Origin: Synechococcus sp. NB0720_010
GTDB taxonomy: Bacteria; Cyanobacteriota; Cyanobacteriia; PCC-6307; Cyanobiaceae
Direction: 5' to 3'
NCBI RefSeq assembly: GCF_023078835.1
Contig: NZ_CP090898.1
Location: forward strand, 1,118,045-1,182,044
DNA length: 64,000 nt
Position 1 is the stretch's first letter. Each line of letters opens with the position of its first letter. Below the pieces are notes generated by a model. That model was not told the DNA's origin. It saw only the letters and a list, made by a program, of their open reading frames with translations, and made no database searches. Made by a program: the position numbers and the translations under genes. Shown in pieces: positions 1 through 64,000 of this stretch.

Positions 1-1124
1 CAGTGAGCTATTACGCACTCCTTTGAGGATGGCTGCTTCTAGGCAAACCTCCTGGTTGTCTCGGCAATCCCACCTCCTTTATCACTTAGTGTTGATTTGG
101 GGACCTTAGCTGGCGGTCTGGGCTGTTTCCCTTTCGACCATGGAGCTTATCCCCCACAGTCTGACTGCCTAGTTACACACAGGGTATTCAGAGTTCGTCT
201 CGATTTGGTACCGCTCTCGCAGCCCGCACCGAAACGGTGGCTTTACCCCCCTGCTGGAGCACTAGACGCTACGCCTCAACGTATTTCGGGGAGAACCAGC
301 TAGCTCCGGGTTCGATTGGCATTTCACCCCTAACCACAGCTCATCCGCTGATTTTTCAACATCAGTCGGTTCGGACCTCCACTTGGTATCACCCAAGCTT
401 CATCCTGGCCATGGTTAGATCACCCGGGTTCGGGTCTATAAACACTGACTAACGCCCTATTCAGACTCGCTTTCGCTATGGCTCCACCATTTCCGGTTTA
501 ACCTGCCAGTGCCTATAAGTCGCCGGCTCATTCTTCAACAGGCACACGGTCACCCTATCAGTAGGGCTCCCATTGCTTGTAAGCTCACGGTTTCATGTTC
601 TATTTCACTCCCCTCCCGGGGTTCTTTTCACCTTTCCCTCGCGGTACTGTTGCGCTATCGGTCACACAGGAGTACTTAGCCTTACGAGGTGGTCCTCGCA
701 GATTCACACGGAATTCCACGTGCTCCGTGCTACTCGGGATACAGCTAGCTCAGTTCAGTTTTCGAATACGGGGCTTTCACCCTCTATGGCGCGCCATTCA
801 AACGCTTCCTCTAACATCCCTGATACACGTTGCTGTCCCACAACCCCGATAGTCGAAACTATCGGTTTAGGCTCTTCCCCGTTCGCTCGCCGCTACTTAG
901 GGAGTCGTTTTTACTTTCCTTTCCTCCAGCTACTAAGATGTTTCAGTTCGCTGGGTTGGCTCGCGCCAGCCTATAGATTCAGCTGGCCGTTCTAGGGGTT
1001 GCCCCATTCGGAAATTCCCGGATCAAAGCGTTTTTCCAGCTCCCCGAGACTTATCGCAGGTAAACACGTCCTTCATCGCCTCTGTGTGCCAAGGTATCCA
1101 CCGTGAGCCCTTTGTAGCTTGACC
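1..1124 (-). rRNA. rrl: 23S ribosomal RNA, 5' part
   Basis: The reverse complement reads as the conserved 5' region of bacterial 23S rRNA; its start (GGTCAAGCTACAAAGGGC) lies at about 1107-1124. The gene runs off the left edge, so only the first 1.1 kb is present. It is the third element of the rRNA operon, after 16S, tRNA-Ile and tRNA-Ala. Several short open frames lie across it on both strands and are not genes. The exact 5' end is good to a few bases only. Confidence 0.97.
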
Positions 1125-1529
1125 AATTAATCCTCCTAACGCTTCAGGCTGTTGAGGCCCATTCTCTCAAGTTTCTCTTAGTCAATCAGCAGATTTCTCT
1201 GCTCACTCACCAGTTAGAAACAAGGATCAAACTCCCCGCTCCTCGGCGGATTGGGAAGAACGCTAGAAGGTCTCGGCTCTCAAAAATAGAATTACTAGTT
1301 CTTGCGAACTAGCCTCTATGAGATGCTTTTGTCTTTCCAGACTCACCTATGCAGTTGTCAAGGTTCTGCTAAATCCTCTCCTTCTCAGGAGTGAATTCAG
1401 CATCAGCTCAATCCGTTATCGGACATGAGCTGAGGCTGAATACGACTGGACGAACCAGTGGATTCTTTGGAACAACGTCTAGTCACCAACCAAGAAGCTC
1501 TTCCTGGCTTAGGAGTTCAGTAGTGTTAG
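1125..1529 (-). other. 16S-23S internal transcribed spacer, 23S-proximal part
   Basis: This 405-base stretch between tRNA-Ala and 23S has no protein gene. It holds the antitermination box A described separately, and the pairing arms that bring the 23S ends together for RNase III processing would be expected here. I saw no other tRNA in it. The long two-tRNA spacer is typical of Synechococcus/Cyanobium. Confidence 0.8.
1351..1368 (-). promoter_or_regulatory. box A antitermination element in the rRNA spacer
   Basis: On the minus strand the sequence is CAGAACCTTGACAACTGC, close to the box A core GAACCTTGAAAA of cyanobacterial 16S-23S spacers. It lies between tRNA-Ala and 23S, the usual place. 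It would act in the nascent RNA to recruit NusB/S10 and suppress premature termination. Confidence 0.75.
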
Positions 1530-1602
1530 TGGAGGTTAGCGGACTCGAACCGCTGACATCCTGCTTGCAAAGCAGGCGCTCTACCAACTGAGCTAAACCC
1601 CC
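1530..1602 (-). tRNA. tRNA-Ala (TGC)
   Basis: A 73-nt cloverleaf on the minus strand. The acceptor arms GGGGGTT and AACCTCC pair with one G-T, the D arm is AGCTCAGTTGGTAGAGC, the anticodon loop TTTGCAA carries TGC, and the T loop is GGTTCGAGTCC. The discriminator base is A and CCA is not encoded. It sits 25 bases from tRNA-Ile within the rRNA spacer. Confidence 0.97.
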
Positions 1603-1627
1603 AAATGATCCAAAATGGATTTTGGAA

Positions 1628-1701
<74 letters not shown>

Positions 1702-1873
1702 AGGAAGTGAACCCTCTATGGGGTGACCTAGACAACGTTTAGGAACTAAAAATCAATCGTTGTGCAGTCTTGCGACTCACAGGATTGAAGTTGAGGTACC
1801 GATCGACCTAAGGTGACAGGATTTCGGCCTAAGAATAAAAGTACTCAGGCATCAAAATCGTTGTTTGTCTCCC

Positions 1874-3358
<1,485 letters not shown>

Positions 3359-4018
3359 GTAGATCAAATCCTATTGACTGCTCGCGCAGCCTCAATTTGA
3401 TTTGCTTCACCCACTCCAGCACTGGCGCACTGTCGCAGTTGATGCCACTTCCTCTGACAGAAGCGTTCAAAGAGTGCAAAACAAAATTTCTTTCGTTCAG
3501 ACTTTCCAGGATCTCAGATCCGGTCGTTGCTCCACTCACTGCACACCGACACAACCCTTGACCGTGAAATCAAAAGATCATGCAAGCAATGAGCTTCCAC
3601 AACTAAAAAATTTTTGACGGGACCTCACACCCTCACTGCATCTTCGTTAACCATCAACCTCAGCCTCTCAGCCTCAGCATCCGACTAACGCAGTGAAAGC
3701 GTCAGTTCCTAAACGTTCAGTTGTCCAGGTGCTCCGATAACCGCACGCTTCTCAGCTCGACCCTCTCAGGTCTTTCGGGCTCTCGGTCCGCGGCCTCGCG
3801 ACCGCTTGTTGAACTTACATCACCGAGTTCCCTCGGCTTTCGGTTCACAGCGGCGTCTCAGCCGCTGATCGAACCTACATCACCAGGTCACCCCAGCTTT
3901 CAGTTCGCTGCTCGCTCACCTCTCGGTTTGCTCGCAGCACATAACCATAACACCATTGACCCCACCCACGTCAAACCCAATCCATGGGGCTGACGAAACC
4001 CCAGACCATTTCTAGGGT
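3359..4018. other. rRNA operon upstream region with no gene
   Basis: These 660 bases separate the 16S gene (minus) from the invertase gene (plus), so they must hold the rRNA promoter and leader and probably the invertase promoter. I could not place a -35/-10 pair with confidence for either. An A/T-rich patch at about 3604-3616 is a candidate for part of the rRNA promoter. Short open frames here resemble no protein. The outer part contains the tandem repeats listed separately. Confidence 0.6.
3751..3935. repeat. degenerate 60-bp tandem repeat with internal hairpins
   Basis: Two copies align at exactly 60-bp spacing: GAACTTACATCACC at 3811-3824 and GAACCTACATCACC at 3871-3884. Each is followed by a TCGGCTTTCGGTTC- or CAGCTTTCAGTTC-like segment and then a G/C inverted repeat. 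The clearest hairpin is GCGGC-gtctca-GCCGC at 3851-3866. A more degenerate copy precedes them and a partial one follows. They lie 400-580 bp upstream of 16S. Confidence 0.65.
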
Positions 4019-5503
4019 TTGGCAAGACAGGCGACGAGCGGGAGGCCAGTCCTGGCCAAGCAATTCAGCCAAGAGCGCCTTCGCGTCAGACCCAGCTCGC
4101 GCGAAGAGGCGGTCGTTGCGGCCGCAGAGGAGCACTTTGAGAAGACCCTGGTTCGCATCCGCGGTGAACTCGTTGGATCCGTAGCGGCCCTCTCCCATCC
4201 AGGCGGTGGGGATGAAGCCCTGAACTACGGCGAGGTCTTCCTGCGGGACAACGTCCCGGTGATGCTCTACCTGCTGCTCAAGGGCCGCTACCAAATCGTT
4301 CGCAACTTCCTCGATATCTCCCTGGAGCTGCAGAGCAGCACCTACCAAACCCGCGGCGTCTTCCCCACCAGCTTTGTCGAGGACGGCGACGAGCTCCTCG
4401 CTGACTACGGACAGCGCTCCATCGGCCGGATCACCAGTGTCGATGCCAGCCTCTGGTGGCCTGTCCTCGCCTGGCTCTACGTCAAACGCAGCAAGGACTA
4501 CGAGTTCGGCGCCAGCCAGAAGGTCCAGAGGGGGATCCAATTACTGCTCGATCTGGTCCTGCACCCCACCTTCGAGGGCACGCCCGTGCTCTTCGTGCCG
4601 GACTGCTCGTTCATGATTGATCGCCCCATGGATGTCTGGGGCGCTCCACTGGAGGTCGAGGCCCTGCTCTTCGGCTGCCTCGGTTGCTGCTGCCAACTGA
4701 TGGAGCTGGCGCAGAAAAGCCACAACAGTCGATTGCTGGAGCAGCGACTGGTCCTGACCAAGCAGTGGAAATACGACCTACGCCGATACCTGCTCAAGCA
4801 CTACTGGGTGACCAGCAAAACCATGCAGGTCCTGCGCCGGCGCCCCACCGAGCAATACGGCGAGCAGCAGTCCCTCAACGAATTCAACGTCCAGCCCCAG
4901 GTCATTCCGCCCTGGCTGCAGGACTGGCTCGAGGATCGCGGCGGCTATCTGATCGGCAACATGCGGACCGGCCGGCCGGACTTCCGCTTCTACAGCCTGG
5001 GCAATTGTCTGGGCTGCCTCTTTGGTCTGATCACCGCACCCCAGCAACGGGCTCTCTTCCGCCTGGTGCTCCACAACCGTGATGAGCTCATGGCCCAGAT
5101 GCCCATGCGCATCTGCCATCCACCGCTCGAAGGGGACAAGTGGAGTGAGAAAACCGGATCAGACCCGAAGAACTGGCCCTGGAGCTATCACAACGGAGGC
5201 CACTGGCCGAGCCTGCTCTGGTACCTCGGCGGCGCCGTTCTGCTGCATCAACGGCTCTATCCCACGGCCGATGTCCTGCTGATGGGACAGATGCAGGCCA
5301 TGCTGGAAGAGTGCTACTGGATGCAGCTCAACCAACTGCCAAGGCAGCAGTGGGCCGAGTACTTCGATGGACCAACCGGCACCTGGGTGGGACAGCAGGC
5401 GCGGACCTATCAGACCTGGACCATTGTCGGTTTCCTTCTGCTGCATCACATCCTGCGGGTCAAGACCGACGATGTGGACATGCTCGACATCAACGCGCCC
5501 TAA
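4019..5503 (+). CDS. alkaline/neutral invertase, GH100
   Basis: A cytosolic glycoside hydrolase that splits sucrose into glucose and fructose. The 494-residue product matches GH100 along its length: LNYGEVFLRDNVPV near 68-81, MIDRPMDVWG with the general-acid Asp at about 201, and WAEYFDGPTGTW with the nucleophile Glu at about 447. The frame is closed by TAG at 4013-4015, so the start must follow it; TTG 4019 is the only good candidate and no strong ribosome-binding site precedes it. The gene is divergent from the rRNA operon and convergent with petD. Sucrose cleavage fits a cyanobacterium using sucrose as sugar store or osmolyte. Function is secure; the start is less so. Confidence 0.93.
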   Translation: MARQATSGRPVLAKQFSQERLRVRPSSREEAVVAAAEEHFEKTLVRIRGELVGSVAALSHPGGGDEALNYGEVFLRDNVPVMLYLLLKGRYQIVRNFLDISLELQSSTYQTRGVFPTSFVEDGDELLADYGQRSIGRITSVDASLWWPVLAWLYVKRSKDYEFGASQKVQRGIQLLLDLVLHPTFEGTPVLFVPDCSFMIDRPMDVWGAPLEVEALLFGCLGCCCQLMELAQKSHNSRLLEQRLVLTKQWKYDLRRYLLKHYWVTSKTMQVLRRRPTEQYGEQQSLNEFNVQPQVIPPWLQDWLEDRGGYLIGNMRTGRPDFRFYSLGNCLGCLFGLITAPQQRALFRLVLHNRDELMAQMPMRICHPPLEGDKWSEKTGSDPKNWPWSYHNGGHWPSLLWYLGGAVLLHQRLYPTADVLLMGQMQAMLEECYWMQLNQLPRQQWAEYFDGPTGTWVGQQARTYQTWTIVGFLLLHHILRVKTDDVDMLDINAP

Positions 5504-5513
5504 GGGCGGGCAC

Positions 5514-5541
5514 AAAAAAGCCCCGGCACGAGGCCAGGGCT
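5514..5541 (-). terminator. Rho-independent terminator of petB-petD
   Basis: On the minus strand AGCCCTGGCC-TCGT-GCCGGGGCT is followed directly by six T residues. It begins 27 bases after the petD stop codon and also lies at the end of the convergent invertase gene. Confidence 0.85.
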
Positions 5542-5567
5542 GAAGAACACAAGCGCAGGGCTTTGGA

Positions 5568-6050
5568 TCAGAACAGACCCAGGGTCAGGGACTTGTCGAT
5601 CGGCAGAGCCGCACCGATGCCCAGATAGATGGTGAACACGGTGCCGAACAGGAAGGCACCCATGGCCACCGGACGGCGGAAGGGGTTCTGGAATTTGTTG
5701 AAGCTCTCGATGAAGGGCACCAACATCAGACCCAGGGGGATCATGGTCTGCAGAGCGATACCCAGCAGCTTGTTGGGCACCACGCGCAGGATCTGGAAGA
5801 CCGGGTACAGGTACCACTCAGGAAGGATCTCCAGAGGAGTGGCGAAGGGATCAGCCTTGTCGCCCAGCATCGCGGGGTCGAGAACAGCCAGGCCCACCAG
5901 GCAGGCCAGGGTTCCCAGGATCACCACCGGGAAGATGTAGAGCAGGTCGTTCGGCCAGGCGGGCTCGCCGTAATAGTTGTGGCCCATGCCCTTGGCGAGC
6001 TTGGCCCGCAGCTTGGGATCGCTGAGATCTGGCTTCTTAAGGATGTGCAT
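5568..6050 (-). CDS. petD: cytochrome b6f complex subunit IV
   Basis: Membrane subunit of the thylakoid cytochrome b6f complex, which with cytochrome b6 forms the plastoquinol-oxidising Qo site. The 160-residue length is the family norm. The N-terminal [21 protein letters not shown] and the [13 protein letters not shown] motif at about 76-88 (the PEWY element of the Qo site) are diagnostic. Three hydrophobic segments lie near 37-58, 95-115 and 127-148. It follows petB on the same strand after a 124-bp spacer and ends at a strong terminator. Confidence 0.98.
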
Positions 6051-6140
6051 GAGGGTGACCGACGTTGGAGTCGTTTATTTCCCAGTGAAGGAAGGCTAGA
6101 AACCGCCCTGGGTGTGGCGGAGCCGTCGAAAGAGAGCCGT

Positions 6141-6167
6141 CAGGGATCGCAACAAAGCGATCCCCTG
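6141..6167 (-). other. stem-loop in the petB-petD spacer
   Basis: A near-perfect hairpin, CAGGGGATCGC-TTTGTT-GCGATCCCTG on the minus strand, begins 7 bases after the petB stop codon. It has no T-run, so it is not a standard terminator. It might stabilise or process the petB 3' end. Role inferred from position only. Confidence 0.5.
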
Positions 6168-6174
6168 GCGGAAA

Positions 6175-6855
6175 TCACAAGGGACCGGAGATGCCCTGCT
6201 TCCGGATCATCAGGAAGTGCATGAGCATGAACACGGCCAGCAGCCAAGGCATCACGAAGGTGTGCAGGCTGTAGAAGCGCGTGAGGGTGGCCTGGCCAAC
6301 GCTCTCACCGCCGCGCAGCAGCTCAACCATGAAGTCACCGACGACAGGCACGGCTGCGGGAACACCCGAGACGATCTTCACGGCCCAGTAGCCGACCTGA
6401 TCCCAGGGCAGGGAGTAACCGGTCACACCGAAGGACACGGTGATCACAGCCATGGTCACGCCGGTGATCCAGGTGAGCTCACGGGGGCGCTTGAAGCCGC
6501 CGGTCAGGTACACGCGGAAGACGTGCAGGATCAACATCAGCACCATCATCGAGGCGCTCCAGCGGTGCACGGAGCGGATCAGCCAGCCGAAGCTGACATC
6601 GGTCATCAGGTACTGGACCGAGGCGTAGGCCTCAGCCACGGTCGGCTTGTAATAGAAGGTCATCGCGAAGCCGGTCGCGAACTGCACCAGGAAGCAGACC
6701 AGGGTGATGCCGCCCAGGCAATAGAAGATGTTGACGTGGGGCGGCACGTACTTCGACGCGACGTCGTCAACGATGTCCTGAATGTCCAGGCGCTCGTTGA
6801 ACCAGTCGTAGACGGGCGATGACTTTCCGCCGGCGGCGGGTGAGGAGTTCGCCAT
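6175..6855 (-). CDS. petB: cytochrome b6
   Basis: Haem-bearing core subunit of the thylakoid cytochrome b6f complex. The 226-residue product has the family landmarks: [15 protein letters not shown] with the haem c' Cys at 46, [23 protein letters not shown] with two haem-ligand His, and [21 protein letters not shown] with the other pair. Four transmembrane helices are present. The N terminus reads [19 protein letters not shown], whereas the usual picocyanobacterial form, from memory, is [11 protein letters not shown]. That is an 8-residue insertion that looks like a small SSP duplication. It is divergent from ctpA and upstream of petD. Confidence 0.98.
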
Positions 6856-6905
6856 GCAGCGATTGGGTTTGGTTGGCAGAGTCTACCGATCACCTCCTGC
6901 CGCTC

Positions 6906-8177
6906 GTGAGCGCGGCGCCGCTTGTGACATCACCGCCACAAAACCCGACTCCGCGGCGCTCAAGGGAGCTGAAATCCATTGCAGCGCTTGCGCTCTCCTG
7001 GTTATTAAGCCTCTGGCTGACCGCCGCACCTGCCCTGGCCCTCAACGATGGCCAACAGCTCGTGGTGGAGAGCTGGCGCCTGGTGAACCAGAGCTATGTC
7101 GATCCCGATCGCTTCGACACCATTCATTGGAAACGGCTGCGGCAGAAAGCACTGGAGCGCTCCATCCAGAGCAGTGCCGATGCCTACGACGCCATCGAGG
7201 CGATGCTGACCCCGATTGGAGATCCCTACACCCGCCTGCTGAGGCCCGCTGACTTCCGCACGCTGAAGGCCAATACAGAAGGAAGCGTCAGTGGGGTCGG
7301 CCTGCAGCTCGGGATTCGCCAGGACGACACCGCCATCGTGGTCATTGCCCCGCTCGAGGGCTCCCCGGCGGCCGAAGCCGGCATCAGCAGCGCCAGCGTT
7401 CTCAAGAGTGTCGATGGTTTGAGCACAGCGGATTTGGGCCTGGAGGCCACCGCGGCCCGTCTGCGGGGCAAAGAAGGCACCTCCGTTCTGCTGGAGCTGA
7501 TCACCCCGAGCGGCAAATCCCAAGAGCTGGAACTCAGGCGCCGGCAGGTGGACCTGCAGCCCGTCCGCAGCCGCCTGATCCAAACCGCTGGGCATCGCCT
7601 GGGCTACATCCGCATCACTCAGTTCGCCGAACCCGTTCCCCAGGAGCTGGCCAAGGCACTGCAGAAGCTGCAAGCCCAGGACATCGATGGCCTGATCCTG
7701 GATCTCAGGAACAACTCCGGCGGCCTCGTCAGCGCCGGCCTGGCCGTCGCCAACGTCTTTTTGGATGGGGGCCCAATCGTCGAGACCCAAAACCGTGATG
7801 GCTTTAGCGATGCCCAGCAGGCCAGCCGCGGCCAGCTCTATGACGGCCCGATGCTCACCCTGGTGAACGAAGGCACCGCCAGCGCTAGTGAAATCCTGGC
7901 TGGGGCCCTGCAGGACGACGAGCGCTCACCGCTTCTGGGCAGCCGGACCTTTGGCAAGGGCTTGATCCAGACCCTGATCGGCCTAGGGGGCGATGGCAGT
8001 GGTCTGGCCGTGACCGTGGCCCGCTACCTCACCCCCAGTGGACGCGACATCCAAAACCTGGGGATCGAACCCGACCAACGCCTGGCGGATCCCGAACCGC
8101 TCAATCCCGGCGGCGATGGAGACACCTGGCTGGAGATCGCCCTGAACCAGCTCGCTGAGCAGATCGACGCCGGATGA
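6906..8177 (+). CDS. ctpA: carboxyl-terminal processing protease, S41
   Basis: A lumen- or periplasm-targeted serine protease; cyanobacterial CtpA removes the C-terminal extension of the D1 protein of photosystem II. From GTG 6906 it has 423 residues. A signal peptide ends in SLWLTAAPALA, a PDZ domain follows (VSGVGLQLG onward), and the peptidase core carries the Ser of NEGTASASEILAGAL and the Lys of TFGKGLIQ. The frame is open back to 6819 inside petB. GTG 6906 was chosen because it lies outside petB and gives a normal-length signal region; GTG 6924 is also possible. Its last 4 bases overlap the next gene. Confidence 0.9.
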   Translation: MSAAPLVTSPPQNPTPRRSRELKSIAALALSWLLSLWLTAAPALALNDGQQLVVESWRLVNQSYVDPDRFDTIHWKRLRQKALERSIQSSADAYDAIEAMLTPIGDPYTRLLRPADFRTLKANTEGSVSGVGLQLGIRQDDTAIVVIAPLEGSPAAEAGISSASVLKSVDGLSTADLGLEATAARLRGKEGTSVLLELITPSGKSQELELRRRQVDLQPVRSRLIQTAGHRLGYIRITQFAEPVPQELAKALQKLQAQDIDGLILDLRNNSGGLVSAGLAVANVFLDGGPIVETQNRDGFSDAQQASRGQLYDGPMLTLVNEGTASASEILAGALQDDERSPLLGSRTFGKGLIQTLIGLGGDGSGLAVTVARYLTPSGRDIQNLGIEPDQRLADPEPLNPGGDGDTWLEIALNQLAEQIDAG

Positions 8178-9436
8178 GCGCCCGCACCTATCACGATCCG
8201 CTGCACGGGGCGATCCGACTCTCCCGGCGCGAACCCGCCGAAGCCCTAGCGATCGATCTGATCGACACGCCGGTCTTCCAGCGGCTCAGGCGGATCCGGC
8301 AACTGGGGCCGGCCTACCTGACCTTCCACGGGGCCGAGTCCAGCCGTTTCACCCACTCCCTGGGGGTCCTGCACCTGGCGCGCCAAGCCCTGGGCAACCT
8401 GGGCCGCAGCCATCCCGAGCTGAGCGAGCACCGGGGGGTGCTCTATGCCGCGGCCCTGCTGCACGACGTCGGCCATGGCCCCCTCAGCCACTCCGGCGAG
8501 GAGATGTATGGACTGCACCATGAGAGCTGGTCCAGTCGACTGATCCGTGAGCACCCCTCGCTCAGGGAGCCGCTTGAAGCCTTTGCCGAGGGCACGGCCG
8601 ATCAGGTCGCCGACCTGCTGGAGCACGGCCGCTTTCGCAATCCAGCCATCAAGGCGCTCGTCAGCAGCCAGCTCGATTGCGATCGCCTCGATTACCTGCT
8701 GCGGGACAGCTACAACACAGGCGCCAGCTACGGGGTGCTCGACCTCGAGCGCATCCTGGCCAGCCTGACCCTGGCCCCCGATGGCCAACTCGCCCTGCAG
8801 CCCAAGGGGCTGATGGCTGTCGAGCACTACCTGGTGGTGCGCAATCTGATGTATCGGAGCGTCTACAACCACCGCCTCAATGTGGTCTGCAACTGGCTGC
8901 TGAACCGGACCATTGCGCTGGCCCGAGAACTGGGACCCGATCAGGTCTGGGCCGATGCCGTGATGCAGCGCTGGCTCTGGGAACCGAAGACCCTGGATCT
9001 GGAGGCCTTCCTGGGCAATGACGACGTGAGAACCGGCTATCACCTGCAGCGCTGGCTGGAGGAGGGGCCGGCCCCGCTCCAGCAACTCTGCGGACGGGTC
9101 CTCAACCGAGAACTGCTGCGGGCCTCCGATCTCAGCCAGCTCCCCCAGGAAAGGCGTCTGGCGCTACTGGCTCGAGCACAGACCCTGAGTGAGTCGGCCG
9201 GACTGCGCCCTGACCTCTGCTGCGGCCTGCACCAGCAGAGCAACCACGGCTATCACCCTTATAAAGGTGGGCTTCGTCTCTGGGATGGCCATCAGCTCGG
9301 GGCCATTGAGCAGCGCTCACCGCTGATTCGCAGCCTGATCCAACCAACCCAAACCGCCTGGCTGATTCATCCACCGGAGATCACCCCGGCGATCCGCGAA
9401 GCCCTGGCCCTGGAAGTTGCGGCGGGAGATCCCTAA
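8174..9436 (+). CDS. HD-domain metal-dependent phosphohydrolase
   Basis: A soluble HD-superfamily enzyme related to dGTP triphosphohydrolases and YdhJ-type proteins. Metal-binding residues are visible: His 61 (RFTHSLGV), HD at 97-98 (ALLHDVGHGPLSH), and Asp in LDCDRLDYLLRDSY. At 420 residues it is usual for this group. It overlaps ctpA by ATGA, suggesting coupled translation, and is followed closely by minC. The substrate cannot be told from sequence; a nucleoside triphosphate or phosphate ester is likely. Confidence 0.85.
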   Translation: MSARTYHDPLHGAIRLSRREPAEALAIDLIDTPVFQRLRRIRQLGPAYLTFHGAESSRFTHSLGVLHLARQALGNLGRSHPELSEHRGVLYAAALLHDVGHGPLSHSGEEMYGLHHESWSSRLIREHPSLREPLEAFAEGTADQVADLLEHGRFRNPAIKALVSSQLDCDRLDYLLRDSYNTGASYGVLDLERILASLTLAPDGQLALQPKGLMAVEHYLVVRNLMYRSVYNHRLNVVCNWLLNRTIALARELGPDQVWADAVMQRWLWEPKTLDLEAFLGNDDVRTGYHLQRWLEEGPAPLQQLCGRVLNRELLRASDLSQLPQERRLALLARAQTLSESAGLRPDLCCGLHQQSNHGYHPYKGGLRLWDGHQLGAIEQRSPLIRSLIQPTQTAWLIHPPEITPAIREALALEVAAGDP

Positions 9437-9446
9437 GTTGCACGCC

Positions 9447-10100
9447 ATGCAGGCCGCTCCCCGTCGCTTCCAGCTCAAGCCCCTTCGCAAGGCTGAGGCC
9501 TCGGCATTCGATGAAGTCCGCTCACAACTGGGGGCGACAGACGGCCCTGGAGCTGCCGTGCTGGTCTGCGACGACCGGCTGCTGAGCCTGCCGGACCTGC
9601 GCGCCATCGCCGAGCTGCTCCAGCAAGCCCAACAACCCTTGGTTCGCGTCGAAGCCCGGGAGGCCCTGAGCCTGGTTCCCGCAGCGGCGCTTGGGCTCGA
9701 AACCGCCCTGATCACAGAAGCAGTTCCCGAGCTAAGCCGCCCTGCAGCGGAGGCCAACGATCTCACCATCCACCGAGGCACCCTGCGCTCGGGCGATCAC
9801 CTGCAGGTCGATGGCTCGGTGCTGGTACTCGGAGACGTCAATCCAGGGGCCCGGGTCAGTGCCAACGGGGACGTTCGGGTCTGGGGACGGCTGCGCGGCA
9901 TTGCCCATGCCGGCCAAGCGGGAAACACCGCGGCTCGGGTCGTGGCGCTGCAACTGCGCCCGCTGCAATTGCGCATTGCCGACGCCGTGGCAAGGGGCCC
10001 TGAGGACCTACCCCCTCCGGGATTCAGCGAGGAGGCACTGCTGCTGGATGGAGCCATTGCCATCCGACCGGCTGAACCGCTCTGGCCCCAGGAGGCTTAA
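9447..10100 (+). CDS. minC: septum site-determining protein MinC
   Basis: FtsZ-assembly inhibitor that keeps division away from the poles together with MinD. The C-terminal beta-helix domain is clear: DLTIHRGTLRSGDHL, GSVLVLGDVNPGARVSANGDVRVWGRLRGIAHAG, about residues 110-170. The N-terminal domain is poorly conserved, as usual. ATG 9447 was chosen; the frame is open to TTG 9417 within the preceding gene and TTG 9438 is also possible. It is separated from minD by three opposite-strand genes and meets the first of them tail to tail with a 4-base overlap. Confidence 0.9.
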   Translation: MQAAPRRFQLKPLRKAEASAFDEVRSQLGATDGPGAAVLVCDDRLLSLPDLRAIAELLQQAQQPLVRVEAREALSLVPAAALGLETALITEAVPELSRPAAEANDLTIHRGTLRSGDHLQVDGSVLVLGDVNPGARVSANGDVRVWGRLRGIAHAGQAGNTAARVVALQLRPLQLRIADAVARGPEDLPPPGFSEEALLLDGAIAIRPAEPLWPQEA

Positions 10101-10693
10101 CGGTTCACCAAACCAAACGCCCCCAGGCCAGCGGCCACGGCCATGAACCACAGGGGAGAGATCTTGGTGCGCAGCATCAAAAAACAGACAACCGCCGAGA
10201 CCGCATAGGCGGGGGTGTCGTGATCGGAGATCCGCAGGATCTTCAGGCCAACGGCAAACAGCACCCCGAGGGTGATCGGTCCCATCGCGCGCTCGAAGGC
10301 CAGCCGAAAGGGGGAGGTCTTAAAGCGATTCCAACTCAAGGCCGCAATCACCATCAGCAGGGTGGAGGGCAACAGGATCGCCACCTCCGCCATCACCCCA
10401 CTGAGCAGACCCCAGAAGGGGCCCTCCTGAAAGGCAGCCCCCATGCCGAGCAAACCAACAATCATCGAGCTGGGACCCGGTGCCCCTTCGGCAATGGCGT
10501 AGATCTCGGCGAACTGTTGGGAGCTCAGCCAGCAGTACTTGTCGACCGCCATGTAGTGGTACTCCGCCAGCAGCGTGTTCCCGCCACCCAGGGAAAACAG
10601 CGACAGGCTGAGGAAGTCCCAGATCACGGCGATCAAATTGCGCCAATCCCCCAGATGGGCCGGTTGACAGACCGCAGCCAGCAGGCTGGTCAT
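10097..10693 (-). CDS. chrA: chromate transporter, second half-size subunit
   Basis: Half-size CHR-family membrane protein of 198 residues. The family signature FSLGGGNTLLAEYHYMAVD lies near residues 30-50, followed by EIYAIAEGAPGPSSMIVGLLG and several hydrophobic helices. It starts at ATG 10693, which overlaps the stop codon of the upstream half by ATGA. The two halves therefore form a translationally coupled pair expected to assemble into a transporter. CHR proteins export chromate, but the physiological anion here is unproven. A longer open frame continues upstream in the wrong register of the first half and is not coding. Confidence 0.85.
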   Translation of the reverse strand: MTSLLAAVCQPAHLGDWRNLIAVIWDFLSLSLFSLGGGNTLLAEYHYMAVDKYCWLSSQQFAEIYAIAEGAPGPSSMIVGLLGMGAAFQEGPFWGLLSGVMAEVAILLPSTLLMVIAALSWNRFKTSPFRLAFERAMGPITLGVLFAVGLKILRISDHDTPAYAVSAVVCFLMLRTKISPLWFMAVAAGLGAFGLVNR

Positions 10694-11223
10694 GGCTTTC
10701 TCGGCCAATACCAGGCCATCGCCAAGGGGCCCGCCACCAACACCAACGGCACCAGGCGCACATGGAAGACCGTCATCGCCACAAAGCTGATGGCAGCCAG
10801 CAGCAGGGCGACGCGATCCCTCAGGTAGGCGGCGGCAATCTTGAAGCCCATGGACAGGGCCATGCCCGCTGAGGCCGTGATCACTCCCGCCAGGAGACGA
10901 TCGACTCCCACCGAGGTGTGGAGGTAGTAGTAAGCAAGCCCAAGCGCCATCAAGACGCTGAAGGGCAGCAGCAGGATTCCCGCCAGGGCCGCCAAGGCGC
11001 CGGTCAGGCCACGGAAATGGCTGCCGATATAGATCGCCATGTTGATCTGGTTGGGGCCAGGGAACAGGCGGGCCACCGTCAGGCCAGTGATGAACTCCTG
11101 CTTGGTCATCCACTCCTTGTCTTCGACGACGATCCGCTCGCTCCAGGCCGAGAGTCCTCCTCCAAAGGAGGACAGGGCCACCTGCTGCATGCCCCAGAAC
11201 AACTGCCGGTGGGTGGGAGGCAT
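10690..11223 (-). CDS. chrA: chromate transporter, first half-size subunit
   Basis: Half-size CHR protein of 177 residues with SFGGGLSAWSERIVVEDKEWMTKQEF near 18-44 and GLTVARLFPGPNQINMAIYIG near 47-67, the typical CHR N-terminal motifs, then four to five hydrophobic helices. The start ATG 11223 shares one base with the stop of the phospholipase D-like gene (TGATG), and its own stop overlaps the second half. GC content is like the surroundings, so recent transfer is not obvious. Confidence 0.87.
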   Translation of the reverse strand: MPPTHRQLFWGMQQVALSSFGGGLSAWSERIVVEDKEWMTKQEFITGLTVARLFPGPNQINMAIYIGSHFRGLTGALAALAGILLLPFSVLMALGLAYYYLHTSVGVDRLLAGVITASAGMALSMGFKIAAAYLRDRVALLLAAISFVAMTVFHVRLVPLVLVAGPLAMAWYWPRKP

Positions 11224-12209
11224 CAGTCGTGCACGAAGTGGGGGTCCGGCGGCAGCTCGCCCTCCTCGTGATACGCCGGATCCAGGGGATCCGGGGCGCT
11301 GTACTTCTTGGCGGACTCCCAGTCGGCGTTGAACGTCTCCGACAGGCGAGCGATCACCTCTGGGGCATCCACCTCAATGCCCAGTTCACGGCGGAGATCA
11401 AAGGCGCTGCGGTCGATATTCATCGAACCGGTCATGGCGGCGCGCTCGTCCACCAGGATCAACTTGGCGTGCAGCTTCAACTGCTTTTGGCGCCGGATCT
11501 TGACCCCGGCGTGCTCCAGCAAGCGCAGGGAACTGAAGGTGTCGTAGACATCCCAATCGCTCAGGCCGTGCTTGCCGCCGCAGAGCACCCGCACCTTCAC
11601 CCCACGCTGCTTGGCGGCCACCAGCCGCTCCAGGATCACGGCGTCCACAAACTTGGGGTGCTGAATGCGCAGCGACTCCTGGGCGCTATCAATCACCCGG
11701 GCCATCTGCCCGCGGCTGTGGACGCTGCTCCAGACCAGGCCGACATCGAGGCGGGGATCAAACGCGCGGCGCTCCCAGTCCGCGTCAAAGCCGGCAATCA
11801 CCTGCTCGATCACCAGCGGGTCATGGCTCACGACGCCGTAATCACGGGTCTCGGTGAAGTACTTCTCTGAGAGGTTGAAGGTGGCGATCAGGGCCGCCTG
11901 ACCATCGATCACCATCGATTTCTCGTGGGTGACCGGGAAGCGCTCGCTGGTCCAGGCCACCTCCACTCCCCAGCCCTGAAGCAAGGCAAAGGCCTCGTCA
12001 TTCCAGCGGTCACCACCGGAGGTGTGGGGATTGAGCATCACCCGAATCCGCACCCCCCGTTGCTGGGCGCGCAGCAGGGCCTGCTCGATGGCCTCGCTCT
12101 GCAGCTTGAACTGCTTGAGCAGCAGCTGGGACTGGGCCTGGTCGATCCAATCCACGACCGCCTGAGCCCCGTCATCGGGCATCACAAGGAGACGTTGACT
12201 GGCTGCCAT
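11223..12209 (-). CDS. phospholipase D-like domain protein
   Basis: A 328-residue protein with two HxK(x4)D active-site motifs: THEKSMVID (His 95, Lys 97, Asp 102) followed by ATFN, and LHAKLILVD (His 247, Lys 249, Asp 254) followed by TGSMN. The two-motif arrangement is that of cardiolipin synthases, bacterial phospholipases D and PLD-type nucleases. No transmembrane segment or clear signal peptide is visible, unlike typical cardiolipin synthase. It is first in an overlapping three-gene operon with the chromate transporter halves and sits between minC and minD. Substrate unknown. Confidence 0.85.
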   Translation of the reverse strand: MAASQRLLVMPDDGAQAVVDWIDQAQSQLLLKQFKLQSEAIEQALLRAQQRGVRIRVMLNPHTSGGDRWNDEAFALLQGWGVEVAWTSERFPVTHEKSMVIDGQAALIATFNLSEKYFTETRDYGVVSHDPLVIEQVIAGFDADWERRAFDPRLDVGLVWSSVHSRGQMARVIDSAQESLRIQHPKFVDAVILERLVAAKQRGVKVRVLCGGKHGLSDWDVYDTFSSLRLLEHAGVKIRRQKQLKLHAKLILVDERAAMTGSMNIDRSAFDLRRELGIEVDAPEVIARLSETFNADWESAKKYSAPDPLDPAYHEEGELPPDPHFVHD

Positions 12210-12288
12210 GACGGCCCACAGCTGACGTCTGATGTCTAGGGAGAAACGACTGAATTGGCCTTAACCTTCACGCACGTTTCGGTGCGCT

Positions 12289-13104
12289 GTGGCCTCCAGT
12301 AGTCGCTTCATCCTGATCTGTTCAGGCAAGGGGGGTGTGGGCAAAACCACCCTCACCGCCAACCTGGGCATTGCTCTGGCCAGGCAGGGCATGCGGACCG
12401 CCGTGCTGGACGCCGATTTTGGACTGCGCAACCTGGATCTGCTGCTGGGCCTCGAGAACCGCATCGTCTACACCGCCCAGGACGTTCTCTCGGAAACCTG
12501 CCGCCTCGAGCAGGCACTGGTGAAGCACAAGCAGGAGCCCAACCTGGCCCTGCTGCCGGCGGGCAATCCACGGATGCTGGAGTGGCTGAAGCCCGAGGAC
12601 ATGCAAACCATCGCCGAGATGCTCGGCGAGAGCCACGACATCGTGCTGATCGACTGCCCAGCTGGCATCGAAGACGGCTTTAAGAACGCGGCCGCAGCCG
12701 CCAAGGAAGCCATCGTGATCACCACCCCTGAGGTGTCCGCCGTGCGGGACGCCGACCGGGTGATCGGCCTGCTCAACACCCGTGGCATCCAGCCGATTCA
12801 GATGGTGCTCAACCGGGTGCGCCCCAAGATGATGGCCAACCAAGAGATGTTGGCAGTGGATGACGTCACCGACATCCTGGCCCTGCCGCTGCTTGGTCTG
12901 GTGCTAGAGGACGAGCAGGTGATCGTGAGCACCAACCGCGGTGAACCCCTCACCTTGAGCGGATCCAAATCCCCTGCCGCCACGGCCTACAGCAACATCG
13001 CCCGGCGCATCTGTGGTGAGGACGTCCCGCTGATTGATCCCTCCAAGGTCAAGCAAGGCTTGCGCGCCAAGCTCAGCCGCCTGATGCAAACCAAGATTTT
13101 CTGA
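12289..13104 (+). CDS. minD: septum site-determining ATPase MinD
   Basis: Membrane-associating ParA-type ATPase that carries MinC to the membrane and is driven by MinE. The deviant Walker [12 protein letters not shown] is at 11-21, [13 protein letters not shown] at 38-50, and [12 protein letters not shown] is the Walker B region. The C terminus [14 protein letters not shown] can form the amphipathic membrane-targeting helix. 271 residues is normal. The start is GTG 12289. minE follows after 4 bases. Confidence 0.97.
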
Positions 13105-13108
13105 ACTG

Positions 13109-13492
13109 ATGAGCCTGCGCGAATTCATCGACAAGTTGCTTGGGCGGCAGCCCGCCAGCGCCACCACGGCCAAGGAGCGCCTGCAGCTGGTGCTGGCCCA
13201 TGACCGCAGTGATCTCAATCCGGAACTGCTGGAGCAGATGCGGCGCGAGATCCTCGAGGTGGTCAGCCGCTACGTCGAGATCGATCTCAGCGAAGGCGAT
13301 GTCAGCCTGGAAACTGAGGATCGCGTGACCGCCCTGGTGGCCAACCTGCCAATTCGCCGGGCCATCGTTAAACCAACTCCCGAGGCCGCGAGCGAGGAGG
13401 AGGCCGAGGAGCCCGCAAGCGAAGACGCGCCTGCCGCCAGCGAAACAGCCACGGAGGAAGGCGAACCCGAGCCCATCGTCAGCCAGGGCTGA
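13109..13492 (+). CDS. minE: cell division topological specificity factor MinE
   Basis: Activates the MinD ATPase and gives the Min system its topological specificity. Residues 1-88 match Min[13 protein letters not shown] membrane-targeting segment, then [36 protein letters not shown]. The protein is 127 residues against about 85-105 usually. The extra C terminus, about 90-127, is low-complexity and strongly acidic (runs of Glu, Ala, Pro). It is encoded 4 bases after minD and surely co-transcribed. Confidence 0.95.
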
Positions 13493-13526
13493 TCCAGGGG
13501 AATGCTTGGGGCAATTGCCTCTCTCC

Positions 13527-13730
13527 ATGGCTGCCCCCTCAGGCCTTCAGCCCACACCAGCCGAGCGGCGGGTCCTCTCTGAGTTGCGAGACGGCAAAAG
13601 CAACGGCTCAATCGCGGTCAGCCTCAGCCTCAGCCGACGCACGGTCGAATCCCACCTGTCGCGGCTGCTGGCCAAAACCGGTTGCCGCAACCGCACCCAG
13701 CTGCTGCTCTGGTCCATGGCCGAGCGATAA
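13527..13730 (+). CDS. stand-alone LuxR-type helix-turn-helix protein
   Basis: A 67-residue protein that is almost entirely a LuxR/FixJ-type DNA-binding domain: TPAERRVLSELRDGKSNGSIAVSLSLSRRTVESHLSRLLAKTGCRNRTQL. It has no receiver or ligand-binding domain. ATG 13527 was preferred to TTG 13506. It lies 34 bases after minE on the same strand and just before tRNA-Thr. Targets unknown; it might regulate neighbours or act as a dimerising partner of a full-length regulator. Confidence 0.8.
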   Translation: MAAPSGLQPTPAERRVLSELRDGKSNGSIAVSLSLSRRTVESHLSRLLAKTGCRNRTQLLLWSMAER

Positions 13731-13756
13731 GCTCTGACCAGGGGCCATGCCCCGTT

Positions 13757-13828
13757 GCCGGCTTAGCTCAGTGGTAGAGCAGCGCTTTTGTAAAGCGAAG
13801 GCCATCGGTTCAAATCCGTTAGCCGGCT
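13757..13828 (+). tRNA. tRNA-Thr (TGT)
   Basis: A 72-nt cloverleaf with acceptor arms GCCGGCT and AGCCGGC, D arm AGCTCAGTGGTAGAGC, anticodon loop TTTGTAA (TGT) and T arm with GGTTCAAATCC. Discriminator T, CCA not encoded. It lies between the LuxR-type gene and katG. Confidence 0.95.
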
Positions 13829-13899
13829 TGCCAAGGAATGTCTGAAAGACGTCACGGAATAGAACCGGCCGTCATAGATCGCCGTAAATCAAGAACTTT

Positions 13900-13911
13900 T
13901 TGGCGTGCCAA
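13900..13911. promoter_or_regulatory. palindrome upstream of katG
   Basis: TTGGCGTGCCAA is a perfect 12-bp palindrome 43 bases before the katG start codon, next to an A/T-rich stretch (ACTAATTTTTAAG) that could hold a -10 element. It could be an operator for a peroxide- or metal-responsive repressor. It does not match a consensus I can name. Confidence 0.4.
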
Positions 13912-13954
13912 CTAATTTTTAAGCCAAGGAGATTGAGCCACTCGGCTGAACGTC

Positions 13955-16144
<2,190 letters not shown>

Positions 16145-16148
16145 TCCG

Positions 16149-17003
16149 ATGCTGAATTTCTCCAGTCGCAGCATTCATCAGGACCATCAGGCCACGCCCT
16201 GGTATCAACTCTGGCGCCAGCCTCTGGCAGCGCTTACCCGAATGCCATGGCCTCTGTTCTTCCTGGCGATGGCACTGATCTACTTCGCCCAGGTGCTGTT
16301 CTTCGGGTTGATTCTTCGTTTTGACGAGCAACACCTGATTGGCGAGCCGCCCATGGGGCTCTCCAAAGCCTTTGTCTTTTCTGCTGAAGCCTTTTTTGCC
16401 AATGGCTTCAACGGCATCGAAACCGACTCGGGCTTTACCTACATCGTCGGGATCATTGACATGGTGGCGGGGCTGATCACCCTCTCGACACTCACGGCCG
16501 TGGTCTTCTCAAGGCTGAGCAGCAATGAAATGCCCTTGCTGTTCAGCCGCCATCTCTGCATCAGTGACCTCAAGGACGGCTGCCTGTACTGCCGGTTTGT
16601 CACCAGTGATCGCAGCCAATGGCTCAATGTCAGCTACTCACTCTCACTGATCTATGACGACGAAGCCGAGCCGGGGGTTTGGCAAAGGCGGATCTGTTCG
16701 CTGGATCTGCTCAATGCGGGAACCCCACAACTGAGCCAAACGGCCACATTGACCCATCGCATTGATAAGGACAGCCCAATCCAGCGCCTCGGCTGGGAGG
16801 AATTACTACGCCGAAACGCTGTCCTGATGCCCTTGGTGGAGGGAATCGATGAAAGCACCGGGGCGGGACTGCTGCAGACCCACCTCTATTGCAACCGCGA
16901 CGTCCTACTGGGCCATCGCTTTGGTGACCTGGTGAGCAGTGACAGCAAAGGGCGCAAGCAGGTCAATATCCGCCGGTTGAATCATGTCACTGCAACGCGC
17001 TGA
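16149..17003 (+). CDS. inward-rectifier (KirBac)-like protein with degenerate filter
   Basis: A 284-residue protein with KirBac layout: transmembrane helix about 33-56, pore-helix region SKAFVFSAEAFF 72-83, transmembrane helix about 97-121, then the cytoplasmic immunoglobulin-like Kir domain about 130-278 (SRHLCISDLKDG, THRIDKDSPI, LVEGIDESTGAGLLQTHLY, GHRFGDLVS). In KirBac the filter is T-(V/I)-G-Y-G; here the equivalent stretch at 84-89 is A-N-G-F-N-G, so selective potassium conduction is doubtful. It starts 4 bases after katG and overlaps the next gene by 20 bases. Local GC is lower than in katG. The fold is well supported; what it conducts or senses is unknown. Confidence 0.82.
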   Translation: MLNFSSRSIHQDHQATPWYQLWRQPLAALTRMPWPLFFLAMALIYFAQVLFFGLILRFDEQHLIGEPPMGLSKAFVFSAEAFFANGFNGIETDSGFTYIVGIIDMVAGLITLSTLTAVVFSRLSSNEMPLLFSRHLCISDLKDGCLYCRFVTSDRSQWLNVSYSLSLIYDDEAEPGVWQRRICSLDLLNAGTPQLSQTATLTHRIDKDSPIQRLGWEELLRRNAVLMPLVEGIDESTGAGLLQTHLYCNRDVLLGHRFGDLVSSDSKGRKQVNIRRLNHVTATR

Positions 17004-18000
17004 GCGCATGGTTGAGCTAGCAACAACACAGGCGATTGAGACGCTGAGCGCGCGCTGGAATGAGCCTGAAATTTCAAGCGGCTCAGTCCTTCACTGGCTC
17101 GAGCAGTTTGAGGCCAGTGACCATGCCATTGCCCTGCAGTTACTGGACTGCATGGAGATGCATAGCTGGGCCCGCCTGATCAGAGAGTGCAGGCTTCTGC
17201 ACGAACGACTCTGCAGTGACCTAGGCGAGGACGGTTTCGACATCGAGCACTTCTCGGATATCGACTTCACCCGAGCCTTTGTCTGCAAAAGCGGCGACCT
17301 GATTGCCTACGTCTACCGAAAGGCCAACCGCATTCCAGTCAGTTGCTTCAAAAACATCGAGGCACTCCACTCCACGTTCAGAACCGAGGCCGAACGACGG
17401 GCACTGGTGATCTTCGATGACTACATCGGCACGGGCTCACAGTTCCTCTTCCAATTCGTGGCGCGCTCCAGTAGCAACCGCAAACTGCTCCAGCGCTACC
17501 GGCGACTTCGACTCGCCGCCGTTGTGGTGCACGACAACGCGAGAGAGAAGTGGAAGTTACTGCAACATCAGCAGTTTCAACGGGTGATGGAGATCGAAGA
17601 AGCGCAGCTGACCTGCATGGATTTCAGCCGAGACCGGGGAGAACTCACCCAGGCCCTCTCCGAGCTGGATTGGAAGCGAGCCGGGCTGGTCGCCACTCAG
17701 CGGGATTTCCCTGTCACAGCCCATCCCAGTTTGCGGCCCGAACAGCGCCATCAACTGAGTCAGTTCCTGTTGAAACTGCAACAGTCGGAAGGGGCAGGAA
17801 CGACCGAATTTCTGCTGGGGCACCACACGTTTTTCTATGGAGCACCCAATGCCCTGGCGCGGGTGCTGCTAGCTCTGTTCAAACGAATAGAGGACTTCAC
17901 CGTCTATCCCAAAGAAGTCCAAGTGGGATTGCCCGCAGACATCCTCGATTACGACATCGATAACCCCGAATCCGTCACACCCTTTGGGCGCAGGGATTAG
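16984..18000 (+). CDS. phosphoribosyltransferase-like protein
   Basis: A 338-residue soluble protein. An N-terminal helical part contains SVLHWLEQFEASDHAIALQLLDCMEM (about 35-60). A Rossmann-like part carries ALVIFDDYIGTGSQ at 140-153, matching the phosphoribosyl-pyrophosphate-binding loop (two acidic residues, then TG) of type I phosphoribosyltransferases. The WLxQF segment plus this loop resembles, from memory, the group annotated as phosphoribosyltransferase-like in prokaryotic conflict systems (PRTase-CE). Its ATG lies 20 bases inside the channel-like gene, so the two are translationally coupled. Substrate unknown; a base-salvage role is unlikely given the extra domain and partner. Confidence 0.7.
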   Translation: MSLQRAERMVELATTQAIETLSARWNEPEISSGSVLHWLEQFEASDHAIALQLLDCMEMHSWARLIRECRLLHERLCSDLGEDGFDIEHFSDIDFTRAFVCKSGDLIAYVYRKANRIPVSCFKNIEALHSTFRTEAERRALVIFDDYIGTGSQFLFQFVARSSSNRKLLQRYRRLRLAAVVVHDNAREKWKLLQHQQFQRVMEIEEAQLTCMDFSRDRGELTQALSELDWKRAGLVATQRDFPVTAHPSLRPEQRHQLSQFLLKLQQSEGAGTTEFLLGHHTFFYGAPNALARVLLALFKRIEDFTVYPKEVQVGLPADILDYDIDNPESVTPFGRRD

Positions 18001-18013
18001 ACACTGGGCGCGA

Positions 18014-18685
18014 CTAGGCCGCCAATGCGAGCATCTGCTGAAGTCTCCAAGCCTTGAGCTGCGCTTGACGCTTTCGAATCGCTAGGTCCGCCGTCAAGCC
18101 ATACTGGCGCCTCTCAATGTCTGATTCAGGCAACGCAAAAAACACGCCACCATTGGTGAACTGAATACACCCTTCACCCAGATCAAACACCCGTGCTGAC
18201 GCCGTAATTGCACTGTGCGGTTCCCGACAGCCATAGACGTGCAGGCTCAAGAAACTCTGCTCCCCGGCATTGCCCATCTGATGGATCAAGGCCGGCGAGA
18301 CCGCGCGCACCTGGCCGGGGCCGTAGGGAAGCGCCTGCTCATCGCAGAGGTGCAGCCGACGCAGGCGATAGCTGTAATGCTCAGCCTGACCAAAGCATTG
18401 GACCGCTCCCCACTGCGCCAAGCCATGGTCATGGATCGCGCTGAAGTCGCCGGGAAGCCAGGTCATCACCATGACCTCTACATGGCCGCCATGCCAAACC
18501 AACTGGCGGCCATAGCTATCGGAGGGTGAATGGCCGTAATCCGCCCAGGGCTCGAGTTCCTCGGCGCACACCCCTGCAGTGGCCATCAGCGAAAGCAACT
18601 GGTCAGGCTCAGGAGAACGCAGGGTGCTCAGACCTTCGATCAGACGCTTCAGCCCAGAACTGAGAATGGAATGCTCACGTTCCAT
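18014..18685 (-). CDS. cysteine dioxygenase-like cupin
   Basis: A 223-residue cupin resembling the cysteine dioxygenase type I family, which oxidises thiols to sulfinates with non-haem iron. The three-His iron site is visible: His 85 and His 87 in AIHDHG, and His 135 in ALIHQMGN, followed by SLHVYG. It is the last of seven overlapping minus-strand genes; its ATG is 11 bases inside the ATP-grasp/GNAT gene. The substrate may be cysteine or another small thiol. Confidence 0.75.
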   Translation of the reverse strand: MEREHSILSSGLKRLIEGLSTLRSPEPDQLLSLMATAGVCAEELEPWADYGHSPSDSYGRQLVWHGGHVEVMVMTWLPGDFSAIHDHGLAQWGAVQCFGQAEHYSYRLRRLHLCDEQALPYGPGQVRAVSPALIHQMGNAGEQSFLSLHVYGCREPHSAITASARVFDLGEGCIQFTNGGVFFALPESDIERRQYGLTADLAIRKRQAQLKAWRLQQMLALAA

Positions 18686-20198
18686 TGATCAGCTCCGGAT
18701 CAGCCTGCAGCAGACGCTGAAGAATCGTCACGTCGTACCAACGGCCGCGGAGGTAGCCGATACGGCGCTGAATGCCAACGCACTCGTAGCCAAACCGCTG
18801 ATGGAAGCGAATGCTGTGGTCATTTCCAGCCACCACCTTGGCTACCAAATGAACGTAGCCAAGGTCCTGTGCCTTGGCGATCAACTGTTGCAGCAGTTGG
18901 GCACCGACCCCCTGGCCCTGAGCGCAAGGATGAACGTAAACCGAGGTTTCTGCGCAGCGGCTATAGCCAGCGCGGGGCGAGTAGGTCTTGAGCTCTGCCC
19001 AACCCAAGACCTCACCCAATCGGGTCGCCACCAAGAGACAACCTCGATCGCGCAGCTCCTCGCGTTTCTCAGCCACGGCCTGGGGAGGAAAGCGCCGCTC
19101 ATCCATCGTGATCCCGCCTTGATCAATCGCCCGCTGATAAATCGCGGCGATGGCGGCATCGTCCCTGGGCTGGGCGAGACGAATCTGCAGCACTGCATCA
19201 GCCCCTGCGAAGTCCGCGATCCAAGCGAGCAAGTGATCCAGGGCAGGGGACCCACCCAACTGCTGCAGCCGCATAAAACCGCCGACGTTGCCAACGTTGA
19301 TCTCGCTGACCCGCCAGGTACCGCAGTCGTCCTGGAGGAAGTCATAGCCAAGAACCCTGAGCCCCAAGGAGGCATAGGTGGGCCAGGTGGCTTCGATCGC
19401 CTGACGCTCTGCATCCGTAATCGCAGCCAGGGCACAGCGGCCACCAGCCGCCACGTTGTTCACCCAATGCCCTGTGACGGAGCGCCGCACATAAGCACCC
19501 AGGATCTGGCCATCCAGAACCACAACTCGCTTATCGCCCTCAGTGGTGCGCTGGAGAAAACGCATGAACTGCAGAGGCTCGTCCGTTCCCCGCTGGAGCT
19601 GCTCCAGCACGGCGCTCAGTGAGCGCTGTTCTGCCCGCTGACCATGGGCATGTTCAACGACATACAGGCCATGACTCCTTTGGAGTCGAAACACCCCCTG
19701 GGCTTGGGTGCTGTTGCCCTGTTTGGCAACCACTTGACCATGGCGCTCCAGAAAGGTGGCGATCTCAGTGGGGTCGCTGCTCACCAAGTGCGAGGGGAGG
19801 AAGGCCCCCGCCACCTCCGAGAGGAACTGCGGCTTGAGCTGCTGAATCTTGCTCGAGGGACGATTGAGAAAACGCAACTGCTGCTCGAGGCCCTGCAAAA
19901 CCTGGAGGTAACCCGGGGGGAAAGGCTTCAGGCTCCGGCAGAAGACAACATCGATCTCACCGGCAACAAAGGGCAACGAGGCAGCCTTCCCCAGGGTTAA
20001 AAACGAAGGGTGATCAAGCTCGGCCGGCAGTGGCGTCAGCTGCCATTGGGACGCCAAACAGCCATTGATCTGATCAGCCGCCAGATGCAGGGGCTCTAAG
20101 GCGGAGTGCCTGGCTGCCGCTCTGTAAAAGCAAGGAACGTCGCCATCAGCGTCGGGGTAACGCCCTGGATCAGCGATCAACAGGAGCCTGGCGCTCAT
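18675..20198 (-). CDS. ATP-grasp ligase fused to GNAT acetyltransferase
   Basis: A 507-residue two-domain protein. Residues 1 to about 325 resemble glutathione-synthetase-type ATP-grasp ligases, with VVAKQGNSTQAQGV near 156-169, EGDKRVVVLDGQILGAYVRR near 220-239, NVAAGG at 248-253 and the metal-binding SEINVGN at 298-304. Residues about 338-500 are a GNAT domain of the phosphinothricin-acetyltransferase type (RDDAAIAAIYQRAI, VHPCAQGQGVGAQLL). It probably joins an amino acid or thiol to an acceptor by ATP-dependent amide formation and acetylates an amine. It overlaps the EamA gene by ATGA and the cupin by 11 bases. The domain order is opposite to that I recall for N-acetylglutaminylglutamine synthetase. 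Confidence 0.82.
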   Translation of the reverse strand: MSARLLLIADPGRYPDADGDVPCFYRAAARHSALEPLHLAADQINGCLASQWQLTPLPAELDHPSFLTLGKAASLPFVAGEIDVVFCRSLKPFPPGYLQVLQGLEQQLRFLNRPSSKIQQLKPQFLSEVAGAFLPSHLVSSDPTEIATFLERHGQVVAKQGNSTQAQGVFRLQRSHGLYVVEHAHGQRAEQRSLSAVLEQLQRGTDEPLQFMRFLQRTTEGDKRVVVLDGQILGAYVRRSVTGHWVNNVAAGGRCALAAITDAERQAIEATWPTYASLGLRVLGYDFLQDDCGTWRVSEINVGNVGGFMRLQQLGGSPALDHLLAWIADFAGADAVLQIRLAQPRDDAAIAAIYQRAIDQGGITMDERRFPPQAVAEKREELRDRGCLLVATRLGEVLGWAELKTYSPRAGYSRCAETSVYVHPCAQGQGVGAQLLQQLIAKAQDLGYVHLVAKVVAGNDHSIRFHQRFGYECVGIQRRIGYLRGRWYDVTILQRLLQADPELINGT

Positions 20199-21184
20199 GT
20201 CACGGGTGAGATGGCATCGGCACCACTGGCTGCCAGTTCAGCCATCTGCTCACGCTCCTCCTTGGGCTTGGCGGGCTTCGTCTTGGCAAAGGCCGTGATC
20301 ACAACACCAAACATGATCACGAGCAATCCCACCACTTGATTGCTCGCCGGCCACTGCCGGTTCAACAGGGCCGCGGCCAGGACACCAATCGCAGGAGCTG
20401 GGGTCGACCAGCGACCAACACTGATCGAATCCAGCTTGCTTGAGGCATCGAACCAGAGGAACTGGGAAATCACGATGATCAGCAAGGCGTAGATCACCAT
20501 CACGAGCCAGAGCTGCCCGGCGAAGGCATCCGCGAAGTGATGCGGGCCGAAGACGATGTTGGCGATGAAAAAGAAGATCACGCTGGAGGAGGCATTGCGC
20601 ACAAACACCAAGGCCCGCAAGGAGACGTCCTGATCCAGGACCGCTTTCCCCAAGTTCGCGGAAGCGGCAAAGACCACGGTCGAAAGAAGGATCAGCCCAT
20701 CCCCCTTGTTGACCATCCAATTGGCACCAACAAGGGCCACTACCAAGATGCCGGCGATGATGAAGCTGAAGCCCAGCCACTCCCGCTTCGCGATCAACCG
20801 CCCAAACACAAGGGCCCCAGACAGGGCGTAGAGCACTGGAGCCAATCTCCCGAGCAAGATCGCGTTGGTCGATGAGGTGTATTCCAGACCGGTGTAAATC
20901 AGTGCCGAGTTCAAGGCGGCGAGGCCACCATCAAGAACCAAGCCCCAACGCACCCGCTTGGGCAGTCGTTTGAGGTCATTCCAAATGGGTGCTGGTTTAA
21001 ACCAGATCAGCACCACCAACGCCGCGCATAGGTTGCCGACGAAGAGGACATTGCAAAAGGAGATCGGGGTTTCGGCGCCCTGACTGAGGGCGGCCCCATG
21101 CATCACCAAAAAGGCAATCAGAACCGGGCGCAGGGACGCCAAGACCCTGGAGAGCAATAACTCATGGCGGGGATCGAACTGCAT
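20195..21184 (-). CDS. EamA/DMT-family transporter
   Basis: A 329-residue inner-membrane protein with about ten hydrophobic helices, the drug/metabolite transporter pattern with two EamA halves (first half NALIYTGLEYTSSTNAILLGRLAPVLYALSGALVFGRL, second half after about 170). Such proteins mostly export amino acids, metabolites or drugs. It shares one base with the preceding gene (TGATG) and 4 with the ATP-grasp/GNAT gene, so it may export that pathway's product. Confidence 0.85.
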   Translation of the reverse strand: MQFDPRHELLLSRVLASLRPVLIAFLVMHGAALSQGAETPISFCNVLFVGNLCAALVVLIWFKPAPIWNDLKRLPKRVRWGLVLDGGLAALNSALIYTGLEYTSSTNAILLGRLAPVLYALSGALVFGRLIAKREWLGFSFIIAGILVVALVGANWMVNKGDGLILLSTVVFAASANLGKAVLDQDVSLRALVFVRNASSSVIFFFIANIVFGPHHFADAFAGQLWLVMVIYALLIIVISQFLWFDASSKLDSISVGRWSTPAPAIGVLAAALLNRQWPASNQVVGLLVIMFGVVITAFAKTKPAKPKEEREQMAELAASGADAISPVT

Positions 21185-21930
21185 CAGCCCAGGCGCCGGT
21201 AGGTCAGCGGATCAGCCTTCAGCGCCATGAGGTTGTCGTACTGAATGACTTCGCCCTCGATGGCAACGGCCTGAGCCACAAGATCAAGGACGCGATCATT
21301 CACAGTGCGGCCCTCTTGATCGATCAAGACCAGATCGAGCACCTCTCCCTCGGGGTTGTGGACATGAAAAACAGCAGGAACGCCACCACTGATGCAGCGA
21401 ATGGCACAGCCCATATGGGTTTTCCCAGCGCCGGGCTTCATCACCCCTGAAAAACACTTGCTGTCGATGATTTCGCCCACCAGGGCAAAGGGGCCGAGGG
21501 AGGTTCCCTTCAGATTGGGCGCGGGCAGATCAGCGGGCTGCGGGATGGGCTGCGCACGGCGTGTGTTCATCACGCTCAAAGGCCCATGGCTGAAGAGCGA
21601 GCCCTTCAACTGCACCCACTGCCCCTGGTGCTGCATCACTGCCTCCGGTGGCCTGGTTTTTCCCGGGCCCGCCAAAAGGATGCGGGAGTAGTGCGGCTCA
21701 CCTGGTGTTTGTCCTGGGCGCGGCACCAGCACCTGCGCTCCGCCTGGACCATCCAACAACAAGCCCGAGAGCTGTTTGATCGGTTGACGGCTACCGGCGC
21801 CGTACTGGTTCTGAAGACCGGGAACCCAGAGCCCCAGCACAACCATCACGCCAAGCATCAGTGGCAGGAACCAGCCCAGAAAACGGCGATGAGCCTTGGG
21901 GAGAGGTCTGTAGTGAATGAAAAAGTCCAT
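21184..21930 (-). CDS. membrane-anchored protein with conserved cysteine motif
   Basis: A 248-residue protein with one N-terminal membrane segment at about 18-37 and the rest probably periplasmic. The key stretch at 152-185 holds Cys 159 (DSKCFSGVMKPG), Cys 175 and Cys 179 (HMGCAIRCISGG), a C-x15-C-x3-C spacing that could bind a metal or act in thiol chemistry. It starts 3 bases after the Rieske gene stop and overlaps the transporter. I recall no functional assignment for this family. It is likely a redox partner of the neighbouring membrane reductase. Confidence 0.65.
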   Translation of the reverse strand: MDFFIHYRPLPKAHRRFLGWFLPLMLGVMVVLGLWVPGLQNQYGAGSRQPIKQLSGLLLDGPGGAQVLVPRPGQTPGEPHYSRILLAGPGKTRPPEAVMQHQGQWVQLKGSLFSHGPLSVMNTRRAQPIPQPADLPAPNLKGTSLGPFALVGEIIDSKCFSGVMKPGAGKTHMGCAIRCISGGVPAVFHVHNPEGEVLDLVLIDQEGRTVNDRVLDLVAQAVAIEGEVIQYDNLMALKADPLTYRRLG

Positions 21931-21933
21931 CGT

Positions 21934-23031
21934 TCAGGCCTGCTGGGGAGGGCGGGGAGGCAGTCCGATGCGCACACGCCCCTGACGACACTCAACCGGG
22001 AATGTTGGAACGCATTCGGTAAACGGAGGAGGTGAGGCTCCGGTCTCTAAGCGGTACTCGTAGCCATGCCAAGGGCAGACGACACAGCCATTCACCACCC
22101 GACCTTCTCCGAGGGGGCCGTTTTGGTGCTGACAAACGTTGGAGAGGGCAAAGAGCTCGCTGCCCTGGCGGAACACGGCCACCCGCTCTCCCGCCAAAGC
22201 AAACACCTTGGCCCGGCCATCTGGGATCGCATCGATGGGCCCGAGATCCACCCAGCCCGTGGAATCAGGCTGCAGGGGGCGCCCATCAATCACCCATTCA
22301 CGCCAACCACTGATCAGGTGAATGGCGAGCAGCCAGACCAGACCAGCCAAAACCAGGCCTGCCAACCAGGGGGATTGGTTGGTTTGCAGGGCACCCAAGA
22401 AGACATGGCCCACCAATGCCGCATAGCCGACATAGACCGCCATGTGAATCGCCTTCCAAACCGGGGCCGTCAGATTCGTCAGCCAAAAGTCATGGCTGGT
22501 GGCGGCCATCACAAACAGAACGGCCAGGCCGATCACCCCGAGCAGCTCAAAGGGGAACAGGGCAAAGTCATTGAAATGGCCATTGCTGGTGAACAAACTC
22601 ACCAGCGGCTCACGGTTGCCGAAGTCGTTGTACCAATTCAGAGCCCCATGGAAGCTCCATGGGAACTGCGGCGCCTTCTGGCCGAGCCAACTCCAAGGCT
22701 CCCTGGGCAGATGCCACCCGTTGACATGCAAGAACCCCAATAGGAACACCATCACACCCATGTGACGGCGGTTGAACAGCAGGGTGTGAAACAGCGGATT
22801 CAACCGTGCCAAGGGCCCGATCGAGAGGGTCAGGTGCAACAGGATGTAGGCCGCACTGCCGTAGGCCCGAATTGCCGCCCCGTCGGTCTCGAGGGGAACA
22901 TTGGCGGCCGCCGCCCACCAGTGGCTGATCCCCATGAAGAGCAGGAGATAGGCACTCACACCAGCTAAGAGGACGCCGTCATAGATGAGCTTTCGGCGCG
23001 TCCATTGCACCGCGACGTAGCCATGGCTCAT
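21934..23031 (-). CDS. ferric reductase-like membrane protein with Rieske domain
   Basis: A 365-residue fusion. Residues about 15-240 contain six to seven hydrophobic helices with conserved His (LHLTLSIGPLARL, NRRHMGVMVFLLGFLHV, IHMAVYVGYAALVGHVFLG), the ferric-reductase/YedZ-type haem-binding domain. Residues about 265-360 are a Rieske [2Fe-2S] domain with ligands Cys 300 and His 302 (CQHQNG) and Cys 319 and His 322 (CPWHGYEY). It should move electrons across or along the membrane. It overlaps the preceding gene by ATGA. The electron acceptor is unknown. Confidence 0.85.
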   Translation of the reverse strand: MSHGYVAVQWTRRKLIYDGVLLAGVSAYLLLFMGISHWWAAAANVPLETDGAAIRAYGSAAYILLHLTLSIGPLARLNPLFHTLLFNRRHMGVMVFLLGFLHVNGWHLPREPWSWLGQKAPQFPWSFHGALNWYNDFGNREPLVSLFTSNGHFNDFALFPFELLGVIGLAVLFVMAATSHDFWLTNLTAPVWKAIHMAVYVGYAALVGHVFLGALQTNQSPWLAGLVLAGLVWLLAIHLISGWREWVIDGRPLQPDSTGWVDLGPIDAIPDGRAKVFALAGERVAVFRQGSELFALSNVCQHQNGPLGEGRVVNGCVVCPWHGYEYRLETGASPPPFTECVPTFPVECRQGRVRIGLPPRPPQQA

Positions 23032-23546
23032 GGCCGCTCACCTCCAGCAGACAAGGACGGCAACGCCCACGAGGCAACGATGCGCTGATCCAGCGGACTC
23101 ACCAGCAACAACAGACCTGGCTGAGGAGACCGCAGCGCACGCCCGACCACCATCGGTAAGCGGTAGCGGTGGGTCCCAGCTCCGGCGAGGGAACCCAACA
23201 GCTGAGCCTGCGACAACGACTCAGGACTCCTGTCGGTCGACGACCAATAGAGCAGTGGATCCGCCAAGTTGAGGGGTTCCTCTGCGATCAAGCGCAACTG
23301 AAGCGTCGGGTCCAACACCAGCTGACCCTTCAGCTGTGTGTCTTGGACCGGCCAATCGAAGGCAAGGAGGAGATCTCCCTCGGCTGTCGCTCCACCCAGA
23401 TCGGCCCGAGCAAACAGGGGTGCCGCCGTTGCTGTGACCGGCGGGATCTCAGGGCGCTGAACAAGTGCACTCACCGCCAGCCAAGGCAGGAGAACCCCAA
23501 GCGCTGTCATCAGCCAGCGATGGGTCTGCCGTCGACTGCTGATCAT
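23028..23546 (-). CDS. membrane-anchored protein of the redox operon
   Basis: A 172-residue protein with an uncleaved or cleaved N-terminal hydrophobic segment (WLMTALGVLLPWLAVSALV, about 12-30) and a probably periplasmic beta-rich remainder. No catalytic motif or Cys pair is visible. ATGA overlaps with both neighbours suggest an obligate partner of the Rieske/ferric-reductase protein. No function recognised. Confidence 0.65.
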   Translation of the reverse strand: MISSRRQTHRWLMTALGVLLPWLAVSALVQRPEIPPVTATAAPLFARADLGGATAEGDLLLAFDWPVQDTQLKGQLVLDPTLQLRLIAEEPLNLADPLLYWSSTDRSPESLSQAQLLGSLAGAGTHRYRLPMVVGRALRSPQPGLLLLVSPLDQRIVASWALPSLSAGGERP

Positions 23547-23809
23547 GCCCGTGCCGCCAGCCGGTGGGCATTGCGTTCAACGGCTGGCGGAGCACCAAGC
23601 CAGAGCCGTTTGATCAGCCAAGGCCATAACAAGGCCAGTCCGGGAATGATCAGGAGCCGGAAGCCAATATTTCTCCATCCCTTCGCGGAGAAATCGATGC
23701 GTTGAACGCCAAAGATGCTGATCAGGATCGCGATGACCACGCTCGTGGAGGCATAGGCCCTCAGGCCATCGACGCCGGCACGAACAAGCGGCAGGGAACC
23801 CTCAATCAC
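23543..23809 (-). CDS. small membrane protein, first gene of the redox operon
   Basis: An 88-residue protein with two hydrophobic stretches (STSVVIAILISIFGV about 22-36 and FRLLIIPGLALLWPWLIKRLWL about 50-71), ending in PPAVERNAHRLAARA. The start is GTG 23809; a shorter start cannot be excluded. It overlaps the next gene by ATGA and begins the seven-gene series. The hydrophobic C-terminal part looks like a membrane anchor. Function unknown. Confidence 0.6.
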   Translation of the reverse strand: MIEGSLPLVRAGVDGLRAYASTSVVIAILISIFGVQRIDFSAKGWRNIGFRLLIIPGLALLWPWLIKRLWLGAPPAVERNAHRLAARA

Positions 23810-23911
23810 CTGGCAGATCAGTCTTGTTCGCGAAGACTAGAGATGCTCAAACGAAGGCACCACTGCATTGACCACACGCTGAAACACCAGAGCAAGAGCA
23901 GCGCACGAAAC

Positions 23912-23938
23912 AAAAAAAGCCCCGCAAGAGCGGGGCTT
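23912..23938 (-). terminator. Rho-independent terminator of the DUF4278 gene
   Basis: On the minus strand AAGCCCCGC-TCTT-GCGGGGCTT is followed by a T-rich tail. It lies 24 bases after the small gene's stop codon and about 100 bases before the seven-gene operon, so that operon must have its own promoter in between. Confidence 0.9.
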
Positions 23939-23962
23939 AAAGGCAAATCAATCAAGCAGGAA

Positions 23963-24064
23963 TCACTTGACGTACTTGAGACCTCGGTAGTTCAGCTGAG
24001 GGTGCTTCTGGGAAACAGCCTCTTTGTTCTGCTGGTACTTCTGGCCGCGATAGGTGAGGGTCAT
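23963..24064 (-). CDS. DUF4278 small protein
   Basis: A 33-residue protein with N terminus MTLTYRGQKYQQNKEAVSQK and a second YRG-type motif in LNYRGLKYVK, matching the short cyanobacterial DUF4278 family. GAGGAA about 8 bases before the ATG is a good ribosome-binding site and a strong terminator follows. Function is unknown. A perfect NtcA-type site lies about 92 bp upstream of the start. Confidence 0.85.
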   Translation of the reverse strand: MTLTYRGQKYQQNKEAVSQKHPQLNYRGLKYVK

Positions 24065-24155
24065 GGATAGTTCCTCGGAGTCAGCCCAGGTCCCCGTTCC
24101 ATGGCCTGGATCGAACTGCGCCTCAGGCAACCAAAAGGTGCCGAGGTGAACGTTT

Positions 24156-24171
24156 TGTAGCGGTTGCTACA
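24156..24171. promoter_or_regulatory. NtcA-type binding site
   Basis: TGTAGCGGTTGCTACA matches the full NtcA consensus TGTA-N8-TACA with no mismatch, and its arms TGTAGC/GCTACA are a perfect inverted repeat. It lies 92-107 bp upstream of the DUF4278 start and in no gene. NtcA is the cyanobacterial nitrogen regulator. I could not place a convincing -10 box at the usual 22-23 bp spacing, so activity is unproven. Confidence 0.6.
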
Positions 24172-24238
24172 GCACTGTTTTAGCCGCGCGGAAACCAGCC
24201 GCGTCGTTCAGGCGATTACAAAACTCCGATTTTGCCGA

Positions 24239-24460
24239 TTAATCGCTTGGGCAGTTCTGCCGTGGGGTCAAAAAGAACAGCAAATCGCACTGAAAACGCG
24301 TGAAGTCGCTCAAGGCGTTCTCCACATCCCCCGGGTAACCCGCATCAGCCTGCGCCGAAGAGGGGAGCGGACCAATCGGCGGCGGCAGGGGCTCAGCCAC
24401 AGCCACCCCAGGCAAGGCCGAGAGGGTCGCCGCAAGAACAACAGCAGGCCAACGCGTCAT
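24239..24460 (-). CDS. small secreted protein
   Basis: A 73-residue protein with a clear signal peptide (MTRWPAVVLAATLSALPGVAVA, probable cleavage after AVA), a Pro-rich linker, and a short mature part with two Cys (FQCDLLFF, QNCPSD) that could form a disulfide. ATG 24460 was chosen over GTG 24463. No function recognised; a picocyanobacterial orphan is likely. Confidence 0.6.
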   Translation of the reverse strand: MTRWPAVVLAATLSALPGVAVAEPLPPPIGPLPSSAQADAGYPGDVENALSDFTRFQCDLLFFLTPRQNCPSD

Positions 24461-24518
24461 CACAGCACCACAGCTCTACTGACTCCATAGCCATGGCCCA
24501 AGCCAACGGCAAGGCATC

Positions 24519-24553
24519 AAAAAACCCGCCAGACCCCATGAGGATCTGGCGGG
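24519..24553 (-). terminator. Rho-independent terminator of psaI-psaL
   Basis: On the minus strand CCCGCCAGATCC-TCAT-GGGGTCTGGCGGG is followed by TTTTTT. It begins 32 bases after the psaL stop codon. Confidence 0.9.
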
Positions 24554-24585
24554 CAAAGGGTGAATCAAGGATGAGCTGGCTGGAC

Positions 24586-25077
24586 TCAGCCGACGCTCCA
24601 AACACCACCGGCGATCTTCACCAGGGGAGCCACGATGGTCGTGCCGGCGAGGAACCAGGCGAAGGCGGCACCGCCGCAACCGCCGAGCCAGAAGCCGCTA
24701 GCGAACTCGGCCCAACCCGCCTTGGTGAACAGGTCAGCAGGGGGGTTGTCGATGGTGGCGTCAGCCGGCTGCACGTTGGGGCCACGGCCAGCGGTGCCGT
24801 AGATCGAGAGGCAGACCGTCAGGATCGAGACCAGACCCACAGCAGCCAGAAGACCAGCGGTGCTGGCGTACTCGGTGGCGCGAAGCGGGCCACAGATCGC
24901 GAAGGGGCCGTAGAGGAAGAAGCCATGGGCCATGCCCACTTCCAGACCGCGACGGTTGGGAGAGAGGGCGGGGCGATAAGCAGGCAGCGCACTCAGGAAA
25001 GCGCGGCTGAAGTAGCTGCTGTTGACGGGAGTGGCCAGATTGCCGACACAGGGGTCGGCCACGGGGGTCACGGTCAT
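24586..25077 (-). CDS. psaL: photosystem I subunit XI
   Basis: Membrane subunit needed for trimer formation of photosystem I. The 163-residue protein has [44 protein letters not shown] at about 16-59 and three hydrophobic helices (about 50-70, 76-95, 122-150). It follows psaI by 43 bases on the same strand and ends at a strong terminator. Length and motifs are normal. Confidence 0.97.
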
Positions 25078-25120
25078 CGGGGGAAGAACGTCAGGTGGCG
25101 CGGAATGAAGCGGCGACAGC

Positions 25121-25237
25121 TCAGTCGCGGGCTTCGATCACGTTGAACAGCAGGGCCATGGCCACAGCAGGAGCCAGGATCCCGACAAGTGGCACGAACA
25201 CCGAGGGCATCCAGGCGGCGACGAAATCTCCGGTCAT
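25121..25237 (-). CDS. psaI: photosystem I subunit VIII
   Basis: A 38-residue single-helix protein, [19 protein letters not shown] at its N terminus and [10 protein letters not shown] at its end, matching PsaI, which binds next to PsaL at the trimer interface. Translated by hand since it is very short. It is the first gene of the psaI-psaL pair. A single TTACA half-site resembling an RpaB (HLR1) element lies upstream at about 25269-25273, but the direct repeat is missing. Confidence 0.93.
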
Positions 25238-25344
25238 CAGCGTGGGCCAATACAGCTACCGTTCGGCACTGTAAGGAGCCCTGCCGGAGCTGCTCTTCGG
25301 GGCCTCAAGGGGCGACATAAAAGTTCAGACCACACCCCCAGCCC

Positions 25345-25821
25345 ATGACCCAGGCACTCACCGGCATCGTCATCGCAGGCGTCCTGGCGGCCTGCTGGGT
25401 CCTTGGCCGGCCCAAGCGCAACATCCTGCGCTCCACCGATGCGTCCGGCATCGCAGCCCTGAACCGCGGGCAGATGGAGCTGGTCATCCCTTCTGACGGG
25501 AGCAACTCCAGCGATCAGGGCAGCCAGGACACGGTCGTCCTCCCCGCCGCCAGCGACCGGCGCGGCCGCCACCAACTGCTGCAACAACTGGAGCAACAGT
25601 TCCGTGCGGGGGGTGAGCAGCGCCGCACGGCCATGGCCATCTGCCAGCTCTGGTGCCACCGCGAGGCCCTGCCCCTGATTCGCCGCGGCCTGCGCGATGC
25701 CGACCAGGTGGTCGCCCAGCTCGCCGCTGAAGCCATGACCCACTTCCGTGGCCGCAGCAGCCTGCCTGTTGCCTCGCCTCAGCCGCTCAAGCTGCCGCGC
25801 AACGTCTCGCGAATGCGGTAA
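25345..25821 (+). CDS. conserved hypothetical protein with N-terminal anchor
   Basis: A 158-residue protein with an N-terminal hydrophobic segment (LTGIVIAGVLAACWVLG, about 5-21), a polar linker, then helical repeats resembling HEAT repeats (CQLWCHREALPLIRRGLRDADQVVAQLAAEAM, about 100-132). It is divergent from psaI-psaL and its end overlaps the glycosyltransferase tail to tail by 43 bases. No function recognised. Confidence 0.65.
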   Translation: MTQALTGIVIAGVLAACWVLGRPKRNILRSTDASGIAALNRGQMELVIPSDGSNSSDQGSQDTVVLPAASDRRGRHQLLQQLEQQFRAGGEQRRTAMAICQLWCHREALPLIRRGLRDADQVVAQLAAEAMTHFRGRSSLPVASPQPLKLPRNVSRMR

Positions 25822-26747
25822 ATCGGACGGCCCTGACTCTCGTGATAGGTGCGCATCTGCACCTCCGAGAGCAGACCAAAACAAAAGAGCTGCACGCCCG
25901 TGATCAGGGCCAGGACCGCCACCAGCAATAGGGGCCGGTTGCCGATCTCCGCGCCCCCCAACTTGACCATCAGCAGATAGGCGCTCAACAGCGCACCGAT
26001 GGCCATGGCGCTCAGCCCCCCGAAACCGAAGACGTACATCGGACGGGTCAAGAAGCGCTTCATGAACCAGACCGTGAACAGATCCATCAGCACCCGGAAG
26101 GTGCGATCGATCCCGTACTTGCTCTGGCCGAACTGACGGGCGTTGTGGTTCACCTTCACCTCGGCGATGCGGGCCCCTTCGATGAAGGCCAAGGCCGGCA
26201 GGAAGCGATGCAGCTCCCCGTAGAGGTTCATGTCCTCCACCAGCTCGCGGCGGTAGGCCTTGAGGGAGCAGCCGTAGTCGTGCAACCGCACCCCCGTCAC
26301 CCGAGCGATGAGGGCATTGGCGATCTTGCTGGGCAGCAGCCGGCTGACGGCATGGTCCTGGCGCTGGTGCCGCCAGCCGCTCACCAGGTCATACCCCTGC
26401 TCCAGGCGCTCCAGCAGCATCGGGATATCGGCCGGATCGTTCTGCAGGTCCCCATCCAGGGTGACGATCAAGCGCCCGCGGCTGGCGTCAAAGCCAGCCG
26501 CCATTGCAGCGGTCTGGCCGTAATTGCGGCGCAACAGAACCGCCACCAGCTCTGGGGCCCCGGCGGCCTGATGGCGCAAGACCTCGGACGTGCGATCGGA
26601 TGAGCCGTCATCCACCAGCACCAGTTCAAAGGAGCGGCCCAGGGGACGCAGGGCCAGCAGCAGCTTCTCGACGAGCAGCGGCAGGCTCTCCTCTTCGTTG
26701 AACAGAGGCACCACGATCGAGAGGTCTGGAACGCTGGCGCTGCTCAA
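25779..26747 (-). CDS. family 2 glycosyltransferase, membrane-anchored
   Basis: A 322-residue enzyme of the DPM1/GtrB type. The GT2 domain (about 8-225) has VVPLFNEEESL, VLVDDGSSDRT and VTLDGDLQNDP, with the metal/nucleotide-binding Asp residues. Two C-terminal transmembrane helices lie at about 239-261 and 272-294. Such enzymes transfer a sugar from a nucleotide donor to undecaprenyl or dolichyl phosphate at the inner membrane. The exact sugar is unknown. Confidence 0.9.
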   Translation of the reverse strand: MSSASVPDLSIVVPLFNEEESLPLLVEKLLLALRPLGRSFELVLVDDGSSDRTSEVLRHQAAGAPELVAVLLRRNYGQTAAMAAGFDASRGRLIVTLDGDLQNDPADIPMLLERLEQGYDLVSGWRHQRQDHAVSRLLPSKIANALIARVTGVRLHDYGCSLKAYRRELVEDMNLYGELHRFLPALAFIEGARIAEVKVNHNARQFGQSKYGIDRTFRVLMDLFTVWFMKRFLTRPMYVFGFGGLSAMAIGALLSAYLLMVKLGGAEIGNRPLLLVAVLALITGVQLFCFGLLSEVQMRTYHESQGRPIYRIRETLRGSLSG

Positions 26748-26798
26748 GAGGGACGGCTCAAGTTGGCTGGAACCTAGAGGAAAGCGCTCAAAAGAGGC

Positions 26799-27878
26799 TC
26801 AGCCCGGCAGCAGCCAAGCCACCCCCAGGCCCAAGTAGGTCCCGAGCAGATAGCCGAGCAAACCAATCGCCACCGAAGGCACGGCCAATTCAGCGCGGCC
26901 AATGGCGGTCGCCAGAGCCAGGGCCGTGCTGGGGCCGCCGATGGAGGCCTGGGAGGCCACCAGGGTCTCAGCCATGGGCCAGCGCAGCCAGCGGCGGAAG
27001 ATCAGAAGCAGCAACGCGGCCTGCACCAGCACCACCACAGCCGCATAGAGCAACACCGGCAAGCCCTCCCCCAGCAGGCCCGCCACCGGGGAGCTCAGGC
27101 CCATCACCGTGAAGAAGGGCTGAATCAAGAGCAAGCCAAGGCCATAGCAACCGCGACGGCTGGCGGGCGCCGGCAACTGGGCCACCAGCAGCGCGACCGT
27201 TGTGAGCACCAGGATCGAGGGGACGCCCTGCAGCACACCCGTCAGCCCCTGGCTCAACGCCAAGACGGCCAAGCCCCAAAGACCGGCCAACCACCAGGAG
27301 CGCTCCGGCTGATCGCTTGGGGCCTCATTCGCCCAGGTCGCCTCCGGGGCGGCATCCGCCCTCAGTCCAAGCCAGGTGCTGATGGCGAACCAGACCGCGA
27401 AGACCACGTAATCGGCGGCGGTCGCCAGGGTCAGCAAGGTCTCTGGGGGATTCAGCGTCCGGGCCACCGAGACGAAATTCAGGCTGCCCCCGGTGAAGGT
27501 GGCGGTGTACATCCCCGCCAGCACGTCCCAGTCCTCCCCGAGCAGGGGATGCAGCAACCAGCCCCCCAGCAGCACCCCCAAGACCGTGCTCAGGGCCGCC
27601 ACCAGAAACGGTCCGAGCAGTTGCCGGGCCTGGGGCCAGAGGCGCCGGAGATCGACCGCCAGCAAGAGCAGGCCGATCGCCAGCGAGGTCAAGGGACCAT
27701 TGACCCAAGAGGCGGCCTCGGCCTGGAGCTGCACCCCGGCCAGGTTGCTCACCAGCAGGCCGAGCAGCAGCACCACCATCGTCATGCCCAGCTGCCGGCC
27801 CCAAGCGGTGCGGCGCGCCAGCAGCCAGCCCAGGGCCGTGAGTGCGAGAACGAGAAGCAAAGACCAAACCATGGACAT
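26799..27878 (-). CDS. DUF819 family membrane protein
   Basis: A 359-residue polytopic protein with ten or more hydrophobic helices and motifs of DUF819 (YjcL-like): MYTATFTGGSLNFVSVARTL and SQASIGGPSTALALATAIGR. The family is suspected to transport or sense a small solute; no substrate is established. Starts ATG 27878, sharing bases with the stop of the NlpC/P60 gene (TGATG); ATG 27872 is also possible. Confidence 0.87.
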   Translation of the reverse strand: MSMVWSLLLVLALTALGWLLARRTAWGRQLGMTMVVLLLGLLVSNLAGVQLQAEAASWVNGPLTSLAIGLLLLAVDLRRLWPQARQLLGPFLVAALSTVLGVLLGGWLLHPLLGEDWDVLAGMYTATFTGGSLNFVSVARTLNPPETLLTLATAADYVVFAVWFAISTWLGLRADAAPEATWANEAPSDQPERSWWLAGLWGLAVLALSQGLTGVLQGVPSILVLTTVALLVAQLPAPASRRGCYGLGLLLIQPFFTVMGLSSPVAGLLGEGLPVLLYAAVVVLVQAALLLLIFRRWLRWPMAETLVASQASIGGPSTALALATAIGRAELAVPSVAIGLLGYLLGTYLGLGVAWLLPG

Positions 27879-28630
27879 CAAGGCAGGGTGGAGCCGTCGT
27901 GGCAGCGCACCACACGGCCGGCGCCGCGCAGTTCCGTTCGGTAGTGAACGCTGACCGGATCGATCAGCTGGGGATCCAGACCATCGACACCCAGGCCATC
28001 GCGGCCGTGCTCCCGGCCAGAACTATGCAGGTAGCGGCCCTTCCCGAGATAGAGCCCCACATGGGTGCAGCGCTGGGGGCGACCAAAAAAGATCAAATCG
28101 CCGGGACGCAGCAGGCCATAGCAACCGGGCGCCACCGCAACGGGCTGGCAGAAGCGCTCCTGCTGGTAGGCATCCCGCGGGATCCAGACCCCCGCGGCGG
28201 CATAGGCCGCCTGGATGAAGCCTGAGCAGTCAAAGTCGGGCCCCAGGCTCCCGCCCCAGAGGTAGTGGTTGGCCTGCTGGCGCGCGGCCTCGGCAAAGGC
28301 CAAGACGGCCGGCAGGCGCCCAGCAATGGCCGACTCGGACCAGAGCTGCGCCCGTTGGCCCGCGATACAACGGGCATGGCCCAGCAGGTCCCGCGGATCA
28401 ATCCAGCCGGGGTAGCCGTCCTCCAGCAACCTCACCCGCAGGCGCTTCCCGGTCGGCGCCGCTTGACCCAGAACCTGCAGGGCTCGGCCGGCCCAGGCCT
28501 GGGTGGCGAGGCCTGGGCCCGACCAATGGCTGTAGAGATTGAGCGGCGCATCGATGCGCCAAGAGCTGCCCGGGTGCAGCAGCTCCAAGGCCACGGGTGT
28601 TCCCACGGACAACCTGCTTAACCTCGCCAT
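27878..28630 (-). CDS. NlpC/P60 family peptidoglycan hydrolase
   Basis: A 250-residue cysteine peptidase of the NlpC/P60 type, which cuts cell-wall peptides. The catalytic Cys is in GPDFDCSGFIQ, the His in CTHVGLYLG, with LLRPGDLIFFGR between them. An SH3-like N-terminal region (about 1-105) precedes it, as in cyanobacterial gamma-D-glutamyl-diamino-acid endopeptidases. ATG 28630 was chosen; the frame is open further but would run into the divergent gene. It overlaps the DUF819 gene. Confidence 0.88.
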   Translation of the reverse strand: MARLSRLSVGTPVALELLHPGSSWRIDAPLNLYSHWSGPGLATQAWAGRALQVLGQAAPTGKRLRVRLLEDGYPGWIDPRDLLGHARCIAGQRAQLWSESAIAGRLPAVLAFAEAARQQANHYLWGGSLGPDFDCSGFIQAAYAAAGVWIPRDAYQQERFCQPVAVAPGCYGLLRPGDLIFFGRPQRCTHVGLYLGKGRYLHSSGREHGRDGLGVDGLDPQLIDPVSVHYRTELRGAGRVVRCHDGSTLP

Positions 28631-28647
28631 GACCCCGATTGGCTGCG

Positions 28648-29541
28648 ATGGCGTTCTACTGCCCTGATGGGGAGATGGAGCAAGCACTGGTTGCGGCGAT
28701 CAGCAGCCTGGAGCAGGAGGGCCGGCCGGGGCTGAGCGAGCAGCTGTCGGTCACCTGGATCCGCTACGGGCAGTCCCTGCGCGGCGGCTCCGCTGGGGAA
28801 GGGCAGGGGACCCACTGGCGCGGCAACCAAGCCCGCTATCCCGCCAGCGTGGTGAAGCTCCTCTATCTCCTTGCCGCGGAAGCCTGGCTGCAGCGCGAGC
28901 TCATCGACGACACCCCGGAGCTGCGGCGGGCCCTGGCCGACATGATCCGGGATTCCAGCAACGACGCCACGGGGCTTGTGGTGGATCTCTTGACGGGAAC
29001 CTGCAGCGGACCGGAGCTGCCGGCAGCGGCCCTGCAGCAGTGGAGCCAGCAGCGCCAACTGATCAACCGCTGGTACGGCGAGCTGGGCTGGCCGGAATGG
29101 CCGGGCAATAACTCCTGCCAGAAGACCTGGGGAGACGGCCCCTATGGCCGCGAGCGTCAGTCCTACGGCCATGAATTGGAGAACCGCAATCGCCTGAGCA
29201 GCAACCTGACGGCCCGGGTGCTGCAGGCGGTCATGGCCCGGGAGTTGCTCTCCCCCAGCGCCTGCAGCCGGATGCAAGAGCTGCTCTCCCGCAGCCTGGA
29301 GCCCGCGGCCCGCGCCGCTGACCCCGAGAACCAAGTGGATGGATTTCTGGGTGGTGGCCTTCCTGAGGGCGCCCAGCTCTGGAGCAAGGCCGGCTGGATG
29401 AGCCAGGCCCGCCACGACGCGGCCTACATCGAACTGGAGGGCAAGGCTCCGGCCCTAATCGTGGTGCTCAGCGATGGCCCCGAGCGCGCCCAGGACGAGG
29501 CGCTCCTACCGGAGCTCTGCCGGCGCTTGATTGGCCTCTAA
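28648..29541 (+). CDS. class A beta-lactamase-like serine hydrolase
   Basis: A 297-residue serine hydrolase of the beta-lactamase/penicillin-binding fold. The nucleophile motif SxxK is at 67-70 (YPASVVK), the SxN motif at 104-106 (SSND), and the third motif reads SKAGW where class A enzymes have KTG. No signal peptide is seen from ATG 28648, and an upstream TTG 28639 is possible. The altered third motif and the absence of a secretion signal argue against an antibiotic-resistance role. It is divergent from the NlpC/P60 gene. Substrate unknown. Confidence 0.75.
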   Translation: MAFYCPDGEMEQALVAAISSLEQEGRPGLSEQLSVTWIRYGQSLRGGSAGEGQGTHWRGNQARYPASVVKLLYLLAAEAWLQRELIDDTPELRRALADMIRDSSNDATGLVVDLLTGTCSGPELPAAALQQWSQQRQLINRWYGELGWPEWPGNNSCQKTWGDGPYGRERQSYGHELENRNRLSSNLTARVLQAVMARELLSPSACSRMQELLSRSLEPAARAADPENQVDGFLGGGLPEGAQLWSKAGWMSQARHDAAYIELEGKAPALIVVLSDGPERAQDEALLPELCRRLIGL

Positions 29542-29547
29542 ACGAAC

Positions 29548-29578
29548 AAAACCCCAGCCCGTGATCGGACTGGGGTTT
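29548..29578 (-). terminator. terminator between the serine hydrolase and tRNA-Ser
   Basis: AAACCCCAG and CTGGGGTTT form an inverted repeat around 12-13 bases. Read on the minus strand it is followed by TTTTGTT and would end tRNA-Ser transcripts; it may work in both directions between the convergent genes. Confidence 0.7.
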
Positions 29579-29602
29579 GATCGGGGTGTCCCGGTCGGGA
29601 AC

Positions 29603-29691
29603 GGAGAGGGAGGGATTCGAACCCTCGACAGAAGTTGCCTCCTGTAACTCCTTAGCAGGGAGCCGCTTTCAACCACTCAGCCACCTCTCCA
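29603..29691 (-). tRNA. tRNA-Ser (GCT)
   Basis: An 89-nt tRNA with the long variable arm of class II tRNAs. Acceptor arms GGAGAGG and CCTCTCC, anticodon loop CTGCTAA (GCT), T arm with GGTTCGAATCC. It lies between alr and the terminator. Confidence 0.95.
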
Positions 29692-29708
29692 GTGGCCCGC
29701 AAAGACTA

Positions 29709-30926
29709 TCAGGCGCTGGCACCGCGAACGGCCCGTTGGGGCAGCCGCGGCAAGCGGTGTTTGAAACCGCAGAGGATCTCCCAGGGGATGGTGCCGATCG
29801 GGTCGCTCCAGGCCGTGGGATCGATCCGCTCACCGGCCTCCTCCCCGAGCAGCGTGACGACGCTGCCGGCCTCCAGCTCCGGTACATCCGTGGCATCCAG
29901 CACCAGCTGATCCATGGTGATCGCCCCCACCTGGGGCACCCGCTGACCGGCGAAGAGCACCTCCAGCTGGTTGGAGAGCAGCCGCGGGACGCCATCGGCA
30001 TAGCCAATCCCCACCACCGCCAGCCGGCTCGGCCGTTGGGTGATGAAGCGATGGCCGTAGCTCACGCCAACCCCGGCGGGGACCTCCCGAATCAAGCTGA
30101 CCCGGGCACGGACGTGCATCGCCGGCTGCAGGTCCAGACCGGCACCCAGGTGATCCGAGGGGCGCTGGCCGTAGAGGGCCAGCCCCACCCGCACCAGGTC
30201 GTAGTGCAACTGACGGCTGCGCAGCGTCCCAGCGGAATTGGCCAGGTGGCGGCAACCCGAGGGCAACTGCTGCTGCTGCAGTCCCGTCAGGACAGAGTCG
30301 AAGCGCTGCTGCTGGGTGGCCGTCAGGGCATCCAGTCCATCTCCCGGGGCGTCGGCTCCGGCCAGGTGGGAATAGACCCCGGCCAGCTGCAGCGACTCCA
30401 GGCCGGCGATGGCCTGAACCAACCGCGGCCCCTCCTCCCAGGGCGCGCCGAGCCGGCTCATGCCGGTGTCCAATTTGAGATGGACCGCCAACTGACGACC
30501 GCTACCGCTGGCCAGGTTCTGGCAGAGCAACGCCTCACGCATGCCGCTGAGGGTGGGCATCAGCTGCCAATGCAGGCAGGCGCGCAACTCATCTGGATGG
30601 CTGAGGTTGCCCAGCACCAGGACGGGCTGATCCAGCCCCGCCTGGCGCAACTCCACCCCCTCCTGAAGCGTGGCCACCCCAAAGCAGCTGGCCCCACCGG
30701 CGGCGGCAGAACGGGCGACCGGGACCGCGCCGTGGCCATAGCCATCGGCCTTGACCACCGCCATCAGCGCAGAGCCCGGCTGCAGCGAGCGCCTCAGGGC
30801 CTCGGCGTTGGCCTGGATCGCCGCCTCATCGATTTCCACCCAGGCCCGCTGACGGGGATGGGGCTGCGGCGCCAAGGCAGCGGCCGCCGGGTCCTCGAAG
30901 GCAGCAGCAGGCGATGCGTCAACCAT
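29709..30926 (-). CDS. alr: alanine racemase
   Basis: Pyridoxal-phosphate enzyme that makes D-alanine for peptidoglycan. From ATG 30926 the protein has 405 residues. The Lys that holds the cofactor is Lys 59 in AVVKADGYGHGA, and the catalytic Tyr is in GVSYGHRF. KLDTGMSRLG and ITMDQLVLD are further family motifs. The frame is open a few codons upstream but those overlap the divergent HNH gene. Confidence 0.95.
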   Translation of the reverse strand: MVDASPAAAFEDPAAAALAPQPHPRQRAWVEIDEAAIQANAEALRRSLQPGSALMAVVKADGYGHGAVPVARSAAAGGASCFGVATLQEGVELRQAGLDQPVLVLGNLSHPDELRACLHWQLMPTLSGMREALLCQNLASGSGRQLAVHLKLDTGMSRLGAPWEEGPRLVQAIAGLESLQLAGVYSHLAGADAPGDGLDALTATQQQRFDSVLTGLQQQQLPSGCRHLANSAGTLRSRQLHYDLVRVGLALYGQRPSDHLGAGLDLQPAMHVRARVSLIREVPAGVGVSYGHRFITQRPSRLAVVGIGYADGVPRLLSNQLEVLFAGQRVPQVGAITMDQLVLDATDVPELEAGSVVTLLGEEAGERIDPTAWSDPIGTIPWEILCGFKHRLPRLPQRAVRGASA

Positions 30927-30949
30927 CCGCCCTTGGCAGTGCACCTAGC

Positions 30950-31519
30950 ATGCATAGAAATTACGGGGTTGCCCAGCGCAGCTCCCCAGGCAGCGCTCCC
31001 ATGGGCTCGGTTCTGGTTCTGAACGCCTCCTACGAGCCCCTGAACGTCACCACCTGGCGCAGGGCAACAGTGATGGTGCTTAAGGGAAAAGCCGAGGGGC
31101 TGGAGCACTCCCCCGGGCGGCAACTGCGTCCAGGCCTGGGACTGCCAACGGTGATTCGTCTACGGCAATTCGTCCGCGTGCCCTTCCGGCCACTGCCCCT
31201 GACCCGCCGGAACGTCTTCCACCGCGATGGCCAGCGCTGCCAGTACTGCGGCAGCAGCAGCGAACGGCTCTCGATCGATCACGTCCTGCCCCGCAGCCGC
31301 GGCGGCAGCCACAGCTGGGACAACGTCACCACGGCCTGCCTGCGCTGCAACGTGCACAAGGGCAATCGCACGCCCAAGGAAGCGAGCATGCCCCTGCAAT
31401 CGGCACCCCGGCGGCCGCTCAGCGGTGCGGTCTTTGAGGCCCAACGGCAGATGGCCAAGGGCGGCCACCTGGAATGGGCCAAGTACGTGGACGGCTGGGA
31501 GAACCCGCTCGCTAGTTGA
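30950..31519 (+). CDS. HNH endonuclease family protein
   Basis: A 189-residue protein of the cyanobacterial/chloroplast HNH group. The N-terminal [19 protein letters not shown] is its hallmark, and the HNH core has [34 protein letters not shown] with two CxxC zinc pairs. The biological role is undefined and it is not part of a restriction cassette here. ATG 30950 was chosen; ATG 31001 is equally good by homology. It meets prfA tail to tail with 8 bases of overlap. Confidence 0.85.
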
Positions 31520-32615
31520 CCCCGCTGGCCTGATCGGCCAGTTCCTCCAACTGCCGCCGTTGGTCAGCGGAGACGCAGGCGCCGATCAACTCAGCCAGTT
31601 GGCCCTGGAGCACCGGCTCCAGTGAGAAGTTGCGGCCGAGGCGGTGATCGGTCGTGCGGTTGTCTTTGTAGTTGTAGGTGCGGATCTTCTCGCTGCGATC
31701 CCCACTGCCCACCTGGGCCAGACGGGCCGAGCGCTCCTTGGCGTTGGCCTCGGCCAGCTCACGCTCATAGAGCTTGGCCCGCAGGATCTCCAGGGCCCGT
31801 TCACGGTTCTGCAGCTGGGAGCGTTCTTGGGTGCAGAACACCCGGATGCCGGTGGGTTTGTGCAGCAGGTCCACGGCCGTCTCCACCTTGTTGACGTTCT
31901 GGCCGCCGGCGCCGCCCGAGCGGGCGGTGCTGATCTCCAGGTCCGTCGGGTCGATCTGAACCTCCACTGGGTCGGCCTCCGGCATGACCGCCACCGTGGC
32001 CGTCGAGGTGTGGACCCGGCCCTGGGACTCGGTGGCGGGCACCCGCTGCACCCGGTGCACACCGGCTTCGTACTTGAGCTGACTGAAGACGCTGTCGCCC
32101 TGGATCGCCAGAATCAGTTCCTTGTAACCCCCCAGTTCCGCCTCCGAGGCACTGACGGGCTGCACTTTCCAGCCGACGCTCTGGGCGTAGCGCTCGTACA
32201 TCCGAGCCAGATCCCCCGCCCAGATCGCCGCCTCATCGCCACCCGCACCGGCGCGAATCTCGAGCATCACGCTGCGTTCGTCCCGGGGATCACGGGGCAG
32301 AAGCGCCAAGGTCAGCTGCTCCTCCATGGCGGCAATCTGTGTCGCCAGACCGCTGAGCTCCTCTTGGGCTAGGGCCTCCATCTCCTGGTCGCCGCGGGAC
32401 TCCTTCAGAAGCTGCCTGGCCTCCTGTTCCTGTTTGCGCCACTGGCAAAGCTGGTCGTAGCCCAGCACCAGGGGCTCCAGTCGGGCCCGCTCCCGCGCGA
32501 TGGGCTCCAGCTGCGCAGGGTTGGCGGCCACATCCGGGTCTGCCAGCTGCCGCTCCAGGGTGTCAAAGGTGGTGCGTGCCGTCTCCAGACGTTCACGCAG
32601 GAAAGAAGCATCCAT
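31512..32615 (-). CDS. prfA: peptide chain release factor 1
   Basis: Recognises UAA and UAG stop codons and releases the finished protein. The 367-residue protein has the hydrolysis motif [17 protein letters not shown] with the methylated Gln, and the conserved [12 protein letters not shown]-terminal region. It follows rpmE, from which it is separated by a terminator. Confidence 0.97.
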
Positions 32616-32634
32616 GGAAGCGGCTCAAGCCAGC

Positions 32635-32665
32635 AAAAAGCCGGACGCCCTAGAGCATCCGGCTT
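32635..32665 (-). terminator. Rho-independent terminator of rpmE
   Basis: On the minus strand AAGCCGGATGC-TCTAGG-GCGTCCGGCTT is followed by TTT (AAAAA on the plus strand). It marks the end of the ribosomal protein cluster before prfA. Confidence 0.85.
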
Positions 32666-32700
32666 GGGGAATGAATGTCACGTCAGACGTGAGTGACCGA

Positions 32701-32964
32701 TCAGGCCTTCTCGGCTGCTTCGGCCTTGGGCTCGGCTTTGGCATCGGCGCCAGCAGCGCTGCCCATGCCGTACTTGCGCATGAAGCGATCCACACGACCC
32801 TCGGTGTCCAGGATCTTTTGGGTCCCGGTATAGAAGGGGTGGTTGCCGCTCCAGACGTCGACGTGGATCTCGGGGGAGGTGGAGCCAGTGGTCATCACCA
32901 CTTCTCCGTTGCAGATCACCTTGGCATCGGGATACCAGGTGGGGTGAATGTCGGCCTTCGGCAT
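32701..32964 (-). CDS. rpmE: 50S ribosomal protein bL31
   Basis: An 87-residue protein with MPKADIHPTWYPDAKVICNG and the VDVWSGNHPFYTGTQ segment typical of L31. Only one Cys is present, so this is the zinc-free C-minus type. The tail beyond about 66 is rich in Ala, Lys and Glu. Encoded 32 bases after rpsI. Confidence 0.96.
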   Translation of the reverse strand: MPKADIHPTWYPDAKVICNGEVVMTTGSTSPEIHVDVWSGNHPFYTGTQKILDTEGRVDRFMRKYGMGSAAGADAKAEPKAEAAEKA

Positions 32965-32996
32965 GACGGGTACGGGGCTGAGGGGCGAAAGCGCAA

Positions 32997-33398
32997 TCAG
33001 CGCTTGGAGAACTGAGGAGCCTTACGGGCTTTCTTCAGGCCGTACTTACGACGCTCCTTGGCGCGCGGGTCACGGCTGAGGTGCCCTTCAGTCTTGAGGG
33101 GCTTGCGGTTGTCGGGGGACAGCTCGCACAGGGCACGGGCAGCGCCTTGCTTGATGGCATCCGCCTGACCGGTCAGACCACCACCGCGGACGTTGACCAG
33201 CAGGTCGTACTCACCACCCAGACCAAGGGTCTGCAGGGGAGCCTTGACTGCCGCCAGGTAGGCGGGGTTGTAGTTCAGGTAGTTGTCACCGGGACGACCG
33301 TTGATGGTCACGGTGCCATTGCCAGGGACGACGCGGACGCGTGCCACGGCGGTCTTACGACGGCCGGTTCCCCAGTAGACGACTTTGGTGGTGCTCAT
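32997..33398 (-). CDS. rpsI: 30S ribosomal protein uS9
   Basis: 133 residues with [19 protein letters not shown] and the C-terminal [20 protein letters not shown] tail that reaches the P-site tRNA. The start overlaps the rplM stop by 4 bases. Confidence 0.97.
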
Positions 33399-33847
33399 TT
33401 GGCGGAAGCGGCGGGATCGAGGGCCAGGGCCTTGGGCTGTTGGGCGGCGTGGGGGTGCTCAGCACCCTTGTAGACCTTCAGCTTGCGGAAGAGCTGACGA
33501 CCGAGAGCGTTGTGGGGAAGCATGCCCTTAACGGCCTTCTCGATGATCCGCTCGGGGATCCGTGCCTGCAGCGCAGCGAAGGTTTCGGTCTTCATGCCAC
33601 CGGGGCGACCGGAGTGACGGCGGTAGACCTTGTCGGAAGCCTTGTTGCCGCTCACACGCACCTTCTCAGCATTGATCACCACGACGAAGTCGCCGGCGTC
33701 GATGTGAGGGGCGAAGTTGGGGTTGTTCTTACCCCGCAGAACCGAAGCGACCTCGGTGGCAAGCCGGCCGAGGGTCTGGTTCTCAGCGTCCACCAGATAC
33801 CACTGGCGTGCTGAGGAATCCTGGGGGGGGACGAGAGTCTTGTTCAT
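33395..33847 (-). CDS. rplM: 50S ribosomal protein uL13
   Basis: 150 residues from ATG 33847: [37 protein letters not shown] and [24 protein letters not shown] are family motifs. The frame remains open for 69 codons upstream but that part resembles nothing and is not counted. The pair rplM-rpsI is standard. Confidence 0.96.
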
Positions 33848-34086
33848 CGCGCCGGCGGGCCGGTTCGGATAGGACCCCATCACCACGCTTAGGCGGGTGG
33901 GGTTGGACAGGGTGTCTGGACTGTGGGTCTCGACTAATGACGGCAGCCACCCGATCACTCGGGTGTCAATCGCTCGTTGAGTGAACCTACCGCTTCGCCG
34001 ATCCCCACTTCGGGGGACAGGGTTTACAGGCAGGGGCTGGCCGCCGATGGACATCGGCAGGTCAACTCTGAGACCGGCAGACCCAG

Positions 34087-34956
34087 TCAGTGCAAGGACT
34101 GACCCGGTGCTGCTGGCGGTGCATCAGAGCCCTCCAGCAAATACCGCGGTTGACAATCGTACCAGGCAGCCTGGGGGAAGACCTCACTCGGGTAGCCCAC
34201 CCTCAGCAGGCATAACCCCTGCGGGGGAGCGGCTTCTTTGACCTCCTCACGGGCCTGGTTTCGCCAGCGGCGACTGAAGGCCTCCAGGCTGAGGCGTCCC
34301 TCCCCGACGGCCACCAGCTGCCCCATCACAAGGCGCACCATCCCGTAGAGAAAGCCGCTGGCCTGAAGCTCCACCTCCAGCAGGTCACCGCGGCGCTGCA
34401 CCGAGACCTCCTGGAGGGTCGTACGGGAGTGTGAGCGGGCGCTACCCGCCCTCTCAAACGCCGCAAAATCGTGCTCCCCGAGCATGCCCTCGAGGGCCTC
34501 GCGCATCCGGGCCTCATCGAGCCTGAACTGATAGCGGTGCCAGCTCCAGGGAGCCAGAAACAGATTGGGGATGCGGGCGTTGTAGATGGTGTAGCGGTAG
34601 CGCCTGTAGGTGGCGCTAAAGCAGGCATGCCAGTCCGCGGGAACGGAAGCTGCTGAACGCACGCGGATGCTGGCCGGCAGGCGGCCGTTGAGGGCCGCGG
34701 GCCAGCGGTGCGGAGGGATCGGGCCGGCGCAGTCGAAATGCACCACCTGGCCAGCGGCGTGAACGCCGCTGTCGGTTCGACCAGCCGCCACAACGGTGGC
34801 GGGGCCATCTGGATCCAACTGAGCCAAGGCCCGCTCCAGCGCTTCCTGGACGCTGGGGTCCCGGGGCTGGCGCTGCCAGCCGCAGTAGGCCGAGCCGTCG
34901 TACTGCAGGCAGAGGGCGATGCGCCTAAGCCCCCCTGCTGGCGTCGCGTCAGTCAA
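34087..34956 (-). CDS. truA: tRNA pseudouridine synthase A
   Basis: Makes pseudouridine at positions 38-40 of tRNA anticodon stems. The 289-residue protein has [15 protein letters not shown], the catalytic Asp in [19 protein letters not shown], and the C-terminal [20 protein letters not shown]. It lies between rplQ and rplM, as in other cyanobacteria. Confidence 0.96.
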
Positions 34957-34976
34957 AGCTGCTGCACCAAAGCCAT

Positions 34977-35010
34977 AAAAAACCGCGCGGAGGAGAGCCC
35001 CCCACGCGGT
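34977..35010 (-). terminator. terminator after rplQ
   Basis: On the minus strand ACCGCG pairs with CGCGGT around a G/C-rich loop and six T residues follow. It lies 39 bases after the rplQ stop and 21 before truA. Confidence 0.75.
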
Positions 35011-35048
35011 GCGGATGATCGACAGCAGGTCCGCTCGGACCCACGGAC

Positions 35049-35399
35049 TCAGACCAGCTCGATGATCGCCATTTCGGCGTTGTCGCCACGGCGGGGAACG
35101 GTGCGAATGATGCGGGTGTAACCGCCATTGCGGTCGCCGTAACGCTCCTGGGCCTTGTCGAACAGGGCGTGGACCAGTTGCTTGTCGTAGATGTAGCCGA
35201 TGGCACGACGGCGGGCGGCAAGGCTGCCGTCCTTGGCCAGGGTGATCATGCGCTCAGCTTCATCGCGAAGCGCCTTGGCACGGGCCTTGGTGGTGGTCAG
35301 ACGACCCTCACGGATCAGCTGAGTGGTCAGAGCGCGAAGCATGGCTTTGCGCTGGTCGGCGGGACGCCCCAACTTGGGGACTCGGCACTGGTGACGCAT
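35049..35399 (-). CDS. rplQ: 50S ribosomal protein bL17
   Basis: 116 residues with [29 protein letters not shown] and the [26 protein letters not shown] terminus. It follows rpoA in the standard alpha-operon order. Confidence 0.97.
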
Positions 35400-35439
35400 G
35401 ACTAAATCGGGTTAACGCGGGAGACAGGGTGCTGCGCGA

Positions 35440-36378
35440 TCAGGCGCTGGTGCGGCTCTGGGGCAGGGAGATACCGATGCGCTCGAGGGCCTCGATCACC
35501 TCGTCAGCCGACTTGGAACCGAAGTTCTTGATTTCGAGCAGATCTTCGTAGCTGAAGCCCATCAGGTCAGACACGGAGTTGACTTGGGCGCGCTTCAGGC
35601 AGTTGTAGGCGCGAACCGAGAGGTTCAGCTCTTCCAGGGGAATCTGAGCTTCGGCGGAGGGCTCGGGCTCCTGGCCTTGCTCCTCTTCCATGGTCAGGGT
35701 CGCCATGGGCTGGATCAAGGTGATCAGCTGGTTGGCGGCCTGGGCCATCGCGTCGTCAGGCGTCAGGGAACCGTCGGTCTGAATCTCCAGACGCAGGCGC
35801 TCACGGGCCGATCCGCCTTCACCGACAGCGGTCTCGTCGATGGTGTAATTCGCCCGCTGGACAGGCATGAAGACGGCATCGATCTGGAGAAGATCGACAG
35901 CGCTAGTGTCCTCAACGCGGCGGTCAACGGGGCGATAGCCAACACCACGCTCGACGTGCACCTCGAGCTCCAGGCTGTGGCCTTCGGCGACGGTGGCAAT
36001 CGGGCGGGCGGGGTCGATCACCGACACCTGTGAGGAGAACTGCAGGTCACCGGCGGTGACGGTCGCAGGACCATTCACGACCAGGCGGCCGATCTCCAGC
36101 TCGCGGCTGCGGCTGTTGACGGCAACGTCCTTGCAGTTGAGAAGGATGTCGAGGACGTCTTCGCGGACGCCAGGAACGGTGGCGTACTCGTGGTTCACGC
36201 CAGCGATGCGCACGGCGGTGATGGCGCTGCCCTCCAGGGCACCCATCAGCATGCGGCGCAGGGAATTACCGAGGGTCGTCGCCTGGCCACGCTCAAGGGG
36301 GCCAATGACGAAGACGCCGGTTTGGGAACGATCGTCAGCGATCTGGTGTTCAACCCGATCGATCTGGTACTGCAACAC
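35440..36378 (-). CDS. rpoA: RNA polymerase alpha subunit
   Basis: 312 residues. The N-terminal domain ([31 protein letters not shown]) dimerises and seeds core assembly. The C-terminal domain ([51 protein letters not shown]) binds UP elements and activators. A Glu-rich linker lies near 226-240. Between rpsK and rplQ. Confidence 0.97.
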
Positions 36379-36434
36379 GGTCTGAAGCTCAGATAGGTGG
36401 ATGGACCCCCTCTGGGGCTAGTCGATGCGTCGAA

Positions 36435-36827
36435 TCAGACCCGGCGACGCTTGGAACGGCGGCAACCGTTGTGGGGCAGCGGGGTGACGTCACGGATCAG
36501 GGTGATCTCCAGACCGGCAACCTGCAGGGCACGGATGGCGGTTTCACGACCGGAACCAGGACCGCGAACCAGCACCTCGATTTGGCGCATCCCCTGCTCA
36601 AGGGCGCGACGGGCTGCTGCTTCTGCGGCGGTCTGGGCGGCGAAGGGGGTGCCTTTACGGGCGCCCTTGAAACCGCTGGCACCAGCGGAGCTCCAGGAGA
36701 TCACTTCACCAGCGGTGTCAGTGATGGAGACGATGGTGTTGTTGAACGTGCTCTGGATGTGGGCAACGCCGTTAGGGACGTTGCGCTTCGTCTTCTTGGA
36801 ACCAGATTTCTTGGCGGGCTTGGCCAT
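36435..36827 (-). CDS. rpsK: 30S ribosomal protein uS11
   Basis: 130 residues with [22 protein letters not shown] and [16 protein letters not shown]; the C terminus [13 protein letters not shown] is the conserved basic tail. A CCCTGC-GGTC-GCAGGG hairpin lies just upstream at 36836-36851. Confidence 0.97.
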
Positions 36828-36950
36828 GGATAAAGCCCTGCGGTCGCAGGGAGGTGATCGGGGGTCTTAGGGGGGCAACCTGGTGACGACGGCACGCAAT
36901 CGGCCGAACGGCAGGTGCTAGGGGGCCAAAGGGCTAGAGCAAGCCGCGGC

Positions 36951-37316
36951 TTACTTCTTCTTACCGGCCACGGTCTTGCGGCTACCGCGGCGGGTCCGGG
37001 CATTGGTGCGGGTGCGCTGACCGCGAACGGGCAGACCGACGCGGTGACGACGGCCACGGACGCAGCCGATGTCCTGCAGGCGCTTCATGGCCATGCCCTC
37101 CTGACGGCGAAGATCGCCTTCGAGGGTGTAGCTCTCGGTTGCACCGCGCAGCTTTTGGACGTCGGAATCATCCAGGTCCTTGACGCGGGTGTCGGGGTTG
37201 ACACCGGTCTTGGCCAGAATCTTTTGGGCCGTGGTCAGGCCGATTCCGTAGACGTAGGTCAGGGCGATTTCGATCCTCTTGTCGCGAGGAATATCAACGC
37301 CGGCAATACGAGCCAC
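36951..37316 (-). CDS. rpsM: 30S ribosomal protein uS13
   Basis: 121 residues starting at GTG 37316 ([26 protein letters not shown]); the open frame continues 24 codons upstream but S13 begins here. C terminus [20 protein letters not shown]. Contacts the A- and P-site tRNAs. Confidence 0.95.
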
Positions 37317-37435
37317 TGAAAAAACGTTGGGGGTGAGCAGGGGAAGGACTTGAGCGGTTGCCCTCAGAACGAACCGAGAGACACTCAAGCCAATTGTTTT
37401 GGTCCCAAGGGACCGGGGACAAGGTCAGCGCAGGA

Positions 37436-37549
37436 TCAACCCTGGCGCTGCTTGTGCTTCGGGTTGGTGCAGATGACCATCACCCGACCGTGCCGGCGAA
37501 TCACGCGGCACTTGTCGCACATTTTCTTGACCGAGGCACGCACCTTCAT
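37436..37549 (-). CDS. rpmJ: 50S ribosomal protein bL36
   Basis: 37 residues, [21 protein letters not shown] then [15 protein letters not shown], with the C-x2-C...C...H zinc ligands. ATG 37549 is the true start; the upstream open frame is not coding. Confidence 0.96.
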
Positions 37550-37595
37550 GGGAGCGGTCTCTCCAAATTTCCAAACAGCGACCTTACCACAGGGG

Positions 37596-38144
37596 TCAAC
37601 CCAACAGGGCTGCGATCCGATCGGAAATGGCGTCGACTGTGCCGGCCGCTTCGACCGGGGCAATCAGCCCACGTTCGCGGTAATAGGCAATCAGGGGCTC
37701 GGTTTGCTCGCGGTAGACCTCCAGGCGGTGGCGAATGACCTCCTCGTTGTCGTCGGCCCGGCCGCGGGAGAGCAATCGCTGCACCAGAACACCGTCATCG
37801 AGTTCCATCAGAACGACGAGCTCGATCTGCTGGCCCAGCTCCTCGAGCAGGCTGGCCAGGGCATCGGCCTGGGCGACATTGCGGGGGAAGCCATCCAGCA
37901 ACCAGCCACCACTGTGGTTTTGCAGGCGGCTGCGGACGATCGCCAGCACCAGGGCATCGCTCACCAGCTCACCGCGGGCCATCACGGCCTCCGCCTCTTT
38001 GCCCAGGTCGCTGCCGGCGGCGACTTCAGCCCGCAGCAGATCACCGGTGGAGAGGTGGAGCAGGCCTTGGCTCTCGGCAAGCTTCTGGGCTTGGGTGCCC
38101 TTACCGGCGCCGGGGGGACCGAGGAACAGCAGACGTTGCTTCAT
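37596..38144 (-). CDS. adk: adenylate kinase
   Basis: Interconverts AMP + ATP and 2 ADP. The 182-residue protein has the P-loop [14 protein letters not shown] at 7-20, [11 protein letters not shown] at 35-45, and LDGFPRN near 85. It is the short form without the long LID insertion. It follows secY, as in most bacteria. Confidence 0.96.
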
Positions 38145-38180
38145 GGCAAGGAAGGAAGAGAAGGAGCAAGGAGGGGGGAG

Positions 38181-39497
38181 TTACTGGCGAACCATGCCTT
38201 CGTACCGCTGGGAGATCACGGCGGTTTGCAGTTGCTTGGCGGTCTGAATCGCGACGCCAACCAAGATCAACAGGCTCGTGGCACCCAAGCCTTGGAAGGT
38301 CTGCACGCGCGTGGCCGACTCCACGGCCGAGGGCACGATCGCCACAGCCCCCAGGAAAAGGGCGCCCAGCAAAGTCAGACGGTTTTGGATACCCGTCAGG
38401 TAAGCCGTGGTCGCTGAGCCAGGGCGAACCCCAGGGATGGCGACACCACCGCGCTTGAGGTTGGAGGCCACGTCCACCGGACGCACCGTGAGGGTGGCGT
38501 AGAAGAAGGAGAAGCCAATGATCAGCCCGAAGAAGAGCAGCGCATAGACCCAGGGGGTGCTGCTGTTGGGGCTCAGGAAACTGGCGACCTGAATCAGCGT
38601 GGGGTTCTTGCTGAAGTTGGCGATCTGCAGCGGCAGGAAGACCACGGCCGAGGCAAAGATGATCGGCATCACGCCACCGGCATTGAGCTTCAGGGGCAGG
38701 TAGCTCTGGCGGGCAGAGATCCCGGCCCCGCCCACCTGGCGCTTGGCGCTGACGATCGGGATGCGGCGGCTGCCCTCCTCGACGCAGACGATGCCAACGA
38801 TGGTGATCAGGAAGACCGCCACCAGGACGACGATGCCGCCAACAGCCTCACGGCCGCCGGTTTGGGCCAACTCGATGGTCGAGCCCAAGGCCCTGGGGAG
38901 GGTGGCCACGATGTTCAGGTAGATGACCAGGGACGCGCCCTGGCCAATGCCCCGCTCGGTGATCACCTCACTGAGCCACATCACCACCATCGAACCGGTC
39001 ACCAGAGCGATCGCCGTCTGCACAACGAAGACCAGATCCGGTGTGCCGGGAAGGGCGTAGGGCCGGAGGATCAGGGCAAAGACGATGCTTTGGAACAGTC
39101 CCCAGCCCAGGGCGACATAGCGGGTGTACTGGGCGATCTTGCGGCGTCCCGCCTCACCTTCGTTCTTCTGCAGATCCTCCAGCTGCGGCAGGGCGGAGGT
39201 CAGCAGCTGAATGATGATCGAGGCGTTGATGAAGGGAAGGATCCCCAGGGCGAAAACGCCCAACGCGGAGATGCCACCACCGGTGAAGATGTCCAGGAAG
39301 CCCAGCAGGGAGCCCCCCTGGGCAGCGAAGGCCTGGAAGGCCTGGCGGTCGATCCCGGGGACAGGGATATAGATGCCCAGACGCACCAGGAGCAGCAGCC
39401 CCAAGGTGATGAGAACCCTGTCGCGCAGATCCTTGGCTTGGACCAGCTGCGTGAGGATTTCACCGGCACTGGGGTTACGCCCCCGGCTGACGACCAT
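38181..39497 (-). CDS. secY: protein translocase subunit SecY
   Basis: 438-residue central channel of the Sec translocase in the plasma and thylakoid membranes, ten predicted helices. GIYIPVPGIDRQAF, SLLGFLDIFTGGGISALGVFALGILPFINASIIIQLL, and GVAIPGVRPGSATTAYL are diagnostic. A terminator-like hairpin separates it from rplO. Confidence 0.97.
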   Translation of the reverse strand: MVVSRGRNPSAGEILTQLVQAKDLRDRVLITLGLLLLVRLGIYIPVPGIDRQAFQAFAAQGGSLLGFLDIFTGGGISALGVFALGILPFINASIIIQLLTSALPQLEDLQKNEGEAGRRKIAQYTRYVALGWGLFQSIVFALILRPYALPGTPDLVFVVQTAIALVTGSMVVMWLSEVITERGIGQGASLVIYLNIVATLPRALGSTIELAQTGGREAVGGIVVLVAVFLITIVGIVCVEEGSRRIPIVSAKRQVGGAGISARQSYLPLKLNAGGVMPIIFASAVVFLPLQIANFSKNPTLIQVASFLSPNSSTPWVYALLFFGLIIGFSFFYATLTVRPVDVASNLKRGGVAIPGVRPGSATTAYLTGIQNRLTLLGALFLGAVAIVPSAVESATRVQTFQGLGATSLLILVGVAIQTAKQLQTAVISQRYEGMVRQ

Positions 39498-39517
39498 GGC
39501 AGGTGCAGACGAACAAG

Positions 39518-39556
39518 AAAAAACCGCCTAGCGATCGATCCGATCACCAGACGGCA
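39518..39556 (-). terminator. terminator-like hairpin between rplO and secY
   Basis: On the minus strand GCCGTCT ... AGGCGG forms a stem with an internal GATCG repeat (GATCGGATCGATC) and is followed by TTTTTT. It lies inside the spc operon, 21 bases before the secY start and 32 after the rplO stop. It would lower transcription into secY and the downstream genes or act as an attenuator. Confidence 0.55.
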
Positions 39557-39587
39557 TTGACCTTAATGGGCCGTGGACAAGCGGAGA

Positions 39588-40040
39588 TCAGATCTCTTCG
39601 CAGGTCCCACCAGCGGCTTCGATCTTCTGGCGTGCCGAGGCGGTGAAAGCGGCCGCCTGGACGGTCAGCTTCACGCTCAGTTCGCCATTACCCAGGACCT
39701 TCAGGGGGGCCTTGGGGTTGGTCACCAGACCGTCCTTCACCAGGGTGTCGATGTTGACGGTGCTGCCGGCCTTGAGCTCGGAGAGCTTGGCAACGTTGAT
39801 CACCGTGTAGTTCTTGGGGTTGATCACGGTGAAGTGCTTCAGCTTCGGCACCCGGCGGTACAGAGGCATCTGGCCACCCTCGAAGCCAGGACGGGTCGGA
39901 CGACCCGAACGGGACTTCTGACCGCGCATGCCGAAACCGCAGCTGGCGCCTTGGCCGGCGGCGATGCCGCGTCCCTTACGCAGCTTGCGGCGACGGGCCC
40001 CCTTCTGGGGGGCGAGGGACTGGAGATTGAGCGACGTCAT
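39588..40040 (-). CDS. rplO: 50S ribosomal protein uL15
   Basis: 150 residues with [38 protein letters not shown] near the N terminus and [15 protein letters not shown]. Follows rpsE with an 8-base gap. Confidence 0.97.
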
Positions 40041-40048
40041 GGCGGTCC

Positions 40049-40693
40049 TCAGGAGTAGATCTGCTCGAGGGAGATGCCACGCTCCTTGGCGGTCTCCTTG
40101 TGGGTACGCAGGCCGGCCAGGGCATCCATGGCGGCGCGGGCGTTGTTCAGGGGGGTCTTGGAGCCTAGGCGCTTGGCGAGCACGTTCTTAATGCCGGCAA
40201 GCTCAAGCACCGTACGGATGGAACCACCCGCGATCACACCGGTACCAGGGGCAGCGGGACGGATCAGAACGCTGGCAGCGCCGTCACGGCCGTTGCTCAG
40301 GGTGGGGATCGAGGAGTGACGGGTCAGAGGCACCTTGACCAGGTGCTTCTTGCCATCGGCGACGCCCTTGCGGACAGCACCGATCACGTCGCCAGCCTTG
40401 CCGACGCCGACGCCGACCTGGCCCTTCTCGTTGCCGACGACAACGATGGCCCGGAAGCTCATCTTCTTACCGCCCTTGACGGTCTTGGAGACGCGGCGGA
40501 TTTGCACCACGCGCTCCTGCCATTCGGAGTCACGCTCCTGGCCACGACGGCCACGGCGGTCGCCACCGCGACGGTCGCCACGGCCTTCGCCGCGACCACC
40601 ACGGCGCTGGTCCTGCTGCTGACCTTCGGCCGCTGCGGGCACGTCAGCTGCCGCTGGCACGGCGTTGGACTGGGTGTTGTTGGTTTCGGTCAT
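40049..40693 (-). CDS. rpsE: 30S ribosomal protein uS5
   Basis: 214 residues. The core (about 56-214) has [37 protein letters not shown]. The first 55 residues are a low-complexity extension rich in Gln, Gly, Arg and Asp (repeated [11 protein letters not shown]) that most bacterial S5 proteins lack but that I recall from picocyanobacteria. Confidence 0.96.
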
Positions 40694-40707
40694 GGTGAGA
40701 GCAGGGA

Positions 40708-41073
40708 TCAGAACTGAAGGCCCGCTTCCCGGGCGGCGTCAGCCAGGGCCTTGACACGGCCGTGGTAGAGGTTGCCGCCACGATCGAAGACCACCGATTG
40801 AATGCCCTTGGCGAGGGCACGCTTGGCGACCAGCTGACCGACTGCGACAGAAGCATCGCAGGTGGCGCCGATGGTGACGTTGCTGCGGAGCTCTTTATCG
40901 ACGGTTGATGCAGAGCAGAGGGTGCTCTGCGCAACGTCGTCGATGACTTGTGCGTAGATGTGGTTGTTGGAGCGGAACACAGCCAGGCGAGGACGCGCGG
41001 CGGTGCCGGAGAGATTGCGGCGCAGACGGCGGTGACGCTTTTGTGTCTGCTGCTTGCGGGAAAGGGTGGACAT
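40708..41073 (-). CDS. rplR: 50S ribosomal protein uL18
   Basis: 121 residues, binds 5S r[35 protein letters not shown] and [26 protein letters not shown] are family motifs. Confidence 0.97.
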
Positions 41074-41105
41074 GGAAGTACTGGGTAAAAACGCTTAAGC
41101 AGACC

Positions 41106-41645
41106 TCACTTCTTACCGGTCTTACCGGCCTTGCGGAGGATGCGTTCGCCCGCGTACTTGATGCCCTTGCCCTTGTAAGGCTCGGGGGGACGGATGGCGC
41201 GAACTTTGGCCGCTTCGTTGCCCACCAGCTCCTTGTCGGGGCCGGAGACAATCACGGTGGTGTTGCCGTCGACGGCGAAGGTCACGCCCTCGGGGGCGAT
41301 CATTTCGACCTGGTGGCTGTAACCAGCGCTGACGACGAGCTTCTTGCCCTGAACGGCGGCGCGGTAACCCACACCGACGATCTCGAGCTTGCGGGTGAAG
41401 CCCTGGCTGACACCCTCGACCATGTTGGCCACGAGGGTCCGGCACAGACCGTGACGCTCGCGAGAGCGACGGCTGGTGCTGGAGGGGGAGACCACAAGGG
41501 TGCTGCCGTCCTGAGCAATGGCCACGCCCTCAGGCAGGGTGCGGCTCAGTTCGCCCTTAGGGCCTTTGACTTTGACGTCAAGGCCGTTGAGGCTGACGGT
41601 GACGCCGCCCGGAACGGGAATCGGCGATTTACCAATACGAGACAT
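41106..41645 (-). CDS. rplF: 50S ribosomal protein uL6
   Basis: 179 residues with [37 protein letters not shown] and the C-terminal [28 protein letters not shown]. Confidence 0.97.
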
Positions 41646-41661
41646 GAATCAATCCCCCTAA

Positions 41662-42063
41662 TCAGTAGACGTAAGCGAGCACTTCGCCACCGACGCCCTG
41701 CTTGCGGGCGTCGCGGTCGCTCATCACACCCTTGGAGGTGGAGATGATGGCCACGCCGAGACCGCCCAGGACTTTGGGGAGCTGACGAGTGTTCTTGTAG
41801 ACGCGCAGGCCAGGCTTGCTGACTCGCTGCACGGTGCGGATGATCGGCTGGCGATGCTTGCCGCTGTACTTGAGTTCCAGCACCAGGTGCTTCATCACGC
41901 CTTCACCTTCTTCGGTGATCTCGGCGATGAAACCTTCCTGTTGCAGCACCTTGGCGATGCTCTGGGCCATGCGCGAGGCAGGCACCTTGGTGGATTGATG
42001 ACGTTTCTCACTCGCATTGCGAATGCGGGTGAGCATGTCGGAAATCGGGTCGTGATTAGCCAT
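41662..42063 (-). CDS. rpsH: 30S ribosomal protein uS8
   Basis: 133 residues with [19 protein letters not shown] and the C-terminal [32 protein letters not shown]8 is the usual autoregulator of spc operons. Confidence 0.97.
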
Positions 42064-42083
42064 AGGTCGGGTCCGAAGAGGGC

Positions 42084-42623
42084 TCAGTTGCTGCGGAACG
42101 GCATTCCCATCTCGCGGAGGAGGGCCCGGCCCTCTTCGTCGTTACGGGCAGTGGTCACGATGGTGATGTCCATGCCCCGGATGGCATCGATCTTGTCGAA
42201 AGAGATCTCGGGAAAAATGATCTGCTCCTTCACCCCGAGGGTGTAGTTGCCACGACCGTCGAAGCTCTTCTCGCTGACACCGCGGAAGTCGCGGATGCGG
42301 GGGAGAGCCAGGTTGATGAGACGCTCGAGGAACGCATACATGCGGTCACCGCGGAGGGTGACGGCCACGCCAATCGGCATGCCCTGACGGATTTTGAAGC
42401 CAGCGATAGCCTTCTTGGCGCGGGTCACAACCACCTTTTGACCGGTGATGGTGGCCAGCTCCTCGATCGAGGCCTCAAGGGCCTTGGCGTTGGCTGCGGC
42501 TTCGCCGAGACCCCGGTTGACGGTGACTTTCACCACCTTGGGGACTTCGTGAATGTTCGAGAGACTGAGATCCTTAAGCAACTTGGGCTGGATCTTCTCC
42601 CGATAGTTCTGTTTAAGGGACAT
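42084..42623 (-). CDS. rplE: 50S ribosomal protein uL5
   Basis: 179 residues, a 5S rRNA-binding protein: [58 protein letters not shown], and [12 protein letters not shown]. Confidence 0.97.
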
Positions 42624-42687
42624 GACGGGGAAAGGAGATGCGCTTCTGGGCTTGGTCAGAAGGCGGACAAGGTCGATGTAAGAGAGA

Positions 42688-43044
42688 TCAGTCGAGGATC
42701 TCGCCGGTTTTCTTGAGGCGGCGCTTCTTGGTGCCGTCCTTCTCCACCACGAGTTCCACGCGGCTGGCCACCTTCTTATCGGTGGAATACAGCATCACGT
42801 TGGAAGCGTGCAGGGAGGCCTCTTCGGTCACGATGCGACCGGTTTCGCCTTCCTGGGTGGGCTTCATGTGACGGGTGCGCAGATTGATGCCCTGCACAAC
42901 CACGCGGTTCTCATAGGGAAGGGTGCGCAGGACCTCACCGGTCTTGCCCTTGTCCTTACCGCTGATCACCTGGACGGTGTCGCCCTTCTTGATGCGCATT
43001 TTGGCGCGCACCTGAACTTTGGCTTTAGGGGTGGCAGTCGCCAT
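42688..43044 (-). CDS. rplX: 50S ribosomal protein uL24
   Basis: 118 residues with the KOW motif [27 protein letters not shown]. One base separates it from rplN. Confidence 0.97.
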
Positions 43045-43045
43045 C

Positions 43046-43411
43046 TCAGATCACCTCCGGAGCGAGGGACACGATCTTGGTGAAGTTGCGGTCACGCAAT
43101 TCGCGAGCCACAGGACCGAAGACGCGGGTGCCCTTGGGGTTGTTGTCAGTGCCGAGGATCACGGCAGCGTTGTCGTCAAAACGGATTGAGTTGCCGTTGA
43201 CGCGACGCATGGTGGCTTTGGTGCGAACCACCACAGCCTTGACCACGTCGGACTTTTTCACGCCCATGTTGGGCATGGCGTCCTTGACGGCGGCCACGAT
43301 CACGTCGCCCACGTGGGCGTAGCGACGGTTGGTGCCCAGCACGCGGATGCACTGGATGCGCTTGGCGCCGCTGTTGTCAGCGACGTTGAGGAACGTTTCC
43401 TGTTGAATCAT
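43046..43411 (-). CDS. rplN: 50S ribosomal protein uL14
   Basis: 121 residues, [26 protein letters not shown] and [23 protein letters not shown], the standard L14 ends. Confidence 0.98.
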
Positions 43412-43423
43412 CGGGAGGTCTCC

Positions 43424-43675
43424 TCAGCTGGCGCTGCTGTTGTTCAGCACCTCGGCCACGGACCAACGCTTGGTGCGGCTGAGGGGACGGGTTTCGGTGA
43501 TGCGGACACGGTCACCCACCTTGCAGGTGTTGGCCTCGTCGTGCGCCTTGTAGCGCTTGGTGCGGCTCACCGTCTTTTGATAGATGGGGTGGGGGAAGCG
43601 GTTTTCGACCGCCACCACCACGGTTTTATCCATCTTGTCGCTGACGACGGTGCCGACCCTTTCCTTGGTTGCCAT
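43424..43675 (-). CDS. rpsQ: 30S ribosomal protein uS17
   Basis: 83 residues with [27 protein letters not shown] and [19 protein letters not shown], the S17 signature. Confidence 0.97.
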
Positions 43676-43692
43676 AACGGTTACTTAGGGGA

Positions 43693-43902
43693 TCAGGAAG
43701 CGGCGGAGCTCTTGCGCTCCGTTTGCACCGTCAGCAGCTGGGCCAGCTTGATGCGGGCGGCCTTGAAGCGGTGCGGGTTCTCGAGACGGCGGGTGGCCTG
43801 CTCGAAACGAAGGGTGAACAGTTCGCGACGGGTGTCGTCGATCTGCGTGGTGATGTCGCCGTCGGAAAGCTTGCGCACCTCGGCGATGTCGGGACGGGCC
43901 AT
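43693..43902 (-). CDS. rpmC: 50S ribosomal protein uL29
   Basis: 69 residues: [48 protein letters not shown]. Helical hairpin at the peptide exit. Confidence 0.95.
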
Positions 43903-43904
43903 GG

Positions 43905-44369
43905 TCAGGACTCCACGGTGGTGGCGGCCGCGGCGGCAGCCTGGTCAGCTTCCTGATCCGCCAGGGTCAGGAACTTGGTCTTCACGGGCAGCTTGTACTG
44001 CGCCAGGCGCATGGCCTCTTTGGCGATCTCGGGGGTGATTTCGGCACCGCCCATCTCGAAGAGAATGCGGCCGGGCTTGATCACAGCCACCCAGAACTCC
44101 GGGTTGCCCTTACCGGAACCCATCCGGGTCTCGGCGGGGCGCATGGTCACCGGCTTGTCGGGGAAGATCCGGATCCAGATCTTTCCGCCCCGCTTGACGT
44201 AGCGGGTCATGGCACGGCGGCTGGCCTCAATCTGGCGGGAGGTGATCCACCCACACTCTTGGGCCTGCAGAGCGAACTGACCGAAGGCGATGGTGTTGCC
44301 ACGGGTGGCGACACCGCGCATGCGGCCGCGCTGCTGCTTACGGAATTTGACGCGTCTTGGACTCAGCAT
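43905..44369 (-). CDS. rplP: 50S ribosomal protein uL16
   Basis: 154 residues beginning [19 protein letters not shown], with [23 protein letters not shown]. The C terminus beyond about 138 is an Ala-rich extension. Two bases before rpmC. Confidence 0.97.
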
Positions 44370-44385
44370 GGTTCAGGCCTCCTGA

Positions 44386-45114
44386 TCACTCTTCGTTCGA
44401 ACGGTCTTCGAACTGTTGGGGCCGGCGGCTAGCGCGGCGCTTGGGCGCAGCACCCACGGGCACCTTGTCCTGAGTGCCGGGAAGCACTTCCCCTTTGAAG
44501 ACCCAAACCTTGATGCCCAGCACCCCGTAGGTGGTGGTGGCCACTTTGGTTGCGTAGTCGATGTCGGCGCGGAGGGTGTGCAGGGGCACCCGACCTTCAC
44601 GGCTCCACTCGGTACGGGCAATTTCTGCACCGTTGAGGCGGCCGCTGACCTGAAGCTTCATGCCCAGGACACCAGCGCGCTGAGCACGCTGGATGGCCAT
44701 ACGCATGACGCGACGGAAGGCAACACGCTTCTCGAGCTGTTGAGCGATGTACTCAGCCAGCAGGAAGGCGTCAGCGTCAACGCGCTCCACTTCCACCACG
44801 TTGATCCGCACCTGACGGGCGGAGTCACCGATGGTTTTTTGGATGCCGCTGCGCAGCTCTTCAATGCCGCTGCCCTGGCGGCCGACGAGAACGCCGGGGC
44901 GGGCAGTTTTGAGCTCAACCTCAAGCTGATCGGCCTTGCGGGCGATCACAACGTCGCTGATGCCAGCGGCGCCGTACTTCTTGTGGATGAACTTACGGAT
45001 CTGATCGTCTTCCTTCAGGAGAGACGGATAGGTCTTGCTGGGGGCGTACCAGCGGGACCGGTGTTCCTGGGTGATCCCCAGGCGCAAGCCGGTTGGATGG
45101 ATCTTGTGTCCCAT
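44386..45114 (-). CDS. rpsC: 30S ribosomal protein uS3
   Basis: 242 residues from ATG 45114 ([20 protein letters not shown]); the open frame continues 31 codons upstream into the spacer but S3 starts here. The KH domain ([19 protein letters not shown]) is clear. Mid-mRNA channel protein. Confidence 0.96.
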
Positions 45115-45133
45115 CGATCGGTGTCCTCGGGGG

Positions 45134-45487
45134 TCAGGCGGCAGGAGCCACAGCAATGCTGATGTGGCAAGTCTTTTTCTGGATCGCGTAGGCGCGACCC
45201 TGGGCACGGGGGCGATAACGCTTCATCACCGGACCCATGTCAGCCGTAGCGACAGAGATCACGAGAGAGGCGGGATCGAGACCCAGGTTGTGCTCGGCGT
45301 TGGCCACAGCGCTGCGCAGGACCTTGGTGATCGGTCCGGTGGAGCGGTAGGGCATGAACTCGAGCATGATCAGCGCGTCGCGATAGCTGCGACCGCGGAT
45401 CTGGTCGAGAACCCGGCGAACCTTGGACACGGAACCGCGGATATAGCGGCCGTGTGCCTGGGCAGTCGTGGATGAGGTGTTTGCCAT
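45134..45487 (-). CDS. rplV: 50S ribosomal protein uL22
   Basis: 117 residues from ATG 45487 ([32 protein letters not shown]). The conserved beta-hairpin loop [24 protein letters not shown] lines the exit tunnel. A longer open frame overlapping rpsS is not used. Confidence 0.96.
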
Positions 45488-45491
45488 GTCC

Positions 45492-45767
45492 TCAGCGGCC
45501 TCCTTTCTTGTCCTTGATGTGGCCGCGGAAGTTGCGCGTTGGCGCAAATTCCCCCAGCTTGTGGCCCACCATCTGCTCCGTCACGTAGACGGGCACATGG
45601 GCCTTGCCGTTGTGCACGGCAATGGTGTGGCCGATCATCATCGGCAGGATCGTGGAAGCACGTGACCAGGTCTTGATCACGGACTTGTCATCGGCGGCGT
45701 TCTGCTTTTCAACCTTCCGCAGAAGGCTGTCGGCAATGAACGGACCTTTTTTGAGTGAACGTCCCAT
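45492..45767 (-). CDS. rpsS: 30S ribosomal protein uS19
   Basis: 91 residues: [66 protein letters not shown]. Complexes with S13. Confidence 0.98.
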
Positions 45768-45802
45768 AGCGGTTTAAACGAACAGCAAAGCGGTGAGGTT
45801 GA

Positions 45803-46666
45803 TCAGGAATCGCGTCCGCCACGGCTCCGCTTGGAGGTGCGGCGACGTTTCCGGAGCACAAACCGATTGCTGGGTTTGTTCCGCTTGCGGGTCTTGAGGC
45901 CCAGTGCAGGCTTACCCCAAGGAGTGACAGGGCCAGAACGACCGATCGGAGCGCGGCCCTCGCCACCACCGTGGGGGTGATCGCAGGGGTTCATCACGCT
46001 GCCTCGGACCTGAGGGCGACGACCCAGCCAGCGGCGACGGCCGGCCTTGCCCAGGCTGGTGTTCCGAACCTCAGCGTTACCCACTTCGCCGAGGGTGGCG
46101 TAGCACTCACGGCGGACCAGGCGCACCTCGGTGGAGGGCAGCTTGAGGGCGACGTAGTCACCTTCCTTGGCCATCACTTGAGCGCTGGCACCAGCGGTAC
46201 GAACCATCTGGCCACCGCGACCGGCGTAGAGCTCAACGCAGTGAACGCTGGAGCCCAGGGGGATCGCCGAGAGGGGCAGGGCATTGCCGGTCTCGATCGG
46301 AGCATCGGGGCCGGAGACCACGGTGGAGCCCACGGTCACGCCAGCCGGAGCCAGGATGTAGCGCTTCTCGCCATCGGCGTAGAAGAGCAAAGCCAGGCGG
46401 GCGTTGCGGTGGGGGTCGTAGTGGATCGCTGCCACCTTGGCGACCACACCGTGCTTATTGCGGCGGAAGTCGACCAGGCGATAGAGGCGCTTGTGGCCAC
46501 CACCGCGATGGCGGCAGGTGATCACACCGCGGTTGTTGCGACCTTTGCGTTGGTGCTTGGCCACCACCAGGCCCCGTTCGCGACCACGACCGGTGACTTC
46601 AGCGAAATCGCTGGCGACACGGGTACGGGTGCCGGGGGTGATGGGGCGGTACTTACGGATTCCCAT
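45803..46666 (-). CDS. rplB: 50S ribosomal protein uL2
   Basis: 287 residues with [17 protein letters not shown] and the peptidyl-transferase-region motif [23 protein letters not shown] containing the essential His. Fully conserved length. Confidence 0.98.
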
Positions 46667-46681
46667 AGTTCTTCAGACCCC

Positions 46682-46984
46682 TCAGGCTTCAGGGAACAGC
46701 TGGATGGCATTGCCATCGGCAAGGCGAACCACAGCCTTCTTCACCTGGGCACGCTTGCCGGCGAATCGGCCCACGCGGCGGGAGCGGCGAGGGGGGTTCA
46801 TGGTGCTCACACCAACGACTTTGACGTCGAACAGTTGTTCAACGGCAGCCTTGATGTCGGGCTTGGCAGCCCGATGGTCCACCTCAAAGGTGTACTGATT
46901 GAGCTCGATGGCGCGGGTGGCCTTCTCAGTAATCAGGGGCCGACGGATCACATCCGCCAGGCGACCTTGAAAGCGTTCAGTCAT
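46682..46984 (-). CDS. rplW: 50S ribosomal protein uL23
   Basis: 100 residues: [51 protein letters not shown]. Docking site for trigger factor and SRP. The start overlaps rplD by 8 bases. Confidence 0.96.
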
Positions 46985-47612
46985 CGCCGTAGACCTCCTG
47001 AATCTTCGCGAGTGCTTCCTCGCTCACCACCAAGGAATTGGCGTGGAGCAGGTCGAACACGTTGAGCTGATCTGCGGCGATCAGCTTCACCTTTTCGAGG
47101 TTGCGCACCGAGCGGCGCACCACCTCGCTGGGGGCATCCAGCACCACCAGCACCTTGGAGCCAGCGGCGATGCCGAAGCGGCTCAGGGCAGCGGTGATTT
47201 CTTTGGTCTTCGGGGTTTCAAGACCCGAAGCAAAGCCCTTCACCACAGTGATGTCAGCGGCGCGGCTCATCAGCGCAGTGCGCAGAGCCAGGCGACGCTC
47301 CTTGCGGTTCATCGCAAGGTTGTAGGTGCGGGGCTTCGGCCCGAACACCACACCACCGCCGGGACGCAGGGGGGTCCGGATCGAACCCTGACGGGCGCGA
47401 CCGGTGCCCTTCTGCTTGTAGGGCTTGCGGCCACCACCGGCCACCTCAGCGCGGGTGAGGGTGCTGGCCGTGCCCTGACGGGCATGGGCGAGCTGACGCA
47501 CCACAGCGCGGTGCACCAGATCGTTAGCGGAGCTTTCCTTAGCGACTTTCAGGTCAAGGCTGGCCTTGCCGGCCTCTTTGCCTTGCCAGTCGCGAACAAC
47601 ACAGTTAGCCAT
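46977..47612 (-). CDS. rplD: 50S ribosomal protein uL4
   Basis: 211 residues with [51 protein letters not shown], the tunnel-lining extended loop. A GAGGAGG ribosome-binding site precedes the ATG. L4 often autoregulates S10 operons. Confidence 0.96.
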
Positions 47613-47623
47613 CTCTGTCCTCC

Positions 47624-48271
47624 TCAGTTCGCGGCTTTGGCGCCCACCCGCTTAGCGGGGAGGATGTTCAGCAGGGCTCCGGGCTTACCGGGAACCGAGC
47701 CTTTCACCACGAGCAGGTTGCGCTCAGCATCCACCTTGAGGATGGTGAGGCCGCGGGTGGTGATTTGCTTGCCGCCGTAGCGACCAGCCATGCGCTTGCC
47801 GGGGTACACGCGGCCGGGGGTCGTACCCGCACCGGTGGAGCCAGGCTCGCGGTGGTTCTTCGAACCGTGAGTCATGGGACCGCGGCTGAAGCCGTGGCGC
47901 TTCTGGTAACCAGCGAAACCACGACCGATGGTGTCGCCGCTCACATCGACCTTCTGGCCCGCCTCAAAGGCGGCCACGGTGACGTCACCACCGAGTTCCA
48001 GACCGTCGACGGAGTCAACGCGGTATTCCTTCAGGTGGCGCAGCAGCTCGTCGCCCGACTTAGCCAGGTGGCCCTTAGCGGGCTTGCTGACGAGCTTTTC
48101 GCGGATATCACCGAAGCCCAGCTGAACGGCGGTGTAGCCGTCGGTGCTGTCGGTTTTGAGTTGGGTAATGCGGCAAGGACCTGCCTCGATCACGGTGACC
48201 GGGATGGCCCTGCCTTCGTCGTCGAAGAACTGGGACATGCCCAGTTTCTTCCCAAGAATGCCGATGGACAT
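47624..48271 (-). CDS. rplC: 50S ribosomal protein uL3
   Basis: 215 residues, first gene of the cluster: [33 protein letters not shown] and [46 protein letters not shown]. The bases before the ATG (TATCTCCCTCCTT) hold no Shine-Dalgarno sequence. rpsJ and tuf are not upstream, as usual in cyanobacteria. Confidence 0.97.
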
Positions 48272-48663
48272 AAGGAGGGAGATACGCCAGCTGGACCACC
48301 ACTCACAGGGAGTGGCGTGACTGAATCGAGTGGCGCAAGAAACCGATGGAGCTGAAATTTCCGGTTAACCCGGAACTGCAGTGGACCAATGCGGCGGAGC
48401 TAGCGACTCGAATCAGTGGGGGCTGGGACTTGCTCAGAAGAAGAAGCCAATGGCGTCTTCAAGGTTGAGCAGTATCCCGGCGACTCAGAAGAGCCACACG
48501 GGCCCGGGAAGGCCGCCACCACTGGCGACCTTGTGCATTGCCCTGGAGGCCCGGCTAGCGGACGGGCACAGTTGCAATTGCACAAGCGAACACCATACCC
48601 CAGCGCATAACACCCTTCCCCTGCGATCAGCTGCCAGACTTCCGCAAGCGCTGATCCGCCCCC
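48272..48663. other. rplC-ndhN divergent promoter region
   Basis: These 392 bases separate the start of the ribosomal protein cluster (minus) from ndhN (plus) and should hold both promoters. A perfect inverted repeat TTCCGG-TTAAC-CCGGAA lies at 48359-48375, about 88 bp from the rplC start, a possible leader or operator element. A plus-strand open frame of 40 codons from ATG 48346 to the TGA at 48466-48468 ([20 protein letters not shown]...) runs through the repeat; it has no clear ribosome-binding site and I do not call it a gene. Confidence 0.5.
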
Positions 48664-49131
48664 ATGCCCCTGCTGCTCACCGGCCGCGGTTTCCGCCAGG
48701 AGCTGGAGCGGGCGGGCGCCTTGGCCCTCTACGCACCATTAGAAGGTGGCGCCGAGACCAGGCTGCTGCGCCGGATGCGCGCCGCTGGCTACCGGGCCCA
48801 GCTCACCTCAGCACGCGGCCTGGGGGATCCAGAGGCCTTCCTTCTGCAGTCCCACGGCGTGCGTCCTCCCCACCTCGGCCACCAAAGCGTTGGCCGCGGC
48901 GCGGCCGTTGGCGAGGTGCAAATGGCCACCCCACAACTGGGACACCTCTTTGAGGGCGACGCCCCTGTGCTGCTTTGGCTGCTGGAGGGGCAGGTCCTCT
49001 CCACCGCTGAGCTCGAGTCGCTGATCAACCTGACCCAACGGGAGCCCCGCCTGAAGATCGTCGTGGAGATGGGCGGCGCCCGTGCCCTGCGATGGCAGCC
49101 CCTGAGCTCCGTGCTGACCGCAACCGTTTGA
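48664..49131 (+). CDS. ndhN: NDH-1 complex subunit N
   Basis: A 155-residue subunit of the cyanobacterial/chloroplast NDH-1 complex, which feeds electrons into plastoquinone for cyclic flow and respiration. [29 protein letters not shown] and [15 protein letters not shown] match NdhN. Its end overlaps ldpA by 40 bases, and the ndhN-ldpA pairing is common in cyanobacteria. Confidence 0.93.
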
Positions 49132-50144
49132 CCCCAGAGGCGGCCCTTCAAAACGGCCGCTGGGTCAAATTGATCTGCGGCGCCGGGAATCAAGACCTGG
49201 CGGCCATCGAAGACCTCTGCGCGCTCTACACCGCAGCGGGCATCCACTGCATCGACATTGCCGCCGATACGGGCGTTGCGGAGGCCGCCAGGCGCGGCAT
49301 GGACTGGGCTGTGGCCCGGGGTGCCCAGCGCCCCTGGCTGATGGTCAGCCTCAGCGACGGCTCCGACCCCCACTTCCGCAAGGCCAGCTTTGAGCCCAGC
49401 CGCTGTCCCAGCGACTGTCCCAGGCCCTGCCAAAAGGTCTGCCCGGCCTTGGCCATTGGCGATCACGGCGGCGTCCAGGCGGAGCGCTGCTACGGCTGTG
49501 GGCGCTGCCTGCCCGCCTGCCCCCTGGGCCTGATCGATGAACAGCAGCAGTGGCTCAGCGCCGAAGCGGTCCCCGAACTCCTCCGGAGCATCAACCCGGA
49601 TGCGGTTGAACTGCACACCCAGGCGGGACGGCAGAGCGCCTTCGAAGCCCGCCTGAGCCAGCTCAAGGCCAGCGGTGTTCCCCTTCAGCGCCTGGCGATC
49701 AGCTGCGGACTCGAGCGGGGCGCCGGCAGCCAGGAGACCACACCCCTCAGTAGCCGGGAGCTCGCCAGGGAGCTCTGGCAGCGCTTTGGCGCCCTGCGCC
49801 AGGCGGGCTACCGGCCGCTCTGGCAGCTCGATGGTCGTCCCATGAGCGGGGATGTCGGAGTTGGGACCGCCCGCTCCGCCGTGAAATTGCTGGAGGCGAT
49901 CGCCCCCTGGGCACCGCCAGGCCCGCTGCAACTGGCCGGGGGAACCAACGGCAAAACAATTGAGCTCCTGGGCCCCAGCCACCGGGCAGCCGGTGTTGCC
50001 TTTGGCGGGATGGCCCGCAGCCTGCTGCAACCCTGGCTGCAGGAAGCCGATGAGCGCGGGCAGCCCCTGAGGGACATTCCCGAGCTCGAAGCGATCGCCA
50101 GGACCAGCGTGATGGCCCTCATCCAACCCTGGCTAGAGCGCTAA
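49092..50144 (+). CDS. ldpA: light-dependent period protein LdpA, iron-sulfur protein
   Basis: A 350-residue protein with two [4Fe-4S] clusters of ferredoxin type: Cys 105, 109, 113, 117 ([13 protein letters not shown]) and Cys 133, 136, 139, 143 ([11 protein letters not shown]). In Synechococcus elongatus LdpA senses cellular redox state and feeds light information to the circadian clock. Here the family membership is clear; the clock role is by homology. A start further inside is possible because of the long overlap with ndhN. Confidence 0.88.
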
Positions 50145-50160
50145 TCGCTAGAACGCCCCC

Positions 50161-51831
50161 ATGGCTTCAGCACCGATCAGCCCGCAACGCATCACGGACG
50201 ACCTCGATCGCCTGCTCGAGGTCTTGCCCGAGGCCGTGCGCAGTGCCCTGGGCTCAGCTGAAGCCCGTGAGCAATTGCTTGAGGTCGTCCTCGATCTCGG
50301 CCGGATCCCTGAGGCCCGTTACCCGGGACGTGCCGTCCCCCTTGGGGCGAACCCGATTGAGCGCAGCGACTTGGCGGCGGTAGTCGAACAACTCGGAACC
50401 TTTGGAGGCGACAACCGAGCGGGCATCGAGCGGACCCTGCACCGCATCAGCGCCATTCGCAACCGCAGCGGCGACGTCGTCGGCCTGACCTGCCGGGTCG
50501 GCCGAGCGGTCTTCGGCACCGTGGCCATGGTCCGGGACCTAATGGATTCCGGTCAGTCGCTCCTGCTGATGGGGCGCCCAGGCGTCGGCAAAACAACCGC
50601 CCTTCGAGAGATTGCGCGAGTTCTGGCCGATGAGCTGGACAAGCGGGTGGTCGTGATCGACACCAGCAACGAAATTGCAGGCGACGGGGACATCCCTCAC
50701 CCCGCCATCGGCCGGGCCCGGCGCATGCAGGTCACCCGGCCGGAGCTGCAGCACCAGGTGATGATCGAGGCGGTGGAGAACCACATGCCCGAGGTCATCG
50801 TGATCGATGAGATCGGGACGGAGCTGGAGGCCCAGGCGGCCCGCACCATCGCCGAGAGGGGCGTGATGCTGGTGGCCACGGCCCACGGCAACGAGCTCGC
50901 CAATCTGGTCAAAAACCCCACCCTCAGCGACCTGGTGGGGGGCATCGAATCCGTCACCCTCGGCGACGAGGAGGCCCGGCGGCGACGGACGCAAAAGACC
51001 GTCCTCGAGCGCGCCGCCGAACCCACCTTCCCCATGGCGGTGGAAATGCACAGCCGCGACAGCTGGCTCGTGCATCGCGATGTCGCCCGTACCGTGGACC
51101 TCCTGCTACGCGGTCAACTGCCGCGGCCCCAGGTCCGGCAGCTCGATGACCAGGGGCGCTTGCAGCTGAGTGAGCCGCTGGCGCCCAAGGCCAGCCCCCG
51201 GCCGTCCCCCGCCGCCGCACCGGTTCGGCGCATCCAGGAACCAGCTGGAGTCTCAGCGCAGCCCAACCTCGCCCTGCGTCCCCTCCCGGATCCGGAAGCG
51301 AGCCCGCCAACCGAGACGCCAAGCGCACCCCTACATCTGTTCAATGCAGGGCTGAGCGAACCCCTGATTGACCAGGCCATCCGCAGCCGGCGTCTCCCCG
51401 TGCAATTGGTCGAAGCGGTGGAGGAGGCCGACGTCGTTCTGGCGGCGCGGCAACAACTGGGCCAGCGCCCTGAGCTGCGCCGGCGCGCCCAGGATGCAGG
51501 CCTGCCGATCCTTGTGATCAAGGCCGACACCCTGCCCCAGATTCAAAGGGGCCTGGAGAGGCTGCTGCAGCGCCGAGAGGATCGCCCGGAGGCCACCACG
51601 GGCGCGGCACGCCCCGCAGGCGCCAGCTCCAGAGACGATGCGCTCGAAGCCCTCGAGGAATGCCGCCTGGCCGTCGAGCAGGTCGTCCTGCCCCAGGGGC
51701 AGCCGGTGGAGTTGCTGCCCCGCACCGAGGCCATCCGGCGGATGCAAGCGGAACTGGCGGCCCGCTACCAACTGACTTCCGCCGAGTTCGGCAGTGGCAG
51801 CCAGCTACGCCTTCGGCTCTTCCCCCGCTGA
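50161..51831 (+). CDS. ycf45: Ycf45-type AAA ATPase with R3H domain
   Basis: A 556-residue protein related to chloroplast Ycf45 and to sporulation protein SpoIIIAA. The ATPase domain (about 60-330) has Walker [10 protein letters not shown] at 138-146, Walker [11 protein letters not shown], and [24 protein letters not shown]. The middle is Pro/Ala-rich and variable. The last 35 residues resemble an R3H single-stranded nucleic acid-binding domain. Role unknown; a nucleic-acid-dependent ATPase is likely. It follows ldpA by 16 bases. Confidence 0.88.
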
Positions 51832-51859
51832 GCCACTCGGCCGAGATGGCCCAGTGAGA

Positions 51860-51890
51860 TTGACGAAGGTCGACCCGTTGTGGGTAACTA
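51860..51890 (+). promoter_or_regulatory. candidate promoter of tRNA-Gln
   Basis: TTGACG at 51860-51865 is followed after 19 bases by TAACTA at 51885-51890, about 50 bp before tRNA-Gln. Spacing is a little long, so this is only a candidate sigma-70-type promoter. Confidence 0.35.
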
Positions 51891-51940
51891 TCTGAGTGCT
51901 GATGACACCGCCAGTCCCTGGGGGTTCGCAAGCAGCGCGT

Positions 51941-52012
51941 TGGGCCGTCGCCAAGTGGTAAGGCAGCGGGTTTTGGTCCCGCCATTCCTAGGTTCGAATC
52001 CTAGCGGCCCAG
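51941..52012 (+). tRNA. tRNA-Gln (TTG)
   Basis: A 72-nt cloverleaf: acceptor arms TGGGCCG and CGGCCCA, anticodon loop TTTTGGT (TTG), T arm with GGTTCGAATCC, discriminator G. CCA not encoded. Confidence 0.95.
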
Positions 52013-52052
52013 TTTCACAAGATCCAAGCCACCGCAAGGGCTTTGGAGCCTC

Positions 52053-52802
52053 ATGAGCCTCCAACCACTGCTGGTCTTTGACTTTGACGGCGTCCTGGTC
52101 GACGGGATGCGCGAGTACTGGTGGAGCGCCCGCAGGGCCGCCCAATTCCTGGCCCCCGAATGCCACCTGCCGGAAACGGCTCCGGAGGCCTTCAGCGCCC
52201 TCAGACCACTGATCCACAAGGGCTGGGAGATGGTCCTCGTGGCCCTGGAGCTCTCCCGCAGCGATCTCGACGTCGGCGACTACGTCAGCGCCTACGCGGA
52301 GCACACGCAAACGGCCCTGACGCACTGGGGCTTTTCAGCGGAGCAGCTCCAAAGCGCCCTGGAGGACCTGCGCAGCGAAGCGATCCAGCAGGACCCCAGC
52401 GGCTGGAGGGCATTGCACAGCCCCTATCCAGGCATCCCCGAGCGACTGCGGGCCCTGGAGAGCGAAGGCAGCCCCTGGCTGGTGCTGACCACCAAAGGTG
52501 GGAACTTTGCTCGGGAGCTGCTCACGGGCTACGGCCTGCATCCCCAGGCGGTCTACGGCCACGAACAAGGGAGCAAGCCAGAGGTTCTGCTGCGACTCAG
52601 GGAGCAGAGCCGCCCCCTCTGGTTTGTCGAGGACCGGCGGGTCACCCTGGAAACCGTGCGCCGCACACCGGGGCTGGAGGCGGTGCGCTGCTTTCTGGTC
52701 TCCTGGGGCTACCTGGGCCCCCACGACCGCGAACAACTACCCGAGGGCATCCAACTGCTGGAGCCCCAGCGCTTTGCCGGGCCCTTGGCGAGCTGGCCCT
52801 GA
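52053..52802 (+). CDS. HAD-superfamily hydrolase
   Basis: A 249-residue phosphatase-like protein. Motif I FDFDGVLVDG (nucleophile Asp at about 9-11), motif II VLTTKGG, motif III Lys in QGSKPEVL and motif IV VEDRRVTLETV are in order. Likely a small-molecule phosphatase; substrate unknown. It starts 40 bases after tRNA-Gln. Confidence 0.85.
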   Translation: MSLQPLLVFDFDGVLVDGMREYWWSARRAAQFLAPECHLPETAPEAFSALRPLIHKGWEMVLVALELSRSDLDVGDYVSAYAEHTQTALTHWGFSAEQLQSALEDLRSEAIQQDPSGWRALHSPYPGIPERLRALESEGSPWLVLTTKGGNFARELLTGYGLHPQAVYGHEQGSKPEVLLRLREQSRPLWFVEDRRVTLETVRRTPGLEAVRCFLVSWGYLGPHDREQLPEGIQLLEPQRFAGPLASWP

Positions 52803-52810
52803 GCCGCTAG

Positions 52811-52824
52811 GGTACGCCTGTACT
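52811..52824 (+). promoter_or_regulatory. LexA-type SOS box upstream of recA
   Basis: GGTACGCCTGTACT matches the cyanobacterial LexA consensus RGTAC-N3-DGTWCB at every position. It lies 130 bp upstream of the recA start, in the spacer after the HAD gene, so recA is probably LexA-controlled with a long 5' leader. Confidence 0.75.
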
Positions 52825-52953
52825 ACAGGCCAGGGTTCGCTCCGGTGAAACACCTGGCGCCTGGGGTGGCACTTCTTTCACAGAGGTCGCCCAGGATGGC
52901 TCCACCGAACTGGCCTACCCGCTGCGCGGCCGCTCCTTCAACCCTTTCGCGAT

Positions 52954-54066
52954 ATGCCTGCTGACGACAAGAGCACCAGCGCCAAAAGTCCTGAGCGGGA
53001 CAAGGCCCTTGGCCTCGTTCTGAACCAAATCGAGCGCAACTTCGGCAAGGGCTCGATCATGCGCCTGGGGGATGCCTCCCGCATGCGGATCGAGACCACC
53101 CCCACCGGCGCCCTGACCCTCGACCTCGCCCTCGGCGGTGGCTACCCGAAGGGACGGGTTGTTGAGGTCTATGGCCCGGAGAGCTCGGGTAAGACGACCC
53201 TCACCCTGCACGCCATCGCTGAAGTGCAGCGCCGCGGAGGCGTAGCCGCCTTCGTCGACGCCGAGCACGCCCTGGACCCCGTCTATGCCGCGGCCCTGGG
53301 CGTCGACATCGAGAACCTGCTGGTCTCCCAGCCGGACACCGGCGAGATGGCCCTGGAGATCGTTGATCAACTGGTGCGCTCCGCAGCCGTCGACATCGTC
53401 GTGGTGGACTCGGTGGCAGCGCTGACGCCCCGCTCGGAAATCGAGGGCGAGATGGGGGACCTCGCCGTCGGCAGCCAGGCCCGCCTGATGAGCCAGGCGA
53501 TGCGCAAAATCACCGGCAACATCGGCAAGTCCGGTTGCACCGTGATCTTCCTGAACCAGCTCCGCCAAAAGATTGGCGTGACCTACGGCAACCCCGAGAC
53601 CACCACCGGCGGTAACGCCCTGAAGTTCTACGCCTCAGTCCGCCTCGACATCCGCCGCATCCAGACCCTCAAGCGGGGCACCGAAGAATTCGGGATCCGC
53701 GCCAAGGTGAAAGTGGCCAAAAACAAAGTGGCCCCGCCCTTCCGGATCGCGGAATTCGACATCCTCTTCGGCCGTGGAATTAGCACCGTGGGCTGCCTGC
53801 TCGATCTCGCCGAAGAGCACGGTGTCGTTGTTCGCAAAGGTGCTTGGTACAGCTACGAAGGCGACAACATCGGCCAAGGGCGCGATAACACCATCACCTG
53901 GCTCGAGCAGAACAGCACCGAGAAAGAGGCCATTGAAGTGAAGGTGCGTCAAAAACTCAGCGAAACCACCGACTCGCTGAAGCCCGTCGCCACCGCCGCT
54001 GCCAAGTTGGCCGCCGCCGGAAGCGCCAGCGCCGACAAGGACCAGGCCCTACCCGCCGCCAGCTAA
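52954..54066 (+). CDS. recA: recombinase RecA
   Basis: 370-residue strand-exchange protein for recombinational repair and SOS induction. Walker [10 protein letters not shown] at 74-82, VDAEHALDP, the L1/L2 loops EGEMGD and [24 protein letters not shown]. The C terminus is Ala/Lys-rich. Start ATG 52954, some 150 bases after the HAD gene; SOS box upstream, terminator downstream. Confidence 0.98.
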
Positions 54067-54082
54067 GGCCCCCAGGCACAAC

Positions 54083-54115
54083 AAAGCCCCCGGGTGAATC
54101 ACCCGGGGGCTTTTT
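54083..54115 (+). terminator. Rho-independent terminator of recA
   Basis: AAAGCCCCCGGGT-GAATC-ACCCGGGGGCTTTTT, a perfect stem with a T-run, 17 bases after the recA stop codon. Confidence 0.95.
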
Positions 54116-54131
54116 GCTGGTTGGCTCGGGC

Positions 54132-54473
54132 CTAAGAAACCGGCGCCGCGGCCACCGCAGGCTGAGCAAGGGCGCGGAGGTTGGCGCTCAGGCGCTCCAG
54201 CTCCTGAATGGCCTCAGCACCCTCAAGCTTCACCAGCTCATGGCCGTTGCGGGACTCCACCCAGCTGATGCCGAAATCCGAAACCAAAAAGCGCACCATG
54301 TGCTCATCGCCCAAGCTGGCGACGAAGGATGCGCCGTGGCCGTCCTGACCATCGCCGCAGACATAGCAAGTGGCGGCAATTCCCTGACGCTGCAGACCCT
54401 CAGCAAGAGCACGCAGGCTCATCACCAAGTCCTCAACAACGGAGCGGTACTGCTCAGCTAGGCGCGCGAACAT
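54132..54473 (-). CDS. DUF1815 family protein
   Basis: 113 residues, cyanobacteria-specific: MFARLAEQYRSVVEDLVMSLRALAEGLQ, CYVCGDG, and HMVRFLVSDFGISWVESRNGHELVKLEGAEAI. Soluble, function unknown. Convergent with recA. Confidence 0.9.
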   Translation of the reverse strand: MFARLAEQYRSVVEDLVMSLRALAEGLQRQGIAATCYVCGDGQDGHGASFVASLGDEHMVRFLVSDFGISWVESRNGHELVKLEGAEAIQELERLSANLRALAQPAVAAAPVS

Positions 54474-54552
54474 GACCGCCGCAACTCAAGAATTAATCGA
54501 TCCTAATCTTTTCTTCAGATTTGCGCGAGCAAGGATGTTCGCCCCCTGACGA

Positions 54553-54795
54553 TTAACCGTCGGCCAGGGTCCACCAGCCCAAGGCGGGGCCGAGGAAGCG
54601 GACCGTCAACCAGAAGAGCACCAGTGCACCAATGCCGATCCAGGCGCCACGGGTGGTGACGGAGACGAACTGCTCACCCTGGCGCTGGGTCAAGGGCAGC
54701 CAAGGGGCCAGACGCGGTGAGGTGTCCTTGGCCTTCTCGGTCTTCTTCTCGCGGGGGGGCAGACCCTGTTCCGAGCGACGCTTGGCCTCTCCCAT
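54553..54795 (-). CDS. DUF2839 family membrane protein
   Basis: 80 residues: basic N terminus MGEAKRRSEQGLPPREKKTEK, then WLPLTQRQGEQFVSVTTRGAWIGIGALVLFWLTVRFLGPALGWW with one membrane helix at about 52-70. Cyanobacterial family of unknown function. Confidence 0.87.
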   Translation of the reverse strand: MGEAKRRSEQGLPPREKKTEKAKDTSPRLAPWLPLTQRQGEQFVSVTTRGAWIGIGALVLFWLTVRFLGPALGWWTLADG

Positions 54796-54841
54796 TGCTG
54801 CTGTGCTGCGCGGCGCGGTCAGGCTACGGGGACTCGGCCAC

Positions 54842-56278
54842 TTACGGGTTGGGGAGCAGTCGATGCAGGGCCACCCAGGGCTCCAGGGCCTCGAGCACCT
54901 GACGGCCCCAACCCCGGCGCCTCAAGCGGCCGTCAAGGACGGCCAGACGACCGCCGTTGCGCCGTAAACCAGCAATCGAGCGCTGCAGTCGGCCCAGGGC
55001 TTCAGGCAGCAGCAGCTCCCGGAACCAATCACGACCCTGCAGCCGCAGAGCCGCCACCCGAGCCGCCGTGAGCGGGTCCTCCAGGCTCGAGATGGGCAGG
55101 GTGGCCGCGATCAGCTGACAGGGCAACGGCAATCGCTGTTGATGCTCCAGCCACCAACTCCAGCTGCAGCAGAGGACGCCATTGGCCTCAGGAGCAGTGA
55201 GCTCATGGCCCACGCGACTGCCGAATTCCGCCGCCAAGGCACTGGTCAGTCCCAGCCTCAACCCCTCGTCATCAAGCACCACCACCGTCAGGCCGGCCTG
55301 CCCCAAGACCAAGCGGCGGCACTGATCCAGCAGATGGCTGGGGTAGTGGGGAGCATTCGGCAGGGCCTGCCCCTGGGGAGCAAACAGGGGCAAGGGATCC
55401 AGCAGGGGCGGATCCGCGAGGCTCACCTCCACCTGGGGCTCAATCCCGAGTCCTGAAGGGGCCGGTTGCGGCCAGGGGCCAACCACCACCAAGCCACGGC
55501 CGCTGAGGAGCCCGGGCATCACGGTGCAGGGATCCAGGGGCTGGCGATGCAGGGTCCACTGCAGCAGGGTTGGATTGACCGAGGCCCAACTGGTCCAGTC
55601 ATCGCCCGCGACGGAAAGCCACTGGGGCCAGGGCTCCGGCAGGGGAGACAGGACCCCCAGCAACTGCCGCAAGGGGGCCTCATCATCGGGAGTGATGGGA
55701 ACCCGCTGATGGGGACCGCAGGGCCGAGCCAACAGCCGGCGACTCAAGCGTTCATGCAGCTGCAGCAGGCTGGGGGCAGCGGCGGGAAGGCTGCGGCGCA
55801 ACTGCTCCCAGTGCTCCGTTTCAATCACCACCTCCAGGGCCTGCCGCAGCAGCGGCTGCAGCAGCTCCCCCTCCGGAACCACCAGCTGGCGGTCCGCCAG
55901 TTGACCGCTCCGCCAGGCCGCCACCAGGGCGTCGTGCTGCAGCAGCCAGAGCGGTGCCCCCTCCGGTGCCGTCGTGCCCTCCCAGCAGGGCAGGTTCAAG
56001 CCAACGGCCTGGAGCCGGGGCAACTCCACCGTCAACAGACGCTGGCGCAGAGCCGGGCTGACCACCAACGCCACGGGGCTGTTGTTGAGAGCCAAGGGCA
56101 CCAACAGGCCCAGCAGCCAGCTGGGATCACTGCCGGGGGCCAGACGCACCAAGGTCTGATCCGAGCGCCGCAGGCTGCGGGCCACCAACCGGCTCAAGGT
56201 GAGGTGATGGGGCCAGCGGGTTTCCCCCTCCAGGCGGAGGAGCGCCTTGAGCTGTTGGTGGGCCTTGGCTTCCAACAT
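54842..56278 (-). CDS. degenerate DinG-like helicase
   Basis: A 478-residue protein that aligns by pattern with the DinG/Rad3 helicase C-terminal half: ATLPISSLEDPLTAARVAALRLQGRDWFRELLLPEALGRLQRSIAGLRRNGGRLAVLDGRLRRRGWG, near the C terminus. The Walker A motif is absent (RLAPGSDPSWLLG where GxGKT is expected), and the motif VI segment reads AGLRRN instead of GRLIR. It is therefore probably not an active ATPase. ATG 56278 was chosen to avoid overlap with tyrA. From memory, similar proteins occur in marine picocyanobacteria. Confidence 0.7.
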   Translation of the reverse strand: MLEAKAHQQLKALLRLEGETRWPHHLTLSRLVARSLRRSDQTLVRLAPGSDPSWLLGLLVPLALNNSPVALVVSPALRQRLLTVELPRLQAVGLNLPCWEGTTAPEGAPLWLLQHDALVAAWRSGQLADRQLVVPEGELLQPLLRQALEVVIETEHWEQLRRSLPAAAPSLLQLHERLSRRLLARPCGPHQRVPITPDDEAPLRQLLGVLSPLPEPWPQWLSVAGDDWTSWASVNPTLLQWTLHRQPLDPCTVMPGLLSGRGLVVVGPWPQPAPSGLGIEPQVEVSLADPPLLDPLPLFAPQGQALPNAPHYPSHLLDQCRRLVLGQAGLTVVVLDDEGLRLGLTSALAAEFGSRVGHELTAPEANGVLCCSWSWWLEHQQRLPLPCQLIAATLPISSLEDPLTAARVAALRLQGRDWFRELLLPEALGRLQRSIAGLRRNGGRLAVLDGRLRRRGWGRQVLEALEPWVALHRLLPNP

Positions 56279-56319
56279 CGGGGAATCGTAGGAAGCTGGG
56301 ACGAGACAACTGTTCAGCG

Positions 56320-57174
56320 ATGACAACCCACTGGCGAGAGCGACCCATCGGGATCGTGGGCCTGGGGTTGATCGGCGGATCCCTGGGCCTGGATCTGCAA
56401 GCCCAGGGACTCGAGGTCCGGGCCTTGGTCCATCGCCGCAGCACCGCCGAGCGGGCCCAGGAGCGGGGGCTGGCCCAGAGGATCGACACCGATCCGGCGG
56501 TGTTGCAGGACTGCGCTTTGGTGATCCTGGCCTTGCCCTTGGATCGCCTGCTGGAACCAGACCCCAGCCTGGTGGCGTCCCTGCCGGCCGACGCCGTGAT
56601 CACGGATGTGGGATCGGTCAAGCAACCGATCCAGGAGCGCTGGGCATCGCTGCACCGGCGCTTCGTGCCGAGCCATCCGATGGCGGGGACGGCCCAAGCC
56701 GGGGTGGAGGCGGGCCTGGCCGGCCTCTTTCAAGGGCGCCCCTGGGTTGCCACCCCCACAGCAGAGACCGATCCAGAGGCAGTGACGGCGGTGCGCGGCC
56801 TGGCTGAGAGCATCGGCGCCCACTGGCTGGAGTGCTCCGCCGCGGCTCATGACCAGGCCGTGGCCCTGATCTCCCACATGCCGGTCCTCGTCAGTGCCGC
56901 GCTGCTGCAGAGCGCCGACAGCGGCGGAACCGCGGCCCCAGCCCTCTTGCGGGCCCTGGCCTCCAGCGGCTTCGCCGACACCAGCCGCATCGGCGGCGGC
57001 AATCCCGAACTGGGCACCTTGATGGCGCGCACGAACCGCGCCGCCGTTCTGAGCGCCTTGGAGCAGTACCAACGGCAACTGCAACAGCTGCAGAGCTTGG
57101 TGGAGGGAGAGCAGTGGGAGGCCCTGCAGCAGGAGCTGGTGCACTGCCAGGCCCTGCGACCTGAATTCCTCTAG
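56320..57174 (+). CDS. tyrA: prephenate/arogenate dehydrogenase
   Basis: 284-residue NAD(P)-dependent enzyme of tyrosine synthesis; in cyanobacteria the substrate is usually arogenate. Rossmann motif GIVGLGLIGGSLG at 10-22, DVGSVKQ near 95, HPMAGT near 116, and the C-terminal helical domain with HDQAVALISHMPVLVSAAL. Ends 4 bases inside the convergent desaturase gene. Confidence 0.93.
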   Translation: MTTHWRERPIGIVGLGLIGGSLGLDLQAQGLEVRALVHRRSTAERAQERGLAQRIDTDPAVLQDCALVILALPLDRLLEPDPSLVASLPADAVITDVGSVKQPIQERWASLHRRFVPSHPMAGTAQAGVEAGLAGLFQGRPWVATPTAETDPEAVTAVRGLAESIGAHWLECSAAAHDQAVALISHMPVLVSAALLQSADSGGTAAPALLRALASSGFADTSRIGGGNPELGTLMARTNRAAVLSALEQYQRQLQQLQSLVEGEQWEALQQELVHCQALRPEFL

Positions 57175-58673
57175 CTGCTGAGCACCAGGGAGCGCCCCTT
57201 GCTCTGCAGTAACTGGCGGCAGGCCATCAAGGCCGAGAGGCTCACCCCAGCGGTGCCCTCACCGGGATAGATCGCGTCGCCACAGAGCCAAAGCCCCGCC
57301 AGGGGAGTCCGGCTGGCCAAGCCAAAGGGACCAAAGCGGCTCGGGTGCTGGCCCAGGCCACCGACAAAGCCGAAGGGTCGGCCCGTCCAGCCCGCAAACC
57401 CCCGCGGGGTAGCCAGCTCAGCATGGCGGTAGTCCTCCAGCCTCAGACCCAAGAAGGCCTCCAGCGCCGCCTGGATCCCCGCCATCGCCTGCTGTTTTTT
57501 GCGCTGGTACTCAGGCTCAGGCAGATCAAACCAAGGCTTAGCCGGGGTGAAGACACTCGCAATCAAGGTCGCCTGCCCCGCCGGGGCCCGTCCATCGCCC
57601 TCGGCGCTGAAGGAGAGAAAGACGCTGCCGGGGTCCTGCCAATCCAGCTGGGCATGCAGCCCCAGTCCCTTGGGCAGGCGATCGCGATCCACCGCGGCAT
57701 AGAGCACCAAGGCACCCGATGGATCCGGGAAGCCGGCGATGCGACGGCCATAGGCCGCTGGCAGGGAGGCTCCGAGCAGAGCCGGCAAGGTCTGAGGTGG
57801 CAGCGCACAGACCACATCAGCCGCCTCCAGCGCAAAGGGCTTCTGGCCTGGCCCCTCACCGCTCAGCTGCCAACCACTGCCGCCAGGGCGCATCTGGCTC
57901 AGCCGATGGCGCAAGCGCAGGCTCCCCCCCCTGGCCTCCAGGACCTGCTCAAGGGCCTGGCAGAGCTGCTGCATCGAGCCGTGGAGGTGCCAAAGCCCAA
58001 GCGGTTCCTGGGCCATCGCCAACACCGTGGCCCCGTAGAGGGCCGCCGTCTGGTCGGCGGGCTCCTGGGAATAGAGGCGCAGCTGAAGATCCAAGAAGCG
58101 CCGCAGGCGCGCATCCCCCGCGCAGCCGCTGAGCACCAGCAAATCGGCAACCGTGGCGGTCGTGAACAGGCCACTGGCCAAGGTGCCGGCCCCCAGGGCC
58201 CCCAGCAGTTGGCGCAGATCCCAAAGCGTGCGCGGCGGAAGCACCGGATCACGGGCGGCGAAGGCCCAATTGCTGCTGTGCAACAGGGCACAGAGGGCCC
58301 AAAACCGTTCACTTCCTGGGAACTGGCGCTCGCGCTCCTGGCGCCAACGCTCGGGATCCCGCCAGAGGTGCACCGGTTCCTCAGCGGTGCTGAGCTGCAC
58401 GCTGCAGCCGGGATTCAAGGGAGTGGCCTCGGGTAGAGGGACACCGAAATGGGCCATCAGCCGCTGATGGATCCCCCCCGGCTCAAACCCCGCCACCTGG
58501 GTCGCCCCCACATCAAAGACGTAGGGACCACGGCGAAAGGTTCCAGCGCAGCCACCGGTCTGGCTGTGGGCCTCCAGCAACTCCACCTGCAGGCCTTCTG
58601 CGGCCAGCAGTGCGGCTGCGGTCAGGCCGGCAATGCCCCCTCCAACGACTGCAACATCACAGGATTTGCCCAT
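57171..58673 (-). CDS. crtD: carotenoid desaturase/isomerase, probably C-3',4' desaturase CrtD
   Basis: A 500-residue FAD enzyme of the phytoene desaturase/carotene isomerase superfamily. FAD-binding motif VAVVGGGIAGLTAAALLAAEGLQVELLEAH at 7-36, GGCAGTFRRGPYVFDVGATQ, and the C-terminal LWLCGDAIYPGEGTAGVSLSALMACRQLL. The frame is open far upstream but ATG 58673 gives the normal length. CrtD (myxoxanthophyll pathway) is the best guess; CrtH-type isomerase is the alternative. Confidence 0.75.
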   Translation of the reverse strand: MGKSCDVAVVGGGIAGLTAAALLAAEGLQVELLEAHSQTGGCAGTFRRGPYVFDVGATQVAGFEPGGIHQRLMAHFGVPLPEATPLNPGCSVQLSTAEEPVHLWRDPERWRQERERQFPGSERFWALCALLHSSNWAFAARDPVLPPRTLWDLRQLLGALGAGTLASGLFTTATVADLLVLSGCAGDARLRRFLDLQLRLYSQEPADQTAALYGATVLAMAQEPLGLWHLHGSMQQLCQALEQVLEARGGSLRLRHRLSQMRPGGSGWQLSGEGPGQKPFALEAADVVCALPPQTLPALLGASLPAAYGRRIAGFPDPSGALVLYAAVDRDRLPKGLGLHAQLDWQDPGSVFLSFSAEGDGRAPAGQATLIASVFTPAKPWFDLPEPEYQRKKQQAMAGIQAALEAFLGLRLEDYRHAELATPRGFAGWTGRPFGFVGGLGQHPSRFGPFGLASRTPLAGLWLCGDAIYPGEGTAGVSLSALMACRQLLQSKGRSLVLSS

Positions 58674-58710
58674 CGCGGCATGCTGGCAGCGCCCCTCCCT
58701 CCACCGCGTC

Positions 58711-59616
58711 GTGGCCATCCCGCAGGCGTTCTCAGACTGGATCGAGGCCACCAGCGGGGCCCGGCTGCTGAAGCGCTCACCGGTGGGTGGAGGCTGCATC
58801 CACAGCGCCTGGCGGCTGGCCCTGGCCGATGGGCAGGAGCTCTTCGCCAAAACCAACCGCGCCGAACTGCTGCCGGTGCTCGAGGCTGAAGCCCAGGGGC
58901 TGGAGGCCCTGGCCAGGGCCATCGAGCAGGGGCAATCGAGCCTGCGCGTTCCGCGGCCCTGCGGCCTGGGCCTCGCCGGCGGCGAAGCCGTGTTGCTGCT
59001 GAACTGGCTGGAGCTCGGCACGCCAACGGATCCAGCCCAGGCCTGGGAGGCACTAGGGGCCGGACTGGCCCAGCTGCACCGGGGCAGCCTCATTGGCCAT
59101 GACGGACGCTTCGGCTGGGAGCGCGACAACTTCATTGGCTCTGGCCCCCAAGCCAACCGCTGGGGAGAGACCTGGGGCGCATTTTTTGCAGAGCAGCGCC
59201 TCAGGCCCCAGCTCAGCTGGGCGGCCGACTCAGGACACGCGCTTCCTGGAGCCGAGGCCCTGCTCGAGCGGGTACCGCTCTGGCTCGCGAAGCACCCGGT
59301 GGAGCCCTCCCTGGTACACGGCGACCTCTGGAGCGGGAACGCTGCGCTACTTCAGGGCGGCGGCGGCGCCATCTTTGATCCGGCCGTCTACCGCGGGGAC
59401 CGGGAGGTGGATCTGGCCATGGCCCAGCTCTTCGGCGGTTTCCCCCGCAGCTTCTTCAACGGCTACGAACGGGAATGGCCCCTGGAAGCGGGCCACCAGC
59501 GGCGGGTCGAGCTCTACAACCTGTATCACCTGCTCAACCATGCCAATCTCTTTGGCGGTGGCTACTGGCAGCAAAGTGCCGCCAGCATCACCGCGCTCCT
59601 TCGCGAGTGGCAATAA
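58711..59616 (+). CDS. fructosamine kinase family protein
   Basis: A 301-residue kinase-fold protein that phosphorylates fructosamines or ribulosamines on glycated proteins as the first step of deglycation. The catalytic segment VHGDLWSGN near 203-211 and IFDPAVYRGDREVDLAMAQLFGGF follow the aminoglycoside phosphotransferase pattern. GTG 58711 was chosen because the longer frame overlaps the divergent desaturase. No operon partner downstream. Confidence 0.88.
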   Translation: MAIPQAFSDWIEATSGARLLKRSPVGGGCIHSAWRLALADGQELFAKTNRAELLPVLEAEAQGLEALARAIEQGQSSLRVPRPCGLGLAGGEAVLLLNWLELGTPTDPAQAWEALGAGLAQLHRGSLIGHDGRFGWERDNFIGSGPQANRWGETWGAFFAEQRLRPQLSWAADSGHALPGAEALLERVPLWLAKHPVEPSLVHGDLWSGNAALLQGGGGAIFDPAVYRGDREVDLAMAQLFGGFPRSFFNGYEREWPLEAGHQRRVELYNLYHLLNHANLFGGGYWQQSAASITALLREWQ

Positions 59617-59625
59617 GGAACTGAA

Positions 59626-59991
59626 TCAGCCGAGGTATTCCTTGCGCAGACCCTGGACCTTGTTGATCACGGCGGTGCGCTTGTCGCTGGTGGTGAGGTT
59701 TTTCCAGCTCCACTGACCCACGACCACCAGGCCCAGCAGCTCCAGCAGACCAGGAACCACAGGCAGCAGGTTGATGGTGTCCAGCACGCCCTTGATCAGG
59801 ACCTGGGCGACGATCACGATCACCAGAACGCCCACACCCTTACCGATGCGGCCCATCTGGTTCCAGTCCACCTTGTCCAGGGTCTCGTTGACCTTGGAGA
59901 GCACCTCGGTGTAGCGCTCGGTGAAATTCGCGCCGGCCTCTTCTGCAGCTGGAGTTGCCGATTCCTTCAGATCGTTGCTGTCGTCGGTCAT
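59626..59991 (-). CDS. CAAD domain membrane protein
   Basis: 121 residues: an amphipathic region FTERYTEVLSKVNETLDKV (24-42), then two membrane helices (IGKGVGVLVIVIVAQVLIKGVLDTINLLP and VVPGLLELLGLVVVGQWSW) and a C-terminal helix. This is the CAAD/CURT1-like domain of cyanobacteria, found attached to some aminoacyl-tRNA synthetases or alone. Probably in the thylakoid membrane; role in membrane curvature or anchoring is by analogy. Confidence 0.9.
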   Translation of the reverse strand: MTDDSNDLKESATPAAEEAGANFTERYTEVLSKVNETLDKVDWNQMGRIGKGVGVLVIVIVAQVLIKGVLDTINLLPVVPGLLELLGLVVVGQWSWKNLTTSDKRTAVINKVQGLRKEYLG

Positions 59992-60033
59992 CAGGATGGG
60001 CTTGGATTAAAAACCTCGACACAAGGTATCCGG

Positions 60034-60510
60034 GTGACTGCCCAAGCGCCAGACCAGTTGCGCGTTGATGGTCATTGGCTGATGGTTTTGGAGCGCACCC
60101 TCAACGCCGCCCTGCCGGAAGAGGGTTGTGCTCTCCTGCTGGGCAAAACCAAGGGCAAAAGCCTGGAGCTGCATCGGGTTTGGCCCTGCTGCAACCGCTG
60201 GGAACCGGCCCGGGAACGGGACCACCGCTTCCTGCTTGATCCCCGCGAGCAGCTGCTCGCGCAGCGCTGGGCCCGGGAGCATGGGCTCCAGGTGATCGGT
60301 TCAGCCCACAGCCATCCCACCAGCGCCGCCATCCCGTCCCAAACCGACCGAGAGCTCTGCTTTGGGCCCACCTTGATGCTGATCGCCTCAGGCCTGGGCA
60401 ACGAGCGCTGGCGGGCCTGGTGGCTGTCCGGGGATGACGACGCCTGCGAGCCCCGTGAATTGCCTTTGCGACAGGGGCTGGCCGCAGGGGACCAGCGTTT
60501 GGGAAAGTAG
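60034..60510 (+). CDS. JAMM (Mov34/MPN) metalloprotease
   Basis: A 158-residue zinc isopeptidase/protease. Catalytic Glu in LPEEGCALLLG at about 28-38; zinc motif HSHPTSAAIPSQTD near 90-103 (HxHP, Ser and Asp). Bacterial members trim C-terminal extensions of ubiquitin-like sulfur carriers. It is 25 bases before moeB, which activates such carriers, so a shared sulfur-carrier pathway is likely. Confidence 0.88.
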   Translation: MTAQAPDQLRVDGHWLMVLERTLNAALPEEGCALLLGKTKGKSLELHRVWPCCNRWEPARERDHRFLLDPREQLLAQRWAREHGLQVIGSAHSHPTSAAIPSQTDRELCFGPTLMLIASGLGNERWRAWWLSGDDDACEPRELPLRQGLAAGDQRLGK

Positions 60511-60535
60511 GGAGCTGGAAAGCGATCGGCACTCC

Positions 60536-61708
60536 ATGCTTCCCCTTGACACCACCGGCATCGAGCTGAGCCCCGATGAGGTGGCCCGTTTTGCGCGCCA
60601 CCTGATCCTGCCGGAAGTGGGCATGGAGGGACAAAAGCGGCTCAAAGCCTCTTCTGTCCTCTGCGTGGGCACCGGCGGACTGGGCTCCCCTCTGCTCCTT
60701 TATCTGGCTGCGGCTGGCGTCGGCCGCATCGGCATCGTCGACTTCGACGTGGTGGATCACTCCAACCTGCAGCGCCAGGTGATCCACGGCACCAGCTGGG
60801 TCGGCAAACCCAAGATCGAATCGGCCAAGGCGCGAATCCTCGAGATCAACCCCCACTGCCAGGTCGATCTCTACGAGACGGCCCTCAGCAGCGAGAACGC
60901 CCTCGACATCGTTCGCCCCTACGACATCGTCTGCGACGGGACCGACAACTTCCCCACCCGCTACCTGGTGAACGACGCCTGCGTGCTGCTGGGCAAGCCC
61001 AACGTCTACGGCTCGATCTTCCGCTTTGAAGGCCAGGCCACGGTGTTCAACCTGGATGCCGAAAGCCCCAACTACCGCGACCTCTTCCCTGAGCCCCCGC
61101 CGCCGGGCATGGTTCCCTCCTGCGCCGAAGGCGGCGTGGTGGGCGTTCTGCCCGGAATCATCGGCGTGATCCAGGCCACCGAGGCGGTGAAGATCATCAC
61201 CGGCATCGGCACCACCCTCAGCGGGCGCCTGCTGTTGTTTGATGCCCTGGGCATGAAGTTCCGGGAGCTCAAGCTGCGCCCCAACCCGGAGCGCCCGGTG
61301 ATCGACAAGTTGATCGACTACCAGGAGTTCTGCGGGGTCGGCGGTACCGCACCCGGCCAAGAGGAAGCCGGCTCCGTCGAAAGCATCAGCGTCAGCGAAC
61401 TGAAGACCCTGCTGGATGGGGACACCTCCGGCATGGTGCTGATCGACGTGCGCAACCCGCCCGAAGCGGAGATTGCTGTCATCCCAGGAGCCGAGCTCAT
61501 TCCCCTCGACCACATCGAGAACGGAACCGCCGTGGAGCGGATCAAGCAGCTGGCCGACGGCAAGCAGCTCTACGTCCACTGCAAGCTCGGGGGCCGCAGC
61601 GCCAAGGCCCTGATTGCCCTCAAGCGCCACGGCATTGAAGGCATCAACGTGGCCGGTGGCATCGATGCCTGGAGCCAAGAGGTGGACAGCTCAGTCCCCC
61701 GCTACTGA
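60536..61708 (+). CDS. moeB: MoeB-type adenylyltransferase with rhodanese domain
   Basis: 390-residue E1-like enzyme that adenylates and sulfurates the C terminus of ubiquitin-like sulfur carriers (MoaD or ThiS). E1 domain 1-270: GTGGLGSPLLLYLAAAGVGRIGIVD with the ATP loop, DGTDNFPTRYLVND, and the catalytic-loop Cys in VPSCAEGG. C-terminal rhodanese domain, about 285-390, has the persulfide Cys in LYVHCKLGGRS. ATG 60536 is the true start; the open frame upstream overlaps the JAMM gene. Confidence 0.93.
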   Translation: MLPLDTTGIELSPDEVARFARHLILPEVGMEGQKRLKASSVLCVGTGGLGSPLLLYLAAAGVGRIGIVDFDVVDHSNLQRQVIHGTSWVGKPKIESAKARILEINPHCQVDLYETALSSENALDIVRPYDIVCDGTDNFPTRYLVNDACVLLGKPNVYGSIFRFEGQATVFNLDAESPNYRDLFPEPPPPGMVPSCAEGGVVGVLPGIIGVIQATEAVKIITGIGTTLSGRLLLFDALGMKFRELKLRPNPERPVIDKLIDYQEFCGVGGTAPGQEEAGSVESISVSELKTLLDGDTSGMVLIDVRNPPEAEIAVIPGAELIPLDHIENGTAVERIKQLADGKQLYVHCKLGGRSAKALIALKRHGIEGINVAGGIDAWSQEVDSSVPRY

Positions 61709-61720
61709 TTGCAAGACCTC

Positions 61721-61746
61721 AGCCCGGGGACTCCCCGGGCTTTTTT
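61721..61746 (+). terminator. Rho-independent terminator of moeB
   Basis: AGCCCGGGGA-CT-CCCCGGGCT followed by TTTTT, starting 13 bases after the moeB stop codon, between convergent genes. Confidence 0.93.
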
Positions 61747-61758
61747 CATGGTCAGCGC

Positions 61759-62958
61759 TCAGTAATCCACGCCGCGCTTGAGGTCCACCCCACGTTCGGC
61801 GTAGTGCTTGTGGCAGACCATCTCGGAGTGGACGCTGGCCAAATCGAAGTAGGCCGGGGGGTGCTTACAGCGTCCGGTCAGGATCACTTCAGTCTCAGCC
61901 GGCTTGCGCAGCAGGGTTTGCACGATCGGCTCCACCGGAATCAACTCCAGATCAACGGTGGGGTTGATCTCATCGAGGATCACCGTCTTGTAGAGACCAC
62001 TGGAGATCGCCGCACGGGCGATCTCCCAAGCGCGCTCGGCCTCGACGTAATCAATCGGCTGCTGCTGACCGCGCCAGACGATGGCGTCCCGGCCCGAGCG
62101 CAGGTGATCCACCAGATGGGGGTAGCTCTCCCTTAGGGCCGCAATCGCCGCGTCCTCGGTGTAGCCGTTGCCCCCCTTGAGCCACTGCAGGATCAACACC
62201 CTGTGGCTTTTGTCCTGGGAGATGCCGCGGCCAATGGCCTGCAGGGCCTTGCCCAGGGCACTGGTGGACTTGCCCTTGCCCTCGCCGGTGTAGACCTCAA
62301 CCCCCTCGAGGCCCGCCAAGACCGGCTCACCGGTTTGCTCCTCGAAGGCCGGGGTATCGGGGCGCCGGTGGGCGCGCATCTCCGAGTGGAGGTCGGCAAT
62401 CTGTACCAAGGATCGAGGAGCGCCCCGACCGGTGACGATCACCTCCATGCCCGCGGGCTTGGCCGAGAGGGTGCGCACCACCTCCTCGGCATCCAACAAG
62501 CCGAGATCCAGCACGGGGTTGAGCTCATCGAGCACCACCACCGAATAGAGCTCGCTGGCGATGGCCCCCTTGGCGATGGTCCAACCCCGCTGGGCCTCTT
62601 GCACGTCCACGCGGGTGACCTCATCGGCGCCAAAAAATTCGCCGCGGCCGGTGCGGACCTGGTCGATCAGATGGGGGAAACCCTGCTGCAGCGCTTCGAT
62701 CGCCGCGTCTTCGTCGTAGGAGCGACCGGGCCCCTTCAGAAAACGCAGCAAGAGCACCCGGGTCTGCTTCTGCTCGCAGATGCCCAAGCCAATGGTCCGC
62801 AGGACGACCCCGAGGGCCGCCTGACTTTTGCCTTTGCCTTCGCCGTCGTAGACGTGAACCTGGCCGCGACTGCGCTCGCTGCCATCGGCGGCGGTTCGGA
62901 TCCCAATGCCGCGTCCGGTGCTGCGACTAGTGCTGGCAGAGGTTGCCTGCGGAGCCAT
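61759..62958 (-). CDS. tandem-domain CobO/BtuR-type P-loop protein
   Basis: A 399-residue protein made of two cob(I)alamin-adenosyltransferase (CobA/CobO/BtuR) domains in tandem. Domain 1, about 33-200, has P-loop DGEGKGKSQAALG at 39-50 and VVLDELNPVLDLGLL; domain 2, about 219-398, has TGEGKGKSTSALG at 224-236 and VILDEINPTVDLELI. Both end in VTGR or LTGR then SEM. Each P-loop carries Ser where CobA has Thr. Single-domain CobO is about 200 residues. It is not certain that both domains are active. Confidence 0.85.
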   Translation of the reverse strand: MAPQATSASTSRSTGRGIGIRTAADGSERSRGQVHVYDGEGKGKSQAALGVVLRTIGLGICEQKQTRVLLLRFLKGPGRSYDEDAAIEALQQGFPHLIDQVRTGRGEFFGADEVTRVDVQEAQRGWTIAKGAIASELYSVVVLDELNPVLDLGLLDAEEVVRTLSAKPAGMEVIVTGRGAPRSLVQIADLHSEMRAHRRPDTPAFEEQTGEPVLAGLEGVEVYTGEGKGKSTSALGKALQAIGRGISQDKSHRVLILQWLKGGNGYTEDAAIAALRESYPHLVDHLRSGRDAIVWRGQQQPIDYVEAERAWEIARAAISSGLYKTVILDEINPTVDLELIPVEPIVQTLLRKPAETEVILTGRCKHPPAYFDLASVHSEMVCHKHYAERGVDLKRGVDY

Positions 62959-62996
62959 CGACGAGCCTCTTACCGTTGGATCCTAACGAGAGTGTT

Positions 62997-63854
62997 TTGA
63001 AGCCAGGGCACCCCATCGTTGAACAACTGGAGCCTCCCTTGGTGGAGGCCCTCGGGGCCCTGCGGCAGCGCATTGCGTCGCTTCCGGCGGCCATCGTCGC
63101 CTACTCCGGCGGAGTCGACAGTGCCTTGGTGGCCGCCATCGCAGCTGAACAGCTGGGCGATCGCGCCCTGGCGGTCACCGGCATCTCACCGGCCTTGGCG
63201 CCCCACCTCCGAGCAGAAGCGCAGCAGCAGGCGGCCTGGATGGGCATCCAGCAGCAGGAACTGCCCACGGCCGAGTTGAACGATCCGGCCTACAGCAGCA
63301 ACCCAGAGAACCGCTGCTACGCCTGCAAGCGGGAACTCCACAGCGTGATCGCTGAACTGGTCGGCCAACTCGACGAGCAATGGCGCGGTGCCAGCGTTCT
63401 CGATGGCGTGAACCGCGACGACCTCGGCGACCATCGCCCCGGCATCGAAGCGGCGCGGGAGCGGGGGGTCTCATCGCCCCTGGCGGAACTGCAGATCGAC
63501 AAAGCCGGGGTGCGTGCCCTCTCGCGGGCCCTGGGATTCCCCTGGTGGGACAAGCCCGCTCAACCCTGCCTGGCCTCACGTTTTCCCTACGGCGAAGGCA
63601 TCAACGCTGAGCGACTGCAGCGGGTGGGGGCCGCCGAAGCCTGGCTGCGGCAGAGCGGATTTCAGGAACTGCGGGTGCGCAGCCAGGGGGAAACGGCCCG
63701 CATCGAGGTGCCCCCCTCAGCCCTGCAACGCCTGGTGGAGGAGCCCACCCGCACTGCCGTTGTGGAGGCCCTGCTGGGCCTGGGCTTCAGCGCCGTCAGC
63801 CTGGATCTTGAGGGCTTGGTGAGCGGAAAGCTCAACCGGGCCCTCAAGCGCTGA
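62997..63854 (+). CDS. larE: ATP-dependent sacrificial sulfur transferase LarE
   Basis: 285 residues from TTG 62997. The PP-loop AYSGGVDSALVAAIAAEQLG is at 35-54, and the sulfur-donor region has NRCYACKRELH and PAQPCLASRFPYGEG. In Lactobacillus LarE donates sulfur to the nickel-pincer cofactor of lactate racemase, with LarB and LarC, which are not in this window. The frame is open to TTG 62943, but that would overlap the divergent CobO gene. Role here by homology. Confidence 0.88.
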   Translation: MKPGHPIVEQLEPPLVEALGALRQRIASLPAAIVAYSGGVDSALVAAIAAEQLGDRALAVTGISPALAPHLRAEAQQQAAWMGIQQQELPTAELNDPAYSSNPENRCYACKRELHSVIAELVGQLDEQWRGASVLDGVNRDDLGDHRPGIEAARERGVSSPLAELQIDKAGVRALSRALGFPWWDKPAQPCLASRFPYGEGINAERLQRVGAAEAWLRQSGFQELRVRSQGETARIEVPPSALQRLVEEPTRTAVVEALLGLGFSAVSLDLEGLVSGKLNRALKR

Positions 63855-64000
63855 GCAACTCCTCAATCAGATCTGCCTTGCGCAGGCGGCTCACTCCGGA
63901 GAGCCCCCGGGCACGGGCCAGCTGCTGCAGTTGCACCACCGTCTGGCCCTCCAACTGGGTGCGCGGGGAGGGACGGTGGTCAAGCTTCGGTGGCGCGGGG
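63844..64000 (-). CDS. C-terminal part of a protein with SAP/Rho-N-like domain (partial)
   Basis: The window ends inside this gene. The last 52 codons read, on the minus strand, PAPPKLDHRPSPRTQL then EGQTVVQLQQLARARGLSGV and SRLRKADLIEELLSA. The second part is a SAP-like or Rho-N-terminal-like helix-extended-loop-helix domain that binds nucleic acid. Tail overlaps larE by 11 bases. The N-terminal part is outside the window, so the whole protein cannot be named. Confidence 0.7.
   Translation of the reverse strand, partial: PAPPKLDHRPSPRTQLEGQTVVQLQQLARARGLSGVSRLRKADLIEELLSA

What the first reader, a model, noticed from the sequence alone, without database searches (positions are those of the whole stretch)
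18014..23809. Seven-gene operon joining a membrane redox module to a ligase/acetyltransferase, exporter and thiol dioxygenase
Seen: seven minus-strand genes are joined by ATGA or TGATG overlaps, an 11-bp overlap or a 3-bp gap. Order: small membrane protein, anchored protein, ferric-reductase/Rieske fusion, anchored cysteine-motif protein, EamA transporter, ATP-grasp/GNAT fusion, cysteine-dioxygenase-like cupin. Inference: the ATP-grasp/GNAT and cupin parts would make a modified amino-acid or thiol compound, the EamA protein would export it, and the Rieske module would handle electrons at the membrane. I cannot match this set to a known pathway.
Basis: partly seen in the sequence, partly recalled or inferred. 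Interest (0 to 1): 0.72.

Follow-up and report, generated by a model that had tools for sequence, protein, structure and literature searches.

The report
Mobile membrane-redox and metabolite-export operon
A few Synechococcus-like marine cyanobacteria carry a seven-gene operon, inherited and lost as one block, that joins a membrane electron-transfer unit (also found alone on Rhizobium plasmids) to enzymes and an exporter that probably make and secrete an unknown sulfur-containing amino-acid or peptide compound.

Summary
Seven minus-strand genes (18014-23809) form a tight operon: two small anchored proteins, a ferric-reductase/Rieske fusion, an anchored Cys/His-motif protein, an EamA transporter, an ATP-grasp/GNAT fusion and a cysteine-dioxygenase-type cupin. 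The seven-gene block recurs, in order, in 7 other picocyanobacterial genomes. Five of its genes occur in exactly the same 6 of 120 genomes of the order. All seven are under purifying selection. The first four genes also occur without the last three, on Rhizobium plasmids with every heme, Fe-S and Cys/His ligand kept, so there are two modules. In cyanobacteria no partial block was found apart from one deletion relic and one block cut by a contig end. In this genome the operon lies in a ~10-kb insertion beside tRNA-Thr (with katG, a K+ channel and a PRTase-CE gene) that two sister species lack, and its gene divergence disagrees with the species markers, so it behaves as a mobile unit. Best reading: cytosolic Rieske, two b hemes, then a periplasmic Cys/OB-fold protein, coupled to synthesis and export of an N-acetylated sulfinate amino acid or small peptide. 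The architecture is well supported; product and coupling are inference. I found no published description.

The parts
23543..23809 (-). p7: 88-aa small membrane protein (two hydrophobic segments; motif FGVQ-ID-A...FR-LIIPG--L-WP; GTG start)
   Evidence: homologous to the 71-aa protein at the same position in the Rhizobium module
23028..23546 (-). p6: 172-aa membrane-anchored protein, predicted extracytoplasmic beta domain, no conserved Cys
   Evidence: the Rhizobium counterpart at this position is a 54-aa anchor only
21934..23031 (-). p5: ferric-reductase-domain / Rieske [2Fe-2S] fusion, 365 aa; four heme His (H90, H102, H196, H209) and Rieske ligands C300/H302/C319/H322
21184..21930 (-). p4: anchored protein with two predicted OB-like beta domains; invariant C159...H172--C175---C179 motif
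20195..21184 (-). p3: EamA-family transporter, 329 aa
18675..20198 (-). p2: GshB-like ATP-grasp ligase (about 1-330) fused to a PAT/ArsN1-like GNAT acetyltransferase (about 337-498)
18014..18685 (-). p1: cysteine-dioxygenase-type cupin; R60, H85/H87/H135, S147/H149/Y151
13838..23877 (.). about 10-kb accessory insertion holding katG, IRK channel, PRTase-CE and the seven-gene operon; replaced by about 250 bp in sister G105 and about 1.76 kb in G101
13757..13828 (+). tRNA-Thr (tgt) at the edge of the insertion
16984..18000 (+). PRTase-CE gene, convergent neighbour; adjacent to the operon in 3 genomes and present in all 6 operon-bearing genomes of the order sample

Best explanation
A horizontally exchanged operon of two functional units. 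Unit A (p7, p6, p5, p4) is a transmembrane electron conduit: a cytosolic Rieske cluster passes electrons to two b hemes in the ferric-reductase domain and on to the extracytoplasmic Cys/His OB-fold protein p4, with p6 and p7 as accessory membrane subunits. Unit B (p3, p2, p1) makes and exports a small metabolite: the p1 thiol dioxygenase oxidises a cysteine-like thiol to a sulfinate; p2 N-acetylates it (PAT/ArsN1-like domain) and ligates it to a second amino acid or amine (GshB-like domain); p3 exports it. Unit A then serves extracytoplasmic redox chemistry of that exported compound or of its target. Shown by sequence: the gene block, its co-inheritance, retention of cofactor and catalytic residues, existence of unit A alone, mobility. 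Inferred: direction of electron flow, membrane location, substrate, product, export, coupling of A with B.
For: Whole order conserved in 7 other genomes. p1-p5 have the same 6/120 occurrence. Block lost as a unit in G082. The divergence pattern of p1-p5 is the same for each gene and conflicts with RecA/SecY. Unit A alone in Rhizobium. All heme, Fe-S, Cys/His, thiol-dioxygenase and ATP-grasp positions checked are invariant in the 8 complete blocks, and those of unit A also in Rhizobium. p1 matches solved cysteine dioxygenases best, E 5e-12. p2 matches E. coli GshB through GDKR...EINV and phosphinothricin/arsinothricin acetyltransferases, which act on amino acids with oxidised acidic side chains, a chemical resemblance to a sulfinate amino acid (established knowledge). 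Predicted ATP-grasp/oxygenase-cupin/Rieske/efflux operons have been read as secreted small-peptide pathways (PMC2922099).
Against: No metabolite, expression or enzyme data. The GNAT-domain substrate cannot be read from sequence; it falls below the ArsN1 and PAT cut-offs. EamA transporters can also import. No promoter-like or shared regulator site was found. Rieske/ferric-reductase partners could instead oxidise a substrate. The functional coupling of A to B rests on co-inheritance only.
Confidence: 0.42

Rival explanations
1. Reductive metal acquisition: unit B makes and exports a sulfur-containing metal ligand, and unit A reduces the extracellular Fe(III) or Cu(II) complex so that the metal can be taken up.
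For: Ferric-reductase domain with both heme sites. MsrQ-like/ferric-reductase clusters with iron transporters are known (PMC8238504).
Against: No metal transporter, receptor or substrate-binding protein is among the seven genes, and the annotated Rhizobium unit A neighbourhoods show no metal-uptake genes next to it either.
Confidence: 0.2
2. Detoxification: p2 acetylates (and conjugates) a toxic amino-acid analogue or oxidised thiol, p3 pumps it out, p1 disposes of excess thiol, and unit A repairs oxidised periplasmic thiol or sulfoxide groups in the manner of MsrPQ.
For: GNAT domain is closest to arsinothricin/phosphinothricin acetyltransferases. katG lies in the same 10-kb insertion. Unit A has a weak match to MsrQ.
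Against: An ATP-grasp ligase and a thiol dioxygenase are not parts of known analogue resistance (own knowledge). katG was not found in the fetched stretches around the block in the other seven genomes. No MsrP-type partner is present.
Confidence: 0.2
3. Two unrelated modules that became neighbours and hitch-hike together on a mobile islet, without a shared function.
For: Unit A exists alone in Rhizobium. The block lies in an accessory insertion.
Against: 8 of 8 complete blocks keep all seven genes in one order, at at least three genomic positions and at p5 identities down to about 58%; no cyanobacterial genome in the samples has one unit only, apart from the contig-end case.
Confidence: 0.1

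Closest known systems
Ferric reductase domain superfamily (PF01794), including the FRD proteins with a Rieske module (PMC3591440)
   Same: Heme membrane domain with four conserved His, fused to a Rieske domain; that review lists Rieske as one of the electron-transfer modules
   Different: Here it is part of a fixed four-gene unit with the Cys/OB-fold protein p4 and two small membrane proteins, which I did not find described
MsrPQ and MsrQ-like extracytosolic electron-transfer systems (PMC8238504)
   Same: Heme membrane protein that would hand cytosolic electrons to an anchored or periplasmic partner
   Different: Rieske domain instead of a flavin/NAD module; partner is a Cys/His OB-fold protein, not MsrP or an FMN-binding protein; MsrQ model far below cut-off (31 of 130 bits)
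ATP-grasp peptide-ligase clusters with oxygenase-cupin, Rieske protein and efflux transporter (PMC2922099)
   Same: Similar ingredients, read as secreted small-peptide pathways
   Different: There the cupin is fused to diiron oxygenase domains; here it is a cysteine-dioxygenase-type cupin, the ligase is fused to a GNAT, and the Rieske domain is membrane bound
N-acetylglutaminylglutamine synthetase (TIGR03103)
   Same: GNAT and ATP-grasp in one polypeptide, making an N-acetyl dipeptide
   Different: Domain order reversed, GshB-type ATP-grasp, 28.8 of 569 bits
Cysteine dioxygenase / 3-mercaptopropionate dioxygenase family (PF05995)
   Same: 3-His iron site, Arg60 and Ser-His-Tyr motif conserved
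   Different: Trp at the position of the mammalian cross-linked Cys; a longer C-terminus; distant sequence

Membership tests
Thiol dioxygenase (CDO_I, PF05995) | Pfam score above curated cut-off | tested here: met
   27.5 bits against 23
Thiol dioxygenase (CDO_I, PF05995) | 3-His iron ligands, substrate Arg60, Ser-His-Tyr motif | tested here: met
   H85/H87/H135, R60, S147/H149/Y151 invariant in 8 blocks
Thiol dioxygenase (CDO_I, PF05995) | Cys-Tyr cross-link of mammalian CDO | tested here: not met
   Trp92 at that position (position assigned by my own reading of the alignment). The cross-link is a mammalian trait, not required for the family
Thiol dioxygenase (CDO_I, PF05995) | O2-dependent sulfinate formation | not testable with these tools
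   needs enzyme assay
Glutathione synthetase GshB | Equivalog score above cut-off | tested here: not met
   84.5 bits against 272, and 83.2 against 299; the genome has a second locus with a match of 36% identity to the ligase half
ATP-grasp ligase (GSH-S_ATP, PF02955) | Family score and Mg/ATP motifs | tested here: met
   66 bits against 23; GDKR and EIN aligned with 1gsa and invariant
Phosphinothricin / arsinothricin N-acetyltransferase | Equivalog score above cut-off | tested here: not met
   119.7 against 170 (ArsN1a), 91.3 against 210 (ArsN1b), 80 against 300 (PAT)
N-acetylglutaminylglutamine synthetase (TIGR03103) | Equivalog score and GNAT-then-ATP-grasp order | tested here: not met
   28.8 against 569 bits; domain order reversed (order in the known family from own knowledge)
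MsrPQ system | MsrQ equivalog score and molybdopterin MsrP partner | tested here: not met
   31 against 130 bits; no such domain among the seven proteins
Ferric reductase domain superfamily | PF01794 above cut-off and four heme His in TM3 and TM5 | tested here: met
   36.6 against 28 bits; H90, H102, H196, H209 invariant including Rhizobium
Rieske [2Fe-2S] protein | PF00355 above cut-off; CxH...CxxH ligands | tested here: met
   58.6 against 20.3 bits; ligands invariant
EamA transporter | PF00892 above cut-off, two repeats | tested here: met
   70.9 against 28.2 bits, two stretches
EamA transporter | Export of a metabolite | not testable with these tools
   needs transport assay

The most novel reading that the evidence does not exclude
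A new secreted class of sulfur analogues of phosphinothricin-type metabolites: a thiol dioxygenase makes a sulfinate amino acid, a fused ATP-grasp/acetyltransferase turns it into an N-acetyl peptide, EamA exports it, and a dedicated Rieske/b-heme conduit with a Cys/OB-fold protein acts on it outside the cytoplasm. The operon moves as one block between picocyanobacteria.
Probability: 0.12. Interest if true: 0.85.

Novelty: new variant of a known kind. Interest (0 to 1): 0.55.

Why it matters
Marine picocyanobacteria are major primary producers, and few secreted small-molecule pathways are assigned in them (own knowledge). A compact operon that is kept intact or lost as one block, and differs between near-identical sister species, makes a directly testable link between gene content and exometabolome. 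The four-gene unit shared with Rhizobium defines a transmembrane electron-transfer system with a Cys/His partner protein that has no Pfam family.

Tried and rejected
Viral contigs (three profile scans: p2, p4, p5) gave no relatives. The genome-contig scan with p2 found only a free GNAT match at 52% identity in an Eremiobacterota MAG. Plasmids gave no relative of the whole p2 fusion: only GshB-like or GNAT matches. The p1 plasmid hits are distant Vibrio proteins. The p4 C-terminal domain found nothing credible beyond Rhizobium even at E 10 and no Pfam family. My recollection that it resembles a DUF5818-like Cys/His OB domain was not confirmed, so I do not claim it. Fold search of p4 gave mainly OB-fold proteins, with low whole-chain TM scores; p6 gave nothing significant. 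A second EamA copy in three genomes was checked as a possible second cluster and rejected: in G094 its neighbours are flavodiiron-type, FMN-reductase-like and pirin-like genes (my reading of the translations). IRK and katG as fixed partners of the operon were rejected or left open: katG was not found near the block in the other genomes; IRK lies near it only in the window and in G494. Literature searches found no description of the set.

Full report
What is there. An intrinsic terminator-like site lies upstream of the first gene (23938-23917); no sigma-70-like promoter was found, and terminator-like matches inside the block are weak and only modestly above shuffles (12 against 6.8 in the region). 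The p4 stop and p3 start share a base, so there is no room for a break there.

Domains. Pfam confirms p1 CDO_I, p2 GSH-S_ATP plus GNAT, p3 EamA, p5 Ferric_reduct plus Rieske. NCBIfam places the GNAT half nearest the arsinothricin/phosphinothricin acetyltransferases and the ligase half nearest glutathione synthase, both well below equivalog cut-offs, so neither name should be used. p1 matches solved cysteine dioxygenases at E 5e-12 and keeps R60, H85/H87/H135 and S147/H149/Y151; PMC10966181 describes Arg60 and the Ser-His-Tyr motif. p2 aligns with E. coli GshB through GDKR and EINV. p5 keeps four histidines at the TM3/TM5 heme positions described in PMC3591440 and the Rieske ligands. Counting loop charges gives only weak support for a cytosolic Rieske domain (inference). 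p4 is predicted as a TM helix followed by two OB-like beta domains (mean pLDDT 80.5; OB-fold hits) with an invariant C159...H172--C175---C179. p6 is a TM helix with a beta domain.

Conservation. The same seven genes in the same order occur in G017, G011, G094, G096, G064, G494 and G585. p1, p2, p3, p4 and p5 each hit exactly the same 6 of 120 genomes of the order, apart from a p1 remnant in G082 and p3 paralogues in genomes that have the block. p6 is poorly conserved: it falls below the tblastn limit in G096 and matches only in part in some others, but a frame of the same length and start is there. For two genes each present in 6 of 120 genomes, identical placement has a chance of 1 in 3.65e9 if genomes were independent; relatedness makes the true value larger. 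In the family sample p5 is in 9 and p2 in 8 of 400. The odd one, G543, has p7-p6-p5-p4 on a 4.6-kb contig whose end cuts p4. p4 was found in 3 of 291 genomes across the phylum, all in this family. dN/dS between close pairs is 0.02-0.35 for all seven genes, and all checked cofactor and catalytic positions are identical in the eight blocks, apart from one residue of the GNAT loop in G017.

Two modules. On five Rhizobium plasmids the fusion p5 (42-47% identity) and p4 (about 31%) are both found; in the three annotated records read, they are adjacent, a p7 homologue and a short anchored protein precede them, a 69-70-aa membrane protein follows, and none of p1-p3 is nearby. Heme, Rieske and Cys/His positions are conserved there too. 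So unit A is an independent system, recruited or joined to unit B in picocyanobacteria.

Mobility. The window is collinear with sister species G105 and G101 on both sides, but 13838-23877 is absent: about 250 bp in G105 and about 1.76 kb with a mechanosensitive-channel-like gene in G101. The break is next to tRNA-Thr at 13757-13828. The insertion holds katG, an IRK K+ channel, a PRTase-CE gene and the operon. RecA and SecY are 98-99% identical between the window genome and G101/G105, which lack the block. G017 and G094 are 91% identical in SecY, yet their p5 are 58% identical, whereas the p5 of the window genome and G017 are 70% identical; the same ranking holds for p1, p2, p3 and p4. Horizontal exchange of the whole block is the simplest reading; old duplication with differential loss is not formally excluded. 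In G094, G096, G064 and G585 the block follows a Crp-type regulator gene, and in G082 the same place holds only the p7/p6 start and the p1 end. In G017 and G011 it lies beside the PRTase-CE gene. The PRTase-CE gene is in all 6 block-bearing genomes plus 3 others of 120 (nominal p 2e-8, not corrected for kinship).

How it may work. Unit A: cytosolic Rieske to two b hemes to extracytoplasmic p4, like MsrQ-type conduits (PMC8238504) but with a different donor domain and partner. Unit B: thiol to sulfinate (p1), N-acetylation and ligation (p2), export (p3). The GNAT relatives act on amino acids with phosphinate, arsinate or sulfoximine side chains (established knowledge), so an amino acid sulfinate is a chemically reasonable substrate; this is inference. 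A predicted pathway class with ATP-grasp ligases, an oxygenase-cupin, a Rieske protein and an efflux transporter exists (PMC2922099) and offers an analogy, not membership. Rivals are metal reduction with a secreted ligand, detoxification, and hitch-hiking.

Limits. Only plasmid, viral-contig and cyanobacterial collections could be searched in depth for relatives; the single genome-contig scan used one sequence and was of low sensitivity. Transcripts, enzymes and metabolites were not examined.

Noticed in passing
window 13838-23877: About 10-kb insertion beside tRNA-Thr, absent from two near-identical sister species; G101 carries a mechanosensitive-channel-like gene at the same site, so the site is a hot spot.
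   Followed up: yes
window 16984-18000; L009:12311-13285; L010:12267-13241: PRTase-CE gene next to the operon in three genomes and present in all six operon-bearing genomes of the order sample (9 of 120 in all); elsewhere it lies far from the operon.
   Followed up: partly
window 16149-17003; L062:15584-16429: IRK-type potassium channel gene, overlapping the PRTase-CE gene in the window and about 3 kb upstream of the operon in G494.
   Followed up: no
window 13955-16144: Catalase-peroxidase (katG) gene at the edge of the same insertion.
   Followed up: no
L013:7682-7684: p2 of G064 has an in-frame TAA after codon 103, although the other six genes of its block are open: a broken or mis-sequenced copy.
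   Followed up: partly
L022:8587-9110: Relic of the operon in G082: p7 remnant, p6 start and p1 C-terminus directly joined downstream of the Crp-type gene.
   Followed up: yes
L011:3090-3764; L012:2855-3529; L013:2959-3633; L063:2745-3416: Crp/Fnr-type regulator gene directly upstream of the operon in four genomes; possible local regulator, although it stays in G082 after loss of the operon.
   Followed up: partly
L020:7764-8822 (also L021, L023): Second EamA gene (about 42-45% identical to p3), in G094 beside flavodiiron-type, FMN-reductase-like and pirin-like genes.
   Followed up: partly
L017:4776-5495 and 7744-7953: Rhizobium unit A is accompanied by an upstream SDR gene and a downstream 69-70-aa membrane protein, conserved in three plasmids.
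   Followed up: no
window 18579-19622 (+): 347-aa open frame antisense to p2, probably a by-product of high GC.
   Followed up: no
L003:9001-9315: Eremiobacterota MAG encodes a stretch 52% identical to the GNAT half of p2 only.
   Followed up: no
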